A DNA stretch of 64,000 bases, taken from Candidatus Sabulitectum sp. GTDB taxonomy: Bacteria > Fermentibacterota > Fermentibacteria > Fermentibacterales > JCC-6. The notes below the pieces were generated by a model. That model was given only the letters and a program-made list of their open reading frames with translations. It was not told the DNA's origin and made no database searches. This document shows, piece by piece, positions 1 to 64,000 of the stretch; the first letter of the stretch is position 1, and each line of letters begins with the position of its first letter. The stretch spans positions 1-64,000 of the forward strand of contig JAIOSV010000116.1 in NCBI GenBank assembly GCA_021107435.1, given 5' to 3'. A program made the translations under genes and the position numbers.

Positions 1-297
1 CAGCCCTTCAACCTCACAGAACCTTGAATGGGCAAAAGGAAGATCAGCAGATATGCACAGCACAACGGTGTTGTCCAGCCCGCCTGCCTCTTTGTTGAAT
101 CTGCGCACCGACGCGGCGCAAACACCTGTGTCAAGACTTGGAAAGATGTTGAGTACCTTCATATTGCCGGCATAGTCCTTCAGTTCTTTCATGGAAAGAT
201 CGGTAGCTGTAAGGTTGAGACCTGGTGCCTTCATTCCTTCTTCAGGAAGAGCCCCCACCGTTTCAATCTGATTGCCCTGCAGAATAACTATCGCCAT
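1..297 (-). CDS. tpx: Thiol peroxidase Tpx (2-Cys peroxiredoxin), C-terminus cut by window edge
   Basis: This gene is missing from the ORF track because it runs off the left edge. Translation of the complement from an ATG at 297 gives 99 codons. The peroxidatic Cys60 lies in [13 protein letters not shown] and the resolving Cys94 in SRFC, close to the E. coli Tpx positions 61 and 95. The stretch [14 protein letters not shown] is the family signature. Tpx reduces hydrogen peroxide and alkyl hydroperoxides in the cytoplasm or periplasm, using thioredoxin as reductant. An AGGAG ribosome site lies just upstream of the ATG. The next minus-strand gene upstream ends at 309, so the two are probably co-transcribed. 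The identification is firm; the C-terminal half cannot be seen. Confidence 0.93.
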
Positions 298-308
298 CGC
301 ATCTCCTC

Positions 309-1403
309 TCAGATAATTGAAAGATCAATCTGGACAACCATATCCTCCATGGTTATTCCGAAAAGCTGCATATTATCATCTATAACAAAATCGTACACAG
401 ATCTGCCTGGATTAATTCTATTGATCAATTCCCCGCTGGAATTGAAAAGCAGAAGCTCATCGAAATCACTCATCCAGAGTCTGCCGAGAGGATCAACTGC
501 AATGCCGAAGGGCATTGTGAATATCTCATCGGAGCCGAATCTGTCCTGGAAATGCCCTTGCGAATTGAAGGTAAGAACAGCTTCATTGAAGGAACCAAAT
601 GCGTATATCTCTCCCAGGTTTCCTGCCGCGACTATGGTGCTCAATTCAGAATCCCCGGTCTGTCCGCTAATGGCATCCTCGACAAACAGATCAACCTCAC
701 CGTTACAGTCAAAGCGGATAATATCATCTCTGTTACAGTACCAGGATGCAAGGATGCTTCCATCCGATGCTACATCAACATCTTGAAAACCCCAGCCGTC
801 CGGATGCTGAAGGGAGTCAATCAGCTCACCTGTTTCACCATCATGCACATACAGCTCACTGTCGTAAACCATGTACAGGATGCCATCACGGGAAGCAGAC
901 ATGACCGAAAGATAAATCTCTCCATTTTCTGCGAATGACCACTGATGGATAAAAGTACCGTTTCGATCAAAAACCTGCACACGACCAGTCTCACACTCGC
1001 CCACATAGATATTGCTGCTACCGTCAATTGCGATGCAATGCGGGTTCAGGAAGCAGCCGGGACCGGTTCCGGTTCCTCCGAACTCCATCACTGTCAGATT
1101 CGATTCAACCGGTATTGAAAAACTGTCTGGGATCTTCATTACCTCATCTTTAACTTTCATGGTAAGATAGAAAATGAAAGACCCAATTCCCACCAGGAGG
1201 AAAACGGCAAGAGCAACTGCGATTACCAGCGATTTACCGCAGGACTTTCCCTGCATGGCAGCAGATCCACTCCCGCGAAATGGACCTGCGATATCAGGCG
1301 GTACAATCACGGAACTGCCGCAGTACTGACATGTAACTGAGGCAACACCTCTGCGGGCCTTCACTGAGGCTCCGCAGGACGGACAATCCAACTGTCTGGC
1401 CAT
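309..1403 (-). CDS. Zinc-ribbon membrane protein with extracytoplasmic beta-propeller
   Basis: The track ORF begins at 1460, but ATG at 1403 ([11 protein letters not shown]) has GGAGG seven bases upstream and puts the zinc ribbon at the N-terminus, giving 364 residues. Cys7, Cys10, Cys25 and Cys28 form a CPSCG/CQYCG ribbon. A transmembrane helix follows at about 65-90. The rest reads as an NHL/six-bladed propeller with repeats such as [20 protein letters not shown] and [16 protein letters not shown]. The protein is probably anchored in the inner membrane with its propeller outside. A zinc ribbon and propeller on opposite sides of one membrane helix suggests a sensor or scaffold, but no function is known to me. 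It lies directly upstream of tpx. Confidence 0.7.
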
Positions 1404-1410
1404 AAATCCT

Positions 1411-1424
1411 CCAATAATTATTGG
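1411..1424. repeat. 14-bp perfect palindrome before the propeller gene
   Basis: CCAATAATTATTGG is a perfect palindrome about eight bases upstream of the ribosome site of the 309-1403 gene. It could be a repressor operator or an mRNA hairpin near the start. At 14 bases, a chance origin is possible. Confidence 0.3.
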
Positions 1425-1533
1425 GAATAGTATAATCGGGAAAGCAGTACTGAACCACAAGGCGGGAGACCATGATTCATCTTCTCACAGCCATAATCTG
1501 CGGCACGATGTTGGCTGTTCCGGCAAAACACAT

Positions 1534-2052
1534 CTATTCTTCGGTACTCAGGGTTTTGCTGAGGATTACACTCCGGTAATTGGTAACCGACCAATTCACG
1601 AACTCTATGAACCGATATCCTCTTCGTTCATAGAATAACCGCAAGTGCTTTGCTCCCTCCGCTGTATCCAGCGCAATCTCTCGGACTTTCCATGTCCGTG
1701 CCGCCTCTTCTACTGTGTTAAGGAGCGCGGTACCGATTCCTCGCCCCTGGAAATCCGGGTCAACTGCAAACTGCCCGAATGAGGTCACATCGTCACGTTT
1801 GTACCAGGGGCTTCCTGATGTCGAATCCATTCGTCTTAAAGTAATAGTGCCTGTAATGAGACCCTTATACACAGCCACAAACGTATCGCCCTTGTCCAGA
1901 CGTCTCTTAGTTCTCTTCATATCCTGATATGAGGCAACATATCGGAACCCGAGGTCCAGCAGACACCTATAGGATCTGTGCAGCAGAGCAGTTAACTCTT
2001 CGAGAGAGTCTGAAGAACTCAGTCGCCTGATAACGATCTCTTTGTTCATCAT
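1534..2052 (-). CDS. GNAT-family N-acetyltransferase
   Basis: The 172-residue protein is a single GNAT fold. Motif A is clear as QFAVDPDFQGRGIGTALL, the acetyl-CoA pyrophosphate loop (Q/RxxGxG/A). The later RLFYERRGYRFIEF matches the C-terminal beta strand and Tyr region of the superfamily. GNAT enzymes move an acetyl group from acetyl-CoA to an amine; the acceptor cannot be read from sequence. The start could be either of two adjacent ATGs at 2052 or 2049, with AAGG and AGAGG upstream. It is transcribed away from the lipoprotein gene at 2274, and the 220-base gap between them should hold both promoters. Confidence 0.8.
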   Translation of the reverse strand: MMNKEIVIRRLSSSDSLEELTALLHRSYRCLLDLGFRYVASYQDMKRTKRRLDKGDTFVAVYKGLITGTITLRRMDSTSGSPWYKRDDVTSFGQFAVDPDFQGRGIGTALLNTVEEAARTWKVREIALDTAEGAKHLRLFYERRGYRFIEFVNWSVTNYRSVILSKTLSTEE

Positions 2053-2273
2053 ACCTTAGCCTCTGCAAAGCGGCATTGCCACCAAAGCTTTTGCCTGCAA
2101 CCTCTCAACTGGTTTTCGGGAGAACCGGTATCCAACCGGCAGCCGGAACAATGTCTTTTGAAGCATAACCTTTCCCTTTTCTTATTACAAACTGTTACAT
2201 CAGGATAATATACCTGACCAACTGCCGCTGTATCGTGAAAATACCGGAATGGGCCGGTGACAAGGAGGCTGAA

Positions 2274-3149
2274 ATGAAAAGAATAACCTTAGCAGTGGCA
2301 GCATTGATTCTTGTGGCAGGATGCGTGGAATCACCCGAATTAACAGACACGGATTGGATTAACCAGCTTGTGACTGGCTCCGTTATCAGCGAGACATCAA
2401 ACCTTGACGGAACCGGAGATCCCGGAGAAGGTGGAAAGATCGGAGAGGAAGTCTCCCTTCCCGAGTTCTGGTACAGGCAGCTGGTCGCAGAACCAGCCCC
2501 TGAGATTATCCTGGAAAACGACCCGTCAACAGGAGTCTGCACAGTAACAGTGATTCACAATCTCTCTGCTGAGCTGATCATTGACACTGTCTGGGATGGA
2601 GTGTTTGAACCGGGTGTAAAAGCCATAAGTGATACCAGATATGTGAGACTGGTGGTGGAAAAACACACAGAAGAAACCGCCAACGGAGGTTGGAGAATTG
2701 TTTCTGCCACACCCGCTGAACACATGCTCACAGACGGCGATCAGGAAGTCTATATATCTTCAATGAGACTCTACAGGGATGATCTTCTCATATGGGAGTG
2801 TACTGACCCCGGAACCTTCTACAGAGTCGACTCCGAACTGCCTCAGCTGTCAGAAGGTGACTTCGTAAGAATGGAAGCAACAATTGACCATCTTAACCCC
2901 CAGTACGACCCGGCATTCTTCGTAATAGCCCATGGTCCTCTCTCCGGTCACAGCAGGCACCTTATGTATGACAACGGACTTTTCGGCGACGAGACAGCAG
3001 ATGACGGAATCTTCAGCTACGAATGGTACATCGAGTACACAGGACGCCGCCAGCGTATCGCAGTAGACGTGATTGATGCTGACACCTTTGCCGACCAGAC
3101 AGAAGAAGACTACGACTCGGGAGCCTGGGGCATCCACTTCCTGAAGTAG
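2274..3149 (+). CDS. Secreted lipoprotein of unknown function
   Basis: The track ORF starts at 2235, but ATG at 2274 has AAGGAGG at good spacing and begins a textbook lipoprotein signal, MKRITLAVAALILVAGC, with lipobox Cys17. The mature part of about 275 residues has two halves. The first (LSAELIIDTVWDGVFE) is a beta-rich region. The second ends in NGLFGDETADDGIFS, a motif that in secreted proteins of uncultured bacteria usually sits in an Ig-like calcium-binding-type domain. No catalytic residues were recognised. The protein is probably exported and lipid-anchored at the outer membrane. It is the first of a short plus-strand group with independent promoters; function unknown. Confidence 0.7.
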   Translation: MKRITLAVAALILVAGCVESPELTDTDWINQLVTGSVISETSNLDGTGDPGEGGKIGEEVSLPEFWYRQLVAEPAPEIILENDPSTGVCTVTVIHNLSAELIIDTVWDGVFEPGVKAISDTRYVRLVVEKHTEETANGGWRIVSATPAEHMLTDGDQEVYISSMRLYRDDLLIWECTDPGTFYRVDSELPQLSEGDFVRMEATIDHLNPQYDPAFFVIAHGPLSGHSRHLMYDNGLFGDETADDGIFSYEWYIEYTGRRQRIAVDVIDADTFADQTEEDYDSGAWGIHFLK

Positions 3150-3191
3150 AACAACCACCCCATCACCACATCCCTCCCTCCTCGCATCAGT

Positions 3192-3209
3192 CGGCGGCAC
3201 CTGCCGCCG
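3192..3209 (+). terminator. GC-rich hairpin after the lipoprotein gene
   Basis: CGGCGGC-ACCT-GCCGCCG style stem about 43 bases after the lipoprotein stop codon, followed by only a short TGTTTGT stretch. The position suits a terminator, but the U-run is weak. Confidence 0.4.
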
Positions 3210-3370
3210 GCTGTTTGTACATACTGCATCCCCTCGTGTTATATAACGTTGCAAAACAGCATATTCGATTCAGACGCCCGGAAATTCCAGAGAATAGCTA
3301 TATTCACCTGCGACATAAAGCAGCAGTGAAAGCAGCTGGCTCAGCACGATGAATATTGAGAGGTAAATAC

Positions 3371-4117
3371 ATGAGCGAAAACTCACCTGAAACAATTGTT
3401 TCATTCCTGAAGCATAACGAAATAAAGAACATGAACATGCTCTACTTCATGGAGAACAATCCTGTTTGCAGTTTTGAGCGAACAGGAGATTCCGTTGTAT
3501 TGCGAGGAGAAAGTGATCATCCATGGGTGTATATCAGCAGCCCGGATGAACAGGAATTAACTGTTGCTATTAAAACCCTGACGAGTAATGACAAATTCTT
3601 TGCCGTGATTGAAGATTGGATGCTTCCTGCTCTTACTGCCGACAAAACACTTCTCTGGCAATTGTCCACAATGAAACTTGTATTGCCGGAGGATGTCACA
3701 TTTCCTCAAAAGCCGGAATCTCATATCACTCCGCTATCTGCAGGTGACGCTCAGTATCTGTATGATCATTCTCTCTATCAGGGAGTAACATCTTCAGACT
3801 ACATCCGCAACCGGATTCAAAACGGCCTCAGCGCGGGAATTTTTGAATCAGGCAAACTGGTTGCCTGGGCGTTAACGCACGATGACTCCGCCATTGGATT
3901 TCTGCACGTTCTTCCTGTATGCAGAAGAAAGGGATACGCATATGAGTTAACAGTCTATCTGATCAGCAAATTGCGAAAACAGGGAAAGATACCATTTGTC
4001 CAGATCGAAGAGGCGAATCTCAAATCAATCCACCTGGCTACGAAACTGGGTTTTCGAAAAGACCGGAGAGTGCACTGGTTTGAAGTTCAACAAGATAAAA
4101 AATATTCATCAGCATGA
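3371..4117 (+). CDS. GNAT acetyltransferase, FR47-like
   Basis: The track begins at a TTG (3356); ATG at 3371 (MSENSPET) has GAGAGG eight bases upstream and is preferred, giving 248 residues. The C-terminal third carries the GNAT core: an acceptor strand LVAWALTHDDSAIGFLHVLP, motif A VCRRKGYAYELTVYLI, and NLKSIHLATKLGF, the typical Asn/Lys-Leu-Gly-Phe ending of FR47/glycine N-acyltransferase-like enzymes. The N-terminal 120 residues are a divergent second lobe, as in that subfamily. Substrate unknown. It is a stand-alone gene on the plus strand with gaps of about 220 and 106 bases on either side. Confidence 0.75.
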   Translation: MSENSPETIVSFLKHNEIKNMNMLYFMENNPVCSFERTGDSVVLRGESDHPWVYISSPDEQELTVAIKTLTSNDKFFAVIEDWMLPALTADKTLLWQLSTMKLVLPEDVTFPQKPESHITPLSAGDAQYLYDHSLYQGVTSSDYIRNRIQNGLSAGIFESGKLVAWALTHDDSAIGFLHVLPVCRRKGYAYELTVYLISKLRKQGKIPFVQIEEANLKSIHLATKLGFRKDRRVHWFEVQQDKKYSSA

Positions 4118-4223
4118 CCGAGAATAGAACATCAGCATTAACATCCGCACTCCTGGTCACTTGCGAAATACTGCCATTCTACGATATTAGTTGTGTAAAG
4201 CTATCCACGGAGGAACTTTCTTT

Positions 4224-4418
4224 ATGAAACGTAATCTCAAAGTAGAAATTTTTTACTCCTTTGATGAGGAGAACGAAGCAGAAAGAAAGCGTCGTTCTCA
4301 GATGACTCTGGAAGAAAGACTGAAAAAATTTGAAGCTTTGCAGGAACGCAGGTGGGGTTCAGACTGGGCTACCAGACCAATAGAAAAAGTCGTTTCTTAC
4401 GAGAAAACGGATTGGTGA
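4224..4418 (+). CDS. Small charged protein, possible antitoxin-like orphan
   Basis: ATG at 4224 follows CGGAGG and gives 64 residues rich in Glu, Lys and Arg. Motifs are MTLEERLKKFEALQERRWG and a C-terminal SYEKTDW. From memory, short proteins with a similar MTxEERLxxFxxLQE opening precede nucleotidyltransferase-fold genes of toxin-antitoxin type; I cannot check this here. Directly after the stop codon a second ATG opens MQNFIHFIPELANC before an early stop, which may be the stump of such a partner. No full partner remains. Function unknown. Confidence 0.5.
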   Translation: MKRNLKVEIFYSFDEENEAERKRRSQMTLEERLKKFEALQERRWGSDWATRPIEKVVSYEKTDW

Positions 4419-5508
4419 AATGCAAAACTTTATTCACTTCATACCAGAATTAGCTAATTGCCGTATGTGTTAGCCAGCTCAGACATTGCAACCTTACTGG
4501 TTCCCAAATAAAATTTTTGCGGAAACAGGAAAGTCTATTCCAGAAATCCGGTGGCTCACAAATGGACCAGTCAAATCCTGATGGATGAGAATTCTGTGAC
4601 TGAATCGTCTATAACACAGACCTTAATTGTCCTCATTCATGATTGTCTGGAACGTATTTCATTCTTGACATCCTTTCCAACCTCAAATATTTCCTTTGCT
4701 ACTTGAACCTTCTCCCCTAACAAGCGAAGCCCAACCACCAGCGACTCCAATACCTCATAAGCTTCGGTACCTTGAAGTACTTCCAGCACCTTCACTGCAT
4801 GCCCTGCTGCTGCAACCTCTATATAGAATTCAATAGTTTCGTTCAGGTTATCTTCAATTGCCTGTTTATTCTGAAGAAAAGGTTTTGCTATTTCCAGAGC
4901 CTCAGTCCATTCTCCCTCTGCTCCAAGGATAGAAACAAGTGTATGAGCAAACAGCCACTTGTCGGGCTCTTTCTCCAGAGCTTCAAGAGCCAGAGACTTG
5001 GCATGAGATAGCCACTTATTATTACCCTTCATGTAAAATACCTTTGCGACGAGATTGAGTGATTCCGGAGAATGCTTCGAGGCTTCAATGAACAAACTTG
5101 CAGTCTTCAGGATTTTACTGGTATCAGCTTCTTGATCAAGTTGTAAGATAAGTAACCGAGCCCAAGCTTGACTGTTTTTAGGTTGCTTTTCAAGCACCAG
5201 ACGGAGTGTTTCTTCTGCACTCTCAGAATCTGGCATGTTCTGGTATTCCTTGCCTAATTCGCAATTGAAGAAGGAACATCATTTTGTATGAAAAATTCAG
5301 GATCAGTTGCTTTAATTATTCTTCCTCGCACATCATATGACCCTCTACTATCTTACACTCTCGTTGCTTGGCAAGGTCACGAAATACCTCTCCCGGATAT
5401 TCACGAAGCTTGCCGTACAGGGCTTTTCTTCGGTATTTGGGAATGAATACCACATGGTACTTGCATTCCCAAACCGAATGTTTTAAACTTTACGTAACTG
5501 ACACAGTT

Positions 5509-5550
5509 ACTCCCTTTCATTCCCGCAACGAGCGGTTCACGAAAGGGAGT
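5509..5550. repeat. IS200 leader hairpin
   Basis: ACTCCCTTTC (5509-5518) pairs perfectly with GAAAGGGAGT (5541-5550), and an inner CCGC/GCGG pair nests inside. It lies between the left-end hairpin and tnpA. In IS200 elements a hairpin here hides the ribosome site of tnpA; that role is inferred from family knowledge. Confidence 0.6.
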
Positions 5551-5587
5551 CTTCATCTCAATCCCGAAATTGTCAAACTTTGTCGGT

Positions 5588-5606
5588 CCCCCAGCAGAGC
5601 TGGGGG
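5588..5606. repeat. IS200 left-end hairpin
   Basis: CCCCCAGC-AGA-GCTGGGGG is a perfect 8-bp stem at the outer edge of the IS200 remnant. On the element's coding strand it is followed by no long U-run but corresponds in place to the subterminal imperfect palindrome recognised by TnpA, which also blocks transcription entering the element. Confidence 0.75.
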
Positions 5607-5911
5607 GTTTCATATTTGGACCTAATCTCCACGATTTCAATAGTATCAGGAACACTTCTGAGAATAGATTCAGAGGTACTTAGTATTTTCTTCCACAGTT
5701 TTTTATGAAGGCGTGTTGCTACAGCCAGATGAGCGACCATATCCATCGGGGACTTCGCATCTTCAAGGTCTAGATACAAGCAGATGTATTTATCTTCCAG
5801 TCGGCTGATAACCTCGTGCAACAGGCTGGTTTTTCCAACCCTGCTCTGAGCAATCAGCACAACGTTTCCGTTGGCAACCCTTCTGTTGGCTATTCTATGA
5901 TGTTCAACCAT

Positions 5912-6291
5912 ACTGCAGCATATTTCTCAATGCGATCAGCGATTCAATGTGATATTTGAGGATAACTTGTTGAACAGAACTATAGTTCTTTCTGCAAAGA
6001 TGCATTTCCTGTCCGATGTCTGGTTAACCTGAAATGGGCGTGTCCAGTTCCTGCATGATGAGTATAATACTCAGTGAAACACCCTTGTGAAAACATTTTA
6101 GGGTAGCAAAACAATTCAGTAAGGCAATACTGCTAATCTATTACCTTATTGAATTAAGTGTACAAGAACATGATAAGAATTGTTTAGGCATCTGAAGGAA
6201 AAGCACATCATATCCGCCATGCGAAGAGGAAGAAGATAAGAAGAGCTTTAAATGGATCTTAATCAACAGCTAAAAAACTGAAACAGGCAAT
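5912..6291. other. 380-base stretch without a recognisable gene
   Basis: AT-rich region between the broken ATPase and the HEAGH membrane gene. Only very short open frames are present on either strand. The one structure seen is an imperfect inverted repeat, TTCAGTAAGG at 6115-6124 with CCTTATTGAA at 6144-6153 (one mismatch). The promoter of the 6292 gene should lie in the right half; I see no clear consensus pair. Confidence 0.5.
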
Positions 6292-7032
6292 ATGAACTGC
6301 CCGAAGTGTCAACTTGAACAGAATGATGAAAACCGGGAGTGCGCCCGATGCGGACTGATCTTCAGCAGGTACAAGCCCCTGGATTATCATGAGATACTGA
6401 AAAGTTCATATTCCAATGAATCTGAAAAACTTTCACAGTCAAAACACTTTTCCGACTACATGCTCCACACAAAGGATAATGTTCAGGCAGTGTACTTTGC
6501 CGGGCGGCTGATTCTTTTTGTCTTCCTGCTAATCTGGTCCGCGAAGTTCCTGCTGTGTTCAATTGAAAGCAATTATGTCGGGAAATCCTTCATGCATCTT
6601 GTGAACCTGCCTTTTCATGAGGCAGGGCACATTGCTTTCATATTCACGGGAAGTGTTATGCATTCTCTTGGTGGAAGTCTGGGACAGATTATTATGCCAT
6701 TGGTCTGCATGCTTGTGCTGCTGATAAAAACCCGTGACACCTTCGGAGCTTCAATCGCTCTCTGGTGGACCGGGGAAAGTATTCTGGATATTGCCCCCTA
6801 CATAGATGACGCAAGAACACTCAGTCTGCGTCTTCTCGGGGGAAACACCGGCGCATCAGCACCATACGGATTTCATGACTGGAATTTCATTCTTACTGAA
6901 CTTAACCTGCTCAAGTACGATCATCTGATTGCGAGGATAACTGAGGCTTCGGGGAAATTTGTTATTGTGATATCACTGATCTGGGCGCTTGTTCTTCTTG
7001 CCGGACAATTCAAAAAGCTTAATAGTAACTGA
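6292..7032 (+). CDS. Zinc-ribbon membrane protein with HEAGH metalloprotease-like motif
   Basis: The 246-residue protein opens with a zinc ribbon (Cys3, Cys6, Cys17, Cys20 in MNCPKCQ and CARCG). Hydrophobic segments lie at about 68-90, 107-125, 130-146 and 228-243. HEAGH at 109-113, in NLPFHEAGHIAFIF, is the HExxH zinc signature placed in a membrane helix, as in M50-type intramembrane proteases. The usual third ligand motif (NxxPxxxLDG) is not obvious; LALWWTGESILDIAPYIDDA could supply an Asp. It may therefore be a distant M50-like protease or a non-catalytic relative. The ribosome site is weak (AACAGGCAAT). The STAS-like gene follows after 30 bases. Confidence 0.65.
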   Translation: MNCPKCQLEQNDENRECARCGLIFSRYKPLDYHEILKSSYSNESEKLSQSKHFSDYMLHTKDNVQAVYFAGRLILFVFLLIWSAKFLLCSIESNYVGKSFMHLVNLPFHEAGHIAFIFTGSVMHSLGGSLGQIIMPLVCMLVLLIKTRDTFGASIALWWTGESILDIAPYIDDARTLSLRLLGGNTGASAPYGFHDWNFILTELNLLKYDHLIARITEASGKFVIVISLIWALVLLAGQFKKLNSN

Positions 7033-7062
7033 TTCAAAATCACCTTCCATCAGGAGTAAGTA

Positions 7063-7467
7063 GTGGCTTGTACTGTGAAATATGAGAAAGAGAATGGCTG
7101 TGTTTGTGTCTCAATCCTGGGAGATTTTACTCTTTCTATCCTGAAAAACATAGCGGCAGAGGTTCAACAGCACCTTGCTGAACACGACTGTAAATGTATT
7201 CTGAACGACATGCGTAAAGCGAAACTGATCGAATCCGCCACAGGCATCTACAACATGCCGGGAACGGCGTTGAAATCAGGCATACACCGCAGTGTAAAAA
7301 GGGCTCTTGTTGTAAGCGAAAACTCATCGGAGTTCCTCTTCCTTGAAACTGTTTTTATAAACCAGGGAAATAAAGTAAGATTGTTTGCCGATATTGATGA
7401 AGCCAGGTTATGGCTCTCTCCCCGGTTACCAGGCGTCAATAACGAATTGACTGGTAAAAATAACTAA
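7063..7467 (+). CDS. STAS/SpoIIAA-like protein
   Basis: GTG at 7063 follows CAGGAG at good spacing and gives 134 residues. The pattern (VCVSILGDFTLSILKNIAAE, then CKCILNDMRKAKL, then VKRALVVSENSSEFLFLETV, ending FADIDEARLWL) matches SpoIIAA-like STAS proteins that bind small molecules or membranes and are found across bacteria with no fixed role. The phosphorylatable Ser of sporulation SpoIIAA is not clearly present. It lies 30 bases after the HEAGH membrane gene on the same strand, so the two are likely co-transcribed; a regulatory link between them is only a guess. Confidence 0.6.
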   Translation: MACTVKYEKENGCVCVSILGDFTLSILKNIAAEVQQHLAEHDCKCILNDMRKAKLIESATGIYNMPGTALKSGIHRSVKRALVVSENSSEFLFLETVFINQGNKVRLFADIDEARLWLSPRLPGVNNELTGKNN

Positions 7468-7502
7468 CAGCGAAAATATGAGATTGATAGAATTCTAAAT
7501 GG

Positions 7503-7691
7503 CTATTTGATTGATTTTACTCCCAGGTCTTTGCATATTTTCTTTGCTAATATGTCTTTCACCTCGGAGTGTCTGGGAATAGCAGATCGTCTGTTCTGCA
7601 CAGGATTGCACCACCACGAATGGCGACGACCTTCTCGTAATAGACAGCACCCATGTTTACGAAGATACTTGAGAAGCTCATTTCTCTTCAT
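7503..7691 (-). CDS. hicA: HicA-family mRNA interferase toxin
   Basis: At 62 residues this is the normal HicA length. It has the family layout MKRNELLKYLRKHGCCLLREG followed by RRHSWWCNP, with the catalytic His in the place of the usual GSHH/W motif, and the C-terminal basic helix AKKICKDLGVK. HicA is a double-stranded-RNA-binding-fold toxin that cuts mRNA and is held by HicB. Its ATG overlaps the hicB stop by four bases (ATGA), so translation of toxin and antitoxin is coupled. The hicB-first order is less common than hicA-first but is known. Confidence 0.85.
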   Translation of the reverse strand: MKRNELLKYLRKHGCCLLREGRRHSWWCNPVQNRRSAIPRHSEVKDILAKKICKDLGVKSIK

Positions 7692-7900
7692 AAAGCAATT
7701 TTCTCTTCTCTGTAACCAACACCAGCAGCGTCAATAGCATCCTGACGATTAAACTCCAAGGCTTCTCTTAAAGTAATTGCCAGAGTTTCTTTCAGATCTT
7801 CGAAAGTTTTCTCCTGACAGTTGACTCCTGGTACTTCTTCAATCCAGCCAATCCACCAGTCACTCTCCTGCTTCACAATCGCTGTATACATAAGCTGCAT
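7688..7900 (-). CDS. hicB: HicB-family antitoxin
   Basis: The 70-residue protein has the HicB partial-RNase-H fold: YTAIVKQESDWWIGWIEEVPGVNCQEKTFEDL and a helix ETLAITLREALEF. It lacks a C-terminal ribbon-helix-helix or HTH DNA-binding domain, so it is the short HicB type and may repress its promoter poorly. ATG at 7900 has GGGGGTG five bases upstream. It is upstream of and overlaps hicA. The adjacent minus-strand frame at 7873-8118 overlaps its first 28 bases. Confidence 0.85.
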   Translation of the reverse strand: MQLMYTAIVKQESDWWIGWIEEVPGVNCQEKTFEDLKETLAITLREALEFNRQDAIDAAGVGYREEKIAL

Positions 7901-8118
7901 ATTCTCACCCCCTTCTCTTCTGCCAGCAGTATAATACCGGCAACACGCATACCGTCAAGCCATCCGGTACCCTGATACTGAGTGACCGGCAGAGGAGCAT
8001 TGATTGTGATTATCGCGGCAATTACTCCGGTAACGCTGATTAATGCGGAAATCAGGCCGCATTTCCTGTGATTAAGTATAATCTGCCCCGATCCTGGAAA
8101 GATCAGAGCAGACCACAA
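7873..8118 (-). pseudogene. Small membrane protein with PGxGQ motif, probably truncated
   Basis: The reading frame (SALIFPGSGQIILNHRKCGL then a hydrophobic helix) matches the start of small membrane proteins that begin xSALxPGxGQxYxGxxxxG, for example DUF5683-like proteins. Those normally have three or four helices, while this frame shows one clear helix and ends LLAEEKGVRICSLCIQRL as it runs over the hicB start. I think hicBA landed in, or replaced, its 3' part. The only nearby start is TTG at 8118 with GGAG three bases away. Translation is uncertain. Confidence 0.4.
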
Positions 8119-8138
8119 AACTCCGCGAATGGAGTCTT

Positions 8139-8951
8139 TTATTCCGTTATTTCCACTTTACCGGCACCGGATATGTGCTTGTTTACTTTGGCAGGGTTGC
8201 CATGGCAGATAACTCTGCCGGCTCCGCATATCTTTGCAGTCACCTCTTCAGTGGCATGCACCGTTGCTTTTGCAGCACCTGAAAGCTTGATCTTTATCTT
8301 TTCAGAAATCAGCTCGCCGGCAGATAGATTTCCCGCGCCGGAGAACCTGACCTCTGCATTTCTACACTTTCCCGAGGCTGTTACTTTGCTGGCACCGCTG
8401 CCTTTAATAAGAAACTCATCAGTATCAATACCGGTAATGCCGGCCCTGGTGGCACCGTACATTCTGATCTTTCTCAAATCAGCCATTGCTATCTCTACCC
8501 TGATCCCAAGAGAAGAGGAAATGGAATGAGCAAAGGAAATTGAGAGTTCGCCATTTTTAACTATGGTCTCCACCGATTCAAAAAGATTGTCATCAGCAGT
8601 AATGGTTAGTGACTGCGGCTGACCGCAGACAATGTCCACTCTAATTGCTCCGGATATCTTTACAGCTTGAAAGGGCTCCAGTTCAACTGCCATGCTCTTT
8701 TCCACTCCACTTCCTTTTTTCCTGTTGCTGAACAGTATGCCAAAGAAAGAGAGAAACGGAATTGTGATAAGCAGAATAACCAGTGCAATACCGACCACAA
8801 GCAAAGCTCCGGTAAGAACTACTCCAACTACAGGAAGAACAACAGCCATCACAAGAACGACAATCGCGACAGCGAACACTACTGCGCCCACAGCTATAAT
8901 TACACGGAGAACAGGGTTCTCTATCTCATGGTTGAAGAAATAGAGGGTCAT
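8139..8951 (-). CDS. Membrane-anchored DUF2807 (head GIN) adhesin-like protein
   Basis: Two hydrophobic stretches at about 15-75 (VLRVIIAVGAVVFAVAIVVL and later LVVGIALVILLITIPFLSFF) lead into a right-handed beta-solenoid-like DUF2807 domain. The repeats are readable: LKIKGSGASKVTASGK-type units recur (GSGASKVTASG, FSGAGNLSAGEL, LSGAAKATVHA, ICGAGRVICHG, ISGAGKVEI). These domains form auto-transporter-like solenoids facing the periplasm; their role in bacteria is unclear. The ATG shares one base with the stop of the upstream lipoprotein (TAATG), so translation is coupled. Confidence 0.75.
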   Translation of the reverse strand: MTLYFFNHEIENPVLRVIIAVGAVVFAVAIVVLVMAVVLPVVGVVLTGALLVVGIALVILLITIPFLSFFGILFSNRKKGSGVEKSMAVELEPFQAVKISGAIRVDIVCGQPQSLTITADDNLFESVETIVKNGELSISFAHSISSSLGIRVEIAMADLRKIRMYGATRAGITGIDTDEFLIKGSGASKVTASGKCRNAEVRFSGAGNLSAGELISEKIKIKLSGAAKATVHATEEVTAKICGAGRVICHGNPAKVNKHISGAGKVEITE

Positions 8952-9499
8952 TATCTGCTTCCGGAAGTGCCACCGGTTGTCCCGCCAGTCGTTTCACCGC
9001 GTCCAGTAGTGCCTGAAGTGCTTCCTGTTCTTCCGGTATCACCGCTGTTGGCTCCCAGACTGTTTACCCTGTTTCTCAATGAGGCGATTTCATTTTCCAG
9101 ACCGTTGATCTCACTTTTCAGGCTGTCTATTGAGAGACTCTGGGTTTCAAGAAGATCGGTCATCTCCAGCATAAGGGAATCATTCAGCACTGTGAGTTCC
9201 TCTAAAACGGAATCTGTTCTGGCTGTAATGTTATCTATGTCTTCGCAGAAAGTCTCAGTAAGCGAATCGAAGTTAATGTCTGGCATATCAGGCAGTTCCA
9301 TAACTCCTGAACTGATTTGTTCCTCAAGGTCGTTGAGTCTCCCAGTCAATTCCTCGTTGTCGCGAACAACTTCCTGGATCTCATCGGCAATGTCGTCAAC
9401 CTGACCCTGTACTTCCGCGGCTACTTCGCCAACACCCGGCATCTCGCAGGCGCTGAACAGAAGAACCAGACCAAATCCCAATAGTAATACTCTCTTCAT
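8951..9499 (-). CDS. Coiled-coil lipoprotein with Thr/Gly/Ser-rich tail
   Basis: The second ATG of GTGATGATG (9499) has AGGAG five bases upstream and starts MKRVLLLGFGLVLLFSAC, a lipoprotein signal with lipobox Cys18, giving 182 residues. The body is heptad-rich, for example VQGQVDDIADEIQEVVRDNE and LKSEINGLENEIASLRNRV, like Lpp or coiled-coil spacer proteins. The last 35 residues are low complexity (TGSTSGTTGRGETTGG). It is probably an outer-membrane lipoprotein with a rod and a flexible tail. It is upstream of and coupled to the DUF2807 gene, suggesting the two act in the same envelope structure. Confidence 0.7.
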   Translation of the reverse strand: MKRVLLLGFGLVLLFSACEMPGVGEVAAEVQGQVDDIADEIQEVVRDNEELTGRLNDLEEQISSGVMELPDMPDINFDSLTETFCEDIDNITARTDSVLEELTVLNDSLMLEMTDLLETQSLSIDSLKSEINGLENEIASLRNRVNSLGANSGDTGRTGSTSGTTGRGETTGGTTGGTSGSR

Positions 9500-9513
9500 C
9501 ATCACTCCTTTTT

Positions 9514-10053
9514 TCAAGTTGAATTCTCACCGAATACTTCAGCTGTATAAGCAAGTATTTCAGTCTCTTTTTCCAGATAAGCCCCGGGGCGAAGACCCGC
9601 TTTGAGACAGGTATGCGCCAGAAATGTCTCTCTGTCCCATCCTTCCTCTGCTGCCACCTGAGGCAGAAGCGTTCCTGCCCTGTGACCTTTTCTTATGTAA
9701 AGCCCGTGTGTTCCGGGCAAAACATCTTCAGCTTCTATTTTTTTCATGGGAGAAAGGACAGATATTTCTATTTTCAGGTTCTGTACCTCATCCGGAGAAA
9801 CGGGAACGAATCTTGGATCGGATACTGCTGCTTCCCGGGCCATTGTTCTTACAGTAGCGCCAAGGGAACCCACTCCGGCGAAGTGCCCTATGCAGCCTCT
9901 GAGGCTGCCGTTGATCTTGAGTGTTACGAAGGCTCCTCCCGGTATATTGCAAATATTCTCATCAGGCACATCCGGGGCAACGGTACCGCTTGCCGCAGCC
10001 AGTACAGATCTTCTGGCCAGGCTAAGTAATATCTTCTTCTCGTTTTCGTTCAT
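9514..10053 (-). CDS. amrA: AMMECR1-domain protein (AmmeMemoRadiSam system protein A)
   Basis: The 179-residue protein is a complete AMMECR1 domain. The signature LRGCIGHF follows GGAFVTLKINGS, and the later KIEISVLSPMKKI, GLYIRKGHRAGTLLPQV and FLAHTCLKAGL are all conserved. AMMECR1, MEMO and a radical SAM enzyme form the AmmeMemoRadiSam set found in bacteria and archaea; the biochemical role is not settled. It overlaps the MEMO gene by four bases (ATGA). No AmrS-type radical SAM gene is next to the pair; the window's other radical SAM genes belong to other families. Confidence 0.9.
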   Translation of the reverse strand: MNENEKKILLSLARRSVLAAASGTVAPDVPDENICNIPGGAFVTLKINGSLRGCIGHFAGVGSLGATVRTMAREAAVSDPRFVPVSPDEVQNLKIEISVLSPMKKIEAEDVLPGTHGLYIRKGHRAGTLLPQVAAEEGWDRETFLAHTCLKAGLRPGAYLEKETEILAYTAEVFGENST

Positions 10054-10817
10054 TTTATCACCATTCCAGAAAAGTAGCCCACAACTTCATCAGTTCCTGC
10101 TCCGGCATCGGCGGATGTTGAGTAGTGAAGCTCCACCGCATTTTTCGCTTTCCTGAGCGTTGACACATGAAGCAGTGTCCTGATTGCTGACTTTCCACAA
10201 GCTTCGAGACTTTCTGTAATCCTCTCCGGGGAAAGCGTCAGAAAAGCATCTATCACCAGTCTGTCCAGTTTTTCAGCTGTTGCGAGAGGATAAAAGTGAG
10301 AAAGATCGCTTGAGGCAACAATGAAAGCATCCGGAGCATACTGCTGTATGAGGCGGGCGGTCTTACGGCAATCCGGCTCAATACCGAGGATAACAGGAAC
10401 AATCTCAGCATCAGGCCACCTGATCTGTATGAATGGCACCATAACCTCAAGGCTGTGTTCATTAAAAACAACAGTTCCCATTCGGGTAGCCAGGCCGCTT
10501 GTAACTTTTCTGTTGACGGGACACATTCCCAGAGGAGTTTCCATGAAATCAGTTTCGAACACTGTTTCACCTCTAAAGGGGTATCTGTGACTGGGAGCAA
10601 TTATAACAACAGTGGAAACATTGTCAGGAGCACTTGCAAACCCGTAACCGGCAGTTTTACCTGAATATGTGTATCCTGCATGAGGAACTACCATGCCTGT
10701 TGCATTTTCTAGGGGTTCACAATGGTTATCAAGAAACCCTCGAACCAGAGCTTCAAGGCTGGCAGAGTCCGCTGGATAGAATGATCCGGCAAAACCGGGC
10801 TTTAATACATCATCCAA
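10050..10817 (-). CDS. amrB: MEMO1-family protein (AmmeMemoRadiSam system protein B)
   Basis: The track ORF starts inside dapB. TTG at 10817 has GGAGG six bases upstream and starts MDDVLKPGFAGSFYP, which matches the usual N-terminus (xxRxPxxAGxFYPxD), giving 255 residues. Conserved metal-site segments are VVPHAGYTYSG, IIAPSHRYP, the EHSLEVMVPFIQ segment and ASSDLSHF, which place His and Cys/Asp residues as in MEMO1 and class III extradiol dioxygenase folds. It overlaps dapB by eight bases and amrA by four. Co-transcription with dapA and dapB may be simple packing and not a functional link. Confidence 0.88.
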   Translation of the reverse strand: MDDVLKPGFAGSFYPADSASLEALVRGFLDNHCEPLENATGMVVPHAGYTYSGKTAGYGFASAPDNVSTVVIIAPSHRYPFRGETVFETDFMETPLGMCPVNRKVTSGLATRMGTVVFNEHSLEVMVPFIQIRWPDAEIVPVILGIEPDCRKTARLIQQYAPDAFIVASSDLSHFYPLATAEKLDRLVIDAFLTLSPERITESLEACGKSAIRTLLHVSTLRKAKNAVELHYSTSADAGAGTDEVVGYFSGMVIK

Positions 10818-11505
10818 GCATATCCTCCATACCGTATATGCCAGGAGGTTTTCCTGCAATAAAATCAGCCGCGCGGATGGCTCCCAGAGCAAACACCCTT
10901 CTGTCAGTGGCAAGATGGCTTATAGTCACCCTTTCCCCGTCTCCAAGAAAATGCAGATGGTGCTCACCTGTTACGTCTCCACCGCGGACAGCATGAACTC
11001 CCACTGTGCCGGTTTCTCTCTCACCGGTACCGCCTTGTCGTCCGTATACTTTCTCACCGTCCCACCTCTTCAAAAGAGACAGCGCTGTCCCGCTGGGACT
11101 GTCTTTCTTTCCTCTGTGATGAAATTCAATGAGTTCTCTGTCAAAACCGTCGCCAAGCATACCGGAGGCTGCTTCCATAAGCTTACCGAGAACATGAATT
11201 CCAACACTCATGTTGGATGAGTAGAAAACAGGCCGCCGGGTTACCCATATCTCAAGCATTCTTCTTTCATCCTCGCCAAGACCTGTGGTTCCGGAGACAA
11301 GAGCAACATCCGTTCCCGCGATAAGGGTGTTCATGTTGTTCCACGCTGATGGAAGGGAGAAATCAATCACAACTTCCACTTGAGGATTCAGTGTGAGTTC
11401 ATCCCCGGTATCGAATGTCTGTATAAGATCAAGTCTGCCCCCGGACTCATCGGCAACAAGCCTGCCCATTCTGCCGTCTGCCCCGAAAACCGCGACTTTT
11501 GTCAT
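10810..11505 (-). CDS. dapB: 4-hydroxy-tetrahydrodipicolinate reductase
   Basis: DapB reduces the DapA product with NAD(P)H in lysine and meso-diaminopimelate synthesis. Visible are the nucleotide loop VFGADGRMGRLV, SGTTGLGEDE, SSNMSVGIHVL, and the substrate motif ELIEFHHRGKKDSPSGTAL with its catalytic His pair and Lys. It is 231 residues, about 35 shorter than E. coli DapB, mainly through a shortened Rossmann region after GADGRMG, as in some thermophile and delta-proteobacterial versions. It overlaps dapA by four bases (ATGA). Confidence 0.95.
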   Translation of the reverse strand: MTKVAVFGADGRMGRLVADESGGRLDLIQTFDTGDELTLNPQVEVVIDFSLPSAWNNMNTLIAGTDVALVSGTTGLGEDERRMLEIWVTRRPVFYSSNMSVGIHVLGKLMEAASGMLGDGFDRELIEFHHRGKKDSPSGTALSLLKRWDGEKVYGRQGGTGERETGTVGVHAVRGGDVTGEHHLHFLGDGERVTISHLATDRRVFALGAIRAADFIAGKPPGIYGMEDMLG

Positions 11506-12374
11506 ACAAGCTCCATGAGTTCAAGAACCCCCTTCAGGATGTGAGTACTCTCTTCTCTAAGAGGCACCAGAGGTTCTCTGGGCATGTCGCTGGCAATAAC
11601 ACCCATCAGCTGAAGCGCCTTTTTTGCCGGAGAGGGATTGCTTTCAATGAATAGAACCTTAAAGAGCGGGTACAAAGTTTCATGAATCTCTCTCGCCTTT
11701 GCAACTTTCCCGTTCAGCCCAAGCTGAATCATTCCGCTCACCAGAGATGGCGCTACATTGGAAGTAACTGAAACAACACCGGAGCCTCCCATAAGTACCT
11801 GGGAGAGGCACAGGTGGTCATCGCCGCTCATGTATGCCATAGTGGACATGGAGCGGAGCTGAGTAACCCGCTCAACACTGCCGGCGGCATCCTTTACGCC
11901 AATGATGTTGGGGTGTTCTCCCAGCCTGGCAATGGTTTCAATATTCATGTCAGTACCGGTTCGACCGGGAACATTGTAGATAATTACGGGCTTGCTGCTG
12001 GCATCGGCCACAGCGGTGTAGTGGGCTATCTGACCCTGAGCTGTGGGCTTGTTGTAGTAGGGTGTAATGATCAACACCGAGTCTACCCCTGTGCCGCATA
12101 CTGTTTCGGTAAAACTTACTGTGGAAACAGTGGCGTTAGTGCCGGTTCCGGCAATAACAGGAACCCTGCCGTTTGATGTCTCAAGGACAGTTTGAATAAC
12201 CTCCAGCTTTTCCCGGCTGGAAAGAGTGGCCGGTTCCCCGGTGCACCCGCAGGCCAGAAGGCCCTGAACCCCTGAGGAAATCTGAAATTCTACCAGTTTC
12301 CTCAGAGATTCATGGTCAACAAGTCCATCCTTGAAGGGTGTAACCAGCGCGGTTACTGTGCCCTTCAAAACCAT
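11502..12374 (-). CDS. dapA: 4-hydroxy-tetrahydrodipicolinate synthase with Thr44Cys
   Basis: DapA condenses pyruvate with aspartate semialdehyde. The numbering happens to match E. coli exactly: Schiff-base Lys161 (GVKDAAG), Tyr133 (IIYNVPGRTG), Tyr107 and Arg138 are all present. The normally invariant GTTGE loop reads GCTGE, so Thr44, which joins Tyr107 and Tyr133 in the proton-relay triad, is Cys44. The rest, at 290 residues, is a full TIM barrel. It heads the dapA-dapB-amrB-amrA overlap series and follows the slipin gene by three bases. The function is very likely kept, but the substitution deserves a test. Confidence 0.93.
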   Translation of the reverse strand: MVLKGTVTALVTPFKDGLVDHESLRKLVEFQISSGVQGLLACGCTGEPATLSSREKLEVIQTVLETSNGRVPVIAGTGTNATVSTVSFTETVCGTGVDSVLIITPYYNKPTAQGQIAHYTAVADASSKPVIIYNVPGRTGTDMNIETIARLGEHPNIIGVKDAAGSVERVTQLRSMSTMAYMSGDDHLCLSQVLMGGSGVVSVTSNVAPSLVSGMIQLGLNGKVAKAREIHETLYPLFKVLFIESNPSPAKKALQLMGVIASDMPREPLVPLREESTHILKGVLELMELV

Positions 12375-12377
12375 CTG

Positions 12378-13130
12378 TTACTCCTTTCCCTTCTTGATGA
12401 AGGGGGTAAGCAGATCCATGGGAATGGGGAATGCAATTGTGGAGTTGTTCTCCACAGCAATATCCGCCAGTGTCTGGAGATACCTGAGCTGAAGGGCGGA
12501 CGGGTGTATATCAAGTATCTTAGCTGCCTCAGACAGCTTCTGCGATGCCTGAAGCTCAGCGTCTGCGCGAATGATCTTCGCTCTGCGGTCTCTTTCTGCT
12601 TCTGCTTCCTTGGCCATCATTCTCTGCATGTCCTCGGGAAGGTCCACATGTTTTACTTCAACAGTAGACACCTTGATTCCCCAGGGATCAGTCATTCTGT
12701 CAAGAATGTTCTGGAGCTTACCGTTAATCTCGTCCCTGTTTGCAAGCAGCTCATCAAGAGTAGCCTCACCGAGAACACTTCTAAGCGTGGTCTGGGCAAG
12801 CTGATTGGTGGCATACATGTAGTTTGTAACTTCCAGTATCGCCTTCTTTGGATCAATGACACGATAGTAGGTAACAGCGTTAACTTTCACGCTTACATTG
12901 TCTCTGGTGATGACATCCTGAGGAGGAATGTCCATTGTGATAACCCTTAGATCCACCTTCTTCATTGAATCTATTATCGGAAAAACAAAGATCAGCCCCG
13001 GTCCTTTGATGCCGATTACCTTACCAAGTCGAAAAACAACACCCCTCTGATACTCCTTCAGTACTCTCAAAGAACTGAGGATGAGAATAACAAGTATAAC
13101 TGCGGGAAGACAAAACGCTGCAGCTGGCAT
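12378..13130 (-). CDS. Slipin/stomatin-like SPFH (band 7) protein
   Basis: ATG at 13130 has AAGGAG five bases upstream and starts [20 protein letters not shown], one membrane helix, giving 250 residues. The SPFH domain follows: [40 protein letters not shown], and a coiled-coil [20 protein letters not shown]. The C-terminal [20 protein letters not shown] is the oligomerisation helix of prokaryotic slipins. Such proteins form membrane rings and are cut by, or work with, NfeD proteases. Here the NfeD-like gene is immediately upstream on the same strand, which supports that pairing. Confidence 0.9.
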
Positions 13131-13131
13131 A

Positions 13132-13446
13132 CTAACTCCTTTCAAGCGGTTCGATTATAAGAATAAGATCATCCGGATCTACCCCTGTTACTTTTATCTC
13201 CGAGCCTGCGGAAACACTTCCGGGAACCGTCATCTTGCTCCACCACTGCTCTCCGCGAACCTCAACAACCAGTCGATTTCTGAACCCTGAGGTTTTTCTT
13301 ACTATTCCAGTTTCTCCAACCATGCCTGCGTCACCTGTCTGGTTCGGTCTTTTCTGCGCCCGCAGTCCCAGCCAGAGCAGAAAGACCGCTATAAGCAAAA
13401 CGGTTATCCCTCCGGCCCACATGGTGGCTACACCAATTTGACCCAT
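13132..13446 (-). CDS. Short NfeD-like protein (membrane helix plus OB-fold)
   Basis: A single transmembrane segment ([16 protein letters not shown], about residues 16-32) leads to an NfeD C-terminal OB-fold: [20 protein letters not shown] then [20 protein letters not shown]. It is the short NfeD1b type (104 residues) without the ClpP-like protease domain. NfeD OB-folds act as partners for slipins in membrane quality control. It ends one base before the slipin start and begins two bases after the pilT stop, so all three are in one transcript. Confidence 0.82.
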
Positions 13447-13447
13447 C

Positions 13448-14554
13448 TTATTCTATCCTCCAATCGTCCGCCGATTCAACTCCCTTGATTTTCAGGATAA
13501 GGGAATTAGGATTGGTGGCGGCTGCGAGTGCTGTTCCCTCATCGATTTGCTCGTTCTTAAGCAGATTAAAGAGGCACATGTCGAAGGTCTGCATCCCGTA
13601 CTGATTGCCGCCCTGTTCCATTGTATCGTGGATAAGATGAAATTTCTCAGGGTCGGTAACACAGTTGCCTATTGTGGCTGTGTGAACCATGATCTCTGTA
13701 GCAAGAACCCTTTCTTTGCCCGTGGCGGCGGGAAGAAGTCTCTGGGAAATAACAGCCTTCAGAAGACCGCCCAGCTGAATTCTTATCTGTTTCTGCTGGT
13801 GAGCGGAGAACATGTCAATTATTCTGTTAATGGTCTCGGGGGCATCGGTAGTGTGAAGAGTGCTCATAACAAGATGACCTGTTTCAGCTCCGCTGAGGGC
13901 AATCGTAGCAGTCTCGGCATCACGCATTTCTCCTATGAGTATCACATCCGGATCCTGACGGAATACCGCACGGAGAGCGGTGGGCCATGAAAGGGTATCA
14001 ATACCCACTTCCCTCTGACAAATGGAACAGTTCTTATCGGGATGCAGAAATTCTATGGGATCCTCAATAGTTACAATATGGGCTTTCCTGTTCTCATTGA
14101 TCGTATTGATCATTGCAGCCAGTGTGGTTGATTTGCCGCTGCCGGTGGCACCTGTAACCAGAATAAGCCCTCTCTGTTCCAAACAGATTTTCTGAACAAC
14201 ATCGGGAAGACCAAGCTGACTGAGTTCGGGAATTTCAAAGGGTATCTTCCTCATAACCATGGCTGGTGTCCCCCGCTGATTGTAGATATTCACCCTGAAA
14301 CGAGCCTTGCCAGCCAGACTGTAGGCCAGATCAACCTCGGAGCCTGATCCAAAAAGCTCACGCTGAGCTTTATTTGTCACTTCATCTGTAATCTGAACCA
14401 TGTGTTCATTTGTGAAGCTGGGAAAACCGTCAGCATGTATGATGGAACCCGATCGCCTTACTATCGGCGGCGAACCCACTTTGAAGTGGATATCACTTAC
14501 ATGCTCATCAACAAGAGCATCAAGAATGGTGTCAATGGCCTTTTTCTGCCCCAT
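13448..14554 (-). CDS. pilT: Type IV pilus retraction ATPase PilT
   Basis: At 368 residues the protein has the PilT/PilU layout: N-terminal PAS-like domain (DALVDEHVSDIHFKVGSPP), Walker A GATGSGKST at about 135-143, Asp box IVTIEDPIEFLH, Walker B DVILIGEMRD and His box GHLVMSTLHT. The C-terminal AIRNLIRE motif of E. coli-type PilT is not seen; NCVTDPEKFHLIHDTMEQG takes its place, as in many PilT-like proteins outside Proteobacteria. PilT disassembles pilin fibres, driving twitching and DNA uptake. Its start overlaps nadD by 23 bases. The minor pilin operon lies some 17 kb away. Confidence 0.92.
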   Translation of the reverse strand: MGQKKAIDTILDALVDEHVSDIHFKVGSPPIVRRSGSIIHADGFPSFTNEHMVQITDEVTNKAQRELFGSGSEVDLAYSLAGKARFRVNIYNQRGTPAMVMRKIPFEIPELSQLGLPDVVQKICLEQRGLILVTGATGSGKSTTLAAMINTINENRKAHIVTIEDPIEFLHPDKNCSICQREVGIDTLSWPTALRAVFRQDPDVILIGEMRDAETATIALSGAETGHLVMSTLHTTDAPETINRIIDMFSAHQQKQIRIQLGGLLKAVISQRLLPAATGKERVLATEIMVHTATIGNCVTDPEKFHLIHDTMEQGGNQYGMQTFDMCLFNLLKNEQIDEGTALAAATNPNSLILKIKGVESADDWRIE

Positions 14555-15116
14555 ACAAACCCCCGCTTCTTATATACGACTCTACTGCCTCAGGTACAAG
14601 GTATGCAATGCTCCTGTGTTCCCGAACACGCTTCCTGAGGTTAGAAGATGATATCCACACACCGGGAAAATCAAAGAGGCTTACCTTTTTCAGAAACTCC
14701 GGATTCACTGATGAGAATTCAACGTCAGGTCTAGTGCCCACAACAACATCCGCAAGTTCAAGAATTCTCATGGGTTGCCTCCATGCATGCATTTCCAGAA
14801 GGCTGTCCATTCCTATAATAAAACAGGGCTTGAAGTCATCTGTTGAAATCCGCTCCAGCATATCCACAGTGTAAGATGGAAAACTTCTGGATTCCAGATC
14901 AGCGACTTGAAAAAACGGGTTGTCCTGAACGGCCAGCTCAAGCATTCGCAGACGATGGCTGAAATCTGCTATCTCGGAATTAATCTTATGGGGAGGATTT
15001 CTGGAGGGGACAAAATACACTTTCTCAAGGGAATATTGCTCAAGAGCTTCTTGAGCCAGCATCAGGTGCCCCAGGTGAGGCGGGTCGAAGGTTCCTCCAA
15101 GAAAACCTTGTTTCAC
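14532..15116 (-). CDS. nadD: Nicotinate-nucleotide adenylyltransferase
   Basis: NadD joins ATP and nicotinate mononucleotide in NAD synthesis. The nucleotidyltransferase signature GGTFDPPHLGHLMLAQEA is at residues 7-24 and the second signature ISSSNLRKRVREHRSI near the C-terminus. VYFVPSRNPPHK is the conserved substrate loop. It is 194 residues, normal for the family. GTG at 15116 is the start, with GGAGG upstream, and overlaps the stop of the BamD-like gene as GTGA. Together with nadE at 59003 this window holds the last two steps of the deamido route to NAD. Confidence 0.94.
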   Translation of the reverse strand: MKQGFLGGTFDPPHLGHLMLAQEALEQYSLEKVYFVPSRNPPHKINSEIADFSHRLRMLELAVQDNPFFQVADLESRSFPSYTVDMLERISTDDFKPCFIIGMDSLLEMHAWRQPMRILELADVVVGTRPDVEFSSVNPEFLKKVSLFDFPGVWISSSNLRKRVREHRSIAYLVPEAVESYIRSGGLYGAEKGH

Positions 15117-15853
15117 TGCACCTCCTGAAGCTTTCGAAGGGCTTCCTCTTCTTCGCTCGGAGTAAGCTCACAGGTTTCAAGAGCTCTGCTGTAGTAAGTT
15201 CTGGCTGAATATCTATTATCCGTAGATCTGTAAAGATCTCCCATGGCGATAAGCACAGCTCCGCGACAGGATGTCTCTCCGTAGCTGTCCATGGCATCTC
15301 TAAGGTACAGCAACGCCGCATCCGTTTCTTTCCTGTGAATGTAGAATTTACCAATAAACAATGCTCTCAGAGCAAGATGGTCATTCACCTCAATAAATAG
15401 TTCTTCTGCTGAATCCAGAAGGGAAGACGCAGGATAGGTCTCGATAAACCTGACAATCTCCTCACGGGCTCTTATTACCTGCGTCTGATCTCTTCTGTAA
15501 TCCCTTCTCTGCATCCACATTGTTTCCGCAAGAGCAAATTGAGCATCATCCGCATAAACTCCCCGCGGAAACTCATTCACCACTCTGTAGAAATAGAATT
15601 CAGCGTCTGCCCAGAATTTCTGTTCTCTGTCAGCCAGACCGCTTCGGTAAAGGAAAAGATCAGTTTCCATGTCTCCGGGATAACGGAACATAAGTTCGGT
15701 GTAGAGAAACGAAGCTTGAGTCCACTTGCCATCCTGAAAATACCGGTCGGCAAGCTGAATAATCTGCTCTCTTTCCATGCCGGCAGTCGATGGGAAGGAA
15801 CCGCACCCGATCAGAAAAACCAGAAGAGCTGTCATCAATCCGTATTTGATCAT
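15113..15853 (-). CDS. BamD/YfiO-like TPR lipoprotein
   Basis: MIKYGLMTALLVFLIGCGSF is a lipoprotein signal with Cys17. The mature protein is a series of TPR helices: LADRYFQDGKWTQASFLYTE, DAEFYFYRVVNEFPRGVYA, and AREEIVRFIETYPASSLLDSA, which has the pattern of BamD (outer membrane protein assembly complex). A ten-residue basic stretch RRDYRRDQTQVIRA fits the BamD helix 5. The C-terminal TPRs differ from E. coli BamD, so a related outer-membrane TPR lipoprotein remains possible. A second TPR lipoprotein is directly upstream. Confidence 0.7.
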   Translation of the reverse strand: MIKYGLMTALLVFLIGCGSFPSTAGMEREQIIQLADRYFQDGKWTQASFLYTELMFRYPGDMETDLFLYRSGLADREQKFWADAEFYFYRVVNEFPRGVYADDAQFALAETMWMQRRDYRRDQTQVIRAREEIVRFIETYPASSLLDSAEELFIEVNDHLALRALFIGKFYIHRKETDAALLYLRDAMDSYGETSCRGAVLIAMGDLYRSTDNRYSARTYYSRALETCELTPSEEEEALRKLQEVQ

Positions 15854-15869
15854 TACAATCCTCTTGAAT

Positions 15870-16865
15870 TTATGGTGTTACAAGGTATCTAAGTGAATCT
15901 CTCCGCGCCGCGGCGTCCATCGCCGCTGAGGACCCTAGCCCCGGCTCCACCTGGCATGCCCGATTGTACCACATCAGCGCATCCGCAGCGTTCCCTGCTC
16001 TTTCAGCCATAACTCCCAGTTGAAGCGCTGCCCTGACTCGAACGCCTGTAAAGCTGGAACTCCATACTTCCAGCAACCTTTCCCGCGCCATGGCAATATC
16101 ATTCTGTACAACATCCTGTTCAGCAAGCAACAGAAGTATCTCCATTCTTCGCTGACGGTTGGAAGAGTCTATAAGACCCATGCGGTCAAGTTCGGTTAAA
16201 ACGTCCAGTTCATCCTCTTTGCGTCCCGTAGTGAATTGAAGCAGTCTTGCTCTGGCAAAAAGCATCTCTCCTCTGAGGTCTGTTCTTACCAGAGGAATTC
16301 TGTCAAGTTCCACAATATGGAATTCAGCAGCATACCTGAGAAGACTGTCTTCTGCCGGGGTACCAATGACAGAATCGGTTACTTCCGCCACCGATGCCAG
16401 GTGAACTGAAGCATACTTTCCCCTGAGAAGCCATTCTTCTTCGAAAACCTGACTGAGATCCGGTGCTATTTCAATAGATCGTCCGAAAGCGTCATAGGCC
16501 TGCAACGAGTCATTGTCACGTACCATCTCCCATCCGAGTCTTCGCCAAAGATGTCCGATAGCCAGTGAATCACAGTCACCGGGGTTCCGTGAAAGAAAAT
16601 CAAGGGCTGTTTTTGCTCTTTGTCTGCTGCTGCGATTCCGTTCTGCCTGACTGGCGAGAACTGCCGTCTCAGCAAGTCTGTATTGCAATTCCCAGTCATA
16701 GTTTTCAGCCTGATTGCCAAGTTCTTCGTACAGAGAAAGAGCCTGAGTATATCTCCCGGCGTTAAAAAGCACATCAGCCTGTTCCCGGGTATCCTCATCA
16801 ACCCGACCGGCTCCGCAGCCGGAAACCGCCAGGATAATCAGAGCGGCATAGATGGATTTTCGCAC
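15870..16865 (-). CDS. TPR-repeat lipoprotein
   Basis: MRKSIYAALIILAVSGCGAG gives a lipobox Cys17. The mature 315 residues are helical repeats, including EQADVLFNAGRYTQALSLYE, DNDSLQAYDAFGRSIEIAPD and AGNAADALMWYNRACQVEPG, which read as TPRs. No enzyme motif is visible. It lies 16 bases upstream of the BamD-like gene and is three bases from the 16869 gene, so the three form one envelope-related unit. A role in outer-membrane assembly is inferred from context only. Confidence 0.7.
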   Translation of the reverse strand: MRKSIYAALIILAVSGCGAGRVDEDTREQADVLFNAGRYTQALSLYEELGNQAENYDWELQYRLAETAVLASQAERNRSSRQRAKTALDFLSRNPGDCDSLAIGHLWRRLGWEMVRDNDSLQAYDAFGRSIEIAPDLSQVFEEEWLLRGKYASVHLASVAEVTDSVIGTPAEDSLLRYAAEFHIVELDRIPLVRTDLRGEMLFARARLLQFTTGRKEDELDVLTELDRMGLIDSSNRQRRMEILLLLAEQDVVQNDIAMARERLLEVWSSSFTGVRVRAALQLGVMAERAGNAADALMWYNRACQVEPGLGSSAAMDAAARRDSLRYLVTP

Positions 16866-16868
16866 AGA

Positions 16869-17447
16869 TCAGTTCCTGCTTGAGTAGAAGAGGTAAACCA
16901 GTGCTGTTACAACTCCTGTAACAACCAGAGGTTCAAGGATGTTACCGCTTTCCTCGTCAGAAAGCTCACCGTTGGCCCATTCTTCTGTTGAGCTTTCCAT
17001 TATGATGATGTCCGATGAAGAAATTGTATTCTCTATTACAGAACCCTCCCGAACAGTAAGAATCACATCACCCTCAGGATCAACAAGGGTTGCGGCAATT
17101 TCACAACTGGCAAGTCTTGGGACCTGTTTTCCTCCGAATATCCAGCTTCTCCTGGTTTGCGCGTATGTGACTCCAAGTTCCATTGGTCTCAGATTGAGTA
17201 TCCAGCCCCCTGCATCTCTTGATGTATACACTGTAACTCCGGCAGCCCCCAGTGTATGTGTGGCTATCTGCTCTATGAGCCAGCCTCCTTCATGCTCACC
17301 CTGAATATTCAAAGCAATAGTTTCAAGACCCTGAGAGGATACCTGTTCGGCAACAGGTTCCAGCGCATTCAAAACGGCAGTTTCAAGCATATCAAGATTG
17401 GTCATGGATCCGGTGAGCACAAACCCTAGCAGGAAAGCTGTTATCAT
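16869..17447 (-). CDS. Exported protein of unknown function with C-terminal membrane helix
   Basis: The N-terminal MITAFLLGFVLTGSM acts as a short signal. A mixed alpha/beta domain follows (LETIALNIQGEHEGGWLIEQ, GVTVYTSRDAGGWILNLRPM, VPRLASCEIAATLVDPEGDV) that resembles the two-layer folds of lipoprotein FlgT/CsgG-type N-domains, though I cannot assign one. The last 22 residues, ILEPLVVTGVVTALVYLFYS, form a membrane anchor ending SSRN. It starts the envelope-protein group that continues with two TPR lipoproteins. No homologue recognised. Confidence 0.6.
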   Translation of the reverse strand: MITAFLLGFVLTGSMTNLDMLETAVLNALEPVAEQVSSQGLETIALNIQGEHEGGWLIEQIATHTLGAAGVTVYTSRDAGGWILNLRPMELGVTYAQTRRSWIFGGKQVPRLASCEIAATLVDPEGDVILTVREGSVIENTISSSDIIIMESSTEEWANGELSDEESGNILEPLVVTGVVTALVYLFYSSRN

Positions 17448-17506
17448 TTCTGTTCCTATCCTTTTTTAAGTGAAGTCAATCAATTCTTTCGACCCTGATT
17501 ATATCA

Positions 17507-18763
17507 TTAGTTAACAGGTTCTGCCACAAGAACAGCCCCTGAAGATTCTACAACTTTCGCCCTGACAGCTGATCCGGGATTTACGGGCTCAGTAAATGAA
17601 ACAACAGCATCGACCTCCGGTGCATCCCACCGTGTATGCCCTGTGAGCCGGTCATCAGCCAGAATAGTAAGCTCTCTCCCATACAATCGCTCATCCCAGT
17701 CTGCGTAAAGCGCGTCCCCTACTGCTGAAATCGCGGCCAGCCTTCTGGAAGCTGTTGAATCATCCACAGCATCTCCTCTGGCTATAGTCCTGGAATACTC
17801 AAGTGTTCCCTCTTCAGGATACCAGCTGAATGCGGCTATGTGTCTTCCAGAGCGATATCTTCCAAGAAAATCTCTGAGAGCTGTAAAATCCGCCTCAGTC
17901 TCCCCCGGGTAGCCAGTTATGACAGTGTACCTGACAGCAATCTCAACCGGGGAGTTATCAAGTTGCTCCATTATTGTTTCTATGGTTCCAACTCCGTGCC
18001 TGCGCCCCATTCGCTCAAGGATTGAATCACTGGCATGCTGAATGGGCATATCGATGTAAGGAACTACATTGCTGTATTTGCTGAAAATCTCCGTCAACCG
18101 GTAAGGGAAGTGAAGAGGGTGCAGATAGTAAAGACGCCACCAGATTGACGGATGTCTTGCCGCGAGGATCTCTGTAAGAGCCGAGAGGTCTGCTCCATTC
18201 TGATGCCAGTTGCCGCTGTCCTGCGCTACAAGACCTATTTCGCAGGCACCCTGCTGAATAAGAAGATCGGATTCTCTTAAAATAAGATCAAGATGTCGAG
18301 GTATAAACCTTCCTCTTATCGCGGGAATCGTACAGTATGCACAGGCATTGCTGCAACCGTCCGCGATCTTAAGATACCTGTAGCTTCCCTGGCCGGAAAC
18401 CTGCGCCTGACCTTCCGGAACAACCCCAAGCCATGCGGAGAGTTTCCTCCAGTCTCCGGGCCCTGTAACCAGATCAATGTCTTCGAGACCTCCACTGCCA
18501 TCATCAGCGTACCTTCCTGGAAGACAACCTGTCATAACAATCTTTCTGCCCGGCTTCTCACCTTTCCACCTGATTATATCCGAAAGATACTCAAGAGATT
18601 CTTCAGTAGCCGGAGCAATGAATGCGCAGGTGTTGAGTATTATCAGATCAGAGGATTCAGGTTCGTCACTGTATTTCCAGCCCGCGCTGTTCATTACCCA
18701 TGCAAACCGCTCAGAATCCACCTTATTCTTGGGACAGCCCAATGACATTATGTGATACTTCAA
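17507..18763 (-). CDS. rimO: Ribosomal protein uS12 methylthiotransferase RimO
   Basis: RimO adds a methylthio group to Asp89 of ribosomal protein S12 using two [4Fe-4S] clusters. The N-terminal UPF0004 domain has SLGCPKNKVDSERF, NTCAFI and TGCLPGRY, supplying the auxiliary cluster cysteines. The radical SAM motif is ADGCSNACAYCTIPAIRG (CX3CX2C). A C-terminal TRAM domain is readable in RELTILADDRLTGHTRWDAP. TTG at 18763 has AGGAGG six bases upstream and gives MKYHIMSLGC; the next ATG (18748) would also work but lacks a ribosome site. At 418 residues it is close to the usual 430-440. Confidence 0.95.
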   Translation of the reverse strand: MKYHIMSLGCPKNKVDSERFAWVMNSAGWKYSDEPESSDLIILNTCAFIAPATEESLEYLSDIIRWKGEKPGRKIVMTGCLPGRYADDGSGGLEDIDLVTGPGDWRKLSAWLGVVPEGQAQVSGQGSYRYLKIADGCSNACAYCTIPAIRGRFIPRHLDLILRESDLLIQQGACEIGLVAQDSGNWHQNGADLSALTEILAARHPSIWWRLYYLHPLHFPYRLTEIFSKYSNVVPYIDMPIQHASDSILERMGRRHGVGTIETIMEQLDNSPVEIAVRYTVITGYPGETEADFTALRDFLGRYRSGRHIAAFSWYPEEGTLEYSRTIARGDAVDDSTASRRLAAISAVGDALYADWDERLYGRELTILADDRLTGHTRWDAPEVDAVVSFTEPVNPGSAVRAKVVESSGAVLVAEPVN

Positions 18764-18772
18764 CCGGTCCTC

Positions 18773-19354
18773 CTATAGTGTCCCGGCATCAATAATACTG
18801 TATCCCGCAAGTTGCGGGATGAAGAAAATATCCGGAACAGTATCACTTATCTGAAGATCAGCAATTTCCCAGCTTGTTGAGTTGCCATTGGCATCGGTAG
18901 TTGAAAAAAGAAATGGAAGTGAATCAGAAAGAGTGTATCCTGCTGTAATCTCTGTAATTCCACCCTCGAACAGACCCGAGGCAATTACTGTGATGCTGTC
19001 ACCACTCTGACTGGATACAACACTGCATTCATTCTCTGAAGCAAATGAAAGAATATGAAGGAAACCTGTGGGGGAACCTGAATAGACCAGGATCTCGGAA
19101 AACACCGGGTCAACAGTAAACACTTCTGTGCCTGTGCACCCCATAACTCGATCTTCAGAACCATCGTACTGAAGCAGAAAACGATTGGGGTGGGCAAGAT
19201 GCATGGTTCCTGATGCTTCTTCCGAATCCATGGTCAGCGCCCAGTAATCTGTCTGAGCGAAAGAACCAGTAAGGTAAATTGCATCCTCCAGTCGCTCAGA
19301 AAGAGGCCTGAGTAACGATGTTCCAGCAAGAATGATCATTAAAAAAGAATTCAT
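18773..19354 (-). CDS. lolA: LolA-like outer-membrane lipoprotein carrier
   Basis: The 193-residue protein has an N-terminal signal (MNSFLMIILAGTSLL) and the LolA half-barrel pattern: FAQTDYWALTMDSEEASGTM, HLAHPNRFLLQYDGSEDRVM, and SSQSGDSITVIASGLFEGGI. LolA carries lipoproteins across the periplasm from LolCDE to the outer membrane. It fits the unusually high number of lipobox proteins in this window. AAAGG lies upstream of ATG 19354. It sits between rimO and the LytR_C lipoprotein, all with gaps of about 10 bases. LolA next to ftsK is a common arrangement. Confidence 0.82.
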   Translation of the reverse strand: MNSFLMIILAGTSLLRPLSERLEDAIYLTGSFAQTDYWALTMDSEEASGTMHLAHPNRFLLQYDGSEDRVMGCTGTEVFTVDPVFSEILVYSGSPTGFLHILSFASENECSVVSSQSGDSITVIASGLFEGGITEITAGYTLSDSLPFLFSTTDANGNSTSWEIADLQISDTVPDIFFIPQLAGYSIIDAGTL

Positions 19355-19365
19355 TACTACCTTTC

Positions 19366-19980
19366 TCAGTGAATGGACGGAGCAAACACGGCATCGCTGC
19401 CCACAATCACCAGTACATCATAGCCTTGTGCCACCGTGCCAATGAGTTCCTCTCCCGGTCTGTATGCAACATTGTCGGGATGCGAGAGCCATCTCCCCAG
19501 AGAATCGGCAACAACGGACGCGGCGACGTCATACCCATGTCTGTAAAACACAACGGTAAGCGCCGGGGCCTGATCATCCGTTATCTCCGTGACTCCTGCT
19601 CCAATGGTTCTTAAAGCCGCGCCTACCGCAAGGATGCTGGCATCAACTGAAGGTTTCCCAACCACCGCTATACGGGCATTGACACTGGGACTACTGGAAG
19701 TGTCCTCTTGCAGTTCCTCGCCGGAAAGGTCACTTTCCACCCGCCTGACGGCCAGCCTGGCATCAGAAACAAGAGGCGAGTTCGGATACCTGTAAATCAC
19801 TCCGTTGAATTCCTCAAGCGCCGCAGTGAGCCTGCCTCTGTAGTAGAGCTGACTTGCTCTTGTGAACTGCTCAAAAGCACTTCCGGAAGATGCCAGTCCT
19901 TCAGAATCAAGCATTCCGCCATTGTCGCAGGCGAGAAGCAGAAAAGTCAGAAACAGAAATAGTTCAGCCCTGAGGTTCAT
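19366..19980 (-). CDS. TPR lipoprotein with C-terminal LytR_C domain
   Basis: The track ORF starts inside ftsK; ATG at 19980 has AGGAGG eight bases upstream and starts MNLRAELFLFLTFLLLAC, a lipoprotein signal with Cys18, giving 204 residues. One TPR pair (ASQLYYRGRLTAALEEFNGV) is followed by a LytR_C domain: VNARIAVVGKPSVDASILAVGAAL, ITDDQAPALTVVFYRHGYDV, AASVVADSL. LytR_C domains are found on wall-linked proteins of Gram-positives and of some Gram-negative lineages. Envelope role unknown. The start lies 17 bases inside ftsK. Confidence 0.7.
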   Translation of the reverse strand: MNLRAELFLFLTFLLLACDNGGMLDSEGLASSGSAFEQFTRASQLYYRGRLTAALEEFNGVIYRYPNSPLVSDARLAVRRVESDLSGEELQEDTSSSPSVNARIAVVGKPSVDASILAVGAALRTIGAGVTEITDDQAPALTVVFYRHGYDVAASVVADSLGRWLSHPDNVAYRPGEELIGTVAQGYDVLVIVGSDAVFAPSIH

Positions 19981-22210
19981 CAGTTGCTTCCTCCTGTAAC
20001 GGTTTAACCAGAACGTTTCTGGGTTTGCTGCCTGAATGCGGCCCAACAATGCCTATCTGTTCAAGCATATCAATAAGTTTTCCAGCCCGGGCATATCCCA
20101 CTCTGAATTTTCTCTGAATCATAGAAACAGATGCTCTCTGCTGGGCAATAACAACTCTTTTCACTTCTTCAAGAATCGGATCATCAAAGTCTAATACACC
20201 TGGATCATATAAGTTCCCGTGTTCGTCATCAGGCGGTTCATATTCGAAGGGAAGCTCAGGCTGATTACGCCAGAAATCAACAAGAGCCTTTGTTTCTTCT
20301 GTGGAAATGAATGAACCGTGAACGCGAACAGGTTCCGGAGATCCAGCCGGAACGAACAGCATATCACCCTTTCCCAGGAGTTTCTCAGCGCCGTTCATGT
20401 CCAGAATTGTTCTGCTGTCTGTTTTTGAGCCAACATTGAAGGCAATTCTGGACGGGAAATTCGCCTTGATTACACCGGTAATTACATCCACTGATGGACG
20501 CTGTGTAGCTACAACCAGATGAATTCCTACAGCTCGTGCCATCTGCGCAAGCCTTGCGATAGCAGGCTCTACATCTCTGGCGGAAACCATCATGAGATCC
20601 GCGAGCTCATCAATTATAACAACGATATAAGGAAGATATTCGTCTGATTGATCAGGGCCGAATCTCTTGTTGTACTCATTTATGGATCTGACACCAGTTC
20701 TGGCAAGAAGGGTGTACCTCTCCTCCATTTCTTTAACAAGTGCCTCCAAAAGATATCTGGCCTTTGATGTCTGAATCACAACAGGTGCCCAGAGATGGGG
20801 AATGCCCTTGTATGCGGAAAGCTCCAGCATTTTCGGGTCAACCATCGCAAGTTTAACCTGATAGGGGCTTCTTGTCAGAAGAATCGTAGAGATGATTGCA
20901 TGAACACATACACTCTTCCCACTGCCTGTGGCCCCCGCAATAAGAAGATGAGGCATTTCTGTCAAATCCGCAATAAAAGGCTGACCTTCCAGCCTCTTGC
21001 CGAGAGCAACGGGTATTTTCTCGTTTTTGAACTTCGAAATTATCTCGCGAAGATAAACGGTTTCAGGATTCCTGTTGGGCACTTCAATACCTACAGCTCC
21101 CTTGCCGGGGATAGGGGCAAGTATTCTTATCCTCTTCGCGGCCAGAGCAAGAGCCAGATCATCCGCAAGATTCAGAATCCTGTTGACCTTCACTCCGATA
21201 CCCGGTGTAAGCTCATATCTGGTTAAAACCGGGCCTGGACAGGATGCGGCAATAGTACATTCAACACCAAAATCCGACAGTTTGGCCACAAGAAGATTAG
21301 CCCTGTCCTTGATCTCTGCCGGGCTCTGACCCCGTCTTTCACCATCTGCCGGAAGAGAAAGAAAGTCAGCTCCGGGAAGACAGTACTGGTCGCCGGTATC
21401 AAGTTCACTGCTGGGCTCCGCTCGTTTTGTCATCTTCCTGCCGGCTTTCTCTTTCCCGCGAACAGTTTCTTTTTGTTCGCTCAGGTCAACAGGCGGTTTT
21501 CTTTTCCGGGTAATCTGTGCGTTTGGCTCTTCCTCTATCCCCCCTTCAGGAATCCGCACCGATGGATCTTCATTCACAGGCACATCAACCGGAATCTGCT
21601 GATTCCACGGATTTCCAGCTTCCGGAGGATTCTGCTCGGATGCGACTGACAGGTTCGATTCCGCTGTCTCCACCGGTAAAGATTTCCCGCGTCTGATGCC
21701 GGAAGTTCCGGTTTTAAGCCTTCCGAGCAAAGAATTAATATCTCTTGAGACATCCCAGCCTGTAAAAACTACTACAGAAATAATGAACAGTGAGAACAAT
21801 CCGACCCAGCCGATTACACCTCCCGCAAACCCCTGAACTGCCAGCACAACCCTGCCTGTGAGCTGACCTCCCGCAAAATAAAGAAAATCCGGTTTAATCC
21901 TGCAAAGAATCAGCGAGAGCATTGCGGAAAAGAAAAATACACACACAAATACAGCACCCGTCCGGCGTAACCATTTTTCAGCGAAGTTCAGCCGCAGAAC
22001 AAGTGAACCCGCAAGAAACAGGAAAACAGGCACGAATACTACCAGCAGACCAAGGGAACCGCCGAGAAGAGCACCTGATTCTGCCATAAACCCCGGAGGT
22101 GGCGAGACAAGAGATACAATTACCGCAAGAGCAGTGAACAGAAGGAAAAAGAAAACAGCAGTACGCCATCTGCCGGGTGGCTGCCTTTTGCGCGTTCGTT
22201 TCCCGGCCAA
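19964..22210 (-). CDS. ftsK: FtsK/SpoIIIE DNA translocase
   Basis: FtsK pumps chromosome ends through the division septum. Residues 1-165 hold four transmembrane helices, then a Pro/Glu/Lys-rich linker to about 270. The motor follows: alpha domain (TRYELTPGIGVKVNRI), Walker A IAGATGSGKSVCVHA, Walker B YIVVIIDELADLMM, and LVVATQRPSVDVITGVIKAN. The last 65 residues form the winged-helix gamma domain that reads KOPS sites (VSMIQRKFRVGYARAGKLID). At 748 residues it is of normal length. The HU-CBM gene sits two bases upstream on the same strand. Confidence 0.96.
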   Translation of the reverse strand: MAGKRTRKRQPPGRWRTAVFFFLLFTALAVIVSLVSPPPGFMAESGALLGGSLGLLVVFVPVFLFLAGSLVLRLNFAEKWLRRTGAVFVCVFFFSAMLSLILCRIKPDFLYFAGGQLTGRVVLAVQGFAGGVIGWVGLFSLFIISVVVFTGWDVSRDINSLLGRLKTGTSGIRRGKSLPVETAESNLSVASEQNPPEAGNPWNQQIPVDVPVNEDPSVRIPEGGIEEEPNAQITRKRKPPVDLSEQKETVRGKEKAGRKMTKRAEPSSELDTGDQYCLPGADFLSLPADGERRGQSPAEIKDRANLLVAKLSDFGVECTIAASCPGPVLTRYELTPGIGVKVNRILNLADDLALALAAKRIRILAPIPGKGAVGIEVPNRNPETVYLREIISKFKNEKIPVALGKRLEGQPFIADLTEMPHLLIAGATGSGKSVCVHAIISTILLTRSPYQVKLAMVDPKMLELSAYKGIPHLWAPVVIQTSKARYLLEALVKEMEERYTLLARTGVRSINEYNKRFGPDQSDEYLPYIVVIIDELADLMMVSARDVEPAIARLAQMARAVGIHLVVATQRPSVDVITGVIKANFPSRIAFNVGSKTDSRTILDMNGAEKLLGKGDMLFVPAGSPEPVRVHGSFISTEETKALVDFWRNQPELPFEYEPPDDEHGNLYDPGVLDFDDPILEEVKRVVIAQQRASVSMIQRKFRVGYARAGKLIDMLEQIGIVGPHSGSKPRNVLVKPLQEEATDEPQG

Positions 22211-22211
22211 C

Positions 22212-22742
22212 CTATACCTGCCTTACTGAAACGCCGCCGGCATCTGAATTGTATCCCGGATCCGGTTTCCGTAAGCCATCCACCGAAAAGGAATAGTGAA
22301 TCGTCTGACCAGAAGACATTGTCAGCTCTGTAAACCAGCTTCCATCAGGCAGTTTCTGCATAGGCGAGTCGCCCTCATGCCAGTCGTTGAAATCACCTAC
22401 AACAGAAATGGAATGGGCATGGGAGTAACCAATGCAGAAAAATGCCACTCTGGTTCTGGGAGCAAGACTGTTCTGTACAGCATCCCTTAGAGCAGGGTAA
22501 GGTCGGAATACAGCACGGTGACGGGAGGGTATAACCATAACCCCGTCATCACGAGGATCTCTTACCCTTCTCTCTCTGCCCATCCTGGTGCTGAAGCAGC
22601 CGAATCCCCGGAGAAAGACCGAATCTCCTCTGCAGAGCGTCTCCCTGATCACATCAAGAAACGTCACAAGCACAATCTGAACTTCCTTCATGGTGAGACC
22701 GGTTCTTCGAGCAGTCTCCCGAGCCAGTTCCTCCCTTGTCAT
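22212..22742 (-). CDS. HU-type DNA-binding domain fused to CBM48/AMPK-beta-type glycogen-binding domain
   Basis: Residues 1-90 are a complete HU/IHF domain: MTREELARETARRTGLTMKE, VFLRGFGCF, and Pro63 in RDPR where HU intercalates DNA, ending RPYPALRDAV. Residues 100-165 are a separate beta-sandwich with the AMPK-beta/CBM48 signature: SISVVGDFNDW, then GSWFTEL and HYSFSVDGL, ending in a PDPGYNSDAGG tail like that of glycogen-branching enzyme N-domains. The two halves are in one frame with no gap. HU domains bend DNA; CBM48 domains bind glycogen or other glucans. GGAGG lies six bases before ATG 22742. It is directly upstream of ftsK. I know no characterised protein with this combination. Confidence 0.85.
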   Translation of the reverse strand: MTREELARETARRTGLTMKEVQIVLVTFLDVIRETLCRGDSVFLRGFGCFSTRMGRERRVRDPRDDGVMVIPSRHRAVFRPYPALRDAVQNSLAPRTRVAFFCIGYSHAHSISVVGDFNDWHEGDSPMQKLPDGSWFTELTMSSGQTIHYSFSVDGLRKPDPGYNSDAGGVSVRQV

Positions 22743-22822
22743 TTACGTCCTCCAATGAGTCTTATCTTACCATCTTATGTATCGTTGAATAGCAGGGAAT
22801 CTCCTCCCCGTCAAGGAGTGAT

Positions 22823-22830
22823 GGTATAAT
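22823..22830 (+). promoter_or_regulatory. Extended -10 element placed for leaderless aroK
   Basis: TGGTATAAT gives a perfect TATAAT with the upstream TG of an extended -10 element. It ends six bases before the aroK ATG, so transcription should begin at or next to the A of ATG. No ribosome site lies at normal distance. No good -35 is visible, as expected for an extended -10 promoter. Confidence 0.6.
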
Positions 22831-22836
22831 TGAATC

Positions 22837-23364
22837 ATGAGTAAGAACATAATAACTCTGGCGGGACCTCCGTGTTCCGGGAAAACAACTGCGGGGAAAA
22901 TACTGTCAGTTTCTCTCAGGGCTGATTTTATTGATATCGATCAACTGATACAACACGACAGCGGACACACAATTGAATGGATGTTCAGCCATGAGGGAGA
23001 AAAAACATTCAGAGCCGCGGAAAAGAGAATTCTAGCTGAAGTTATCTTCCAAACCGCAGGCAGAACGGTAATTGCCCTGGGCGGTGGTGCGCTTCTGGAC
23101 ACTAATACTCGTAAACTGATCGAAAGGGAAACAATTCTTTTCACGCTGTTCGCGCTACCTGAAACTCTTGCAGAAAGAAACAACGGCAACAGACCACTGG
23201 CGGGAAATTCTGCTATGCTGAAAAACCTTATCAGACAAAGAGAAAAACACTACTTATCTCTGGGCAGGCGGATTAATACCGAAAACAGAACTCCCGAAGA
23301 TGTAGCTGAGGCTATAAGGCAAGAAGTTCTCCCTCTGTTGTCTCCACAAGACCGGCCTTGCTGA
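22837..23364 (+). CDS. aroK: Shikimate kinase
   Basis: AroK phosphorylates shikimate in the aromatic amino acid pathway. Walker A is GPPCSGKT at residues 10-17; IDIDQLI holds the shikimate-binding Asp; EKTFRAAEKRIL, ALGGGALLD and GNRPLAG supply the binding Arg and Gly residues. At 175 residues it is normal. It stands on the plus strand against its neighbours and its 3' end overlaps the convergent HydE-like gene by 53 bases. The first base of its ATG coincides with the predicted transcript start, so the mRNA is probably leaderless. aroE lies nearby on the other strand. Confidence 0.92.
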   Translation: MSKNIITLAGPPCSGKTTAGKILSVSLRADFIDIDQLIQHDSGHTIEWMFSHEGEKTFRAAEKRILAEVIFQTAGRTVIALGGGALLDTNTRKLIERETILFTLFALPETLAERNNGNRPLAGNSAMLKNLIRQREKHYLSLGRRINTENRTPEDVAEAIRQEVLPLLSPQDRPC

Positions 23365-24331
23365 TTGTTTTCCTGGCATGATCCAGCCCCACATAGAACC
23401 TGTCTGAATAAATTGTGTAGTCATCCCTGACCTTTTGGGGTGTCATGTTGACAGTTATTACATTTGCCCCCGCCTGAAAACACCGGTACTGACCATTCTC
23501 AAGCAATCTTTCGAAAGTGCTTGTTGCCGGGATAAGAGTATTTCTCAGAAAAAGTCTCATGGCGGCAATGAACCTGAGTCCAAGTTCCGGATCTCCTGTG
23601 GGCTCGTTCTCAAGGGGAGTCCCCTTTGCAGGCAGAAATACAGATACGCTGGACATATCCACTTCAAGCTCTCTTAAAAGCAGCAGATCATCGACAAGAG
23701 AATCAATTGTCTGCCCCGGAAGTCCCAGAAGAGGACCCGACCCGATATGATAACCGTGCCTCCGAAGAGTCTTAAGCCATTCAATCCTGCCTTCAAGAGT
23801 AAAACCCGGTTTCATCTTCTCAAAAAGCTCCCTGTCCGCAGTCTCGTGCTTCAGTATGAACTTATACGCTCCAGCTTCCCGCCAGAGATCAAGATCGCTT
23901 TCCTGATGAACACCAACACACAGCAATACTCCCATACCAAGATCCTTCACATCTGCAATAACGCTTCTGAGCCATTCAGCACCGCAGGACTCACTTTCAG
24001 CCGCCTGGAGAAAAAAAGTTCTGATTCCATTATCAAAAGCCTGCCGAGCAATTGCGAGCAACTCATCATGGCCAATCGAGAATCTGAAACCATCCGGGTT
24101 ATTGAGGCGCATTCCGCAGTATAGGCAGCTGCATCTGCAGGAATTGGCATATTCGACCACTGCCCTGATGAAAGCTTTCCTGCCGAATGCTTCATCTCTG
24201 ACTTTTCGGGCAGCAGAGTAAAGCAGTTCAGCTTCATCATCATCGCTGGTGAGAATTAATCTCAGATCGCCCCGCAGAAAACCGCTCTTCAGTTTTTCAT
24301 CAATCCACTCACTGGTTATCTTTGTTTTCAT
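23312..24331 (-). CDS. hydE: HydE-family radical SAM protein
   Basis: The radical SAM motif is CRCSCLYCG (CX3CX2C) within VVEYANSCRCSCLYCGMRLN, close to the HydE pattern SNyCRxxCxYCGiR. HydE-like segments follow: FILKHETADRELFEKMKPG, HIGSGPLLGLPGQTIDSL, TPLENEPTG, and AGANVITVNMTPQKVRDDYT. HydE builds part of the H-cluster of [FeFe]-hydrogenase. No hydF, hydG or hydrogenase gene is in this window. A paralogue such as PylB or another member of the HydE/BioB group remains possible, but the loop motifs favour HydE. It overlaps aroE by 23 bases and aroK by 53. Confidence 0.75.
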   Translation of the reverse strand: MKTKITSEWIDEKLKSGFLRGDLRLILTSDDDEAELLYSAARKVRDEAFGRKAFIRAVVEYANSCRCSCLYCGMRLNNPDGFRFSIGHDELLAIARQAFDNGIRTFFLQAAESESCGAEWLRSVIADVKDLGMGVLLCVGVHQESDLDLWREAGAYKFILKHETADRELFEKMKPGFTLEGRIEWLKTLRRHGYHIGSGPLLGLPGQTIDSLVDDLLLLRELEVDMSSVSVFLPAKGTPLENEPTGDPELGLRFIAAMRLFLRNTLIPATSTFERLLENGQYRCFQAGANVITVNMTPQKVRDDYTIYSDRFYVGLDHARKTISKAGLVETTEGELLAL

Positions 24332-25058
24332 GGAGTTTCTTCCTGATCCTTTCCAGTACTTCCGTTTTCAACTTTTCACCTGGAGTATAACCGGTCCACA
24401 GTCGAAATGATTCCGCAGCCTGTTCAACAAGCATCTTTTCTCCTGTAATCACCTGAGTGCTCAAACAGTTCCGCCACTTCCAGCCGGGGTTGTAATTCAA
24501 ATCCGCAAAGCACCAGCCTTCCGGAATATCAAGCGGGAAAACATCATCATCCTTCCATCCAAGTGGAGTGGCATTAACCACCGTGCCCGGAGCGGATCGA
24601 TTCGTTTCCGGAATCGCGTCTCCTCTGGCCAGAAGAATCACCTCAAGGCTGTTTAAAGCAGCAAAGGCAGCAGCAGCGGCCCCACCCCTTCCCAGAACGA
24701 AAAAGGGAGGAGGAAGATCCCGGATCATGGCCCTGAAGCCAATGATATCAGTATTGTATCCCCGTATTCCTTCAGATCCGAAAACAAGAGTATTAACAGC
24801 TCCTGCCGATTCTGCCGACGCGGAAAGAGAACTACAGAGTTTCATTGCCGCAATCTTGTGAGGAACAGTAACGTTAAGACCTGTGAAATGCATTCTTCCA
24901 AGTTCGGTAACAAATGTTGCAAGCTTCTCCGGTTCTGCAGGATATAATCCGTAAGTACCTTCAATCTCAAAATGCTGCAGAAAAAAGGAATGTATCGCGG
25001 GTGAAAGAGAATGGGATACAGGCCAGCCAAGAAGCCCTGCCCTGAATTCACGCATCAT
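24309..25058 (-). CDS. aroE: Shikimate dehydrogenase
   Basis: AroE reduces 3-dehydroshikimate with NADPH. Visible are the shikimate site GWPVSHSLSPAIHSFF, LNVTVPHKIAAM with catalytic Lys, AESAGAVNTLV, the reduced nucleotide loop FVLGRGGAAAAA and VNATPLGWK. C-terminal TGEKMLVEQAAESFRLWTG closes the fold. It is 249 residues, about 20 shorter than E. coli AroE, with a compact Rossmann half. The ATG overlaps the stop of the radical SAM gene upstream (ATGA). aroK is on the opposite strand 1.4 kb away. Confidence 0.94.
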   Translation of the reverse strand: MMREFRAGLLGWPVSHSLSPAIHSFFLQHFEIEGTYGLYPAEPEKLATFVTELGRMHFTGLNVTVPHKIAAMKLCSSLSASAESAGAVNTLVFGSEGIRGYNTDIIGFRAMIRDLPPPFFVLGRGGAAAAAFAALNSLEVILLARGDAIPETNRSAPGTVVNATPLGWKDDDVFPLDIPEGWCFADLNYNPGWKWRNCLSTQVITGEKMLVEQAAESFRLWTGYTPGEKLKTEVLERIRKKLHENKDNQ

Positions 25059-26293
25059 CGGCGTCTTCTGCGGATGGCCTGGAAAACTCTTATAACAGTG
25101 TCAGCCAACCCTCTGGGTCTGTAAAACACAGGCCTGAACAGATCTTCACCGGGATGCAGTTTCTCTGACAGTGGCGCACCTTTGTAAAGCCTGATTGTGC
25201 CGATATTTATGAACGTATTCCCCCAACCCAGAAGGACTCTTGCCTTTGCCATGAAAAAGAATTTCTGAACAAGCGCGAAGAAATTCTCACCTGGAGAAGC
25301 ACTGAAAAAGTTCACTCCCACAGTCAATCCAGTTCTTCGGGCTTTTCTCACAGCGGGCCACAACCGTTTGAGATATCCCCCTTTCCCCATGAGTTTCCAG
25401 CCCTTTTCAGTAATAACATCCGGAGAGAAGTCAACCCACCTGCAACCTGCTTTGTAAATATCTTCAAGACTGTCCAGAGATACCGATTCCGACAACCACG
25501 CTCCCCATGCGGGAACATTCTCAACCTCGGAAATGGCAGTTACCAGCTGCGTATAGTAATCCTGCGGGTGATTAAACACGGAATCGACGAACATAAAGCT
25601 GTCGAAGCCCTGCTTTGTTATTTCTTCAATATCCCGGAGAACATGCTCTATGGGTCTTGTCCGAAAACCATTACCACCTAAAGACTTGTAAGTGCAGTAA
25701 GCGCAGTTGAAAACACACCCTCTTCTTGTCTGCACGCCTGCAGAACCTCTACCGGGATAATCGGTCGCGGGAAATATGCTGTAGTCCGGAAGTGGAATAC
25801 TGTCTAAAGAAGGTCTGGGCGGATTCGCAATACCCTGATGCAGCCAGGATGGTTCAGGGGCTCCGTTGAGATGATCGAGCAGCATCGGCAGAGCAAGCTC
25901 TCCCTCGCCAACCATGGCGATGTCTATTCGGGGCCATAGTTTCATTATTCTTTCAGGGTAAATAGAGAAACCGGCACCTCCGGCAATAACAGTGCCTTCC
26001 CAACCGCGCAGAACTTCCATTATCTCCCCAAAGGAATCCAGATACCAGTGGGTGACCGGATAGGAACTGTCATCAATATTCCTTACCGAAACAGCGACCA
26101 CTTCGGGATTAGTATTGTCAAGCTCTGCCTTTAGAGCTTTGCCGGGCGACTCTTTCAAGCTCAGATCTATCCCTGAACAATGGTGTGAGCCCAGCGCTCC
26201 AGCCAGATAGGCAAGTCCTATAGGATATATCGGGGCCTCTCTTCGACCTGCCGGAGACTGAACAAGAAGAACTCGCAAACAAACTCCATTCAT
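25055..26293 (-). CDS. B12-binding-domain radical SAM protein
   Basis: ATG at 26293 (MNGVCLRVLLVQSP) removes a non-conserved stretch of the track ORF and gives 412 residues. The first 140 residues are a Rossmann-like B12-binding domain (RVLLVQSPAGRREAPIYPIG, VIAGGAGFSIYPERIM). The radical SAM motif CVFNCAYC lies in QTRRGCVFNCAYCTYKSLGG. Such enzymes act in methylation or rearrangement of natural products, hopanoids, tRNA or lipids; the substrate cannot be told. It is first in a set with aroE and the HydE-like gene, overlapping aroE by four bases. Confidence 0.82.
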   Translation of the reverse strand: MNGVCLRVLLVQSPAGRREAPIYPIGLAYLAGALGSHHCSGIDLSLKESPGKALKAELDNTNPEVVAVSVRNIDDSSYPVTHWYLDSFGEIMEVLRGWEGTVIAGGAGFSIYPERIMKLWPRIDIAMVGEGELALPMLLDHLNGAPEPSWLHQGIANPPRPSLDSIPLPDYSIFPATDYPGRGSAGVQTRRGCVFNCAYCTYKSLGGNGFRTRPIEHVLRDIEEITKQGFDSFMFVDSVFNHPQDYYTQLVTAISEVENVPAWGAWLSESVSLDSLEDIYKAGCRWVDFSPDVITEKGWKLMGKGGYLKRLWPAVRKARRTGLTVGVNFFSASPGENFFALVQKFFFMAKARVLLGWGNTFINIGTIRLYKGAPLSEKLHPGEDLFRPVFYRPRGLADTVIRVFQAIRRRRR

Positions 26294-26343
26294 TTGACAT
26301 TTGCCTTTGCAAGGGTATTTACTATAATAAAAAAAACGCTGCT

Positions 26344-26649
26344 TTGCAGTGGAGGAATACTGATCTGGTATACAGTACTGAAGCAGGCTCCACTTGCGCA
26401 ACAGACACAGATGCGGAAGCCTTCCAAGCTGCGATCAAGACTGACTTCAGCTTTCAGCATGACACGCTCTGGGCGTATATTATTGTACCGGACAACAATC
26501 TAAGACTGACCATGCTGGCGAACGCTCACACATACAACCACGCAGGACAACAGATGTCATCCGAGGCGAATGTTGTGCTTTATGGAAGCACAACTTCTCT
26601 GCCGAAATCTTCTGTAATGATCTGGATAAACTCACTGTTCCCGGAGTAA
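26344..26649 (+). pseudogene. Fragment-like open frame in the 463-base gap before the HD-GYP gene
   Basis: The region 26294-26756 separates divergent genes. The only coding-like frame is this one, from TTG 26344, with a GGAGG nearby but no ATG. Its peptide (DTDAEAFQAAIKTDFSFQHD, then VPDNNLRLTMLANAHTYNHA and GQQMSSEANVVLYG) has even composition and strand-like patterns, as if it were the C-terminal part of a larger secreted domain. I do not recognise it. It may be a decayed gene. A TTGACA at 26294 and TATAAT-like elements in the left part are likely promoter parts, but the spacing (23) is poor. Confidence 0.3.
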
Positions 26650-26756
26650 CAGAGAGTACCCTTGCGTCCTGTACAGTAAACAACATATTTATCAGATGAT
26701 ACTTGACATGACACTATCAATGGGAGTTTCAAATAGGTAAAAGAATAAATAAGAGG

Positions 26757-28223
26757 ATGACGCTCTGTCTTATCACAGGGGTACTGCTTACCATCTGTTC
26801 AGCTCTGGTCTCCCGGAGTACAGCCGTTTCTGCGTTGATATGCAGTGTTGGTATTGCTTCTTCATTTCTTGTGTTTGAGATGAAAAGTGGTCCACTTACT
26901 CTTTTCCCTGTGCTGTCCTGGCTCGCGTTCGTCTTTGGAGGCACCATTCCAGGCATTCTAACTGCTATGGCTTCTATGACTCTGGGATTGTGCTTTCACT
27001 GGAAATCTATTCAAATCAGAGTTCTTTTCTTCAGCTACCTGCCGGTAGCTGTGCTGTTTGCTGCGGCAGTTTCTACTGATACGCCCATCTGGCCGGGAAG
27101 CCTGCTTCTTATTCCGGCAGGAATTCTGCTCCAGACTCTGTTCCTTGTATGTATCCGCAGCATCTCACAAAATTCCATTGTAACGATTTTAACTGCCTGG
27201 CTCATAAATGGAATATTCGCCTTCATCATCCGATTCTTCCTTTTGGAAAGTGGTTTTGCAGGAGGACTCCTTGTTCTGTTTGTTATGCTGATCTCTCTCT
27301 TATACGATTTCCGTTCCCGAAGCCGCCTGAACATGTACACAGGAAGAATAAGAACGTTGTCTCTCCAGAACAAACTTGTAAGCTTTCTTTACAAAAATGA
27401 TGACAGCTTCCCGCTATTTTTAATGGACGGTGTTCATGCCTGGACAATGCAGGGCAAACCGGCAGCCATTGGGACTCTAAAAACTCCCTCCAGTACTTAC
27501 GAAATTGAGAAGCATGGAGAATGGCATATCGTTTCAACGGAAAACTCAGTTTTCATCGCTGGCGGAGATGCTGCCGCTGAGCTGAAATCCCTGAAGTGTG
27601 CTGACTTGAAAGAAACCCTCAAACTGCTCGAAACTGTCTGGAAAGCTTCCTTCAGCAAAAGAAGGCTGGAAAACGCATTTCTTGGCGCCGCGTTGATGTT
27701 TGTACAACTCGCGGACAGGAGAGACTCGGACACACACCATCACTCCATTAGAGTTTCACAGATGGCAGAGAAACTCGCGACAATCCTGGGACTCCCTGAA
27801 AGCGATATCTTGCAATTGAGGGTTGGTGCTTTACTCCATGACATAGGAAAGCTTGCCGTTCCCGCCAGCTTGATAATGAAGAAAGGTCTTCTTACCAGGA
27901 CAGAAAGAACTATCATAGAAACACACCCCGGAGCTGGAGCAAAACTGCTTGGAGTGATGCAGAGGTATAATGAGGCATCAGCAATAGTCCACCAGCACCA
28001 TGAGCGCATTGATGGAAGCGGATATCCGGACGGTCTTACCGGTTCCTCCATCTCCCTGTACGCAAGAATAGTTGCAGTGGCAGACGTGTTTGATGCTATT
28101 ACTTCTCCCAGAGCCTATCATCAGGGCAAACCTGATTTAAACGCTCTGGAGGAAATAAAGAAATACAGAGGAACTTACTTTGACGCTGCTGTTGTCGATG
28201 CACTGGAGGAACTTCTGCTGTGA
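26757..28223 (+). CDS. Membrane HD-GYP phosphodiesterase
   Basis: The first 180 residues carry about six transmembrane helices (MTLCLITGVLLTICSALVSR and following). A linker of about 140 residues leads to a full HD-GYP domain: HHHSIRVSQMAEKL, HD at 361-362 in LLHDIGKLAVP, IIETHPGAGAKLL, and HHERIDGSGYPDGLTG with the GYP motif intact. HD-GYP enzymes hydrolyse cyclic di-GMP, or cGAMP in some lineages. GAGG directly abuts the ATG, so initiation is odd; a non-ATG start slightly upstream is possible. It is followed, with a GTGA overlap, by a degenerate paralogue. Confidence 0.88.
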   Translation: MTLCLITGVLLTICSALVSRSTAVSALICSVGIASSFLVFEMKSGPLTLFPVLSWLAFVFGGTIPGILTAMASMTLGLCFHWKSIQIRVLFFSYLPVAVLFAAAVSTDTPIWPGSLLLIPAGILLQTLFLVCIRSISQNSIVTILTAWLINGIFAFIIRFFLLESGFAGGLLVLFVMLISLLYDFRSRSRLNMYTGRIRTLSLQNKLVSFLYKNDDSFPLFLMDGVHAWTMQGKPAAIGTLKTPSSTYEIEKHGEWHIVSTENSVFIAGGDAAAELKSLKCADLKETLKLLETVWKASFSKRRLENAFLGAALMFVQLADRRDSDTHHHSIRVSQMAEKLATILGLPESDILQLRVGALLHDIGKLAVPASLIMKKGLLTRTERTIIETHPGAGAKLLGVMQRYNEASAIVHQHHERIDGSGYPDGLTGSSISLYARIVAVADVFDAITSPRAYHQGKPDLNALEEIKKYRGTYFDAAVVDALEELLL

Positions 28224-29701
28224 GATCTGAATCAAAATACCTGATAGCCGCTGTTGCCCTTACTTCCTTTTTCTTTGTTTTCCCGCCAGCGGAGCACAGG
28301 CTTCCAGACTCAACAGAGTCTCTTGTTCTTCTTCTCCTGGCTTCAGTGGGAATCCTGCTATCCAGAATCTTTGTTCTTTCATCGGACAACAGCGACAAGA
28401 TCGGAATTGAACCGGCTGTAATAGTTTGTCTGGCAGCCTGGAACAGCTCTTTTCTGATCTATCCTATTACTGCTCTCCTGTCTTTCAGCGGAAGCATTCT
28501 CAATTCAATTCGTATGGAAAAAAAGTTGTCTGCTGAAATACCACTGGCGATTTTTCAGGGAGTATCCTTTGCTTTTCTACTGAGATTCAGTTCCTTTGCC
28601 TATTGGAATTTTCTCGATTCCTGGGTCACTCTGGGGGCAGTCCACGCCTACACCGGCATGGTTGCTGTTGTTATCCCTGTTACGCTGCTGAGATGCATCT
28701 CAGTATGCTATTTCAGCAGTAGAAAAAGTAATTTTATAGAAATTATGAAGAAGAACATCCTGCTGAATGCCTTTATTCTTCTGCTTGCCACACCCTCCGC
28801 TCTTGCGATTCTTCTTGGGGAAACTTCTATCCGGATTCTAATTTCCTGCGCTTTCGGACTGTTCTCCATGCTTGTTGTTCATGCTATAAATCTGAGACAA
28901 AACAGATCAGCCCACGAGAAAACCGATGAACTTGAAACTGTATTCAGACTGAAGGAACTGTCCGGCAATCTTTTTTCCGCAACATCAGAAATGGATGTGC
29001 TGAGAGCGCTCAGCAGGGCTGTATCCACCGCCTGGGGCTGTCGGGCAGCTGTACAGTGGAAATCTTTAACGTATTTCGAAGGTGAGAAGTGGGACACAAC
29101 CAATACGGTAAACATCCGGCACAGTACCGGTCTCAGTATCTGGGTTGATTCCTTCAGCTCCACAGTTCCGCTGTACATGGAATCATTCCTGAACAGGGCA
29201 GTTCCCGTTCTTACCGGTCTTGAAGCTGAAAAAAGGATGAAGAAAACATCATGGGAATCAATGGAAACACTGATCTCATTTGTTGAACAGAACAACAGCG
29301 ATTTCGCGGGTTTCAGCAGAAGAGTAGCCACAACAGCGACCATACTCTGCCGGGCGCTTGATATGGATCTCTGGTACGAAGACTGTATGCGCCTCGCGGG
29401 TCTGCTTCACATGATCTCTCTACCGAAAAATATTGAAGAAAACATTCAGGAGCAGACTCATGCTCTCCCGGAGATAACCCGCCAGGCACTTGAGGGAATG
29501 GCGGAACACTGGAGCGGTACGGGTTCCACCGGAAAGCTCCAGGATGAGATACCTCTTCCCGCGAGGATTCTTGCGGTGAGTATTGCCTGGGAAAAGGCTA
29601 TGAACTCTGGAACAGCCATGGCTGTCAGAGACATGAATATGAGAGCGGGAACCCTTTACGATCCCCGCCTCGCGAAACTTGTTATTCAACTGAATGGCTA
29701 A
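28220..29701 (+). CDS. Degenerate HD-GYP-like membrane protein
   Basis: GTG at 28220 overlaps the previous stop (GTGA). The layout copies the upstream gene: about 180 residues of membrane helices, a linker that reads like a GAF-type domain (LKELSGNLFSATSEMDVLRA), then an HD-GYP-like region. The catalytic residues are gone: HDIGK is LHMISL, and HHERxDGSGYP is AEHWSGTGSTGKL. It should not hydrolyse cyclic di-GMP but might bind it or pair with its active neighbour. At 493 residues it nearly equals the partner in size, as if from a tandem duplication followed by loss of the active site. Confidence 0.75.
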   Translation: MRSESKYLIAAVALTSFFFVFPPAEHRLPDSTESLVLLLLASVGILLSRIFVLSSDNSDKIGIEPAVIVCLAAWNSSFLIYPITALLSFSGSILNSIRMEKKLSAEIPLAIFQGVSFAFLLRFSSFAYWNFLDSWVTLGAVHAYTGMVAVVIPVTLLRCISVCYFSSRKSNFIEIMKKNILLNAFILLLATPSALAILLGETSIRILISCAFGLFSMLVVHAINLRQNRSAHEKTDELETVFRLKELSGNLFSATSEMDVLRALSRAVSTAWGCRAAVQWKSLTYFEGEKWDTTNTVNIRHSTGLSIWVDSFSSTVPLYMESFLNRAVPVLTGLEAEKRMKKTSWESMETLISFVEQNNSDFAGFSRRVATTATILCRALDMDLWYEDCMRLAGLLHMISLPKNIEENIQEQTHALPEITRQALEGMAEHWSGTGSTGKLQDEIPLPARILAVSIAWEKAMNSGTAMAVRDMNMRAGTLYDPRLAKLVIQLNG

Positions 29702-29769
29702 CAGCAATACACCTGCAAAAAATGCCTGAAACTTTCGTGATTGTCTGCCCTGCTTAAAAACACTACTTG

Positions 29770-31170
29770 TCAAACTCTGTCATCTTCTATTTCAAAACCC
29801 TCCCGCTCGGGAGGATCCATGATCCAGCTGTACACATTCCACCTGCCCAGCATTGGAAAGTAGGGAGGATGCAGAGCGCCAAGCCCCTGTTCCCATGAGT
29901 TTCCCAGCTCATATCCTCTGTTCACTGATGACAAACGGCCCATCGTTCTTTCCGCAAGACTTCCTGACACGGTAACTCTTGTCAGATCTTCCGGTATGTT
30001 TGGCGTTCTGGCGTAGAATGAACCGGAAGGAGCCACAAGGCAAGCCCTGATAAGCAGTCCCTGATTCGTTTCTATTTGCCATCGCCCGGGCCAGTCACTG
30101 CCTCCTGTTTCATCCGGATCCGCTGAAATAATGATGTTTCCAAGAGCTACCAGACCAAGCGGTCCTCCTGAGCCAACCGCGCCTCCGTCGATTCCTCCCC
30201 CTATCTCCATATCGTTAACAGCGATAATGGTAAGCGGATGGTCAGGTCTTCTCACTGTCTTTATCGTTACAGGTGAGAAACCGTTTCGAGCAATCACCAG
30301 ATTCACATCGGCAAGTTCAACTGTTTCCTCCGGAGCAGTCCGGTTTGCTCTGAACACCAGCTTCTCTCCCTCAATAAGAATTCTCTCTGCATTAATACGA
30401 ACGGTGCCACTCGGAGCTGAACCGGCAACAAGACCACTGAAGTGAGCTGCCATCCTCGCAAAATCAATTTCCGGCGCGGAAACCCTCCAGTAAGGACTGC
30501 CCTGCCTGTGCAGTGAGTATGGTCTCACCCATATGCTGCTGCCCGGCGGATGGGGCAGGTTGGATGCTCCCCCTCCCGCGAAGCTGAATCCTCCTGCGGC
30601 GGTTGTGGAAATCATGGAGACACTGGGGTCGTCTGTGGAATCAGGCGAATAGCTGCTGAAGTGGATCATTCCGTTGGAATGAACAGGGCCGTTCACAATT
30701 CTTCCATCCACAAAGTAGCCTTCGGGAATGCCGTTTTCAGTAAGCAGTGCATAACTGGACGGGTAGGCGGGAGTCGCCCTTAACTCAACATCAACGGTGA
30801 TATCCCCGGAAAGTCCCCGGGCTCGCACCTCCACCGCTCCATTACTGCAGAAACCACCCGCTCCGTTAATAGGATCAACAACGATAAAGACACTGCCACA
30901 GTCCGGAATACCAATCCATCCGGCACTGTCGCCTTCCATTCTGATAACGAACGGAGTACCGTCGGGGGGAATGGATTCCATAGCGGAAAGGTGATGAAGA
31001 GCCAGAGCAGTTCCTGCCTCGGCAGCCACTTCCGCACGTATCCTGTTCATCCTGAAGAGGCCCGCACGCATACTCATCTGAAAGTAAGTGTACGCCACTC
31101 CGGTAAGAACAAACAGCACTGCCGCTGCCCCGACCACCATGGCCAGCACACTTCCTCTTTCACGCTTCAC
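29770..31170 (-). CDS. PilX/DUF4900-like minor pilus protein
   Basis: The track ORF starts at 31218; GTG at 31170 has GGAG seven bases upstream and starts MKRERGSVLAMVVGAAAVLF, giving 466 residues with the membrane helix at the right place. This N-terminus, a short positive stretch then a long hydrophobic helix, is the PilX_N / DUF4900 type and lacks a clear Gly-Phe-Thr-Leu-Glu prepilin site. The body is beta-rich: GYFVDGRIVNGPVHSNGMIH, VVRDNRTAPEE-like strands, GGSDWPGRWQIETNQGLLIR. DUF4900-type proteins occur in type IV pilus operons. It is the last of six genes in this operon. Confidence 0.65.
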   Translation of the reverse strand: MKRERGSVLAMVVGAAAVLFVLTGVAYTYFQMSMRAGLFRMNRIRAEVAAEAGTALALHHLSAMESIPPDGTPFVIRMEGDSAGWIGIPDCGSVFIVVDPINGAGGFCSNGAVEVRARGLSGDITVDVELRATPAYPSSYALLTENGIPEGYFVDGRIVNGPVHSNGMIHFSSYSPDSTDDPSVSMISTTAAGGFSFAGGGASNLPHPPGSSIWVRPYSLHRQGSPYWRVSAPEIDFARMAAHFSGLVAGSAPSGTVRINAERILIEGEKLVFRANRTAPEETVELADVNLVIARNGFSPVTIKTVRRPDHPLTIIAVNDMEIGGGIDGGAVGSGGPLGLVALGNIIISADPDETGGSDWPGRWQIETNQGLLIRACLVAPSGSFYARTPNIPEDLTRVTVSGSLAERTMGRLSSVNRGYELGNSWEQGLGALHPPYFPMLGRWNVYSWIMDPPEREGFEIEDDRV

Positions 31171-31250
31171 GTAGATGCTCCATTCACTCCCGGAAAGTTC
31201 CTTCCCCGTGCCTGTCAAGCGTTATACCAGCACCAATACATGACGGGGTA

Positions 31251-32714
31251 CTAGTACCCCCCCGTAATACCGTTCTTAACATCACCGATACTCATGTCAT
31301 GCTTCTCTGCCCACATCGTTGTGTTCCAGTTGGCGGTTGTGGGAAAAAACGGCGGATGCATGTAGAGAAGCCTGGGGTCGAAGTAAACGGCCATGTTGAA
31401 CCCCGCGTTGCCAGTACTTGTGTATCCCTCCTCCTGAACCATGTAGCCGCCTACTATCCGGAATTCATGGACTCCCGAGGGCTCCCAGTATTTTTCTGCC
31501 AGTATATCCCCTTCCAGAGCAACCACAACAGCGTAGTAGGAGAAACTGGAGTCTGTGTCAATATGGTAGCGTGTGCTGCCCCAGGCGCTCTGGTTACCGG
31601 GATAATCCGCGATAACCAGATCACCCTCAACTGTCATAATTCCCAGAAGATTCTCGTTGTCGGGATCCTGAGGATCGTCATTCTCGTAGATCAGAGGACC
31701 TGACATGTACACATCTCCAATTGTACCGACGGTAAGCGCCATATCAAGTCCCTGATTCTGATCTCCGCGAAGATAAAAATAGTCACCGGGGTCGTTTTCA
31801 ATCCACACAACGGGATTGTCCATACCTCCAAGCGGATACGCGACCTCGGAAATCAACGTAGTATCAGTCTTAACAAAAAGGGTGTCACCTTTAAGAGCCA
31901 ATCTTGATCCGTTGGGCACTTCGGTTTCAGTAAGAGACAGCCCGTCAGCCTGGGCGGCGTTCTTGACTCCTTCCCAGTTAAGCTCATCCATTCCAAATGG
32001 AATCGGGTCTACGCCAAGATCAAAGTATGGAGCGCCCAGAATCAGCCTGTTGTATGGGCGCATCTGAAGGTTGCCTGCGGCCGGCGTTGTCTCATGTGAT
32101 CCTGCTCCCCAGCCGTAAACATAGTAATCGGAAGTAAGTTCAAAACTGTAGAAGAATACATCGTTATCGTGGGACGCGCTGTTGCTGACAAGTCGTACCG
32201 GTCCGTTGGCGTAGAAGGGACCGTCAAAACGGTACCCGTCAACATATGCTCCGTCAAGTGACGGATTATCCATGAAGACAGAGAACCTGGCCAGATTCTC
32301 GGGCATAACGATGGTCTCCATACCATATGATTCAATGGTACTTCCTGAAACGAAGGCTACACATCTTATCATAAAGGCATTAGCCATAATGAGTTTATAG
32401 TTTTTGTTATTGGGGTCAACTGCAGCGTAAACGCCGCCCATACCCCCCGGCAGCGTAAACAGTGAAGTTTCCGTACCCAGAATATCCTGTGGAATGGTGT
32501 CAGTAGGAAGCGTGGCGCCGGCAACAAGCATGTGTGTGGCCAGGTTGAGACCTGCCTCCGCTGAAAGCTTTGCCTGCATTCTCTCACGTGTCCAGAGCTG
32601 AGTATCGGCATTTCCCTTGAAGTACTGGTACGCGCCAGCGGTAAGAATGATAAGAAAAATAGACGAAATCAGAACCAGAACCAGAGCTGAGCCTCTTCTG
32701 TGTATTGTGTTCAT
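31251..32714 (-). CDS. PilX/DUF4900-like minor pilus protein
   Basis: ATG at 32714 has AGGAGG six bases upstream and starts MNTIHRRGSALVLVLISSIF, giving 487 residues. Layout matches the next gene in the operon: basic start, one helix, then LSAEAGLNLATHMLVAGATL, GAYVDGYRFDGPFYANGPVR, and NLLGIMTVEGDLVIADYPGN. The shared VDGxxxxGPxxxNGxxH/xR core and the C-terminal MHPPFFPTTANW versus LHPPYFPMLGRW ending show that the two are paralogues. They are likely minor components of the pilus tip or its assembly site. Confidence 0.65.
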   Translation of the reverse strand: MNTIHRRGSALVLVLISSIFLIILTAGAYQYFKGNADTQLWTRERMQAKLSAEAGLNLATHMLVAGATLPTDTIPQDILGTETSLFTLPGGMGGVYAAVDPNNKNYKLIMANAFMIRCVAFVSGSTIESYGMETIVMPENLARFSVFMDNPSLDGAYVDGYRFDGPFYANGPVRLVSNSASHDNDVFFYSFELTSDYYVYGWGAGSHETTPAAGNLQMRPYNRLILGAPYFDLGVDPIPFGMDELNWEGVKNAAQADGLSLTETEVPNGSRLALKGDTLFVKTDTTLISEVAYPLGGMDNPVVWIENDPGDYFYLRGDQNQGLDMALTVGTIGDVYMSGPLIYENDDPQDPDNENLLGIMTVEGDLVIADYPGNQSAWGSTRYHIDTDSSFSYYAVVVALEGDILAEKYWEPSGVHEFRIVGGYMVQEEGYTSTGNAGFNMAVYFDPRLLYMHPPFFPTTANWNTTMWAEKHDMSIGDVKNGITGGY

Positions 32715-32724
32715 CAGCAACCTC

Positions 32725-35700
32725 CTAATTCGAATCACGGCCGTAGAAACCGACGTTGTCGATATTCCAGCCGCCTTTATTTGCGAAAGGTCCTGAATCC
32801 ATAAGGAACCGGATGAAGTAATAGTTTTTACCGTCTGCTATGCCCTGCTCGAAATACGGTGTCAATTGAATCACATCCTGTTCCCAGCCATCGTCAAGCT
32901 GGACATACTCAGCCACCTTTATCCAGTCGCTCTCCGCAGTTGGGGGAACGATGGAATCAGTGAAGGCAATATGTATTCTTGCCCAGTCATTCAATGCCAT
33001 TTTCAGGCATCTGTCGTATGCCAGACTGATGGAATCGTAAACAGCGGCATCAGCCAGATCGTACGGGTATGAATGGATCCAGCACCATGCGTCATCCATG
33101 TAGTATCCGTCATCCGTAAGATCATTACCCGCGATGTTGTTCTGGTTGGAAGGCAGAAGCGCAGGATCAATATCCGGTATGAACACTGGCGCTCCAATTT
33201 CCCAGTCATCGTTAGTTCCCCCGTGAACCCATGCAACTTCCGAGCTGAATCCCATTTCTGAGAGAAGGTACAACCCCTCAAAATCGCTGAAGTTTGCGGT
33301 GAAACTCAGGGGCACATCACTGTTGGCTCCTGTAGAATCAGCGTCAATGAGTATCTGCCCGTGGTTAAGGGTGTTGAGCATGAACGCCGGTCTGTTATCT
33401 CCCACCTTGAGCAAGCCGGGATCACCTCCGGGAGATGTTTCCCATCTGGTCATGTTCTCACGGTACGCGGTAACCCAGGTGTAGGCCGGGGTAAGTGCGG
33501 TTTGACTCATCTCCAGTTTAACCTGCAGATTGGTAGCCAGGAGAACAACGAAATCTTCGTCAAGATCGATTGTCACCCAGTTTCCAGCACCAGGAGGAGT
33601 TATATTATAGGTACCGCAAAATGTGAGCTGGTTTTTATCCCACTCACCGCTTGCGGCAAAGCAGGTCTCGGCAACCCGGCCAAGGTAAACATCCACCTGG
33701 TCGAAGTCCCAGGTTCCGCCGGGGTTTGTAAGCTTGAACCCTATGGACTCGACTACCAGCCCTTCAACGACACCGGTCGCTGCAAAGTTGTCCAGTGCCC
33801 AGCCTCCTCTGACACCGTTGTCATCTGAATGGAACATGAACCTGAATCTAACCGACTGCCCCACGTATGGCTCAAGTGAAAGTTTCGTTGTATTCTGAGC
33901 AATGAAGCCGGTATAGGCACCGTGTCCGTTGTAGAAACTGTTGTAAGTGGAGGTCTCAACCACCTGCCATGTTGAACCTCCATTGGTGGATACTTCAACC
34001 CAGCAGAAGTCGAAACCTGCCTCCAGGTCAATTGCCTGTTCAAATGCCAGTTCGGCTTCCTCTGTATTGATTGGAATACCGAACTCGGGAGATTCCAGCC
34101 AGCAGTCAACGGAGTTGCTGTATTCAGTAAGATTGTTGGCGTGGAGAGTGTATTTGTGATCACCGAGAATTCTCTCCAGAAGCCAGTCGTCTTTTTCACC
34201 GGATACCACAGGCCCGTGACTCCAGCCCGGAGCTTCGTAAATCGCGCCGATATATCCGAGTTCAAAATTCTTCCAGAGAATACCGTATTGAGCCCACGGG
34301 CCAATGCCGTACTGACTCAAGGCAATCGCGAAGTCAGAAGAGAACTCAATTCCCAGCGCCGCGGCCTCGTCATCAAGATCAATGTGCAGATTCTGATAGC
34401 CTCCGCTGGAAGATGGAGTGCCGATACGGTTCATGCTCGCGGTGTTGTTGTTGGCGAGTATAGAGATGTCATCAAAACTCATTCCGGCGTGGGCTGTAGC
34501 ACTGCTGGCACTGTTGTCATCATATTGACCGAAAATCACATAGATAGTTGGCGGCATGACGCCCGGAGGGACAAATGTGTAATTACCTCCGTACCAGTCG
34601 CCGTTGGATTGAGTACCCGGAAGCAGGTTAACATAATCCTCAATGGGGTCAACGATACTGTTTCCGTAGCTCCATCCGATGAAGTCTCCCTCGCCGGTAG
34701 CGGCATTGTAGTTGTCGGTAGCATCCCCGTGATCACTCATCAGGTAGCTGACACTGATGGGAACACCGTCATCAAGAGTGGAAGTATCCAGCTCAAAAAT
34801 CATTCGAACCCTGTTGTACTCACCGCTTACCTCACTGTCCATAGTGACGAATCTGGTTGAGTTACCGCCCCAGTTGGGATCGGGGCAGTGAATTCTGTGA
34901 CGACCGTGAGCGTCTCCCCAGAATGTCACATCGCCACCGCCAAGCGGAAGGTTCTCGAAATTCTGTGATACCAGGTTCACCACTGAACCGCTGCCTGTTA
35001 CAAGGAAAACCCCTTCTTCAGAGCTGATGGTCTCTGTGGTACCCCTCCAGGTTTTCAGCCTTATGTAAAGATCATCTCCCGCTGTTGTGTAGTTGGAAAG
35101 GTCAAGAATGGAAGCGACAGTGTTGCGATCCCAGGCTCCGACAGCGGATCTGTCGGTTTGAAGCACATTGTCCGGCATTCTGATTACCCGGCCTGACCCG
35201 GAGGAAAAGAATGACCACATCATTTCGGCGCCTCCACCGACCACAAAGTCAGTGTAAAGCGTTATTGAATCGGGAAGCCACGCTCCACCCTCCAGACTGT
35301 CTTCCCAGAAGGTCATAAGCACATCACCGGGAGATTCCCCTTCAAATCCCTCCTTGTTGATCTCTTCTCCCAGTGGAGGAGTGGTGGGTCCCGGAAGATT
35401 CCACATAATCACGTTGAGAAGGAATTGCTTCCCCCGCATGCTGTAGTTTTCAAAATCAGGCGCACAGTAGTGAACCCGTCTTAATTCAAGATTGAACTCA
35501 TCAATCACGGACACGCCCGAAAGGGAAAGACCGTCGAAGTCTGTAATAAGCTCTGTTCCCGCTGTCAGCGCGCCCAGGGTAGTAACGTACCTGCCTGGAG
35601 CAGCATCGTAAATATCGAAGGTGTCCGGAAGAAGGTCATGTATCGGATGGGGCTTATTGACCGGGAACATCTCACAAACATTGTTGTTCTGGAAACCCGG

Positions 35701-36642
35701 TGTACCTCCCATCAGGAAAATATCCTCGGCGTCATCGGGATCAAGCGCGATTATCGGCACACGAATTGCCTGCAGAGCACCCGATATAGCAACATGACTG
35801 CCGGTACCACCGCTTGTTACATCCCTCAGGATAACAAGATCAACTCCGGAACTGTCGTAATCATAGGTTTCCAGTTCGTCATCCGTCAGATCAACAAGGG
35901 TGAATCCCCAGCCGTCAAGCAGACCCAGCAGAGCTATCTGGTGGTTGGTTGGCGCGTGAGCCAGCGAGTCACCGTTTATATTGACTACGATCTTGGCATC
36001 CGGAGGAGGCGGCATATAGAAAAGAGGGTCGAAATTGTGATAAACGCCCAGATTGCGCGGAGTTATCATGGTCTGCATAACCGTCTGATACACATCCCCC
36101 ATGTATGTGCCCTGAAGGGTCAGTTTGACCATGATATGACGAACAGCGTCTCTGTTTGCTTCGTCAAGCGGCATGGGTCCCAGGAAGTCCCCGGCACCAT
36201 CCAGATAGTTGAACTGAATTGATGTGATGCCCGCTCCGGCAACCCGGTTCATCAGGCTGTCATCCGTGATGCGAAGAACCTTAAAAGCATCAAGAAAAAT
36301 ATTTCTGTGGTCGGAATCGGTTAGAACCCTGTATGCTTCTCTGTCAGCATAGAAGTCGAACTTGTAGCTTTCGGCAACCTCCACAGGATGCCAGTCGGTC
36401 TCCAGCCACCCTCCGTAGGGCATGTAACCTGCCCAGATGATCTCATCAGAGAGTACTTCAAGAGCCAGTCTGCCTGTAGTGGCCAGATCATTCTGCCTGC
36501 GGGTAAAATGGAACTGCTCTGTTCCCTTCACGAAGAACATGTAAACAGCGGCGAATAGAATTCCCAGAATACCAATCACAATGACCAGTTCAATGAGAGA
36601 CATTCCTGATTTCGATTTTGATCTTGAAAAGTGCTTTCTCAT
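32725..36642 (-). CDS. Giant PilW-like minor pilin with large adhesin-like C-terminus
   Basis: ATG at 36642 has AAGGAGG eight bases upstream; 1305 residues. The N-terminus SKSGMSLIELVIVIGILGIL is a class III-like prepilin signal: Gly before the cut and Glu at +5. Most minor pilins are 120-350 residues. After a PilW-type stalk, residues of about 215-420 form an alpha/beta domain (DAKIVVNINGDSLAH, GVDLVILRDVT, VPIIALDPDDA) resembling a flavodoxin/ThuA-like fold. The rest is a row of beta-sandwich domains with GGWALDNF, MSFDDISI and GGWNIDNV, as in MAM/peptidase-M6-associated lectin-like modules. I infer a pilus-displayed adhesin. Confidence 0.8.
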   Translation of the reverse strand: MRKHFSRSKSKSGMSLIELVIVIGILGILFAAVYMFFVKGTEQFHFTRRQNDLATTGRLALEVLSDEIIWAGYMPYGGWLETDWHPVEVAESYKFDFYADREAYRVLTDSDHRNIFLDAFKVLRITDDSLMNRVAGAGITSIQFNYLDGAGDFLGPMPLDEANRDAVRHIMVKLTLQGTYMGDVYQTVMQTMITPRNLGVYHNFDPLFYMPPPPDAKIVVNINGDSLAHAPTNHQIALLGLLDGWGFTLVDLTDDELETYDYDSSGVDLVILRDVTSGGTGSHVAISGALQAIRVPIIALDPDDAEDIFLMGGTPGFQNNNVCEMFPVNKPHPIHDLLPDTFDIYDAAPGRYVTTLGALTAGTELITDFDGLSLSGVSVIDEFNLELRRVHYCAPDFENYSMRGKQFLLNVIMWNLPGPTTPPLGEEINKEGFEGESPGDVLMTFWEDSLEGGAWLPDSITLYTDFVVGGGAEMMWSFFSSGSGRVIRMPDNVLQTDRSAVGAWDRNTVASILDLSNYTTAGDDLYIRLKTWRGTTETISSEEGVFLVTGSGSVVNLVSQNFENLPLGGGDVTFWGDAHGRHRIHCPDPNWGGNSTRFVTMDSEVSGEYNRVRMIFELDTSTLDDGVPISVSYLMSDHGDATDNYNAATGEGDFIGWSYGNSIVDPIEDYVNLLPGTQSNGDWYGGNYTFVPPGVMPPTIYVIFGQYDDNSASSATAHAGMSFDDISILANNNTASMNRIGTPSSSGGYQNLHIDLDDEAAALGIEFSSDFAIALSQYGIGPWAQYGILWKNFELGYIGAIYEAPGWSHGPVVSGEKDDWLLERILGDHKYTLHANNLTEYSNSVDCWLESPEFGIPINTEEAELAFEQAIDLEAGFDFCWVEVSTNGGSTWQVVETSTYNSFYNGHGAYTGFIAQNTTKLSLEPYVGQSVRFRFMFHSDDNGVRGGWALDNFAATGVVEGLVVESIGFKLTNPGGTWDFDQVDVYLGRVAETCFAASGEWDKNQLTFCGTYNITPPGAGNWVTIDLDEDFVVLLATNLQVKLEMSQTALTPAYTWVTAYRENMTRWETSPGGDPGLLKVGDNRPAFMLNTLNHGQILIDADSTGANSDVPLSFTANFSDFEGLYLLSEMGFSSEVAWVHGGTNDDWEIGAPVFIPDIDPALLPSNQNNIAGNDLTDDGYYMDDAWCWIHSYPYDLADAAVYDSISLAYDRCLKMALNDWARIHIAFTDSIVPPTAESDWIKVAEYVQLDDGWEQDVIQLTPYFEQGIADGKNYYFIRFLMDSGPFANKGGWNIDNVGFYGRDSN

Positions 36643-36655
36643 TCTACTCACCTCC

Positions 36656-37036
36656 TTAAAAAATTGTACTCAGGCTTAAGCTGTCAGCTCCATCAACGCC
36701 TGTCCAGGTCATCCTGCATCTCACATGTTTCGCTTCAGGATACAGGGCATACGGAGTATCTATCCATACTGAGCGGGTAAACCCCTGAATTGTTTCCGAA
36801 GGGGTCTGCCATCCGTCGCTCATGGATATAACGTCCATGGTACGGAGTTTCTCAATACCTTCACGGCATAACTCCAGAGCTTTGGTCTGATCGTCCATCC
36901 GGTCGGACATTTTGATGATGTTCATGAAGAAAAAGGCAATTCCAGTCATAACAATTGCCAGTATGACTGCGGCAATCACAATCTCGAGTAAAGTAAATCC
37001 CGTCTCCCCTTTCCGGAAAGTTCTTCGAATGCTCAT
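36656..37036 (-). CDS. PilV-like minor pilin
   Basis: The prepilin site is RKGETGFTLLEIVIAAVILA: Gly, then Phe at +1 and Glu at +5. The remaining 100 residues after the helix (MNIIKMSDRMDDQTKALELC, GWQTPSETIQGFTRSVWIDT) are a short pilin body. At 126 residues it has the size of PilV/FimT-type minor pilins, which seed the fibre. ATG 37036 overlaps the stop of the upstream pilin (ATGA) and the gene ends 13 bases before the giant pilin start, so the three are made together. Confidence 0.85.
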   Translation of the reverse strand: MSIRRTFRKGETGFTLLEIVIAAVILAIVMTGIAFFFMNIIKMSDRMDDQTKALELCREGIEKLRTMDVISMSDGWQTPSETIQGFTRSVWIDTPYALYPEAKHVRCRMTWTGVDGADSLSLSTIF

Positions 37037-37407
37037 AGCAACTCCTGCCTGTTTGTGTTTCTATCAACGTAAAATCTTCTTGCTAATTCAATTGATACAG
37101 AGTCACCGGAGGAAACTGCCACAAAAACATCTACAGCATCTTCACCCTGGAAACCAACAGTTGTTTCTATTGTGTATGGATGACCCCACAGTGTATCGGG
37201 TTTTTCTGTTATACCGGGCTCCGGAATCTCTTCCAGTCTCTCAATCTCAGCGATTTCAACCCTTGCCAGAGTCAGCGCGCCCTCTTGAAGCTCAAGAGTT
37301 TTCCCGCCCCTGACAAAAGAAATCAAAGCAACGGATAGAGCAGTAAGCACAACAAGCATTATTACCGAGGCCACAAGCAACTCTGCAAGGGTAAAGCCCT
37401 TTCTCAT
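37033..37407 (-). CDS. Minor pilin (type IV pilin-like)
   Basis: MRKGFTLAELLVASVIMLVV is a very short leader ending Gly-Phe-Thr-Leu-Ala-Glu; the mature pilin starts at Phe5. The 124-residue protein has a typical N-terminal helix, then a small beta domain (DTLWGHPYTIETTVGFQGED, VSSGDSVSIELARRFYVDRN). It is one of the four genes with prepilin-like or PilX-like starts in this operon. Both its ends overlap its neighbours by four bases (ATGA junctions), a tight coupling seen for pilus subunits that assemble as a complex. Confidence 0.85.
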   Translation of the reverse strand: MRKGFTLAELLVASVIMLVVLTALSVALISFVRGGKTLELQEGALTLARVEIAEIERLEEIPEPGITEKPDTLWGHPYTIETTVGFQGEDAVDVFVAVSSGDSVSIELARRFYVDRNTNRQELL

Positions 37408-38828
37408 AAGTCCAGCCCCTCGAGAGTGTGAAAGACCCGTCTTCCGCCGTTTGATTCGTAAATGGAAAATATGTAAGTTTCTCCCGCGGTTCTTTCTCCT
37501 CTGTACTGATTCAATGTGGAAAATGACATTTTGATACCATCACCGTTCACCGGATTAAAGCAGGCATCAACACCGTTCTCTGTGGTTCTGAAGAAATCAG
37601 TTTCCCCGCCGTCAGCGTCACCGGCAAAAATTTCACCGCTGAGGAGTTCAAGAATGTACCCTGATGAAGATGCTATAACCGCGCTGCCATCGATGATACC
37701 TGTCAGTGTATTCCCGCTGCCGTAGAATCGTCCCTGCCAGCCAAGACGGTAATTCATCTCTGGAGTGAATTCAGTGAATCCGTCATATCCCAGGCGGAAC
37801 CACCTGTCGCCTCCAACAGGCATCTTCCACATTCCGCAAAGACCGGTTCTACCCCCCACACTTCCCCAGCAGGTTAAAGAACCTCCAGGACTCGTTCTTA
37901 TGATTTCCTCTGTGGACCCGGAGTAAACTGAAAGCGAAAAGCGAGTGGCAAAAGCCACATCTTCCATACCGTCGTTATTGAAGTCTCCACTGAAAACATC
38001 CACTATATGCGCAATGCCAAAGGATGAATATCCCTGGAAAACAGAGCCAAACATGCTTCCGTCGGAAAGAAACACAGGACAGGTTCCAGTTGGAGAGCCT
38101 ATATGCTTCGGTTCACCGGATTCGCAATCATAAAGAATGCCGATATTGGCACCCCCGGTAATTATCAACATGGGTATTCCATCAGAAGATTCTCCAGCTG
38201 AAAGCCAGGAACGGGACGAAAGAACCGTAGAGCTAATCAGTGTTTGAACTTGAACACCCTCGGAAGTAACCACGCAGAGAAGTGCTTTACCGTCCCCTTC
38301 AAAAACAATAACAACACCTTCTTCTCCCTGGTAAGTAAACGGTGTTCCGGCAACAGGCTTGAGGTCAGTCTCAAAGGCAAATTCAGAAGTCGGGTTAAAA
38401 GTATCTCCGCTGAAGAAGGTAATCAGCACAGTGGATTCATCAATTTCCCGCACAGAAACAAGACGATCACCGATGGGAATAATGACTGCTCTCAAGGCAT
38501 TCTCTACAGAATAGAAACCTGTTCTGATTCCGGCTGTACCAGTTTCCAGAAGAGTAAACTCTGTGGAAACCCCTGCCAGGTCGAATTGCAGAGGTTCATT
38601 AGCGACTCCCGGTCCTCTCCGGGAAAGCAGAAGCGCAAGCCCGTCAGCCGCGCTTGATTCAGAAAGATTAACCTGTGCCGCGTTCAACCTGTTCATATGG
38701 GCGTTCACCAGTCTTCTTGTGAGGCTGATAAGAAGAGTAGCGGCCATCATCACAATCACCGCCGCAAGCAGAGCAATAAGAAGAGCTGCTCCGCGCTTTT
38801 TCTGTTTTGTTTTAGTGTTTTTCATCAT
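37404..38828 (-). CDS. PilX-like membrane protein with FG-GAP/VCBS propeller
   Basis: This is first in the pilin operon. It starts KKRGAALLIALLAAVIVMMA, a PilX/GspK-like N-terminus. The body of about 420 residues is beta-propeller-like with one clear FG-GAP unit, DVFSGDFNNDGMEDVAFATR, and related blades (GFYSVENALRAVIIPIGDRL, SGYILELLSGEIFAGDADGG). FG-GAP/VCBS repeats bind calcium in secreted adhesins. A propeller carried on a PilX-type anchor is unusual. The start has no strong ribosome site (two ATGs at 38828 and 38825). Confidence 0.6.
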   Translation of the reverse strand: MMKNTKTKQKKRGAALLIALLAAVIVMMAATLLISLTRRLVNAHMNRLNAAQVNLSESSAADGLALLLSRRGPGVANEPLQFDLAGVSTEFTLLETGTAGIRTGFYSVENALRAVIIPIGDRLVSVREIDESTVLITFFSGDTFNPTSEFAFETDLKPVAGTPFTYQGEEGVVIVFEGDGKALLCVVTSEGVQVQTLISSTVLSSRSWLSAGESSDGIPMLIITGGANIGILYDCESGEPKHIGSPTGTCPVFLSDGSMFGSVFQGYSSFGIAHIVDVFSGDFNNDGMEDVAFATRFSLSVYSGSTEEIIRTSPGGSLTCWGSVGGRTGLCGMWKMPVGGDRWFRLGYDGFTEFTPEMNYRLGWQGRFYGSGNTLTGIIDGSAVIASSSGYILELLSGEIFAGDADGGETDFFRTTENGVDACFNPVNGDGIKMSFSTLNQYRGERTAGETYIFSIYESNGGRRVFHTLEGLDL

Positions 38829-38927
38829 GCACTACTTACATGCAAAGACAGTGCCAGAGTCTATCCCCGTTTTATGCGCCCAAATCGTGTCTATTGCGTC
38901 TATGTGTGTGAAGCTCAGGTAGCACAG

Positions 38928-38947
38928 GTGTGAAGAAGTCTTCACAC
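38928..38947. repeat. 20-base inverted repeat over the dprA stop codon
   Basis: GTGTGAAGA-AG-TCTTCACAC is a perfect 9-bp inverted repeat at the end of dprA, in the gap before the pilin operon. With no following T-run in either direction, I cannot call it a terminator. It may be a weak one or an operator for the pilin operon, whose promoter must lie in 38829-38941. Confidence 0.35.
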
Positions 38948-39913
38948 TGGCGTGTAGAGACCACCCGGTCTTCTGATAACCAGCCCCTGCAGTTCAAGCT
39001 CCAGAAGCCTTGTGTTTATCAACGCTGTTTCCTCATGAAGAGCAAGGGAAAGCTGCTCGGGTGTTGACTGCTTCCTGCTCAAAGAGGCAAGAATGGGATC
39101 TGAAGCAGCAGGAACAGACGCGGATGGTAAATTAATGCCAAGTTCTGAAATAAGCTCTTCAGGTGACAGAACTATTCCAGCTCCGTCTCTCAGGAGCCTG
39201 TTTGACCCCCTGGTGGAAGACCTGTCTATATCTCCGGGGACTGAGTACACATCTCTGCCCTGATCAAGCGCGCTACCCACCGTTATCATTGTGCCGCTTC
39301 TCTCGCCTGCCTCAACAACCACAACTGCACTTGCGAGACCGCTGATTATTCTGTTCCGCTCTGGAAATGTGTATTTCGCTGGTTTGATCCCCGGTGGATA
39401 CTCGGATACAAGACACCCTTTCGCGGCTACTCTTTCAGCAAGGGAACTGTGTTCCGGAGGATACATGATATCGAGACCGCCACCCATGACGGCAGCAGTG
39501 GGCGATCCGCCGTCAAGCGCTCCTCTGTGAGCTTCACCATCAATTCCTCTGGCCAGACCACTCACAACACAAACACCTGCCCGGCTCAGCTCCATGGAAA
39601 GCCTCCTTGCCGTTTTTCTGCCGTAAAGAGAGCATCTTCTGGAACCTATCACCGCGATTGTGAATGGCAGATCAGCCGGAGATACTTCTCCTCTGTAGAA
39701 AAGAATTGCCGGAGGATCGGGGATATTCGTGAGTTGTTCCGGGTAGCCGTCTCCGCTGAAGTACACTGCTCTTATGCCCAGTTTCTCGCAGACGGCAAGG
39801 GAGCTCTTTAAAGCAACCTGCGGTGACAGCTCAGCTATCTTTTCAGGAGAATCAGCAGTGAGAAGTCTGCGCAGCTCACTTCTGGAGGAGACTCCCGGGA
39901 GTGCCAGTGTCAG
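38942..39913 (-). CDS. dprA: DNA processing protein DprA, apparently starting at CTG
   Basis: DprA loads RecA on incoming single-stranded DNA in natural transformation. The Rossmann-like core is clear: FTIAVIGSRRCSLYGRKTAR, VVSGLARGIDGEAHRGAL, FPERNRIISGLASAVVVVEA, and the C-terminal winged helix. The track frame begins at GTG 39766, but coding continues 49 codons upstream with a good N-terminal helical domain (LALPGVSSRSELRRLLTADS, PEKIAELS). No ATG, GTG or TTG is in that part. CTG at 39911-39913 overlaps the obg stop as CTGA, exactly as the many ATGA junctions do here. I choose CTG, giving 323 residues. Confidence 0.88.
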   Translation of the reverse strand: MTLALPGVSSRSELRRLLTADSPEKIAELSPQVALKSSLAVCEKLGIRAVYFSGDGYPEQLTNIPDPPAILFYRGEVSPADLPFTIAVIGSRRCSLYGRKTARRLSMELSRAGVCVVSGLARGIDGEAHRGALDGGSPTAAVMGGGLDIMYPPEHSSLAERVAAKGCLVSEYPPGIKPAKYTFPERNRIISGLASAVVVVEAGERSGTMITVGSALDQGRDVYSVPGDIDRSSTRGSNRLLRDGAGIVLSPEELISELGINLPSASVPAASDPILASLSRKQSTPEQLSLALHEETALINTRLLELELQGLVIRRPGGLYTPV

Positions 39914-40923
39914 GAGGGCTCTGAATCTTTTCGTCTCTCTCTGAGGATCAGTTTCCCGAGTCTTCTCAGAAATTCCTGAACCCCCTTTCCCGTTGCGGAG
40001 CTGAGTGGCATTGTACCCCCGGGAAGCGTCGCAAGAAGTCTTTCTTCCTCTGCTTCCGTTATTGTGTCACACTTGGAGAGAACTGCTATAGCACTGATAC
40101 TTTTCAGATCTGTTCCGTATTCCAGCAGTTCATTCCGCAGGGTGGACAGCTGCTCACTGGGAGTAACCTCCATATCCGGGGAAAGTACAAACACCAGGAT
40201 TCTGTTGCGTTCCGCGTGGCGAAGAAATCTGAGCCCCAGCCCCACTCCCCTGCTGGCTCCCTCAATGAGACCCGGGAGATCGGCCACAACATAACTGAAT
40301 CCATCAGTGAACTTTACAACGCCAAGTGAAGGGCTGAGAGTAGTAAAAGGGTATCCCGCAACCTTTGGTCTGGCAGCGCTGATCCTGGAAACCAGGGTTG
40401 ACTTGCCGGCATTGGGAAATCCCACCAGACCCGCGTCAGCCATCAGCTTCAGCTCAAATCGGAGTTTAAACTCTTCCCCGGGTTTACCCTTTGTACGTAT
40501 CCTCGGGGTTCTTCTCTCCGGAGTAGCGAAATTGGCGTTTCCAAGGCCGTGTTCACCGCCTCTGGCGATGAGTATCCGCTGACCGTGTTCTGTCATGTCC
40601 GCGAGCAGAGCATCGGTATCAAAATTGTAAACCTCTGTGCCCGGTGGAACATACAGGACAAGATCCTTCCCCCTGGCTCCGGTCATGTCATTCTTTCCTC
40701 CGGAGACACCCTTCTCGGCGCGAAAGATGGAACCATTGGTAAAATCCACAAGGGTGGCAAGCTTACGGTTGACTTCAAGCCACACATGCCCGCCTCTGCC
40801 TCCATCCCCGCCACTGGGACCTCCTTTGGGCACATAGGCCTCTCTCCTGAACGCCACGATGCCATCGCCCCCTTTACCGGCTCTGACAATAATTACGACC
40901 CTGTCAAGAAATCTACCCTCCAC
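39910..40923 (-). CDS. obg: GTPase Obg/CgtA
   Basis: Obg is an essential ribosome-associated GTPase. The glycine-rich N-domain reads FLDRVVIIVRAGKGGDGIVA and GGDGGRGGHVWLEV; the G domain has G1 GFPNAGKSTLV, G2/G3 FTTLSPSLGVV and DLPGLIEGAS, G4 VLSKCD and G5 SSATGKG. At 337 residues it matches the family. GTG 40923 with AAAGG seven bases upstream gives MEGRFLDRV. It overlaps dprA by CTGA, and its own upstream gap of 76 bases holds a hairpin. Confidence 0.95.
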   Translation of the reverse strand: MEGRFLDRVVIIVRAGKGGDGIVAFRREAYVPKGGPSGGDGGRGGHVWLEVNRKLATLVDFTNGSIFRAEKGVSGGKNDMTGARGKDLVLYVPPGTEVYNFDTDALLADMTEHGQRILIARGGEHGLGNANFATPERRTPRIRTKGKPGEEFKLRFELKLMADAGLVGFPNAGKSTLVSRISAARPKVAGYPFTTLSPSLGVVKFTDGFSYVVADLPGLIEGASRGVGLGLRFLRHAERNRILVFVLSPDMEVTPSEQLSTLRNELLEYGTDLKSISAIAVLSKCDTITEAEEERLLATLPGGTMPLSSATGKGVQEFLRRLGKLILRERRKDSEPS

Positions 40924-40943
40924 TGAAATGCCTTTCTAGCCGG

Positions 40944-40970
40944 GAGGGGACGCCTGAAAAGCGCCCCCTC
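40944..40970. other. Hairpin between the TPR protein gene and obg
   Basis: GAGGGGACGC (40944-40953) pairs with GCGCCCCCTC (40961-40970) with one G-T mismatch and a seven-base loop. No T-run follows in either direction, so it may be an mRNA processing or weak termination site, not a classic terminator. Confidence 0.35.
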
Positions 40971-40999
40971 TTCGGTATATGCAGTTACCACACAGCATG

Positions 41000-42568
41000 T
41001 CACTGTGAGTAGCGGTTAACCCTGTCAATCTTTTCCTCGCAGAGACTGATAGCGTTCCGTGCCGCCGCTACCATGTTCTGTGCCTGGCTTGCTCTGTAAC
41101 CTGTTACCTGATTGAGGAATGAAATGGCTGAATTGAGTTCGCTTATTGCACCCTCCCAGGTGGAAACATTAGAAGAAACAAGCTCGCTTACTCTGGCTTT
41201 TGAGCTTCCACTCTGGTAGTAGAACGCGCCCACCATGTAGTTGGCCACAGGATCCCCGGGGTAAGCACTGTGAAGCCTGTTGAAAACAGTCTGCATGGAA
41301 CTGCGCTGTCCACTGTCCCTGTACACTGTAGCCAGCAGCAGGTAGGCCTGCCTGCTTCCGCTTGAGGCGATAATGCCGTTCAACCTGTTAACAGCGTCAG
41401 TAGTTCTTCCGGCTTTAGCCTCGTACTGAGCGACAAAAAGAGCCAGATCGGTGTCATCAGGATCAGTCTCCAGCACCAGAATGGCATTGTCAGCCGCTGA
41501 GCCGTAGTCCCTGATTTCAGAGTAAGCGGATGCCAGTTTCAGGCGGAGATTAGTGTAATCAGGACGGACATCAAGAATAGCCTCGATGTGAGGAATAGCT
41601 TCAGTGTAGTTCCCCATCTCCGCGTAAAGCAGACCAAGAGCATACCTGGCCTGAAGGTTATCGGGGTTGGCAGCCAGAGCAGACTCAAAGCTTGCAATTG
41701 CAGCATCAGTCATGCCAAGAGCAGTGTAAGCACTGGCGAGCCCTGAATAAGCTGCAGTGTTATCGGGGTCAGCGGCAATGGCCTGATCAAAATAGTCTTT
41801 CGCAGTTTCGTAGCTCTCATTCTTGAGGGCCACATTGCCAAGACCGCTCATGGCAAGTGAGTTCTGCGGATCAATGCTTAAAACCTGATGGTACATGATT
41901 TCGGCTCTTGCAACTGAGTCAACATCGCTCTTAAGGTAAATAACCGCAAGTTCGTTCATTGCCTCAATATGCCCGGCATCAACATCAAGAACCTGAAGAT
42001 ATGAAGTAATAGCGCTGTTCCATGAACCGTTGGCACTGTGATATCTGGCCATATTCAGGGATTCATCGGCCCTTGCTCCCACCTGACCGTTGATCTCGGA
42101 GACAATGGTCTCCGCAAGATCTCTCACCGGATCTGTATTCTTCAGAACCATGGACGGGGCTGGAGAAATGGTGTTGTTGCTGGAAACCACAACAATGTTC
42201 CAGAGAACCTGGTACTGTTCTCCACCGCCTGGAACCACGAATCCGAATACTATCAGGTCAGCACCCATTCCAGTTCCGGCTTCAATAATCATCTCGGGTG
42301 GAACACCGTACTGGAACTGATTCGGATCAAATCCGATATCTTCAAAGGCATTGTCAAGATCGTTCTCACTTATCAGTGCAAAATCCTCGCTGGAATCAAG
42401 ATAGTCCATGAGGAAATCACTGAGTTTCCCGCTGATCCAGCGTGAGTCATCATCGCTGTATCCAAAGGGAATTATGCCAACCGCTGTTTCATCGCCGGAG
42501 CTTCCCGCAAGGGCAGTAGAGCAGGCCAGCATAAGCAGTGCTGACAATAACACAGTAATTTTCTTCAA
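41000..42568 (-). CDS. Exported TPR protein with N-terminal CsgG/TolB-like domain
   Basis: MKKITVLLSALLMLACSTALAG can be read as a lipobox (LMLAC) or a plain signal ending ALA. Residues 25-165 resemble the CsgG/FlgO-type N-domain (VGIIPFGYSDDDSRWISGKL, ADLIVFGFVVPGGGEQYQV). From about 175 to 470 at least eight TPRs follow (AMSGLGNVALKNESYETAKD, AAYSGLASAYTALGMTDAAI, ARYALGLLYAEMGNYTEAIP). A final helical pair ends in EEKIDRVNRYSQ. It is probably a periplasmic scaffold. Its ATG overlaps the pgeF stop (ATGA). Confidence 0.72.
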   Translation of the reverse strand: MKKITVLLSALLMLACSTALAGSSGDETAVGIIPFGYSDDDSRWISGKLSDFLMDYLDSSEDFALISENDLDNAFEDIGFDPNQFQYGVPPEMIIEAGTGMGADLIVFGFVVPGGGEQYQVLWNIVVVSSNNTISPAPSMVLKNTDPVRDLAETIVSEINGQVGARADESLNMARYHSANGSWNSAITSYLQVLDVDAGHIEAMNELAVIYLKSDVDSVARAEIMYHQVLSIDPQNSLAMSGLGNVALKNESYETAKDYFDQAIAADPDNTAAYSGLASAYTALGMTDAAIASFESALAANPDNLQARYALGLLYAEMGNYTEAIPHIEAILDVRPDYTNLRLKLASAYSEIRDYGSAADNAILVLETDPDDTDLALFVAQYEAKAGRTTDAVNRLNGIIASSGSRQAYLLLATVYRDSGQRSSMQTVFNRLHSAYPGDPVANYMVGAFYYQSGSSKARVSELVSSNVSTWEGAISELNSAISFLNQVTGYRASQAQNMVAAARNAISLCEEKIDRVNRYSQ

Positions 42569-43224
42569 TTCTTTCTCCTCTCAGGGGAATTACATTTAAT
42601 CTCACTATTAAGCTGCCGAATATGTTCATCCCGTTCAATTTCTGCAAGCCAGATAAAATTCCTCTCCTCTGTTCCGTCGCGTCTGAAACTGTGCAGGCTG
42701 AAGGATTCGAATGTGCATTCGTCTATGTCTATCAGCCGGAATTCTTCACTGCACACTCTCCTGGCTCTTCTGAAGGCACTTTTCCTGAGGTCAAGTCTGC
42801 CGGAAGGGTGTCCCGACTCGCCGGCGGGATCTCCGGAAAGCACTGCTTCACGAACTTCGTCTCCCACCACATAACATTCGCCGCATATGCATGGACCTGT
42901 TATGAGCCACCGAAGCGGCTGATCAACTGCTGTAATGAGGTTTTCTACAATCCCACTGGCAAGTCCCCGCCAGCCTGCATGAGCTGCTCCAATGCAGTCA
43001 TCCCATAAGGCAAACACAGGAAGACAGTCTGCCACCCTGAGAGCGGGGATTCCATGCCTCCGACCCATGATCATTCCATCTGCGCTCTCGCCCCCCCCAG
43101 GGTCAATTACTATCCTGTTGCTGTGGATCTGATCAAGAAAAACAGCGTTCTCGGGAACCGGGTCCGGTTTCCCGTCTGACCCGCAGAGTCCAATATACAT
43201 ATCAGTTCCTGGAATGATAACCAT
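42565..43224 (-). CDS. pgeF: Polyphenol oxidase/purine nucleoside phosphorylase family protein (PgeF/YfiH, DUF152)
   Basis: This 219-residue DUF152 protein has the conserved copper/zinc-site motifs LRVADCLPVFAL, AAHAGWRGLASGIVENLI, GPCICGECYVVGDEV and SFRRDGTEERNFIWL. Proteins of this family act on purine nucleosides or polyphenols; in peptidoglycan genomes PgeF corrects L-Ser incorporation into the wall. The usual length is about 240-260, and the shortening here is at the N-terminus (MVIIPGTDMYIGLCGSDGKP), which still has the first strand. It follows dinG by 28 bases and overlaps the TPR gene by four. Confidence 0.9.
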   Translation of the reverse strand: MVIIPGTDMYIGLCGSDGKPDPVPENAVFLDQIHSNRIVIDPGGGESADGMIMGRRHGIPALRVADCLPVFALWDDCIGAAHAGWRGLASGIVENLITAVDQPLRWLITGPCICGECYVVGDEVREAVLSGDPAGESGHPSGRLDLRKSAFRRARRVCSEEFRLIDIDECTFESFSLHSFRRDGTEERNFIWLAEIERDEHIRQLNSEIKCNSPERRKN

Positions 43225-43252
43225 GCACGTCCTCCCGCTTTCCTGTGATACT

Positions 43253-45103
43253 TCAGGAACGACCGGCTTGTTCCGTAAGGAATTTCATAGCGCCTTCAAA
43301 GCTTTCTCTTTTGAAAGGAGGCATGGATGCCAGGAGCATTTTTGCGTAGCCGGATGTTCCCATACGACGATCCAGAATGAAAACCGCGCCGGTGTCTGAA
43401 TCTGAACGGATAAGTCGTCCTGCTCCCTGTTTCAGTCTGATAGCGGCTTCAGGAAGCATCAAACGGGAAAAACTGCTTTCCCCCCGCTCCTCAAGAGCTG
43501 TCATCCTTGCCCTGGTCAGTGGATGGCCCGGACTGGGAAAAGGTATTCTGTCGATAATCAATGAATGAAGAAGTTTTCCAGGAAGGTCAACACCCTCCCA
43601 GAAACTCGCAGTACCCAGGATCACAGCCCTTGGGTCTTCTCTGAATTTCTCCAGAATGGCAGAGCGATTCATCTTTCCCTGCACCAGCAGAGGAATTCCT
43701 TCAAGGGGATTTTTTTCCGCGACCGCACAGCAAAGTTCCATATTACGGTAGCTGGTAAACAGAATCATAGTTCGACCATCAAGAATCGCTGACGTTTCAC
43801 GGGCAATCTTCCAGGCACGTTCAGCAATCATCAGATGGTCATTCTGCCCGGGCAGATTGTCTGGAAGAACAAGTACAGACTGCTTCGCGTAATTAAAAGG
43901 GCTGGGAAAAATACGTCTTTCCGCTTCCTGCGGCACTCCCAGTCTGGAGTCGGAGTACGAAAAGGAATCCCCGGCGGCGAGAGTAGCGCTTGTAAGAAGA
44001 ACCGAGGGAAAACTGCTGTAAAGTGTCTCACGAAGAAGTGTGCCGGGATGAACAGGAACACAGCGCAGTATAAAGTGTTTTCTGTTTTTCTCTGTGTAAC
44101 AGCACCAGTTTGCCGAATCCACCCGGGTAAGAGAAAGAATGGATCGCTCAAGGTTCTGAAGTGTTTGTGAAGCTCCCGCAAGGTCTTCTTCACCTGCTAT
44201 CTCCTTGCGAAAGGACAAAGCAGCGTCTGCAATACTCTGCAGATCGGGCAAAATATCATTCAGCTCTACCTCTCCGTCTTTTCCCGCAAATACAGACAAT
44301 TCGGAAATCTGCGCGGCGATAAGACGGGTCTTGTCCAGAAGAAAGGTCTTTTTCTCTGGATTGCGACCGCTGAGAATTATGGAATCAAACACACTGTTCA
44401 GCATTGGTTCCGAGAGGGAATAGCCCAGACTGGATGACGCGGCTTTATCAAGATTGTGGGCTTCATCAACAACAAGAAACCAGGCATCAGGAATCAAATC
44501 ACCGGAGTCAAGACCACAGAGGAGAAGGTGATGATTAACCACAAGGATACGGGCCTTCCTTGCTTTGTTTCTGGCGCTGTAGTAATAACAACGGTGCATT
44601 TCAGAACATTTGTTACCGAGACAATCCAGACCGTCACCGGCTATTTTCCTTTTCTTGTCACTGCTGATCTTTTTATCAGACAGCGAAAGATCTCCATTGC
44701 CTGCTTTCACCCATTCGCTTATCTCAGGAGCTACCGCGCTCCCCCACTCAAACCATTTTCTAAGGCACAGGTAATTCGATCTGCCCTTAAGAACCGCTGC
44801 ATCAATGGTCTCTCCCAGAATCTTTCCCACCATGGGAATATCTTTGCTGATCAGTTGATCTTGAAGAGTAAGAGTTGCGGTTGAGACTACACAGGCCTGA
44901 CCGGAAAGAACCGCCGGGATAAGGTACGCAAAACTTTTCCCGACGCCGGTGCCGGCTTCCAGTACAGATATTCCTTCCAGCTCAACAAGATCCGATACGG
45001 AAGCAGCCATATCAACCTGTTCGCGGCGAACTGTGTAATTCGGGATTACAGACGCCGCGCTGCCGTCTTCAAACGCTGCCACTACCCTCTCTGAAAGAGT
45101 CAA
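43253..45103 (-). CDS. dinG: DinG-family ATP-dependent DNA helicase
   Basis: DinG/XPD-like superfamily 2 helicase. Motif I is LEAGTGVGKSFAYLIPA, motif II VVDEAHNLDKAAS; four Cys for the [4Fe-4S] cluster are in YLCLRKW and DCLGNKCSEMHRCYYY. C-terminal motifs are VLGTASFWEGVDLPGKLLHS, IDRIPFPSPGHPL and GAGRLIRSDSDTGAVFILDR. It unwinds R-loops and damaged DNA. TTG at 45103 has AAGGAG six bases away and overlaps the recJ stop as TTGA. At 616 residues it is shorter than E. coli DinG (716) and closer to the YoaA group. Confidence 0.92.
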   Translation of the reverse strand: MTLSERVVAAFEDGSAASVIPNYTVRREQVDMAASVSDLVELEGISVLEAGTGVGKSFAYLIPAVLSGQACVVSTATLTLQDQLISKDIPMVGKILGETIDAAVLKGRSNYLCLRKWFEWGSAVAPEISEWVKAGNGDLSLSDKKISSDKKRKIAGDGLDCLGNKCSEMHRCYYYSARNKARKARILVVNHHLLLCGLDSGDLIPDAWFLVVDEAHNLDKAASSSLGYSLSEPMLNSVFDSIILSGRNPEKKTFLLDKTRLIAAQISELSVFAGKDGEVELNDILPDLQSIADAALSFRKEIAGEEDLAGASQTLQNLERSILSLTRVDSANWCCYTEKNRKHFILRCVPVHPGTLLRETLYSSFPSVLLTSATLAAGDSFSYSDSRLGVPQEAERRIFPSPFNYAKQSVLVLPDNLPGQNDHLMIAERAWKIARETSAILDGRTMILFTSYRNMELCCAVAEKNPLEGIPLLVQGKMNRSAILEKFREDPRAVILGTASFWEGVDLPGKLLHSLIIDRIPFPSPGHPLTRARMTALEERGESSFSRLMLPEAAIRLKQGAGRLIRSDSDTGAVFILDRRMGTSGYAKMLLASMPPFKRESFEGAMKFLTEQAGRS

Positions 45104-46785
45104 ATCAATCTCCTTGCCGCGGGCTTTATGTCCTTTATGACAAGCTGTACCGCGTCTCTTCCTCGCCAGGTATCGGCGGAAAGCGTAAACGCGATATCGA
45201 GCATGCGGTTGAGTTCCGATGTTCTGTGCCCCAGTCCAAAACCTATTCCCCTTAGAGTTTCTGCTCCCTGCTGAAAAGACACCTGAAGATGTTTCCCATC
45301 CTGACCGACTGATCTGAAAGACGCAGGATACACCCCTCGCGCTATCCAGACAGGCTCAGGATTACCTTCACCGAATGGACCCAGTTCCTCGAGGGCATGA
45401 AGAACACTGCTGTTGCACTTTTCGGAGTCAAGCCCTCCGTCAATGTACAGAACAGGAACAGGCGCCTCCCGGTACAGAGACTTTGCAAAAGACTCCACAA
45501 ATAATTTGAATTCGTGGTACATGCTCTTGTCAATCGAAAATCCGGCAGCCTGCTCATGTCCCCCGAACTTTAGCAGCAAGCCTTCTTCCATCGCTCTGAG
45601 AACAATGGGATAAACCGGCATTCCATGAACTCCTCTGGCACTTCCCCGGCCAGTTGCGCCGTCCCATGCAATGAGAATTACCGGCCTGTTCAGCTGGCGA
45701 GCCAGCCTGGAAGCCGAGATTCCTATAACCCCGGGATGCCAGAGATCCGAGGCTGCGACTGCCACCCGGGCATCAGTATTGTCCAGTAATACGCTGGCCT
45801 CGGTAAATACTCTGGAATCAAGATTTCTTCTTTTTTTATTGACTTTCTCAAGTGCGGAGGCCATTTCCTCCGCAAGTCTCGGCTCGGTTTCCAGTAGAAG
45901 ATTCACAGCCCCGTTCGCATGTGCCAACCTGCCGGAAGAGTTGATTACCGGACCCAGTCCAAACCCTATATCCCTTGCGGTAAGCTCAAGTTGTTTCACT
46001 CCTGAAGCTCTCATAAGAGCCTGAATCCCCGCTGACGGGTTTGATCTGAGGGCCTTAAGACCCCGTTTCACCAGAATCCTGTTATCTCCGGTCAGACTTA
46101 CCATGTCGCAAACCGTTCCAATGGAAACAAGGTCCGGCTCAAGTTCAGGAATATCCCCGGAGCCCATCCTCTCAGCCAGTCCCCGAAGAACAAAGTGAAT
46201 GACACCTGCTCCGGAAAGGTATCTCCATGGACTATTGCCTTCTCCGGAAAGCTCGGGGTCTACCAGAGCATCAGCGTCGGGAAGAATTTCCGAAGGTTTA
46301 TGGTGATCTGTAATTACAACCTTCACACCGGCCTTCCGGAGAGCGGCGACTTCTTCCATTGCAGTTATTCCGCAATCTACAGTAACCACCGCGCCGGCAC
46401 CGCTTTCAATACATTTTCTCACCGCAGTTTCACCCAGACCGTACCCTTCCCTGAAGCGGCACGGTATATAGAATTGCGCCGTTCCACCAAGGGCTCTTAT
46501 CACACGAATTGCTGTAGCGGTAGCAGTAATACCATCGGCATCAAAATCACCATGAACAAGAATCATTTCGCGATTCCTGATGGCCTTCTCAAGAATAAGG
46601 GAGGCTTTATCAGCACCGGGCAAAGCGTTCCATGGAGAGAATCCGCTGTAATCAGAGCGAACAAACTCAGATCCAAAACCTCGTCTTTTAAGTACAGCCT
46701 CCACCGGGTCAGGAAATCCCATATACTCGTAACGTGAGTTTTCTTCTCCGTGTATCTTGGGTCTTGGCAGCCATTTATACTTCAA
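45100..46785 (-). CDS. recJ: Single-stranded-DNA exonuclease RecJ
   Basis: RecJ is a 5'-3' exonuclease in recombination and repair. Motifs are VHGDFDADGITATATAIRV, TVDCGITAMEEV, VVITDHHKPSEILP (DHH), and DHHA1 region PVILIAWDGATGRGSARGVH, KFGGHEQAAGFSI. The track ORF is 33 codons longer but those lie in rnpB; TTG at 46785 with GGAG six bases upstream starts MKYKWLPRP, the usual RecJ opening (xxWxxxP), giving 561 residues, normal for the family. The rnpB 3' end is about 15 bases from this start. It overlaps dinG as TTGA. Confidence 0.94.
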   Translation of the reverse strand: MKYKWLPRPKIHGEENSRYEYMGFPDPVEAVLKRRGFGSEFVRSDYSGFSPWNALPGADKASLILEKAIRNREMILVHGDFDADGITATATAIRVIRALGGTAQFYIPCRFREGYGLGETAVRKCIESGAGAVVTVDCGITAMEEVAALRKAGVKVVITDHHKPSEILPDADALVDPELSGEGNSPWRYLSGAGVIHFVLRGLAERMGSGDIPELEPDLVSIGTVCDMVSLTGDNRILVKRGLKALRSNPSAGIQALMRASGVKQLELTARDIGFGLGPVINSSGRLAHANGAVNLLLETEPRLAEEMASALEKVNKKRRNLDSRVFTEASVLLDNTDARVAVAASDLWHPGVIGISASRLARQLNRPVILIAWDGATGRGSARGVHGMPVYPIVLRAMEEGLLLKFGGHEQAAGFSIDKSMYHEFKLFVESFAKSLYREAPVPVLYIDGGLDSEKCNSSVLHALEELGPFGEGNPEPVWIARGVYPASFRSVGQDGKHLQVSFQQGAETLRGIGFGLGHRTSELNRMLDIAFTLSADTWRGRDAVQLVIKDIKPAARRLI

Positions 46786-46800
46786 TTTACTCTCCACTGT

Positions 46801-47144
46801 GGTATCCGGTCGGGCTGTAAGCCGGGTCCTGTCCTGTTGGAAAACAGTGACGGCCATCCATCTTGGGTGCTCGTTACCGAACACCTCCAGCGGCCAACCC
46901 GAAGAGCTTAAAGGACGAGCCGCCCTCCAGCCCCCGGAGGGGGGCTGCTCTTCCTATTCGGCCTTGCACCGGACGGGGTTTGCCTGCTTTTCACCCTTGA
47001 GACCGGAAACCGGTTCAGGTATCGTTTCTGTGGCACTGTCCCTGCATTACTGCACCAGGGATTTCCCCTGCGTCCTGCCCTGTGGAGCCCGGACTTTCCT
47101 CGAAACCACATGGGATCCCGCGACCGTCCACCCGGCCGGATACT
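46801..47144 (-). ncRNA. rnpB: RNase P RNA (bacterial type A)
   Basis: The complement holds the hallmark core GAGGAAAGTCCGGGCTCC (47084-47101), then ACAGTGCCACAGAAA near the middle, and near the 3' end AGGACCCGGCTTACAG (usual AGAACCCGGCTTA with one change). The ends pair as P1: GTATCCGG at 47136-47143 with CCGGATAC at 46802-46809. Length of about 344 bases is normal for type A. RNase P RNA cuts 5' leaders from pre-tRNAs. It is on the minus strand between the C4 zinc-ribbon gene and recJ; three tRNA genes lie 0.8 kb away. No protein ORF here is real. Confidence 0.95.
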
Positions 47145-47148
47145 CTCT

Positions 47149-47177
47149 ATACTACACTACCTAAAAAGAACTGTCAG
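47149..47177 (-). promoter_or_regulatory. Promoter of rnpB inside the end of the upstream gene
   Basis: On the complement CTGACA (47172-47177), a 17-base gap and TAGTAT (47149-47154) form a sigma-70-like pair. The predicted start is about 47143, where P1 of rnpB begins. The -35 box lies in the last codons of the C4 zinc-ribbon gene. Confidence 0.6.
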
Positions 47178-47874
47178 TAGTCCAGACAACATAGCTGCCG
47201 CAAAGTGGACATATATAAGTTTTTCCACCCTTGATTTCACCGGCGCTCTGTGGAGGTATTTTTGTAAGACAGCCTCCGCAGGAACCGTTCTTTATGCCCG
47301 TTACGACTTCTCTGTGTCCGGCGCTTCTTGACTTCTCATACATCTTCAGCTGCTTCTGGTCCACTTTTGCGGCGATCTCAGCCCGTCGAACCTGAGAAAC
47401 AGCGAGACTGCTCTCAATCTCTTTGAGTTTCTCCCTGAGACTTTCTTCCCTGATCGCGGATCTTTTCACAGCTCGATCACGCTCTTTCAATGCTCTTTCA
47501 AGAACCTGCGAAGCCTCATCTTCCTCGTACATCGCTTCAATGATCATGTTGTCAATCTGGTCATTCATTTTCTCAGTATGGGAAATCTGCTTGAGCATGG
47601 CGGTATATTCGGAATTGGATTTCAATGAAATAAGCCTGCTCTTGTAATCAGTCACCCTGGTGACATTGTCAGCACGATCACCCGCGAGTTTTTTCTGCTT
47701 TCCCCTGATACTATCCAAATTGTCTCTGAACAAATTGAATCTTGCTTCGTGCCCCTCGGTATCCTTTCGGTGTATCTTAATCTCCTGCGGAATTGACTCC
47801 AGATCCGCCTTCAATCTGTCAATATCCCGATCGCAGTCCTGAAGATCAAGAAGACGTGCTATGAATTCTTCCAT
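47161..47874 (-). CDS. Coiled-coil protein with C4-type zinc ribbon (zf-RING_7)
   Basis: ATG at 47874 (MEEFIARLLDLQDCDRDIDR) gives 237 residues. About 180 residues of coiled coil (IDRLKADLESIPQEIKIHRK, ALKERDRAVKRSAIREESLR) lead to a C4 ribbon: GSCGGCLTKIPPQ and ICPLCGSYV. This is Pfam PF02591, seen as CdsZ/YbgI-adjacent C4-type proteins in many bacteria; some act in translation hibernation or as tethering factors, but the role is unsettled. The start has no strong ribosome site; TATAAT overlaps it. A strong hairpin terminator just upstream separates it from the tRNA operon. Confidence 0.8.
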   Translation of the reverse strand: MEEFIARLLDLQDCDRDIDRLKADLESIPQEIKIHRKDTEGHEARFNLFRDNLDSIRGKQKKLAGDRADNVTRVTDYKSRLISLKSNSEYTAMLKQISHTEKMNDQIDNMIIEAMYEEDEASQVLERALKERDRAVKRSAIREESLREKLKEIESSLAVSQVRRAEIAAKVDQKQLKMYEKSRSAGHREVVTGIKNGSCGGCLTKIPPQSAGEIKGGKTYICPLCGSYVVWTTDSSF

Positions 47875-47902
47875 TATACAACCGTCCGATCTCAATGAAT
47901 AC

Positions 47903-47936
47903 AGAAAAGCGGACACCATGAGGTGTCCGCTTTTCT
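47903..47936. terminator. Strong 15-bp hairpin after the tRNA-Val gene
   Basis: AGAAAAGCGGACACC pairs perfectly with GGTGTCCGCTTTTCT around the loop ATGA. On the minus strand it begins at the CCA end of tRNA-Val, and the stem itself ends in TTTTCT, giving a U-rich 3' side. Being symmetric it could stop transcripts from both sides. Confidence 0.8.
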
Positions 47937-48011
47937 GGTGGGCGGGACAGGGATCGAACCTGCGACCCCAAACGTGTGAAGCTTGTGCTCTACCAACTGA
48001 GCTACCCGCCC
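47936..48011 (-). tRNA. tRNA-Val (anticodon CAC)
   Basis: The complement folds as a full cloverleaf: acceptor GGGCGGG with CCCGCCC, D arm GCTC...GAGC, anticodon stem CAAGC/GTTTG around TTCACAC (anticodon CAC, reads GUG Val), T arm GCAGG-TTCGATC-CCTGT. Discriminator A and CCA are encoded. It lies 17 bases downstream of the CAU tRNA and shares its promoter. Confidence 0.93.
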
Positions 48012-48028
48012 TTCAAGTAAAAGCCAAA

Positions 48029-48105
48029 TGGTGGGCCCACCTGGACTCGAACCAGGGACCGACCGGTTATGAGCCGGTGGCTCTAGCCAACTGAGCTATG
48101 GGCCC
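48029..48105 (-). tRNA. tRNA with anticodon CAT (elongator Met or Ile2)
   Basis: The complement has acceptor GGGCCCA with TGGGCCC, anticodon stem ACCGG/CCGGT around CTCATAA (anticodon CAT), T arm CCTGG-TTCGAGT-CCAGG, and encoded CCA. The first pair is G-C, so it is not the initiator tRNA. Elongator Met and lysidine-modified Ile2 share this anticodon and cannot be told apart by eye; deciding needs a covariance model of TilS identity elements. Confidence 0.9.
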
Positions 48106-48116
48106 TTTGAAGGCGA

Positions 48117-48145
48117 AATTTACCCGGTTTCGGCCATTTTGTCAA
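48117..48145 (-). promoter_or_regulatory. Promoter of the tRNA-CAT/tRNA-Val pair
   Basis: On the complement TTGACA (48140-48145), a 17-base gap and TAAATT (48117-48122) lie 12 bases before the first tRNA base. A consensus -35 with this spacing is the strongest promoter I see in the window. Confidence 0.75.
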
Positions 48146-48147
48146 GG

Positions 48148-48176
48148 TTGCCGAAGGGCGAGTCATGAATTACATT
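48148..48176 (+). promoter_or_regulatory. Likely promoter of tRNA-Leu
   Basis: TTGCCG (48148-48153), a 17-base gap and TACATT (48171-48176) lie 10 bases before the first tRNA-Leu base. It stands back to back with the tRNA-CAT promoter. Confidence 0.5.
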
Positions 48177-48186
48177 CCAGCTTCGT

Positions 48187-48272
48187 GCCGGAGTGGCGGA
48201 ATGGCAGACGCGACGGACTCAAAATCCGTTACCTTTCGAGGTGTGAGGGTTCAAGTCCCTCCTCCGGTACCA
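48187..48272 (+). tRNA. tRNA-Leu (anticodon CAA)
   Basis: Acceptor GCCGGAG with CTCCGGT (G-U first pair), anticodon stem ACGGA/TCCGT around CTCAAAA (anticodon CAA, reads UUG Leu), long variable arm TACCTTTCGAGGTGT, T arm GAGGG-TTCAAGT-CCCTC. CCA is encoded. The long variable arm marks a class II tRNA. Confidence 0.93.
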
Positions 48273-48348
48273 TATCATTACGAACTTTATTGACACCACT
48301 TCCCTGATGAAACAACATATCAGCATGGCATTTTAGAAAAAGAATCTC

Positions 48349-49143
48349 CTACCAATGGAATATCTTCTGAATTGCAGGATGTCCGTAGTCTGCTTCACCC
48401 GTATAAGCAATGAGATTCGGCAGAATCACAGAGGTTCCACCGCTGTGGGTATGTCCGCAGAGAACAGTCATTCGTTTGTCCGGATGCTTTTTCATTTCTT
48501 CAACCAGCACTTCCCCCGCAGCCATACATGAGAAGAACGGAAGCCAGTGGGAATCACAGTAGTCTCCTTCGTGCCATGCCGCCTCAGCAAATGGAGGAAT
48601 GTGTGTCACTACCACAACATGGTCAGCCAGCTGAAGAGCTTCAGGCAAAACCGTGCGGAAATGCTCTGCGGCTTCATCCCCAAGCTGCTGAAGTTCGCTG
48701 AAAAGTTGATTGCTGGAAAGCCCGGACAGTTCGGAGATCAAAAGAAAATCATTCAGTCTAACCGGGGAATTGTGATAATCGCCATAACCCGCGTCTCCCC
48801 AGCCATCGTGCCCTATAAGAGAAATGCCCGGGTTCAAATTGACAACACCGCTGATATTCAGCCAGTTCAAATGATGTGATTTCTTAACCATGCCTGTTAC
48901 GGCAGCCCTTACGCCGGAGATGGAACCGCTGTAGTAGTCGTGATTGCCAAGAACAAAGTAGATTGGCACTTGAAGCTCCTGCTCCATCCGCAAAAGAAAC
49001 TCTTCCACAGTTGGAGCCTGTGCAATATCGCCCGATATGAGAACGGCATCTGCGTTCTTTTTGCGTAACTCCGCCATAAAGCCTGTGAATCCTGAGTCAT
49101 CCAAGAATTCAAAGTGGATATCGGTCAACCACAGAGTCTTCAC
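48349..49143 (-). CDS. Calcineurin-like metallophosphoesterase
   Basis: The five metal-site blocks are visible: TDIHFEF (DxH), LISGDIAQA (GDxx), VLGNHDYYSG (GNHD), VVTHIPPF (H) and LCGHTHSGGTSV (GHTH). The 264-residue protein is the bare catalytic domain of the superfamily with no membrane anchor. Such enzymes cleave phosphomono- or diesters, including cyclic nucleotides, RNA ends and lipids; the substrate cannot be told. A middle helical insertion (LSSNQLFSELQQLGDEAAEH) is lengthy. It is last in the long minus-strand array. Confidence 0.88.
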   Translation of the reverse strand: MKTLWLTDIHFEFLDDSGFTGFMAELRKKNADAVLISGDIAQAPTVEEFLLRMEQELQVPIYFVLGNHDYYSGSISGVRAAVTGMVKKSHHLNWLNISGVVNLNPGISLIGHDGWGDAGYGDYHNSPVRLNDFLLISELSGLSSNQLFSELQQLGDEAAEHFRTVLPEALQLADHVVVVTHIPPFAEAAWHEGDYCDSHWLPFFSCMAAGEVLVEEMKKHPDKRMTVLCGHTHSGGTSVILPNLIAYTGEADYGHPAIQKIFHW

Positions 49144-49155
49144 ACTGATTGTTTC

Positions 49156-50298
49156 TCAGCCGCTGACCTGGGAAACCGCTGAGGCAAGAAGGTTGATACT
49201 CAGGGGAGGAGCAACTTTTACGACTTTCAAATCACCGCTGTAATCAAATTCATCATCAGTCACCAGCACAAGACCAATTCCTGCATCATCCAGTTCACCG
49301 GCCAGATCAAGAAGATCAGGATCATCAGTAAATTCTTCGCAAACCACAAAATTGAATCTTCCCGGGTTTTCGTCGAATATTATTCTGGCGCTTGACGGTG
49401 ATTCCATTTCTGTGACACGAAAACCTATCATCTCCAGCATTTCTTTTCCTGAATTTCTCGCGGATGCGCTGGAAGCAATGTAAAGAACCGTTCTTCTCAT
49501 TCCTGAACTCAACTGGGTTGATATTGCCCTGATTGTTTTTCTTTCCTCATTCTCCGGAGGAAAGACTATTAGAATCTGACCTCCCGGATCCGCATACATT
49601 TTAAGTGGTCTGCAATCTTTAAGTTCAAGGGTTTTTTCCCCGCCGTTTCTGGAAAGAATAATTGAGTTCTCCACCACTCTTGCCGCGTCTACAGGAGAAA
49701 ACACATCAGATGCGGATACTCCTGAAAGAGCTTTTTCTCTGATTCCATCCGGAAGCCCGCCACCAACCTCCACCACTTGAAGATCCCTTTCAAGCGCTCC
49801 ACCTGTAATGCTGGCAAAAATGTAAGCAGTTTTCGTCTCGGAAAGTGCTCTCTTAAAAAGGTCAAAGCTGGCCTCAGCGGTTCTGCTTCCCCCAATTAGA
49901 GTTGAATCTATCGAGAGAATCACATCAGCGTTCCGGCCACTCAAACGCACTCTGCGCTGAAGCAGAAGAACCGGAATGGAAACTCCACTGGAGTCCTTGA
50001 TATGACCCCGTACGGGATTTCCAGGTGAGGCAATTGTGGAATCACTGTTCGCATCCATAGAAAGGCCAACCGACTTCAATGTTTTTCCTATTAAAGTGAA
50101 TCTCTGTACGCCAAAAAGATCCAGAGCATAGTCATTCAACTCTAGAATAACACCCTCATCGGAATCCAGCACTATCAAGGCACACGGAAGATTCCTCAGA
50201 ATTATGTTCTGCCCTTCGGGATCAGGCAGGAAAGCAGAAAGCTGAGGTTCATCAGAGATACGCAACTTGGCAAGAAGCTCCCGTACCGTTTCGCTCAT
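49156..50298 (-). CDS. PAS-domain protein with degenerate receiver-like C-terminus
   Basis: Residues 25-130 form a PAS domain (ALIVLDSDEGVILELNDYAL, LFGVQRFTLIGKTLKSVGLS, VSIPVLLLQRRVRLSG). Residues 265-380 have the alternating pattern of a response-regulator receiver (RRTVLYIASSASARNSGKEM, FNFVVCEEFTDDPDLLDLAG, LVLVTDDEFDYSG, VAPPLS), but the acidic pair, the phospho-accepting Asp and the Lys are all replaced. No kinase or output domain is present. It may be a phosphorylation-independent docking protein. It lies 24 bases from the GGDEF-HEAT gene and 12 bases before the phosphoesterase. Confidence 0.65.
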   Translation of the reverse strand: MSETVRELLAKLRISDEPQLSAFLPDPEGQNIILRNLPCALIVLDSDEGVILELNDYALDLFGVQRFTLIGKTLKSVGLSMDANSDSTIASPGNPVRGHIKDSSGVSIPVLLLQRRVRLSGRNADVILSIDSTLIGGSRTAEASFDLFKRALSETKTAYIFASITGGALERDLQVVEVGGGLPDGIREKALSGVSASDVFSPVDAARVVENSIILSRNGGEKTLELKDCRPLKMYADPGGQILIVFPPENEERKTIRAISTQLSSGMRRTVLYIASSASARNSGKEMLEMIGFRVTEMESPSSARIIFDENPGRFNFVVCEEFTDDPDLLDLAGELDDAGIGLVLVTDDEFDYSGDLKVVKVAPPLSINLLASAVSQVSG

Positions 50299-50322
50299 TT
50301 AGCGCCTTTCAAAAATGGATGA

Positions 50323-51930
50323 TCAGTCAATTGTTTCTCCGTTTTTCATCCGCGTCAAGTCCCTTGATGCAAGAGAGCGAACAGCAAGGGCAGCTGAAGC
50401 AGCCACTGCCCTTCTGTCCCCCCTTAAAAAGGATTTCAGCAAACACCCCGGAGAAACGCCTCCCCGGCGTGACACCCATCCCAGAAAGGCAGTGAGAGCC
50501 GATGTACCAATCTGCTGCCCCGAATCAATCCTGCTTGCTACTCTTGCGATGCATGACATGTCAGCGGCAAGCTCTCTGCTGTCCAGGAGAATCACAAGTC
50601 TTCGAAACATATCCCCGGAAAAACTGCCAAGACAGTTCCTCAGTTCCGAAGTGGTAGAATAACTGAAGTCCAGGGAAAAACCCTCAAAGAATCTCAGAGC
50701 GGCGGTTGTTGACATATCATTGCCTGCAAGTGACCTGACCGCGATAGTTTCAAGTTTCCTTAAGTTCTCATGGCTCATACCTGTCAAATTGAGAACACCG
50801 GGAATAACCCCGTCCCGCCTGATGACTTCCTTTGCCGCCGCGTCAGTTCCAACTGAACAGAGAGCTTTGTACGCCTCTTCCATGGGAAAATATCCCGCTG
50901 AATTGCAAAGCCCTGCCAGGAATCCCGCTTCTTCCGCTGGACCAAGCAGAGAAATACCATCCAGGGCAGCTCTTCTCTCCTTCGAGGTATTTATTCTTAA
51001 ACCGGAAGCATTGCCTGCAGCTCTGCTCCTCAGCAAATGAAGACCATCATGCCAGCCCGCGTATCCAATTCCGCGAAGAACCGCTCTGCGAACCCAGGTT
51101 GAGCTGTCTTCAAGCATAGGTGCTATCACCCGACCGGATTCCCTCCCCATGGAAATTACAAGACCCTCAACCGATCTGGTGCGGACATGAGGATTGGAAT
51201 CGGAGAGAGCATTCAGAAGAAGCTCTGTACATCGGTTGTTACCTATGTACCCGAGAGCCAGAGCCGCGCTCTTCCTGAGGTTCCAGCTGTAATCACCTTT
51301 GAGTATCAGTGCCAGAGAGGGTACTGCCCCTTCCTCCCTGAGAACACCGCAGGCCTCAATAAGCACCTTTGTGCGGGCAACCGGGTATCCAAGTTCCAAA
51401 ACCTGTTCAAGAACAGGAAAGACAGTTTCCGCCGTCTGTTCACCCTTGAGGAGTTTCTTGGTCCGCCCGGCTTTTCTTGCCATTGATTCCACAGAGATAT
51501 CCTCTTCCGTTGATTCGGTGAATACCACTGAAATATCAAGAAGAGGAAGGAATTTGTAACTGCCTTCCCGGTCAAATGTTTCTATACCGCCCAATTCTCT
51601 GTCCCGTGATGTGTAAAAGCCCGGCACGATGCTCCTGAATCTCTGGCGAGCGTTCTCAATGCCGATTCTGAAACCTCTGCCGTTTCCAGCGCAGATGAAA
51701 TCATCTCCTCCTATGTGTCCAACAAAATATTCCGGAATGGATTCCTCCAGTATCTGACCCAGTCGGCGGATTACCGAGTCTCCCAGAGCAAATCCATAGT
51801 AGTCGTTGAAAGGTTTGAAATCAACTATGTCCACGTAAGCCGCGGTACCTCCACCGCGAATCACCGTTTCTTCAAGGGCTGTCTTAATTGACAGATTGCC
51901 CGGCAGACCTGTAAGCGAATTACGATCCAT
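50323..51930 (-). CDS. GGDEF domain fused to HEAT repeats
   Basis: ATG at 51930 (MDRNSLTGLPGNLSIKTALE) is preferred to the TTG of the track, giving 535 residues. Residues 1-165 are a GGDEF domain: LTGLPGN, YVDIVDFKPFNDYYGFALGD, and GGDDF in place of GG[DE]EF. From about 190 to 300 HEAT/PBS-lyase-like repeats follow (LRKSAALALGYIGNNRCTEL, HVRTRSVEGLVISMGRESGR, WVRRAVLRGIGYAGWHDGLH), then further helical repeats to the end. GGDEF domains make cyclic di-GMP; here the A-site keeps the metal-binding Asp, so activity is possible. A GGDEF with a C-terminal HEAT array is rare. Confidence 0.78.
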   Translation of the reverse strand: MDRNSLTGLPGNLSIKTALEETVIRGGGTAAYVDIVDFKPFNDYYGFALGDSVIRRLGQILEESIPEYFVGHIGGDDFICAGNGRGFRIGIENARQRFRSIVPGFYTSRDRELGGIETFDREGSYKFLPLLDISVVFTESTEEDISVESMARKAGRTKKLLKGEQTAETVFPVLEQVLELGYPVARTKVLIEACGVLREEGAVPSLALILKGDYSWNLRKSAALALGYIGNNRCTELLLNALSDSNPHVRTRSVEGLVISMGRESGRVIAPMLEDSSTWVRRAVLRGIGYAGWHDGLHLLRSRAAGNASGLRINTSKERRAALDGISLLGPAEEAGFLAGLCNSAGYFPMEEAYKALCSVGTDAAAKEVIRRDGVIPGVLNLTGMSHENLRKLETIAVRSLAGNDMSTTAALRFFEGFSLDFSYSTTSELRNCLGSFSGDMFRRLVILLDSRELAADMSCIARVASRIDSGQQIGTSALTAFLGWVSRRGGVSPGCLLKSFLRGDRRAVAASAALAVRSLASRDLTRMKNGETID

Positions 51931-52846
51931 TATCGGCCTGTTCGGGAATAAGATGAGCAAGTATCATTTCAGATGTGACCAGGCTGACAGGCTGACGATT
52001 GTCATCCATAAGAACCGCGGCTCCCGCACCGGATCGCCAGAGTTCTGAAAGCACCTTCAACGGTGCCGTTCGTCCGTCAAAGTAGGGAAGCCCAACAGAT
52101 ATCCTTGTGATTGAACCCTCTCCATTCCATCTGACAAGAAAAGAGCTTTTCACCGCACCAGACAGAGTCACTCCCAATTCTTCCCAGACAAGAATCAGGT
52201 CTTCTCCCGAGTTGAGAAGTACTTCAACTGCTTCGTTTTTATCAATCCCGGAATCTACTCCGGGAAAATCGGTGAGTTTTATTGAATACGTGCTCACCGG
52301 AGTTTCAGCCATACTAATTACAGAAGAGGCAAGCCTGCCCTTCCTGCCGCCGGAAGAGAGAAGAAGACCTCGTACCTCCGCTCTGCTCTCAAAGAATCTT
52401 TCGCTGGAGCCGGAACCCGCGACCAGATTGGAAATAGCAGTGGCCGCCGCAATCAGCGGATACATAATCGTTCGAAAGAAGTAGAGGAATGGAGCCGAGG
52501 CAACAGACAGCCGATTGCTTCTGAAGAGGGCCAGCTGTTTGGGTATTATCTCGGAAAACAAAAGGAGAAACAGTGCGGTTCCAAAGACGAACAGCACCGC
52601 CCAGGAATCTCCCATCTCAGCACCCCATCTGTGACTGATACTTGAAGTAAGTACCACACCGACATTCGTGCCCACGAGCGTGGTTGCCAGGTAGCGGGAA
52701 GGCTTCTCCATAAACCAGAGAGCTCTGGCCCCTCTTTTTCCTCTACCCGCAACCTGAATCCTACCCGCCGCGGAGAAGGCCGTTTCTGATCCGCTGCAAA
52801 ATGCCGCAAGTGCACATGCCCCGAGAAAGACAAGGAAACTTATCAT
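51920..52846 (-). CDS. DUF21/CNNM membrane protein with degenerate CBS region
   Basis: A DUF21 domain of about four helices opens the protein (FLGACALAAFCSGSETAFSA, ATTLVGTNVGVVLTSSIS, FSEIIPKQLALFRSN), which in CorB/CNNM proteins transports or senses magnesium. The C-terminal 130 residues keep only a weak CBS pattern (GAAVLMDDNRQPVSLVTSEM). It is 308 residues and lacks the CorC_HlyC domain. The neighbour upstream (52843-54042) is a full-length relative; the two likely form a heteromer. It overlaps that gene by ATGA and the GGDEF-HEAT gene by 11 bases. Confidence 0.78.
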   Translation of the reverse strand: MISFLVFLGACALAAFCSGSETAFSAAGRIQVAGRGKRGARALWFMEKPSRYLATTLVGTNVGVVLTSSISHRWGAEMGDSWAVLFVFGTALFLLLFSEIIPKQLALFRSNRLSVASAPFLYFFRTIMYPLIAAATAISNLVAGSGSSERFFESRAEVRGLLLSSGGRKGRLASSVISMAETPVSTYSIKLTDFPGVDSGIDKNEAVEVLLNSGEDLILVWEELGVTLSGAVKSSFLVRWNGEGSITRISVGLPYFDGRTAPLKVLSELWRSGAGAAVLMDDNRQPVSLVTSEMILAHLIPEQADNGS

Positions 52847-54042
52847 GATTTCTCTGTCCTCTCCACCATAATTCTCTCCAGGGAATTAGCATGAACCTCA
52901 ATTATCCTGAATGTAAAACCCGAGTGTTCTATTACTTCACCCCTGGCGGGAAGTCTGCCAGTGACTTCCTGAAGTAAACCTCCGCAAGACTCCGCGTACC
53001 TGGCGGAAAGACTTTCCGAGTTCATCAGAGTTGCCAGTGTGTCCACAGGAAGACTGGCCGGAATAAGAAAACCGTGTCCGCTGCGATTTACACCTTCCGG
53101 CAGTGGAACACCGGCAGAACCGGCGAAAACAGCTCTTTCCAGTATATCCGCCACGGAGATTATTCCGGTCCAGTCACCGTATTCGTCAACAACCGCTCCC
53201 ATTCGGCAACCGAATGCCCTTAAATCAGATAGCACCCTGTTTAATCGTGCGGACTCCGGGAAAAAGGGGACTTCACGAATAGTGAACTTATCCTTTCCCA
53301 GAAGATCTCTCACATCAACCACTCCAGTCATCAGACCTGTAGAATGATCAATATACGGATAAGCAGTGTGAAAACTTTTCGCGGCTTCCTCTTTCAGCGT
53401 GTCAATACTCCAGTCTGACATAAGAAAATGAACCTTCTCCCTGGGAACCATCGCGGATACACAATGCCTCTCATCCAGTTCAAGAATAGCAACGGCTGTT
53501 GCGGCCTCTCCGCCCAGAATTCCTTCATCCCGAGCCATTTCCATAAGGATGTACAGCTCCGCCGTCATATAGCTGTCGGCCCCTTCTCTGCCTGGAAAAA
53601 ACCTGTCCGCGAATTCCGCGGGGTGTGTCAGAAGTTTCGCGGCTGGAGACAAAAGCCGCAGTGCCAAACCCATAATACGGGCTGAGGCTTCTACCCATTC
53701 TCTGTTCCTTCTCCTTGCCAGAGTTTTCGGGCTGATTTCACCCAGAACAAGAAGAAGAAATGTCATAACAAGAACGCCGATTCCCAATCCAAGTGTTCCT
53801 GGAATCAGATCAGCGGTGATACCGGCAGCAAGGGACGATGCGGCCACATTTACAAAAGTATTACCAAGAAGAATGGAAGTCAGCAGTCTGCCCGGATCAA
53901 TAAGGAGCTTCAGCGCGCGGCGCCCCCTTGCAGTAGCGGACATTCTCTCTTTCTGAAGCTGATTCAAGCTGAAACAGGCAGTTTCAGTACCGCTGAAGAA
54001 AGCAGAAATCAGGAAAAGTATCGCGAGATATGCGTATTTCAG
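52843..54042 (-). CDS. HlyC/CorC (CNNM) family protein, apparently starting at CTG
   Basis: The track frame begins at TTG 53967, inside the first transmembrane helix. Reading on upstream adds 25 codons, MKYAYLAILFLISAFFSGTE then TACFS, which is exactly the DUF21 start. The first codon of that part is CTG (54040-54042), overlapping the stop of the NHL gene as CTGA, with GTGAGG five bases upstream. No ATG, GTG or TTG is available there. The 399-residue protein has DUF21 (LLLVLGEISPKTLARRRN), two CBS domains (VSAMVPREKVHFLMSDWSID, GAVVDEYGDWTGIISVADIL), and a CorC_HlyC C-domain. It probably moves or senses magnesium or other divalent cations. Confidence 0.85.
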   Translation of the reverse strand: MKYAYLAILFLISAFFSGTETACFSLNQLQKERMSATARGRRALKLLIDPGRLLTSILLGNTFVNVAASSLAAGITADLIPGTLGLGIGVLVMTFLLLVLGEISPKTLARRRNREWVEASARIMGLALRLLSPAAKLLTHPAEFADRFFPGREGADSYMTAELYILMEMARDEGILGGEAATAVAILELDERHCVSAMVPREKVHFLMSDWSIDTLKEEAAKSFHTAYPYIDHSTGLMTGVVDVRDLLGKDKFTIREVPFFPESARLNRVLSDLRAFGCRMGAVVDEYGDWTGIISVADILERAVFAGSAGVPLPEGVNRSGHGFLIPASLPVDTLATLMNSESLSARYAESCGGLLQEVTGRLPARGEVIEHSGFTFRIIEVHANSLERIMVERTEKS

Positions 54043-55346
54043 CGCAGCCTCACCCCCGCAGTGGCTTCCGTCTCCTCTTCGCCGTCCATGTGAAAATCTC
54101 TGAGCCAGGTTTTATCAAAGTAGGTTCTGCTTGAATAAACAGGCTCAATATTAATGGAAAGGGTGTATTCACCAACATAGACATTCTGTCCCTGCAGAGT
54201 TGTGCCATCCCACTCCAGGTTGAAATATCCCGGTGATCTCCGCCCTGAGTAAAGACTCCTTGCAATGGAGCCATCCGCACAGTAGATGTTCACAATCATA
54301 GTTGCTTTTTCTGTGAGCCTTCCTGAAACAGCGCATCCACTCCCATCGCTTGAGAAATTCAAATCGTGAATATCTGAACCAACCCAGAAATATCGGGCAC
54401 CTGAACTTTCACTGACAAATATCTGACCGAACCTGTCCCATATGGCAAGACCTGTGGGATTCAAGAACTGGTCATCGGCATCACCATATCCCTGGCCCCA
54501 GCTGTCCAGATATATCAGTTCCGGATCAAACTTGTGTATCCTGCAGCCAATCGAGTCTGTAACCCAGACATTACCATGGTAGTCCAACTCCACAAAACTA
54601 AAGAAACTGCCACCGCACTCGGAAAGACCTGCAGTAGCAACAATTGAACCATCTTCAAATTTGGTTAAAACAGTCCCATTGTCTGTTATAACTACCTGAC
54701 ATGCTGAATGACCGTTGCTATACTCTCCGTAACCGGTAGCTGCGACACCTCTTGGTGAATTCACCTGTAGCACAATCGGACTTTGATCACTGGCCGAGGA
54801 GTACCTGGAAAGTGTTCCTGCTGCTCTGTCTGTAACCCAGATATATCTACCGTCCAGCGCGACATCCCACGGCTCGGTAAACCCTTCGATGAATGAGTCC
54901 GGAGATATCCGCTGCCCGGATCTTTTCAAAACTGCCACACGGTGATTCCCAGTATCAGCCACATAAACCGTTCCGGATGTTGTAGCGGCGATACCATGGG
55001 GAGAAGAAAGCTCATCCGATCCGCTTCCCTCCCCTCCGTAAAACCCGAGAGCATACATGGACGCATTGTAAATAACATGCCCTGAGCCACTGTTCACCCC
55101 GTAAACCGCAAGCTCATCGTCATCACCTGGATCCGATGTATCCCATGAATCGGGAAGCACCGCCACAATCCCCTGTGGATCATCAAATTGCAGCATACCA
55201 CCCAGCAGCATACTCAGCTGATCCTGACCGGCTCGGTAAATCCCCATGCAATGTCCGTACGGGGGATAAACAATAGTTGTGTTTTCATTGTGATCCGTTG
55301 TAAAACCGGAACCAAGCATCATCGCTATCAGAAAGAGGTTCATCAT
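54039..55346 (-). CDS. Secreted NHL-repeat propeller with FlgD-like C-terminal domain
   Basis: A short signal (MMNLFLIAMMLGSGF) precedes an NHL-type propeller: LSSPHGIAATTSGTVYVADT, GFTEPWDVALDGRYIWVTDR, LNPTGLAIWDRFGQIFVSES. The last 90 residues are a FlgD Ig-like fold, TMIVNIYCADGSIARSLYSG then FNLEWDGTTLQGQNVYVGEY, the type used as a C-terminal module on secreted proteins in FCB-group candidate phyla. Unlike those that anchor by a T9SS signal, this one continues 30 residues to RLR. It overlaps slt by ATGA and the corC-like gene by CTGA. Confidence 0.75.
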   Translation of the reverse strand: MMNLFLIAMMLGSGFTTDHNENTTIVYPPYGHCMGIYRAGQDQLSMLLGGMLQFDDPQGIVAVLPDSWDTSDPGDDDELAVYGVNSGSGHVIYNASMYALGFYGGEGSGSDELSSPHGIAATTSGTVYVADTGNHRVAVLKRSGQRISPDSFIEGFTEPWDVALDGRYIWVTDRAAGTLSRYSSASDQSPIVLQVNSPRGVAATGYGEYSNGHSACQVVITDNGTVLTKFEDGSIVATAGLSECGGSFFSFVELDYHGNVWVTDSIGCRIHKFDPELIYLDSWGQGYGDADDQFLNPTGLAIWDRFGQIFVSESSGARYFWVGSDIHDLNFSSDGSGCAVSGRLTEKATMIVNIYCADGSIARSLYSGRRSPGYFNLEWDGTTLQGQNVYVGEYTLSINIEPVYSSRTYFDKTWLRDFHMDGEEETEATAGVRLR

Positions 55347-57523
55347 CTTATCCTTCCGTATATCCAGGCGGAACGCTGCACTTTCTTTGCATAAATTCTT
55401 GTTTCTCTGTAGGTAATCTGCTCAATATAAAGTTCCTGGTCGCAGTTATCGAATCCGTGCATATCAATCCACCGTGACGCATTGCCCGGACCGGCGTTGT
55501 ACGCAGCCAGGAAAAGAGCGGGATGACTGTATCTTCTGGCCTGGGAGTTTATGTAGAGACTGCCGTAAAGCACCGAGTACTCCGGGTGAAAAAACTCTTC
55601 CGGCGATAATCTGGGAAGGCCGTTCCACCTTGCAACATCACCTGCCGTGCCGGGCATGAGCTGTATCAGCCCGGCCGCCCCTGCGCTGGATATCACAAAC
55701 CTGTTGAAATAACTTTCTTCCCGCATGATTCCTTCCACATAAGAGGCATCCAGTGTCATAGTATCAGTAACTGCACTCACCAGTTCCCTGTAAGGTGAGG
55801 GGAAATACCACCCCAGCAGGCTGTCAGGAAGAATACCCCTGTGGCTCTCTCTGTATTCCGTGTCCATGGATCTCATCGCGGCAATAGCCCGGCCGTGCTC
55901 TCCCAGTATGCCGAGGGCTACCGCACGAATACCCGGATCACCTTCTCTGCCGGCAAAAAGCACTTCCACTGCGATTGTACCATAGCCAAGACTGAACAGT
56001 TCCGCTGCCAGAGACAGTATACGATTGTCTCTGATAACGGGACTTGCAACTGAAAGAGAAAGATCACAGGGAATTCCAAGCCTTTCAGCAGCGAGCATTC
56101 CATAAAACTCCCAGGGATGCTCCCGGGCCACCTGTTGCAGCAATTCAATACGGAAACCTTCATTGCCCTGTCTTGCCGCATATCTGGCCCGCCAGAAAAG
56201 CATCTCATCTACCCAGTGACTGTACGGAAACAGCTCGCAGCCTGCCTGCCACAAAGAATCACCAACATTGCCTTGACCGTTCATGTAAAGACAGAATCCG
56301 CCCCGCCAGTGCCCTCTGGCATCACCATCCCATGCTCCAGCGGATCGAAGACTGGCCAGATACGCTTCAGCTGCCTCTGCCCAGTTCTGCTCACTGTCAA
56401 AATACTTGCCGGCAAGATAAGAGGCTTCCCGTGCAGTGGGATGAGATGGAAACTCCTGGGCAAACCTGTAATAAGCCCTGAATGCGGCAGTGTTCTGCTG
56501 CCTTGCGCGCAAAGATCTAGCATAGAACAAAGCAGCTCTTGCCCGCAGTTCAACCGAGGCACCCGAGGGAATTGAATCACAAAAAGCTTCCAGCTCCGTG
56601 TATCTGTTCGCGCTTCGCAACTGGGCCATTAGAACTCCGGAAGAAAATGAAGGATCATTGCGTGAATCAGCAATAGCGAATGCAATCCGGCTGTATCCGC
56701 AGGCCATAAGAATATCGGCAACTTCCCAGTCGACCATATCAGGCCATCTTGATGCAATTACACTTGCAGCGGTATTCTCCGCGGATGTTCCAATAAGTCC
56801 GTGCCAGTACGAGTAATCACCGACCCCCTGAAACTTCATCCTGAGAGCCTGCAAACGTATACTGGAATCACTGTTGCCTGACGGGTTAAAACTCTTCAGC
56901 GCGTCGGTCCACCAGCTCCCTGAAGAAGTGTAAGTTGCTTCAAGTTCACTCAGCACGCGTGTCCCGACAGTAACGGGAAGATAGCGGACATCGGAAGCAG
57001 CCAGTTGAAGCTGGCCTGTTGTAATACCCTCCGGAGCCAGAAGAAGCCTCGCGGCTCTTTCGCCCAGATGTGTTGGAACAGGAAAAGATGAAACAAAAGG
57101 CATAATTTCAAGACTGTCCCTGTAAAGCCATCCCATAAGAAGAATATCCCCCGCAGGAACCAGTTCCACTGCCTGCTGCTGTTCTCTGTTCAGATCAAGA
57201 ACAGAAATTTTCCATCCGGTGAGATCTCCCCAGCCATTCCTCTGAAGGCTGTCAAGCACAGCAATGCACCGCGCAGTCATTCCCCGTCCATTGTAAGCCC
57301 CCACAAATCTCCAGAGAATATCCATTCTTCCGTACTCCGAGGGATCTATTCTCCTCAAAGCCCTTACCGCCTGATCCTGAACTCCGTTCTGCAACAGAGA
57401 ATCAACCTCAAAAAATGGAGATGGGGAATCAACCGCTTCAGGGGCTCTGACAGTTGTGTCGTCATTCACCACACGGCAGGCTGAAAACAGTAGAAACAGG
57501 ACAAAGAGAGCAGTTCTTTTCAT
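55343..57523 (-). CDS. slt: Soluble lytic transglycosylase (Slt70-like) lipoprotein
   Basis: MKRTALFVLFLLFSACRVV is a lipoprotein signal, Cys16. About 530 residues of helical repeats (AFRAYYRFAQEFPSHPTARE and others) form the U-shaped superhelix of Slt70. The C-terminal SLT domain has the catalytic Glu in VEGIMREESYFNR, SSAGAAGLIQLMPGTA, and LAAYNAGPGNASRW. It cleaves peptidoglycan glycan chains to 1,6-anhydro ends. At 726 residues it is slightly longer than E. coli Slt (645), due to extra repeats. It lies two bases after purH and overlaps the NHL gene. Confidence 0.92.
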   Translation of the reverse strand: MKRTALFVLFLLFSACRVVNDDTTVRAPEAVDSPSPFFEVDSLLQNGVQDQAVRALRRIDPSEYGRMDILWRFVGAYNGRGMTARCIAVLDSLQRNGWGDLTGWKISVLDLNREQQQAVELVPAGDILLMGWLYRDSLEIMPFVSSFPVPTHLGERAARLLLAPEGITTGQLQLAASDVRYLPVTVGTRVLSELEATYTSSGSWWTDALKSFNPSGNSDSSIRLQALRMKFQGVGDYSYWHGLIGTSAENTAASVIASRWPDMVDWEVADILMACGYSRIAFAIADSRNDPSFSSGVLMAQLRSANRYTELEAFCDSIPSGASVELRARAALFYARSLRARQQNTAAFRAYYRFAQEFPSHPTAREASYLAGKYFDSEQNWAEAAEAYLASLRSAGAWDGDARGHWRGGFCLYMNGQGNVGDSLWQAGCELFPYSHWVDEMLFWRARYAARQGNEGFRIELLQQVAREHPWEFYGMLAAERLGIPCDLSLSVASPVIRDNRILSLAAELFSLGYGTIAVEVLFAGREGDPGIRAVALGILGEHGRAIAAMRSMDTEYRESHRGILPDSLLGWYFPSPYRELVSAVTDTMTLDASYVEGIMREESYFNRFVISSAGAAGLIQLMPGTAGDVARWNGLPRLSPEEFFHPEYSVLYGSLYINSQARRYSHPALFLAAYNAGPGNASRWIDMHGFDNCDQELYIEQITYRETRIYAKKVQRSAWIYGRIR

Positions 57524-57525
57524 AA

Positions 57526-59016
57526 CTAATGCCTGAAATGTCTGGTGTCTGTGAACACCATTGCAATACCGTGTTCATCGCATGCGGCAATCACTTCTTC
57601 ATCACGAATGGAACCACCGGGCTGAATTATTGCTTTAACTCCAGCCTCAGCAGCTTTGTCGGGACCATCACGGAAAGGGAAAAAGGCATCGCTGGCAAGC
57701 ACAGAGCAGCAAAGTTCATTGCCTTCCCGCGTTGCTCTGCGCACCGCGAGATCGAGGCTTTCAATTCTGCTTGGCTGTCCTATTCCCACACCAAGTGTTC
57801 CACTGCTGTCACCGATTACAATGGCATTGCTCTTAACGCCTTTAACCACTTTCCATGCAAGATCAAGAGCAATAAGCTCTGCGGCTGTGGGTTTTCTTGC
57901 TGTAACAACCGTGCACTCGGCGGCATTTTCTACAGCGAGATCCGGTTCCTGCACCAGCAATCCACCCGTTATTGATCTGAGGAGCAATCCTCTGTCAGCG
58001 GCAATGGGCATTCTCAGTATTCTCAGATTCTTCCTCTTTCGCAACCGGGCAAGTGCGCCCTCTTCAAACTCAGGAGCTATGACTATCTCAAGGAAAATGC
58101 CTTTCAGTTCCTTCACCAGTTCCAGATCCACAACAGATGTACAGGCAAGAATGCCTCCGTAAGGTGATATCCTGTCTGCTCTGAAAGCATTCAAAAAAGC
58201 CTCTCTGGCTGTGTTGCCGCAGCCAACACCGCACGGGTTTCCATGCTTTGCCAGAACCACACAAGGTCCGCCGGATATGAAATCCGCTGCGATGGAACAG
58301 GCAGCTGAAGCATCCAGATAGTTGTTGTAGCTTAAAGCCTTGCCGCCAAGCACCTCCGCGCTTCCAAAACCCTCTCTGGGCCATGAAAAATGAACAGCGG
58401 CTTTCTGGTGAGGATTCTCGCCGTACCGGAGAGCAGGGGCTATTCCCTCTTCAAGCTTAAGTGAAACGCGCAGATCATAGGCTGATGTTATGGAGAAAGT
58501 TCTTGATGCCATTTCCCGTCTGAAAAGCTTATCATCCAGCCCCTTCTGAACAGTTTTCAGAACAAAAGGAAAAACATCGCTGCCTGTGGCGCTGATCACA
58601 TGGTGCCAGTTCTTTGCGGCTCCACGGGCCATTGTCGGGCCTCCAATGTCAACAAGCTCTATTGTTTCTCTGTTAACAGGGTCCATGTCTTCTGCAAGGT
58701 AAAACGGGTAGAAGTCCACTGCCACAAGATCAAAAACAGGCTTTCCTTCAAGAAGTCTTGAGTTACGTGCTTCACCGTCCGCGAGGATGGAAGCATGCAA
58801 CTCTGGGTGCAGTGTTTTCACCCTGCCGCCCAGAATAGAGCTGATACCTGTAAGTTCCTCGGTGCGGCGAACAGCGATTCCGGCTTTTTCAATTGCGTCG
58901 GCTGTGCCGCCGGACGCCCATATTTCCCAGCCGATTGCAGCAAGTCCTGCGACGAAATCATCAAGTCCGTCTTTGTTCCAGACACTGACCAGTGCTGTTC
59001 TTTTACTGTCTTTCAT
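57526..59016 (-). CDS. purH: Bifunctional AICAR formyltransferase/IMP cyclohydrolase
   Basis: PurH makes the last two steps of IMP synthesis. The N-terminal MGS-like IMP cyclohydrolase part has [20 protein letters not shown] and [16 protein letters not shown]. The transformylase part has [43 protein letters not shown] with catalytic Lys-His, and ends [44 protein letters not shown]. The TTG at 59019 and ATG at 59016 are adjacent; ATG has GGGGG at good spacing. At 496 residues it is complete. It overlaps nadE by 14 bases. Confidence 0.96.
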
Positions 59017-59758
59017 CAAGCCACCCCCTGGCGTGGTAAAACGGGATCAGTTCTCTCTTGTGAGTACTGGAAGCATGCAGCTGTGTAATCCGCTCTGCGG
59101 CCTCAACAGATACATTTCCCGTCCCCCTGGCAAAGTAATTCTTTATTTCGTTGTAGGTAACACCCATTTCATCTTCATCGCTCTGGTTTAACCATAACCC
59201 GGCTGAAGGAACTCTTTCAACCATCCACTCAGGCAATTCAAGGTACCGGGCCAGTTCTCTCACTTCATCTTTCCAGAGATCAGCTATTGGCAGAAAATCA
59301 GCGGCACCATCTCCCCATTTGGTCCAGTAACCTGTTTTAGTTTCAGACAAGTTCCCGGTTCCAACTACAAGCCTGTTTCCGGAATGAGCGTATTCCATTG
59401 TCATTCTAAGTCTGGCTTTAATATTTGCCAGGTTCAGTATATCAGCGGTATCAAGATTCCCGGCAACGGTAAAAACACCCAGAACGCCTGACAAATCAAT
59501 TTCCTTTACCGAAATGCCCAGGTGCTGAGCAGTTTTGTGGCCATCTCTGGTATCATCAGAAATACTCTCACATGGCATAACCAGACCAAGCACATTTTCA
59601 GGCCCGAGAGCCAGAGCGCACAGAGCGGCGGTAACACCGGAGTCAATACCTCCGCTGAGCCCGATAACAACTCCGCTCATGCCGGCTCCGTGAACACGCT
59701 CCTTTATCCAGCCTGTTATCCGTTCTGTCAGCTCAGCGTAAACACCCCTGGAAGTCAT
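59003..59758 (-). CDS. nadE: NH3-dependent NAD synthetase
   Basis: NadE amidates nicotinate adenine dinucleotide. The P-loop-like ATP-PP motif is GVVIGLSGGIDSGVTAALCA; VVGTGNLSETKTGYWTKWGDGAAD is the NAD-binding segment; LPEWMVERVPSAGLW and HKRELIPFYHAR close the fold. It has 251 residues with no N-terminal nitrilase domain, so it takes free ammonia. Its ATG overlaps the rnr stop (ATGA). With nadD at 14532 it makes NAD from nicotinate mononucleotide. Confidence 0.95.
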   Translation of the reverse strand: MTSRGVYAELTERITGWIKERVHGAGMSGVVIGLSGGIDSGVTAALCALALGPENVLGLVMPCESISDDTRDGHKTAQHLGISVKEIDLSGVLGVFTVAGNLDTADILNLANIKARLRMTMEYAHSGNRLVVGTGNLSETKTGYWTKWGDGAADFLPIADLWKDEVRELARYLELPEWMVERVPSAGLWLNQSDEDEMGVTYNEIKNYFARGTGNVSVEAAERITQLHASSTHKRELIPFYHARGWLDERQ

Positions 59759-61803
59759 TCAGCGTCCTCCGGGGCTTCAGCAGGCAGAAGTGAAAGTTTC
59801 CTTTCAATTGGATCCGCTTTTTCTACGGAAACGAATATCCCCGCTCCGGGACGCAGATCTGACGGCACAAACCGACTGTACTTTTTCAGTGCTGAAACAT
59901 GGAGCAAACCTTCCACAGGTACATCAAGCAGGCGAATAAACAGTCCGAAATCGGTTCTGTCACGAACCACTCCCCTGAATACCTGACCTGTTTCCCGTGA
60001 GAGGTAAAGAAGAGCCATAAGCTCAGTTGTTGCTCTTTCAGCAGCAGCGGCCCGTCTTTCAAGCTGTGAGCATGTATCTGCAAGTGAGGATATGGGCTCT
60101 GGCCGGACAGGAACAGTTCCCTCCTCATAGCATGTAATAGCCTGATGCACCAGCAAGTCGGGATACCTGCGGATAGGACTGGTGAAATGCATGTAGTTTC
60201 TAAGGGCCAACCCGTAGTGACCGGAATTCTCAGCGGAGTAAACGGCTTTCTGCATAGACCTTAGAACCGCGTCCCGAATAATTGGATACAGTGGTGTTCC
60301 CTCTGCTTCCTTCACCGCTTTTGAAAGAGAGGATGCTCGGGGAGAAAGCTGCCCGGGAACTTTAAATCCGTAAATTGAAAGGGTTCTTCGCAGTTTTTCA
60401 GAAGCCTCAGGCGCAGGATCTCCGTGAACTCTGAAAAGCACATCAAGCTCCAGCCAGCGGCAGAATTCAGCAACGGCGCTGTTGGCTTCCACCATGAAGT
60501 TCTCAATCATCCTGTGAGATGCATCATCTGATACTCTGCTGAAACCGCATGGAAATCCGTCACCGCTGAATTCAGTTCTGAAGTCGGAAGCACCAAGGTC
60601 AACAGCTCCTCTTTTCTCTCGAACTCTGTCAAGAATTTTGTTCAGCGCAGCGAATAACTTGAAGTTTTCGTCAAGAGCAGTATCACCTGAGGATTCGCCG
60701 GAAAGAATTGCGAATGCTTCTGTGTAATTGAGTCTCTTGCGGGATCTTATCTGAGAAGAGAAAACACTGAAATCAGTCCGCTTCCCGCTGGAATCGTAGC
60801 TGATAAGGACTGTCTTTGTCAGTCTGTCCTGATCCGGCTGCAGTGAACAGGCACTGTTTGACAGTATTTCGGGAATCATGGGTATCACCCTGTCAGGGAG
60901 ATAAACGCTGGTTCCCCTTTTCATGGCTTCGTTATCCACCAGAGAATTGGGGGGAGCATAGGCGGAAACATCGGCTATATGCACTCCAAGACGGAATCCC
61001 CCTTCAGGAAGAGCCTCAATAGATATCGCGTCATCGAAGTCTCTGGCATCCACCGGATCAACAGTCAGAGTATAGACATCCCTGAGATCCTTTCGGGTGC
61101 TGTGCGGCACAGGAGAAATGCAGACTGCGTCTGATTCTCGTATAACTTCTCCGGGAAATTCTTCCGGAAGCTCCATGTCTGTACACACAGAATCAATCAG
61201 AGCCCCCGGAGAATCCGGCGATCCGATTGATGACAGTGCCCGAACTTTGATTGAACTCTTACCGTATTCTATATCACATCCTATGAGATCACCTTGTCTT
61301 ATGCTGTTATCACCGGGATCAAGTGGGATGTTTCCATGTATCTTCGGGTCAAGAGGATCCAGAAACCAGTTTTCTCCTCGTTTCCGGGCAATACCCGCAA
61401 TCCTCTTACGGAAACGCTTCTGGATTTGAATAACTCTGCCGTTGTAGCCACCATTGTGAAGAACAGGCTCCAGGAGGCGAACAATAACCAGATCCCTGTC
61501 CAGTGCCCCCTCAGTATTCCTTTTGTCTATTACTACACGCAGAGAATCCGTACCGGCAGCAAAAAGAACAGCTGAGCCATCAGAGCGCATCCTGATTGTT
61601 CCGGTCTCCATTCCCAGTGTTTTCAGCGTAGCGAATCTTCCCTTGCCCGCGTGCCAGATCAGCCCTGCTTCCTGCAGCTCCTCCACTGCTCCTGTCTTGT
61701 CGGGAACATCAGGAAGTCTGCTGTTTATAGCCTGAATGTTAAGCCTTTCACCCGTGGAAGATAGAAGTTGAAAAACATCTCTGGCGCTACTGCTTAACAA
61801 CAA
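59755..61803 (-). CDS. rnr: Ribonuclease R
   Basis: RNase R is a 3'-5' exoribonuclease that digests structured RNA. The order is N-terminal winged-helix (VFQLLSSTGERLNIQAINSR), two cold-shock OB domains (TLGMETGTIRMRSDGSAVLF, RKRGENWFLDPLDPKIHGNI), the RNB core with TVDPVDARDFDDAISIEALP, GVHIADVSAYAPPNSLVDNE and NYMHFTSPIRRYPDLLVHQA, and a C-terminal S1 domain (GQVFRGVVRDRTDFGLFIRL). Catalytic Asp residues are intact. The basic tail of E. coli RNase R is missing. At 682 residues it is short but complete. It overlaps the DHp-like gene by 17 bases. Confidence 0.95.
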   Translation of the reverse strand: MLLSSSARDVFQLLSSTGERLNIQAINSRLPDVPDKTGAVEELQEAGLIWHAGKGRFATLKTLGMETGTIRMRSDGSAVLFAAGTDSLRVVIDKRNTEGALDRDLVIVRLLEPVLHNGGYNGRVIQIQKRFRKRIAGIARKRGENWFLDPLDPKIHGNIPLDPGDNSIRQGDLIGCDIEYGKSSIKVRALSSIGSPDSPGALIDSVCTDMELPEEFPGEVIRESDAVCISPVPHSTRKDLRDVYTLTVDPVDARDFDDAISIEALPEGGFRLGVHIADVSAYAPPNSLVDNEAMKRGTSVYLPDRVIPMIPEILSNSACSLQPDQDRLTKTVLISYDSSGKRTDFSVFSSQIRSRKRLNYTEAFAILSGESSGDTALDENFKLFAALNKILDRVREKRGAVDLGASDFRTEFSGDGFPCGFSRVSDDASHRMIENFMVEANSAVAEFCRWLELDVLFRVHGDPAPEASEKLRRTLSIYGFKVPGQLSPRASSLSKAVKEAEGTPLYPIIRDAVLRSMQKAVYSAENSGHYGLALRNYMHFTSPIRRYPDLLVHQAITCYEEGTVPVRPEPISSLADTCSQLERRAAAAERATTELMALLYLSRETGQVFRGVVRDRTDFGLFIRLLDVPVEGLLHVSALKKYSRFVPSDLRPGAGIFVSVEKADPIERKLSLLPAEAPEDAE

Positions 61804-62554
61804 GGGTCACCTCTCCTTCATTGTCTGTCCAGTTCTCCACCACAAGAGTCATGCCGGCGGATGCGGCCAGACCTCCCGTAACAGCAAGAATGGAAGGGCC
61901 GTTTTCTCCTCCCGGCATATAAGGCAGACCGGATTCTTCCGGCTTCGACCATTTCAATTTCAGCCTTCCATTGAGGAAAGAGCCGGTTACTGTTCCGATT
62001 CCGCCAAGAGAAGTCACCACCCAGGCTGCCATTCCGTTAACTACTGCTACTGCTTGAGAGGGATGCTGACAGTTTAGTGATACGCTCAGATCCATTTCAT
62101 CGAGTCCTTCTGAATTCACGCTTCTTCCGCATGCGGCTTTCAGCAGAATCAGGCATTTCCCTACAGCGTATTCATCAAAAGATATGTTTTCACAGGAAGG
62201 AATAGCCCCGGCGATTTCGCGAAGATAGTTCACCACTGTGCCGGTGGCGTTTCTTGCTCCGGCGATTTTTGGTTCAACCTTTTCTATGTCCGGCATGAAC
62301 ATTCCTGCCAGATCAAGGTTTCCCAGTACACCCACCATGAGATTGTTGGCATTGTGCAGATAATAGGGAAGCATCATCCCAAGAAAGATCCCATTGAATA
62401 TCCCTGTGTCACGGGAAAGAGTTGCGCACCGCATAAGATCCCGAGTTCCCTCGGCATCAAATCTGCCAGAGCAGTTTGCTGTGTACATTCCCGGGGAGAG
62501 TTCGCTGTAGTGAACAGGTTGCTCAATCTCCAGAAAAATCAACTTATCCGTCAT
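61787..62554 (-). CDS. Protein of unknown function with histidine-kinase DHp-like helix
   Basis: ATG at 62554 (MTDKLIFLEIEQPVHYSELS) lies 11 bases inside rarA, with AAGGAA upstream; 255 residues. The centre, LGMMLPYYLHNANNLMVGVL then GNLDLAGMFM, resembles the DHp helix of histidine kinases that reads HDFNNLLTGILGNLELA, with His67 in the phospho-acceptor place. The C-terminal half (DEMDLSVSLNCQHPSQAVAV, GENGPSILAVTGGLAASAGM) has the outline of a HATPase without the ATP-binding N, G1 or G2 boxes. This layout resembles ChpT-like phosphotransfer proteins. The call is tentative. Confidence 0.5.
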   Translation of the reverse strand: MTDKLIFLEIEQPVHYSELSPGMYTANCSGRFDAEGTRDLMRCATLSRDTGIFNGIFLGMMLPYYLHNANNLMVGVLGNLDLAGMFMPDIEKVEPKIAGARNATGTVVNYLREIAGAIPSCENISFDEYAVGKCLILLKAACGRSVNSEGLDEMDLSVSLNCQHPSQAVAVVNGMAAWVVTSLGGIGTVTGSFLNGRLKLKWSKPEESGLPYMPGGENGPSILAVTGGLAASAGMTLVVENWTDNEGEVTLVVKQ

Positions 62555-63884
62555 GGCGATTCCTTTCCTTTTTTCTGGCTTTTTCGCGAGCCTTCTTCCA
62601 CTGCTCCAGATCTTCTGATATTCTGACTTCCCTGCCGGAATGTGAAGGCAGATAAAACTCAATCTCCTCCATCCCGCATGGAAAATTGTTGTGTGTAACA
62701 ATACCACCATCCCGAGAGTGGGCATACTGGTAATCTTTACCGTAGTCAAGTTTTTTCATCAAAGCAGTTGGAGCATTCCTCAGATGCAGGGGGACCGGCA
62801 GACTTCCAAGTGATTTCACGGTCTTCAATACCTTTTTCCATGCTGCATATACGCTGTTGGATTTAGCTGCCAGAGCCATGTAAACAACAGCTTCAGCAAG
62901 AGCAAGATCACCCTCCGGAGATCCGAGGAACCTGTAGGCGTCAACTGCTCTCATTGCAATTGTGAGAGCGGACGGATCAGCCAGTCCAATATCCTCTGAA
63001 GCAAAGCGAATCATCCTTCTTCCTATGTACAGCGGATCCTCTCCGGAGGCAATCATTCGACCCAGCCAGTAAAGAGAAGCATCGGCGTCACCGGATCTCA
63101 TGGATTTATGCAGAGCACTTATCAGGTTGTAGTGTTCCTCTCCTGAGTTATCGTACAACAGAGGCGCTGCCTGAACAAGCTCTGATGCCATTTCCCCGGA
63201 AACAACCCCATCACCCGCAATACCGGCAAGCTGTTCCAGCATGTTAAGGCATCTTCTGGCATCTCCATCCGCAGCTCCTGCCATAACTTCCATTGCCTCA
63301 TAACTCACAGAAGCAGCGCACTGACTATTGAACTCATCACAAGACACAACACGCTTAATCATCTCAACAAGATCAACAGCCCGCAGTGGTTCAAGAACAT
63401 AAACGGAACATCTGCTCAACAGAGGAGCATTCACATGAAAGGACGGGTTCTCTGTTGTCGCCCCGACAAGGCGGATAGTTCCGTCTTCAACATGGGGAAG
63501 GAAGGCATCCTGCTGACTTCGGTTGAAACGGTGTATCTCGTCCACAAAAAGCATTGTACCCTGGCCGGTGTCCCGGCGGAGAGAAGCTTCAGCAACAATC
63601 TTTCGAACATCCTTCACACCGCCCGTGACCGCGCTGAACCGTACAAAGTGTTCCTCAACATGATCCGCGACGATAAGAGCCAGTGTGGTTTTCCCGCTCC
63701 CCGGCGGTCCCCAAAGAATGAAAGATCCCAGTGAAGCGGTCTCCAGAGAACGCCGAAACGGCGCCTCCGCGCCCAGGAGCTGCTCCTGTCCCGCTATCTC
63801 TTCAAGGGTTCGCGGCCTGAACAACTCCGCAAAAGGAGCTGATACGCCGCGTCTGTTCTCGTCTGTAAACAAAGTTTTTTCCAT
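62544..63884 (-). CDS. rarA: RarA/MgsA replication-associated AAA ATPase
   Basis: RarA acts at stalled replication forks. The protein has MSAPFAELFRPRTLEEIAGQ-type opening (FAELFRPRTLEEIAGQEQLL), Walker A ILWGPPGSGKTTLAL, Walker B MLFVDEIHRFNRSQQDAFLP, sensor 1 LVGATTENPSFHVNAPLLSR and arginine finger, and the C-terminal tetramerisation region (SGDADASLYWLGRMIASGED, RFASEDIGLADP). At 446 residues it is complete. No ribosome site precedes ATG 63884, and a TATATT lies six bases upstream, so the mRNA is probably leaderless. It is first in a minus-strand array of about 15 kb. Confidence 0.94.
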   Translation of the reverse strand: MEKTLFTDENRRGVSAPFAELFRPRTLEEIAGQEQLLGAEAPFRRSLETASLGSFILWGPPGSGKTTLALIVADHVEEHFVRFSAVTGGVKDVRKIVAEASLRRDTGQGTMLFVDEIHRFNRSQQDAFLPHVEDGTIRLVGATTENPSFHVNAPLLSRCSVYVLEPLRAVDLVEMIKRVVSCDEFNSQCAASVSYEAMEVMAGAADGDARRCLNMLEQLAGIAGDGVVSGEMASELVQAAPLLYDNSGEEHYNLISALHKSMRSGDADASLYWLGRMIASGEDPLYIGRRMIRFASEDIGLADPSALTIAMRAVDAYRFLGSPEGDLALAEAVVYMALAAKSNSVYAAWKKVLKTVKSLGSLPVPLHLRNAPTALMKKLDYGKDYQYAHSRDGGIVTHNNFPCGMEEIEFYLPSHSGREVRISEDLEQWKKAREKARKKERNRHDG

Positions 63885-63890
63885 TGCATG

Positions 63891-63896
63891 AATATA
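63891..63896 (-). promoter_or_regulatory. -10 element placed for leaderless rarA
   Basis: On the complement TATATT ends six bases before the rarA ATG, the same geometry as the aroK promoter. The -35 place (63914-63919, CTTTCA) matches consensus at three of six positions. Confidence 0.5.
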
Positions 63897-63943
63897 AAAA
63901 ACTGAAACCGCAGTGAAAGGGCAGGGAAAACTCTATAGACAAT

Positions 63944-63986
63944 CCTGCATTAGAAACACGCGCGAACGCGCGTGTTTCAATGCAGG
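63944..63986. repeat. 43-base near-perfect inverted repeat at the right edge
   Basis: CCTGCATT (63944-63951), one bulged A, GAAACACGCGCG (63953-63964), loop AA, CGCGCGTGTTTC (63967-63978) and AATGCAGG (63979-63986) pair base for base. Twenty perfect pairs with a two-base loop is far beyond chance. No T-run follows on either side, so a simple terminator is not shown; it could also be a REP-like or replication-related element, or a bidirectional stop after a gene beyond the edge. Confidence 0.6.
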
Positions 63987-64000
63987 CACAGACATCAGAA

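Follow-up and report, generated by a model that had tools for sequence, protein, structure and literature searches.

In diderm T4aP, the tip adhesin is usually PilY1. In M. xanthus it is a tip component, carried by the tip complex of the minor pilins (PMC7541494), and such complexes can include modular pilins that bear adhesive modules (PMC8179133, PMC9934059, PMC10191384). Modular pilins are already established and widespread, numbering over 1,200 proteins in 264 architectures; of the multi-domain examples cited, the most extreme has 860 residues (PMC8179133). Among them, PilB and PilC of Streptococcus sanguinis bind proteins and glycans and have been modelled at the tip (PMC8179133, PMC9934059); these proteins of 50-53 kDa carry vWA or Ig-like plus lectin modules. 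Two answers are known to the open question of how type IV pili acquire new grips, namely modular pilins and PilY1. For the pili of Fermentibacterota, our literature search found nothing specific or detailed.

A 64,000-nt stretch of the uncultured bacterium Candidatus Sabulitectum sp. (contig JAIOSV010000116.1; hereafter the window) encodes a giant modular prepilin at 32725..36642 (-), about 10 times the usual pilin size. The preliminary description had the coordinates right but left out the strand; the frame is uninterrupted on the minus strand, and the plus strand at the same coordinates is full of stops. The mechanical start of the gene, GTG 36651, was rejected as it falls inside the Shine-Dalgarno sequence AAGGAGGTGA (36648..36657, -). 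As AAGGAGGTGA precedes the ATG at 36642, 13 nt past the stop of a 126-aa prepilin gene, the best gene model has 1305 aa, the length first given, with a mature protein of 1292 aa, 142.5 kDa and pI 4.2. The gene is real and intact, and a dN/dS ratio against two relatives of 0.11-0.32 in every module indicates purifying selection. Promoter and terminator scans gave nothing beyond what shuffles give.

We put at roughly 0.7 the probability that this protein is a modular pilin which sits at the pilus tip, displays adhesive modules there and serves in place of PilY1; its tip position, its part in adhesion or binding and its replacement of PilY1 are what we infer. The tip adhesin or polymer-binding tool first suggested is thus plausible. 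As such a pilin, it would lose its 13-residue leader to the prepilin peptidase, and its pilin module would enter a tip complex with two short minor pilins and three GspK/PilX-like subunits. It would be held at the tip, because a tail of ~1100 residues could hardly fit along the shaft. The tail, made of an order-specific alpha/beta domain and several MAM/choice-of-anchor-type modules, would touch surfaces or extracellular polymers, PilT-driven retraction would pull the cell or the bound material, and the giant would thereby take the role filled by PilY1 in most diderm T4aP.

Like S. sanguinis PilB/PilC, the giant joins a prepilin module to a C-terminal chain of non-pilin modules and is encoded with other pilins; a tip location is predicted for all three, whereas an adhesive role has been shown for PilB/PilC. 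It differs in its 142 kDa, in its alpha/beta domain and several MAM-type modules, and in belonging to a diderm-type T4aP without detectable PilY1. Its size is similar to that of PilY1/PilC of diderm T4aP (~160 kDa for M. xanthus PilY1.3; PMC7541494), with which it would share place and role as a tip effector held by minor pilins. PilY1, however, is no pilin and has a C-terminal beta-propeller, whereas the giant has a prepilin signal and gives no match to that propeller model (PF05567). The extra module in the definition of modular pilins (PMC8179133) is found here as an InhA-like_MAM match above the gathering score in the same ORF; the giant's architecture, size, order-wide conservation and PilY1-poor setting appear to be new.

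The giant begins with MRKHFSRSKSKSG|MSLIELVIVIGILGILFAAVYMFFV, a class III signal with a leader ending in Gly, a hydrophobic stretch and Glu+5. Cleavage is predicted after Gly13, so that the leader MRKHFSRSKSKSG comprises residues 1-13 (36604..36642, -). Matches above cutoff to Pfam N_methyl (2.8e-5) and to TIGR02532 bear out the signal with Glu+5 that had been proposed, and 19 of 20 members of the giant family retain it. The pilin module that follows (residues 14-209; 36016..36603, -) contains the N_methyl region and conserved GRLALE..DEIIWAGYMP and TPRNLG segments. Its globular region is among the best conserved parts of the giant (mean column identity 61%), and such strong conservation beyond the signal is as expected for an assembly interface. 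Profile searches of the PDB with the pilin part matched pilin N-termini only. The giant follows two short minor pilins and adjoins K-like subunits, as do the J-class minor pilins PilW/GspJ of the HIJK tip complex, and its conserved GRLALE..DEI..AGY segment presumably resembles PilW. Canonical PilW/GspJ members, in contrast, lack the giant's ~1100-residue tail, and its pilin part gave no profile match to a PilW/GspJ model. Of three E. coli minor pilins compared, PpdB was best, at a probability of 32% over 46 N-terminal columns only; as the profile alignment covers just these columns, the PilW assignment was not established.

The operon runs, after DprA, from a 474-aa GspK/PilX-like protein (37404..38828, -; lacking Glu+5 and containing a weak FG-GAP-like stretch) through a 124-aa minor prepilin (37033..37407, -), the 126-aa minor prepilin (36656..37036, -; best matches ComGE/PilV/GspI-like) and the giant to two further GspK/PilX-like proteins. 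The first of these (31251..32738, -) has 495 aa from GTG 32738 or 487 aa from ATG 32714; the second, which ends the operon (29770..31218, -; 482 aa), is so assigned by N-terminus, position and length. All the K-like proteins lack Glu+5, and two match GspK N-termini weakly. Thus the setting among ordinary minor pilins that the preliminary description reported applies to two neighbours, while the other three, at 474-495 aa, are themselves large. The coupled starts reported there were found: the giant's ATG lies 13 nt past the preceding pilin's stop, and the next ORF overlaps the giant. The order K-like / short pilin / short pilin / giant / K-like / K-like is conserved across families, and the claimed fusion of a pilin to large extra modules, in a minor-pilin operon, is intact in three of them. 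These data bear on whether the giant might be no part of a pilus at all, being instead a secreted or membrane-tethered surface protein that uses the prepilin signal, with the hydrophobic helix as inner-membrane anchor. Its size is certainly extreme for a pilin, set against the 860 residues of the most extreme multi-domain example cited (PMC8179133). Yet in three families its gene lies between those of minor pilins, with coupled starts, and its pilin globular region is well conserved to residue 209 (61% mean column identity), which makes a role outside the pilus unlikely.

T4aP machinery is encoded in the genome. One cluster holds PilB (above the equivalog cutoff), PilT, a PilC platform protein and a 121-aa PilA (major pilin), and a second holds PilM-PilO-secretin; a prepilin peptidase is also encoded. 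There are two PilT-family ATPases, with a PilT model match above cutoff; one, a PilT/PilU-family retraction ATPase, lies in the window away from the operon (13448..14554, -). The only secretin in the genome carries an AMIN domain and scores just under the PilQ cutoff, better than for GspD. PilY1 (PF05567) was found in one of 42 Fermentibacterales genomes (G017), whereas the same search found it in 35 of 199 others, although in the order it may have diverged beyond the reach of the Pfam model, and several assemblies are incomplete; the 35 matches indicate that the search worked. G017, of genus g2, combines the PilY1 match with a short form of the giant. Taken at the level of sequence, the prepilin signal, the fusion and its conservation, the operon, the T4aP core genes and the near-absence of PilY1 are all in evidence.

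The same machinery raises the question of whether the minor pilins instead form a T2SS-like pseudopilus tip, with the giant's tail gripping exported proteins and not outside surfaces. Three GspK-like proteins in the operon would fit such a secretion role, as would the single secretin, since one machine could serve both roles; moreover, T2SS minor pseudopilins recognise effectors (PMC10191384). However, the ATPases score above cutoff for PilB and PilT models, retraction ATPases being T4aP features, the secretin is closer to PilQ than to GspD and carries AMIN, and a 142-kDa tail would be hard to fit inside a periplasmic pseudopilus. We therefore consider a secretion subunit improbable.

A pilus for DNA uptake, with a tail that binds DNA, is suggested by DprA (TIGR00732 above cutoff), encoded 113 nt upstream of the pilin operon on the same strand, and by a ComEC family match in the genome. 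But dprA is not adjacent to the operon in L039, L040, L044 and L045, though the pilin operon is otherwise kept there, and the strongly acidic mature giant (pI 4.2, with every module below pI 4.8) disfavours a DNA receptor. We also know of no MAM-type modules that bind DNA. The DNA receptor role was rejected on the acidity throughout, and a competence subunit altogether seems to us quite unlikely.

Between the pilin module and the rest of the tail of the proposed tip pilin lies a single-copy alpha/beta domain of ~220 aa (residues 210-429; 35356..36015, -). A profile built from 19 sequences detects it in 36 of 42 Fermentibacterales genomes, where it is located in the giant pilin gene only, and in none of 248 genomes from outside the order. 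The domain found no match in Pfam, NCBIfam or PDB, and Pfam ThuA gave no match to it in 20 giant-family members or their consensus. Aligned with ThuA by hhalign, it gave an end-to-end, colinear alignment with a score of 15.8, above 60 column shuffles (mean 3.1, sd 2.2, max 8.8), but with a probability of only 3-5%; single ThuA sequences scored no better than control proteins. The flavodoxin/ThuA-like region of the preliminary description was therefore overstated: the profile signal stands above shuffles, but at its low probability and with no Pfam match, the ThuA identity was not established, and the label for residues 210-429 is a tentative lead rather than a result. Both the conservation of the domain in 36 of 42 genomes and its weak end-to-end profile alignment with ThuA-like domains could be taken to mean that the pilus displays a hydrolase (glycosidase or esterase) in the form of this domain or a tail module. 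Against this, no Cys, Ser or His nucleophile is among the domain's invariant residues (N, P, G, D, Y, Y, G, N, W and G), none of 20 members matches a Pfam enzyme family, and the NCBIfam metallopeptidase matches cover the non-catalytic MAM/J region only. An enzymatic tool is thus very unlikely.

Past the alpha/beta domain, ~875 residues of tail comprise probable beta modules, with boundaries set by blocks kept or lost in the orthologue alignment and not by structures. M1-M3 (residues 430-803; 34234..35355, -) are beta-rich, include GMSFDDIS and are shared with a second giant pilin of relatives. M4 (residues 804-959; 33766..34233, -) is InhA-like MAM / choice-of-anchor J-like and ends in GGWALDN; M5 covers residues 960-1104 (33331..33765, -); and M6 (residues 1105-1305; 32728..33330, -), which profile comparison relates distantly to M4 (probability 97.5, E 7e-12), ends in GGWNIDN. 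The three motifs, at residues 720, 946 and 1290, account for the GWxxDN/SFDDIS sandwich ends, at least three, counted earlier.

Module-wise profile searches, in answer to the proposed domain search of residues 200-1305, assigned a family only to M4. It matches Pfam InhA-like_MAM (PF20773) at 4.8e-7 and 29.9 bits (gathering score 26.9), over profile positions 62-163 of 191 only, falls just below cutoff for choice-of-anchor J (NF038128), and finds the InhA structure 4yu5 in the PDB (E=0.0058); 12 of 20 giant orthologues match InhA-like_MAM. For this one module, the suggested likeness to MAM is sustained. The lectin-like sandwiches, by contrast, were overstated, as the one family-matched module belongs to MAM/choice-of-anchor J and not to a lectin family. 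Two NKG2-D C-type lectin chains in the M4 PDB search (E 0.0015-0.0018) were taken as chance. M1-M3 and M5 matched no Pfam or NCBIfam family above cutoff, M5 reaching E=0.056 with Lectin_like PF18560, and the PDB search of each module gave no meaningful match except that of M4. Comparison did not support M1-M3 as copies of M4 or M6. AlphaFold models of residues 6-554 and 430-1305, from three sequences each, were unusable (mean pLDDT 31.4 and 34.4), the low-confidence model of 430-1305 being strand-rich in M2, M4 and M5. The namesake of PF20773 is the secreted protease immune inhibitor A, whereas the giant's module sits on a pilin with no peptidase domain found. MAM and choice-of-anchor J modules are also found in secreted proteases that have no link to a pilus, so binding by the tail is argued by analogy: its modules belong to kinds that secreted proteins commonly carry, and they probably bind surfaces or polymers.

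The giant was matched in 39 of 42 Fermentibacterales genomes, or 38 of the 41 other than the window genome (E <= 1e-3), the three without a match being 68-73% complete. Used at full length as query, it is 72-74% identical end to end to sequences on Candidatus Sabulitectum and Fermentibacteraceae contigs. The search for same-size genes suggested earlier yielded forms of ~1300 aa in three families (f1, f2 and f3), and neither of the two outcomes named as telling against the gene was seen among the relatives. A frame-joining artefact was rejected, as same-size orthologues are intact in independent assemblies; so was a short pilin plus separate ORFs, the short forms being single ORFs. In genus g2 these have ~790-880 aa, with pilin, alpha/beta domain and M6 kept and M1-M3 gone; the form in G015 has 1145 aa. 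M6 is retained in all forms, short ones included. An unrooted tree built from the pilin plus alpha/beta part places long forms on either side of the midpoint and groups six of seven short forms in a single clade, a pattern consistent with losses from a long ancestor. As genus g2 forms have fewer modules, the tail appears modular.

A second prepilin, of ~990 aa, is present in G001, G002, G004, G008, G016 and G037, and partial or broken in G003, G010 and G011. Wherever the neighbourhood was read, it directly follows the last K-like gene. Its tail is homologous to giant residues ~430-1015 (27% identity, E 6e-29), and it has no alpha/beta domain. The window genome lacks it, a convergent gene lying 68 nt past the last K-like gene. 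The homologous tail sits on a second pilin where others have a bare pilin of ~200 aa, which directly shows the tail to be a separable module. We tentatively suggest, at somewhat less than even odds, that a mobile adhesive tail (M1-M4 plus M6) is found on two pilins of one operon, and that PilY1 was replaced order-wide by a giant modular pilin at the J position. If so, a pilus tip could bear two long tails. The order offers a natural series of bare ~200-aa, ~790-880-aa, ~990-aa and ~1300-aa forms, with a secretin-type T4aP and almost no PilY1; because of this length series in PilY1-poor bacteria, replacement of PilY1 by modular pilins is a directly testable idea. The series likewise offers a way into the question of how Fermentibacterota, here represented by metagenome-assembled genomes only, might attach to particles. 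At the place of the second giant, G038 has a bare prepilin of 199 aa; the second-giant match in G039-G041 is similarly confined to a frame of 225-267 residues.

In several relatives of the genome under study (G008, G016 and G037), the minor-pilin operon is followed by a second modular prepilin of ~990 amino acids (L035:13134-16103, L036:3109-6090 and L037:13238-16213, respectively), whereas in the related genome G038 this site is occupied only by a bare 199-amino-acid prepilin (L043:12985-13584). The two forms are a natural pair with and without the tail. Immediately downstream of the second giant pilin, G016 encodes a 911-amino-acid protein with three Kre9/KNH-like Ig domains (L036:545-3280); the end of the window's operon carries neither gene.

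A typical tip complex contains just one K subunit. A single operon in the window encodes three large GspK/PilX-like proteins (29770-31218, 31251-32738 and 37404-38828, all on the minus strand) of 474 to 495 amino acids. None of the three has Glu+5, and a weak FG-GAP-like stretch is present in one of them. The order's only PilY1-family match (L112, G017:C19:8110-9009) lies inside a 2487-codon frame in G017, a genus g2 genome that carries the short form of the giant pilin.

Two HD-domain genes on the plus strand (26757-28223 and 28220-29701), the first HD-GYP-like, are convergent with the operon, which, together with an MshE-type c-di-GMP-binding motif in the genome's PilB, points to possible c-di-GMP control of these pili. 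A PilT/PilU-family ATPase gene (13448-14554, minus strand) is separate from the main pilB-pilT-pilC cluster on contig C124, which encodes its own PilT. Lastly, in this genus and in some others, dprA (38942-39766 in the window, minus strand) precedes the minor-pilin operon by 113 nt in the same orientation, and the window's genome encodes ComEC, suggesting that the pilus may additionally function in DNA uptake.
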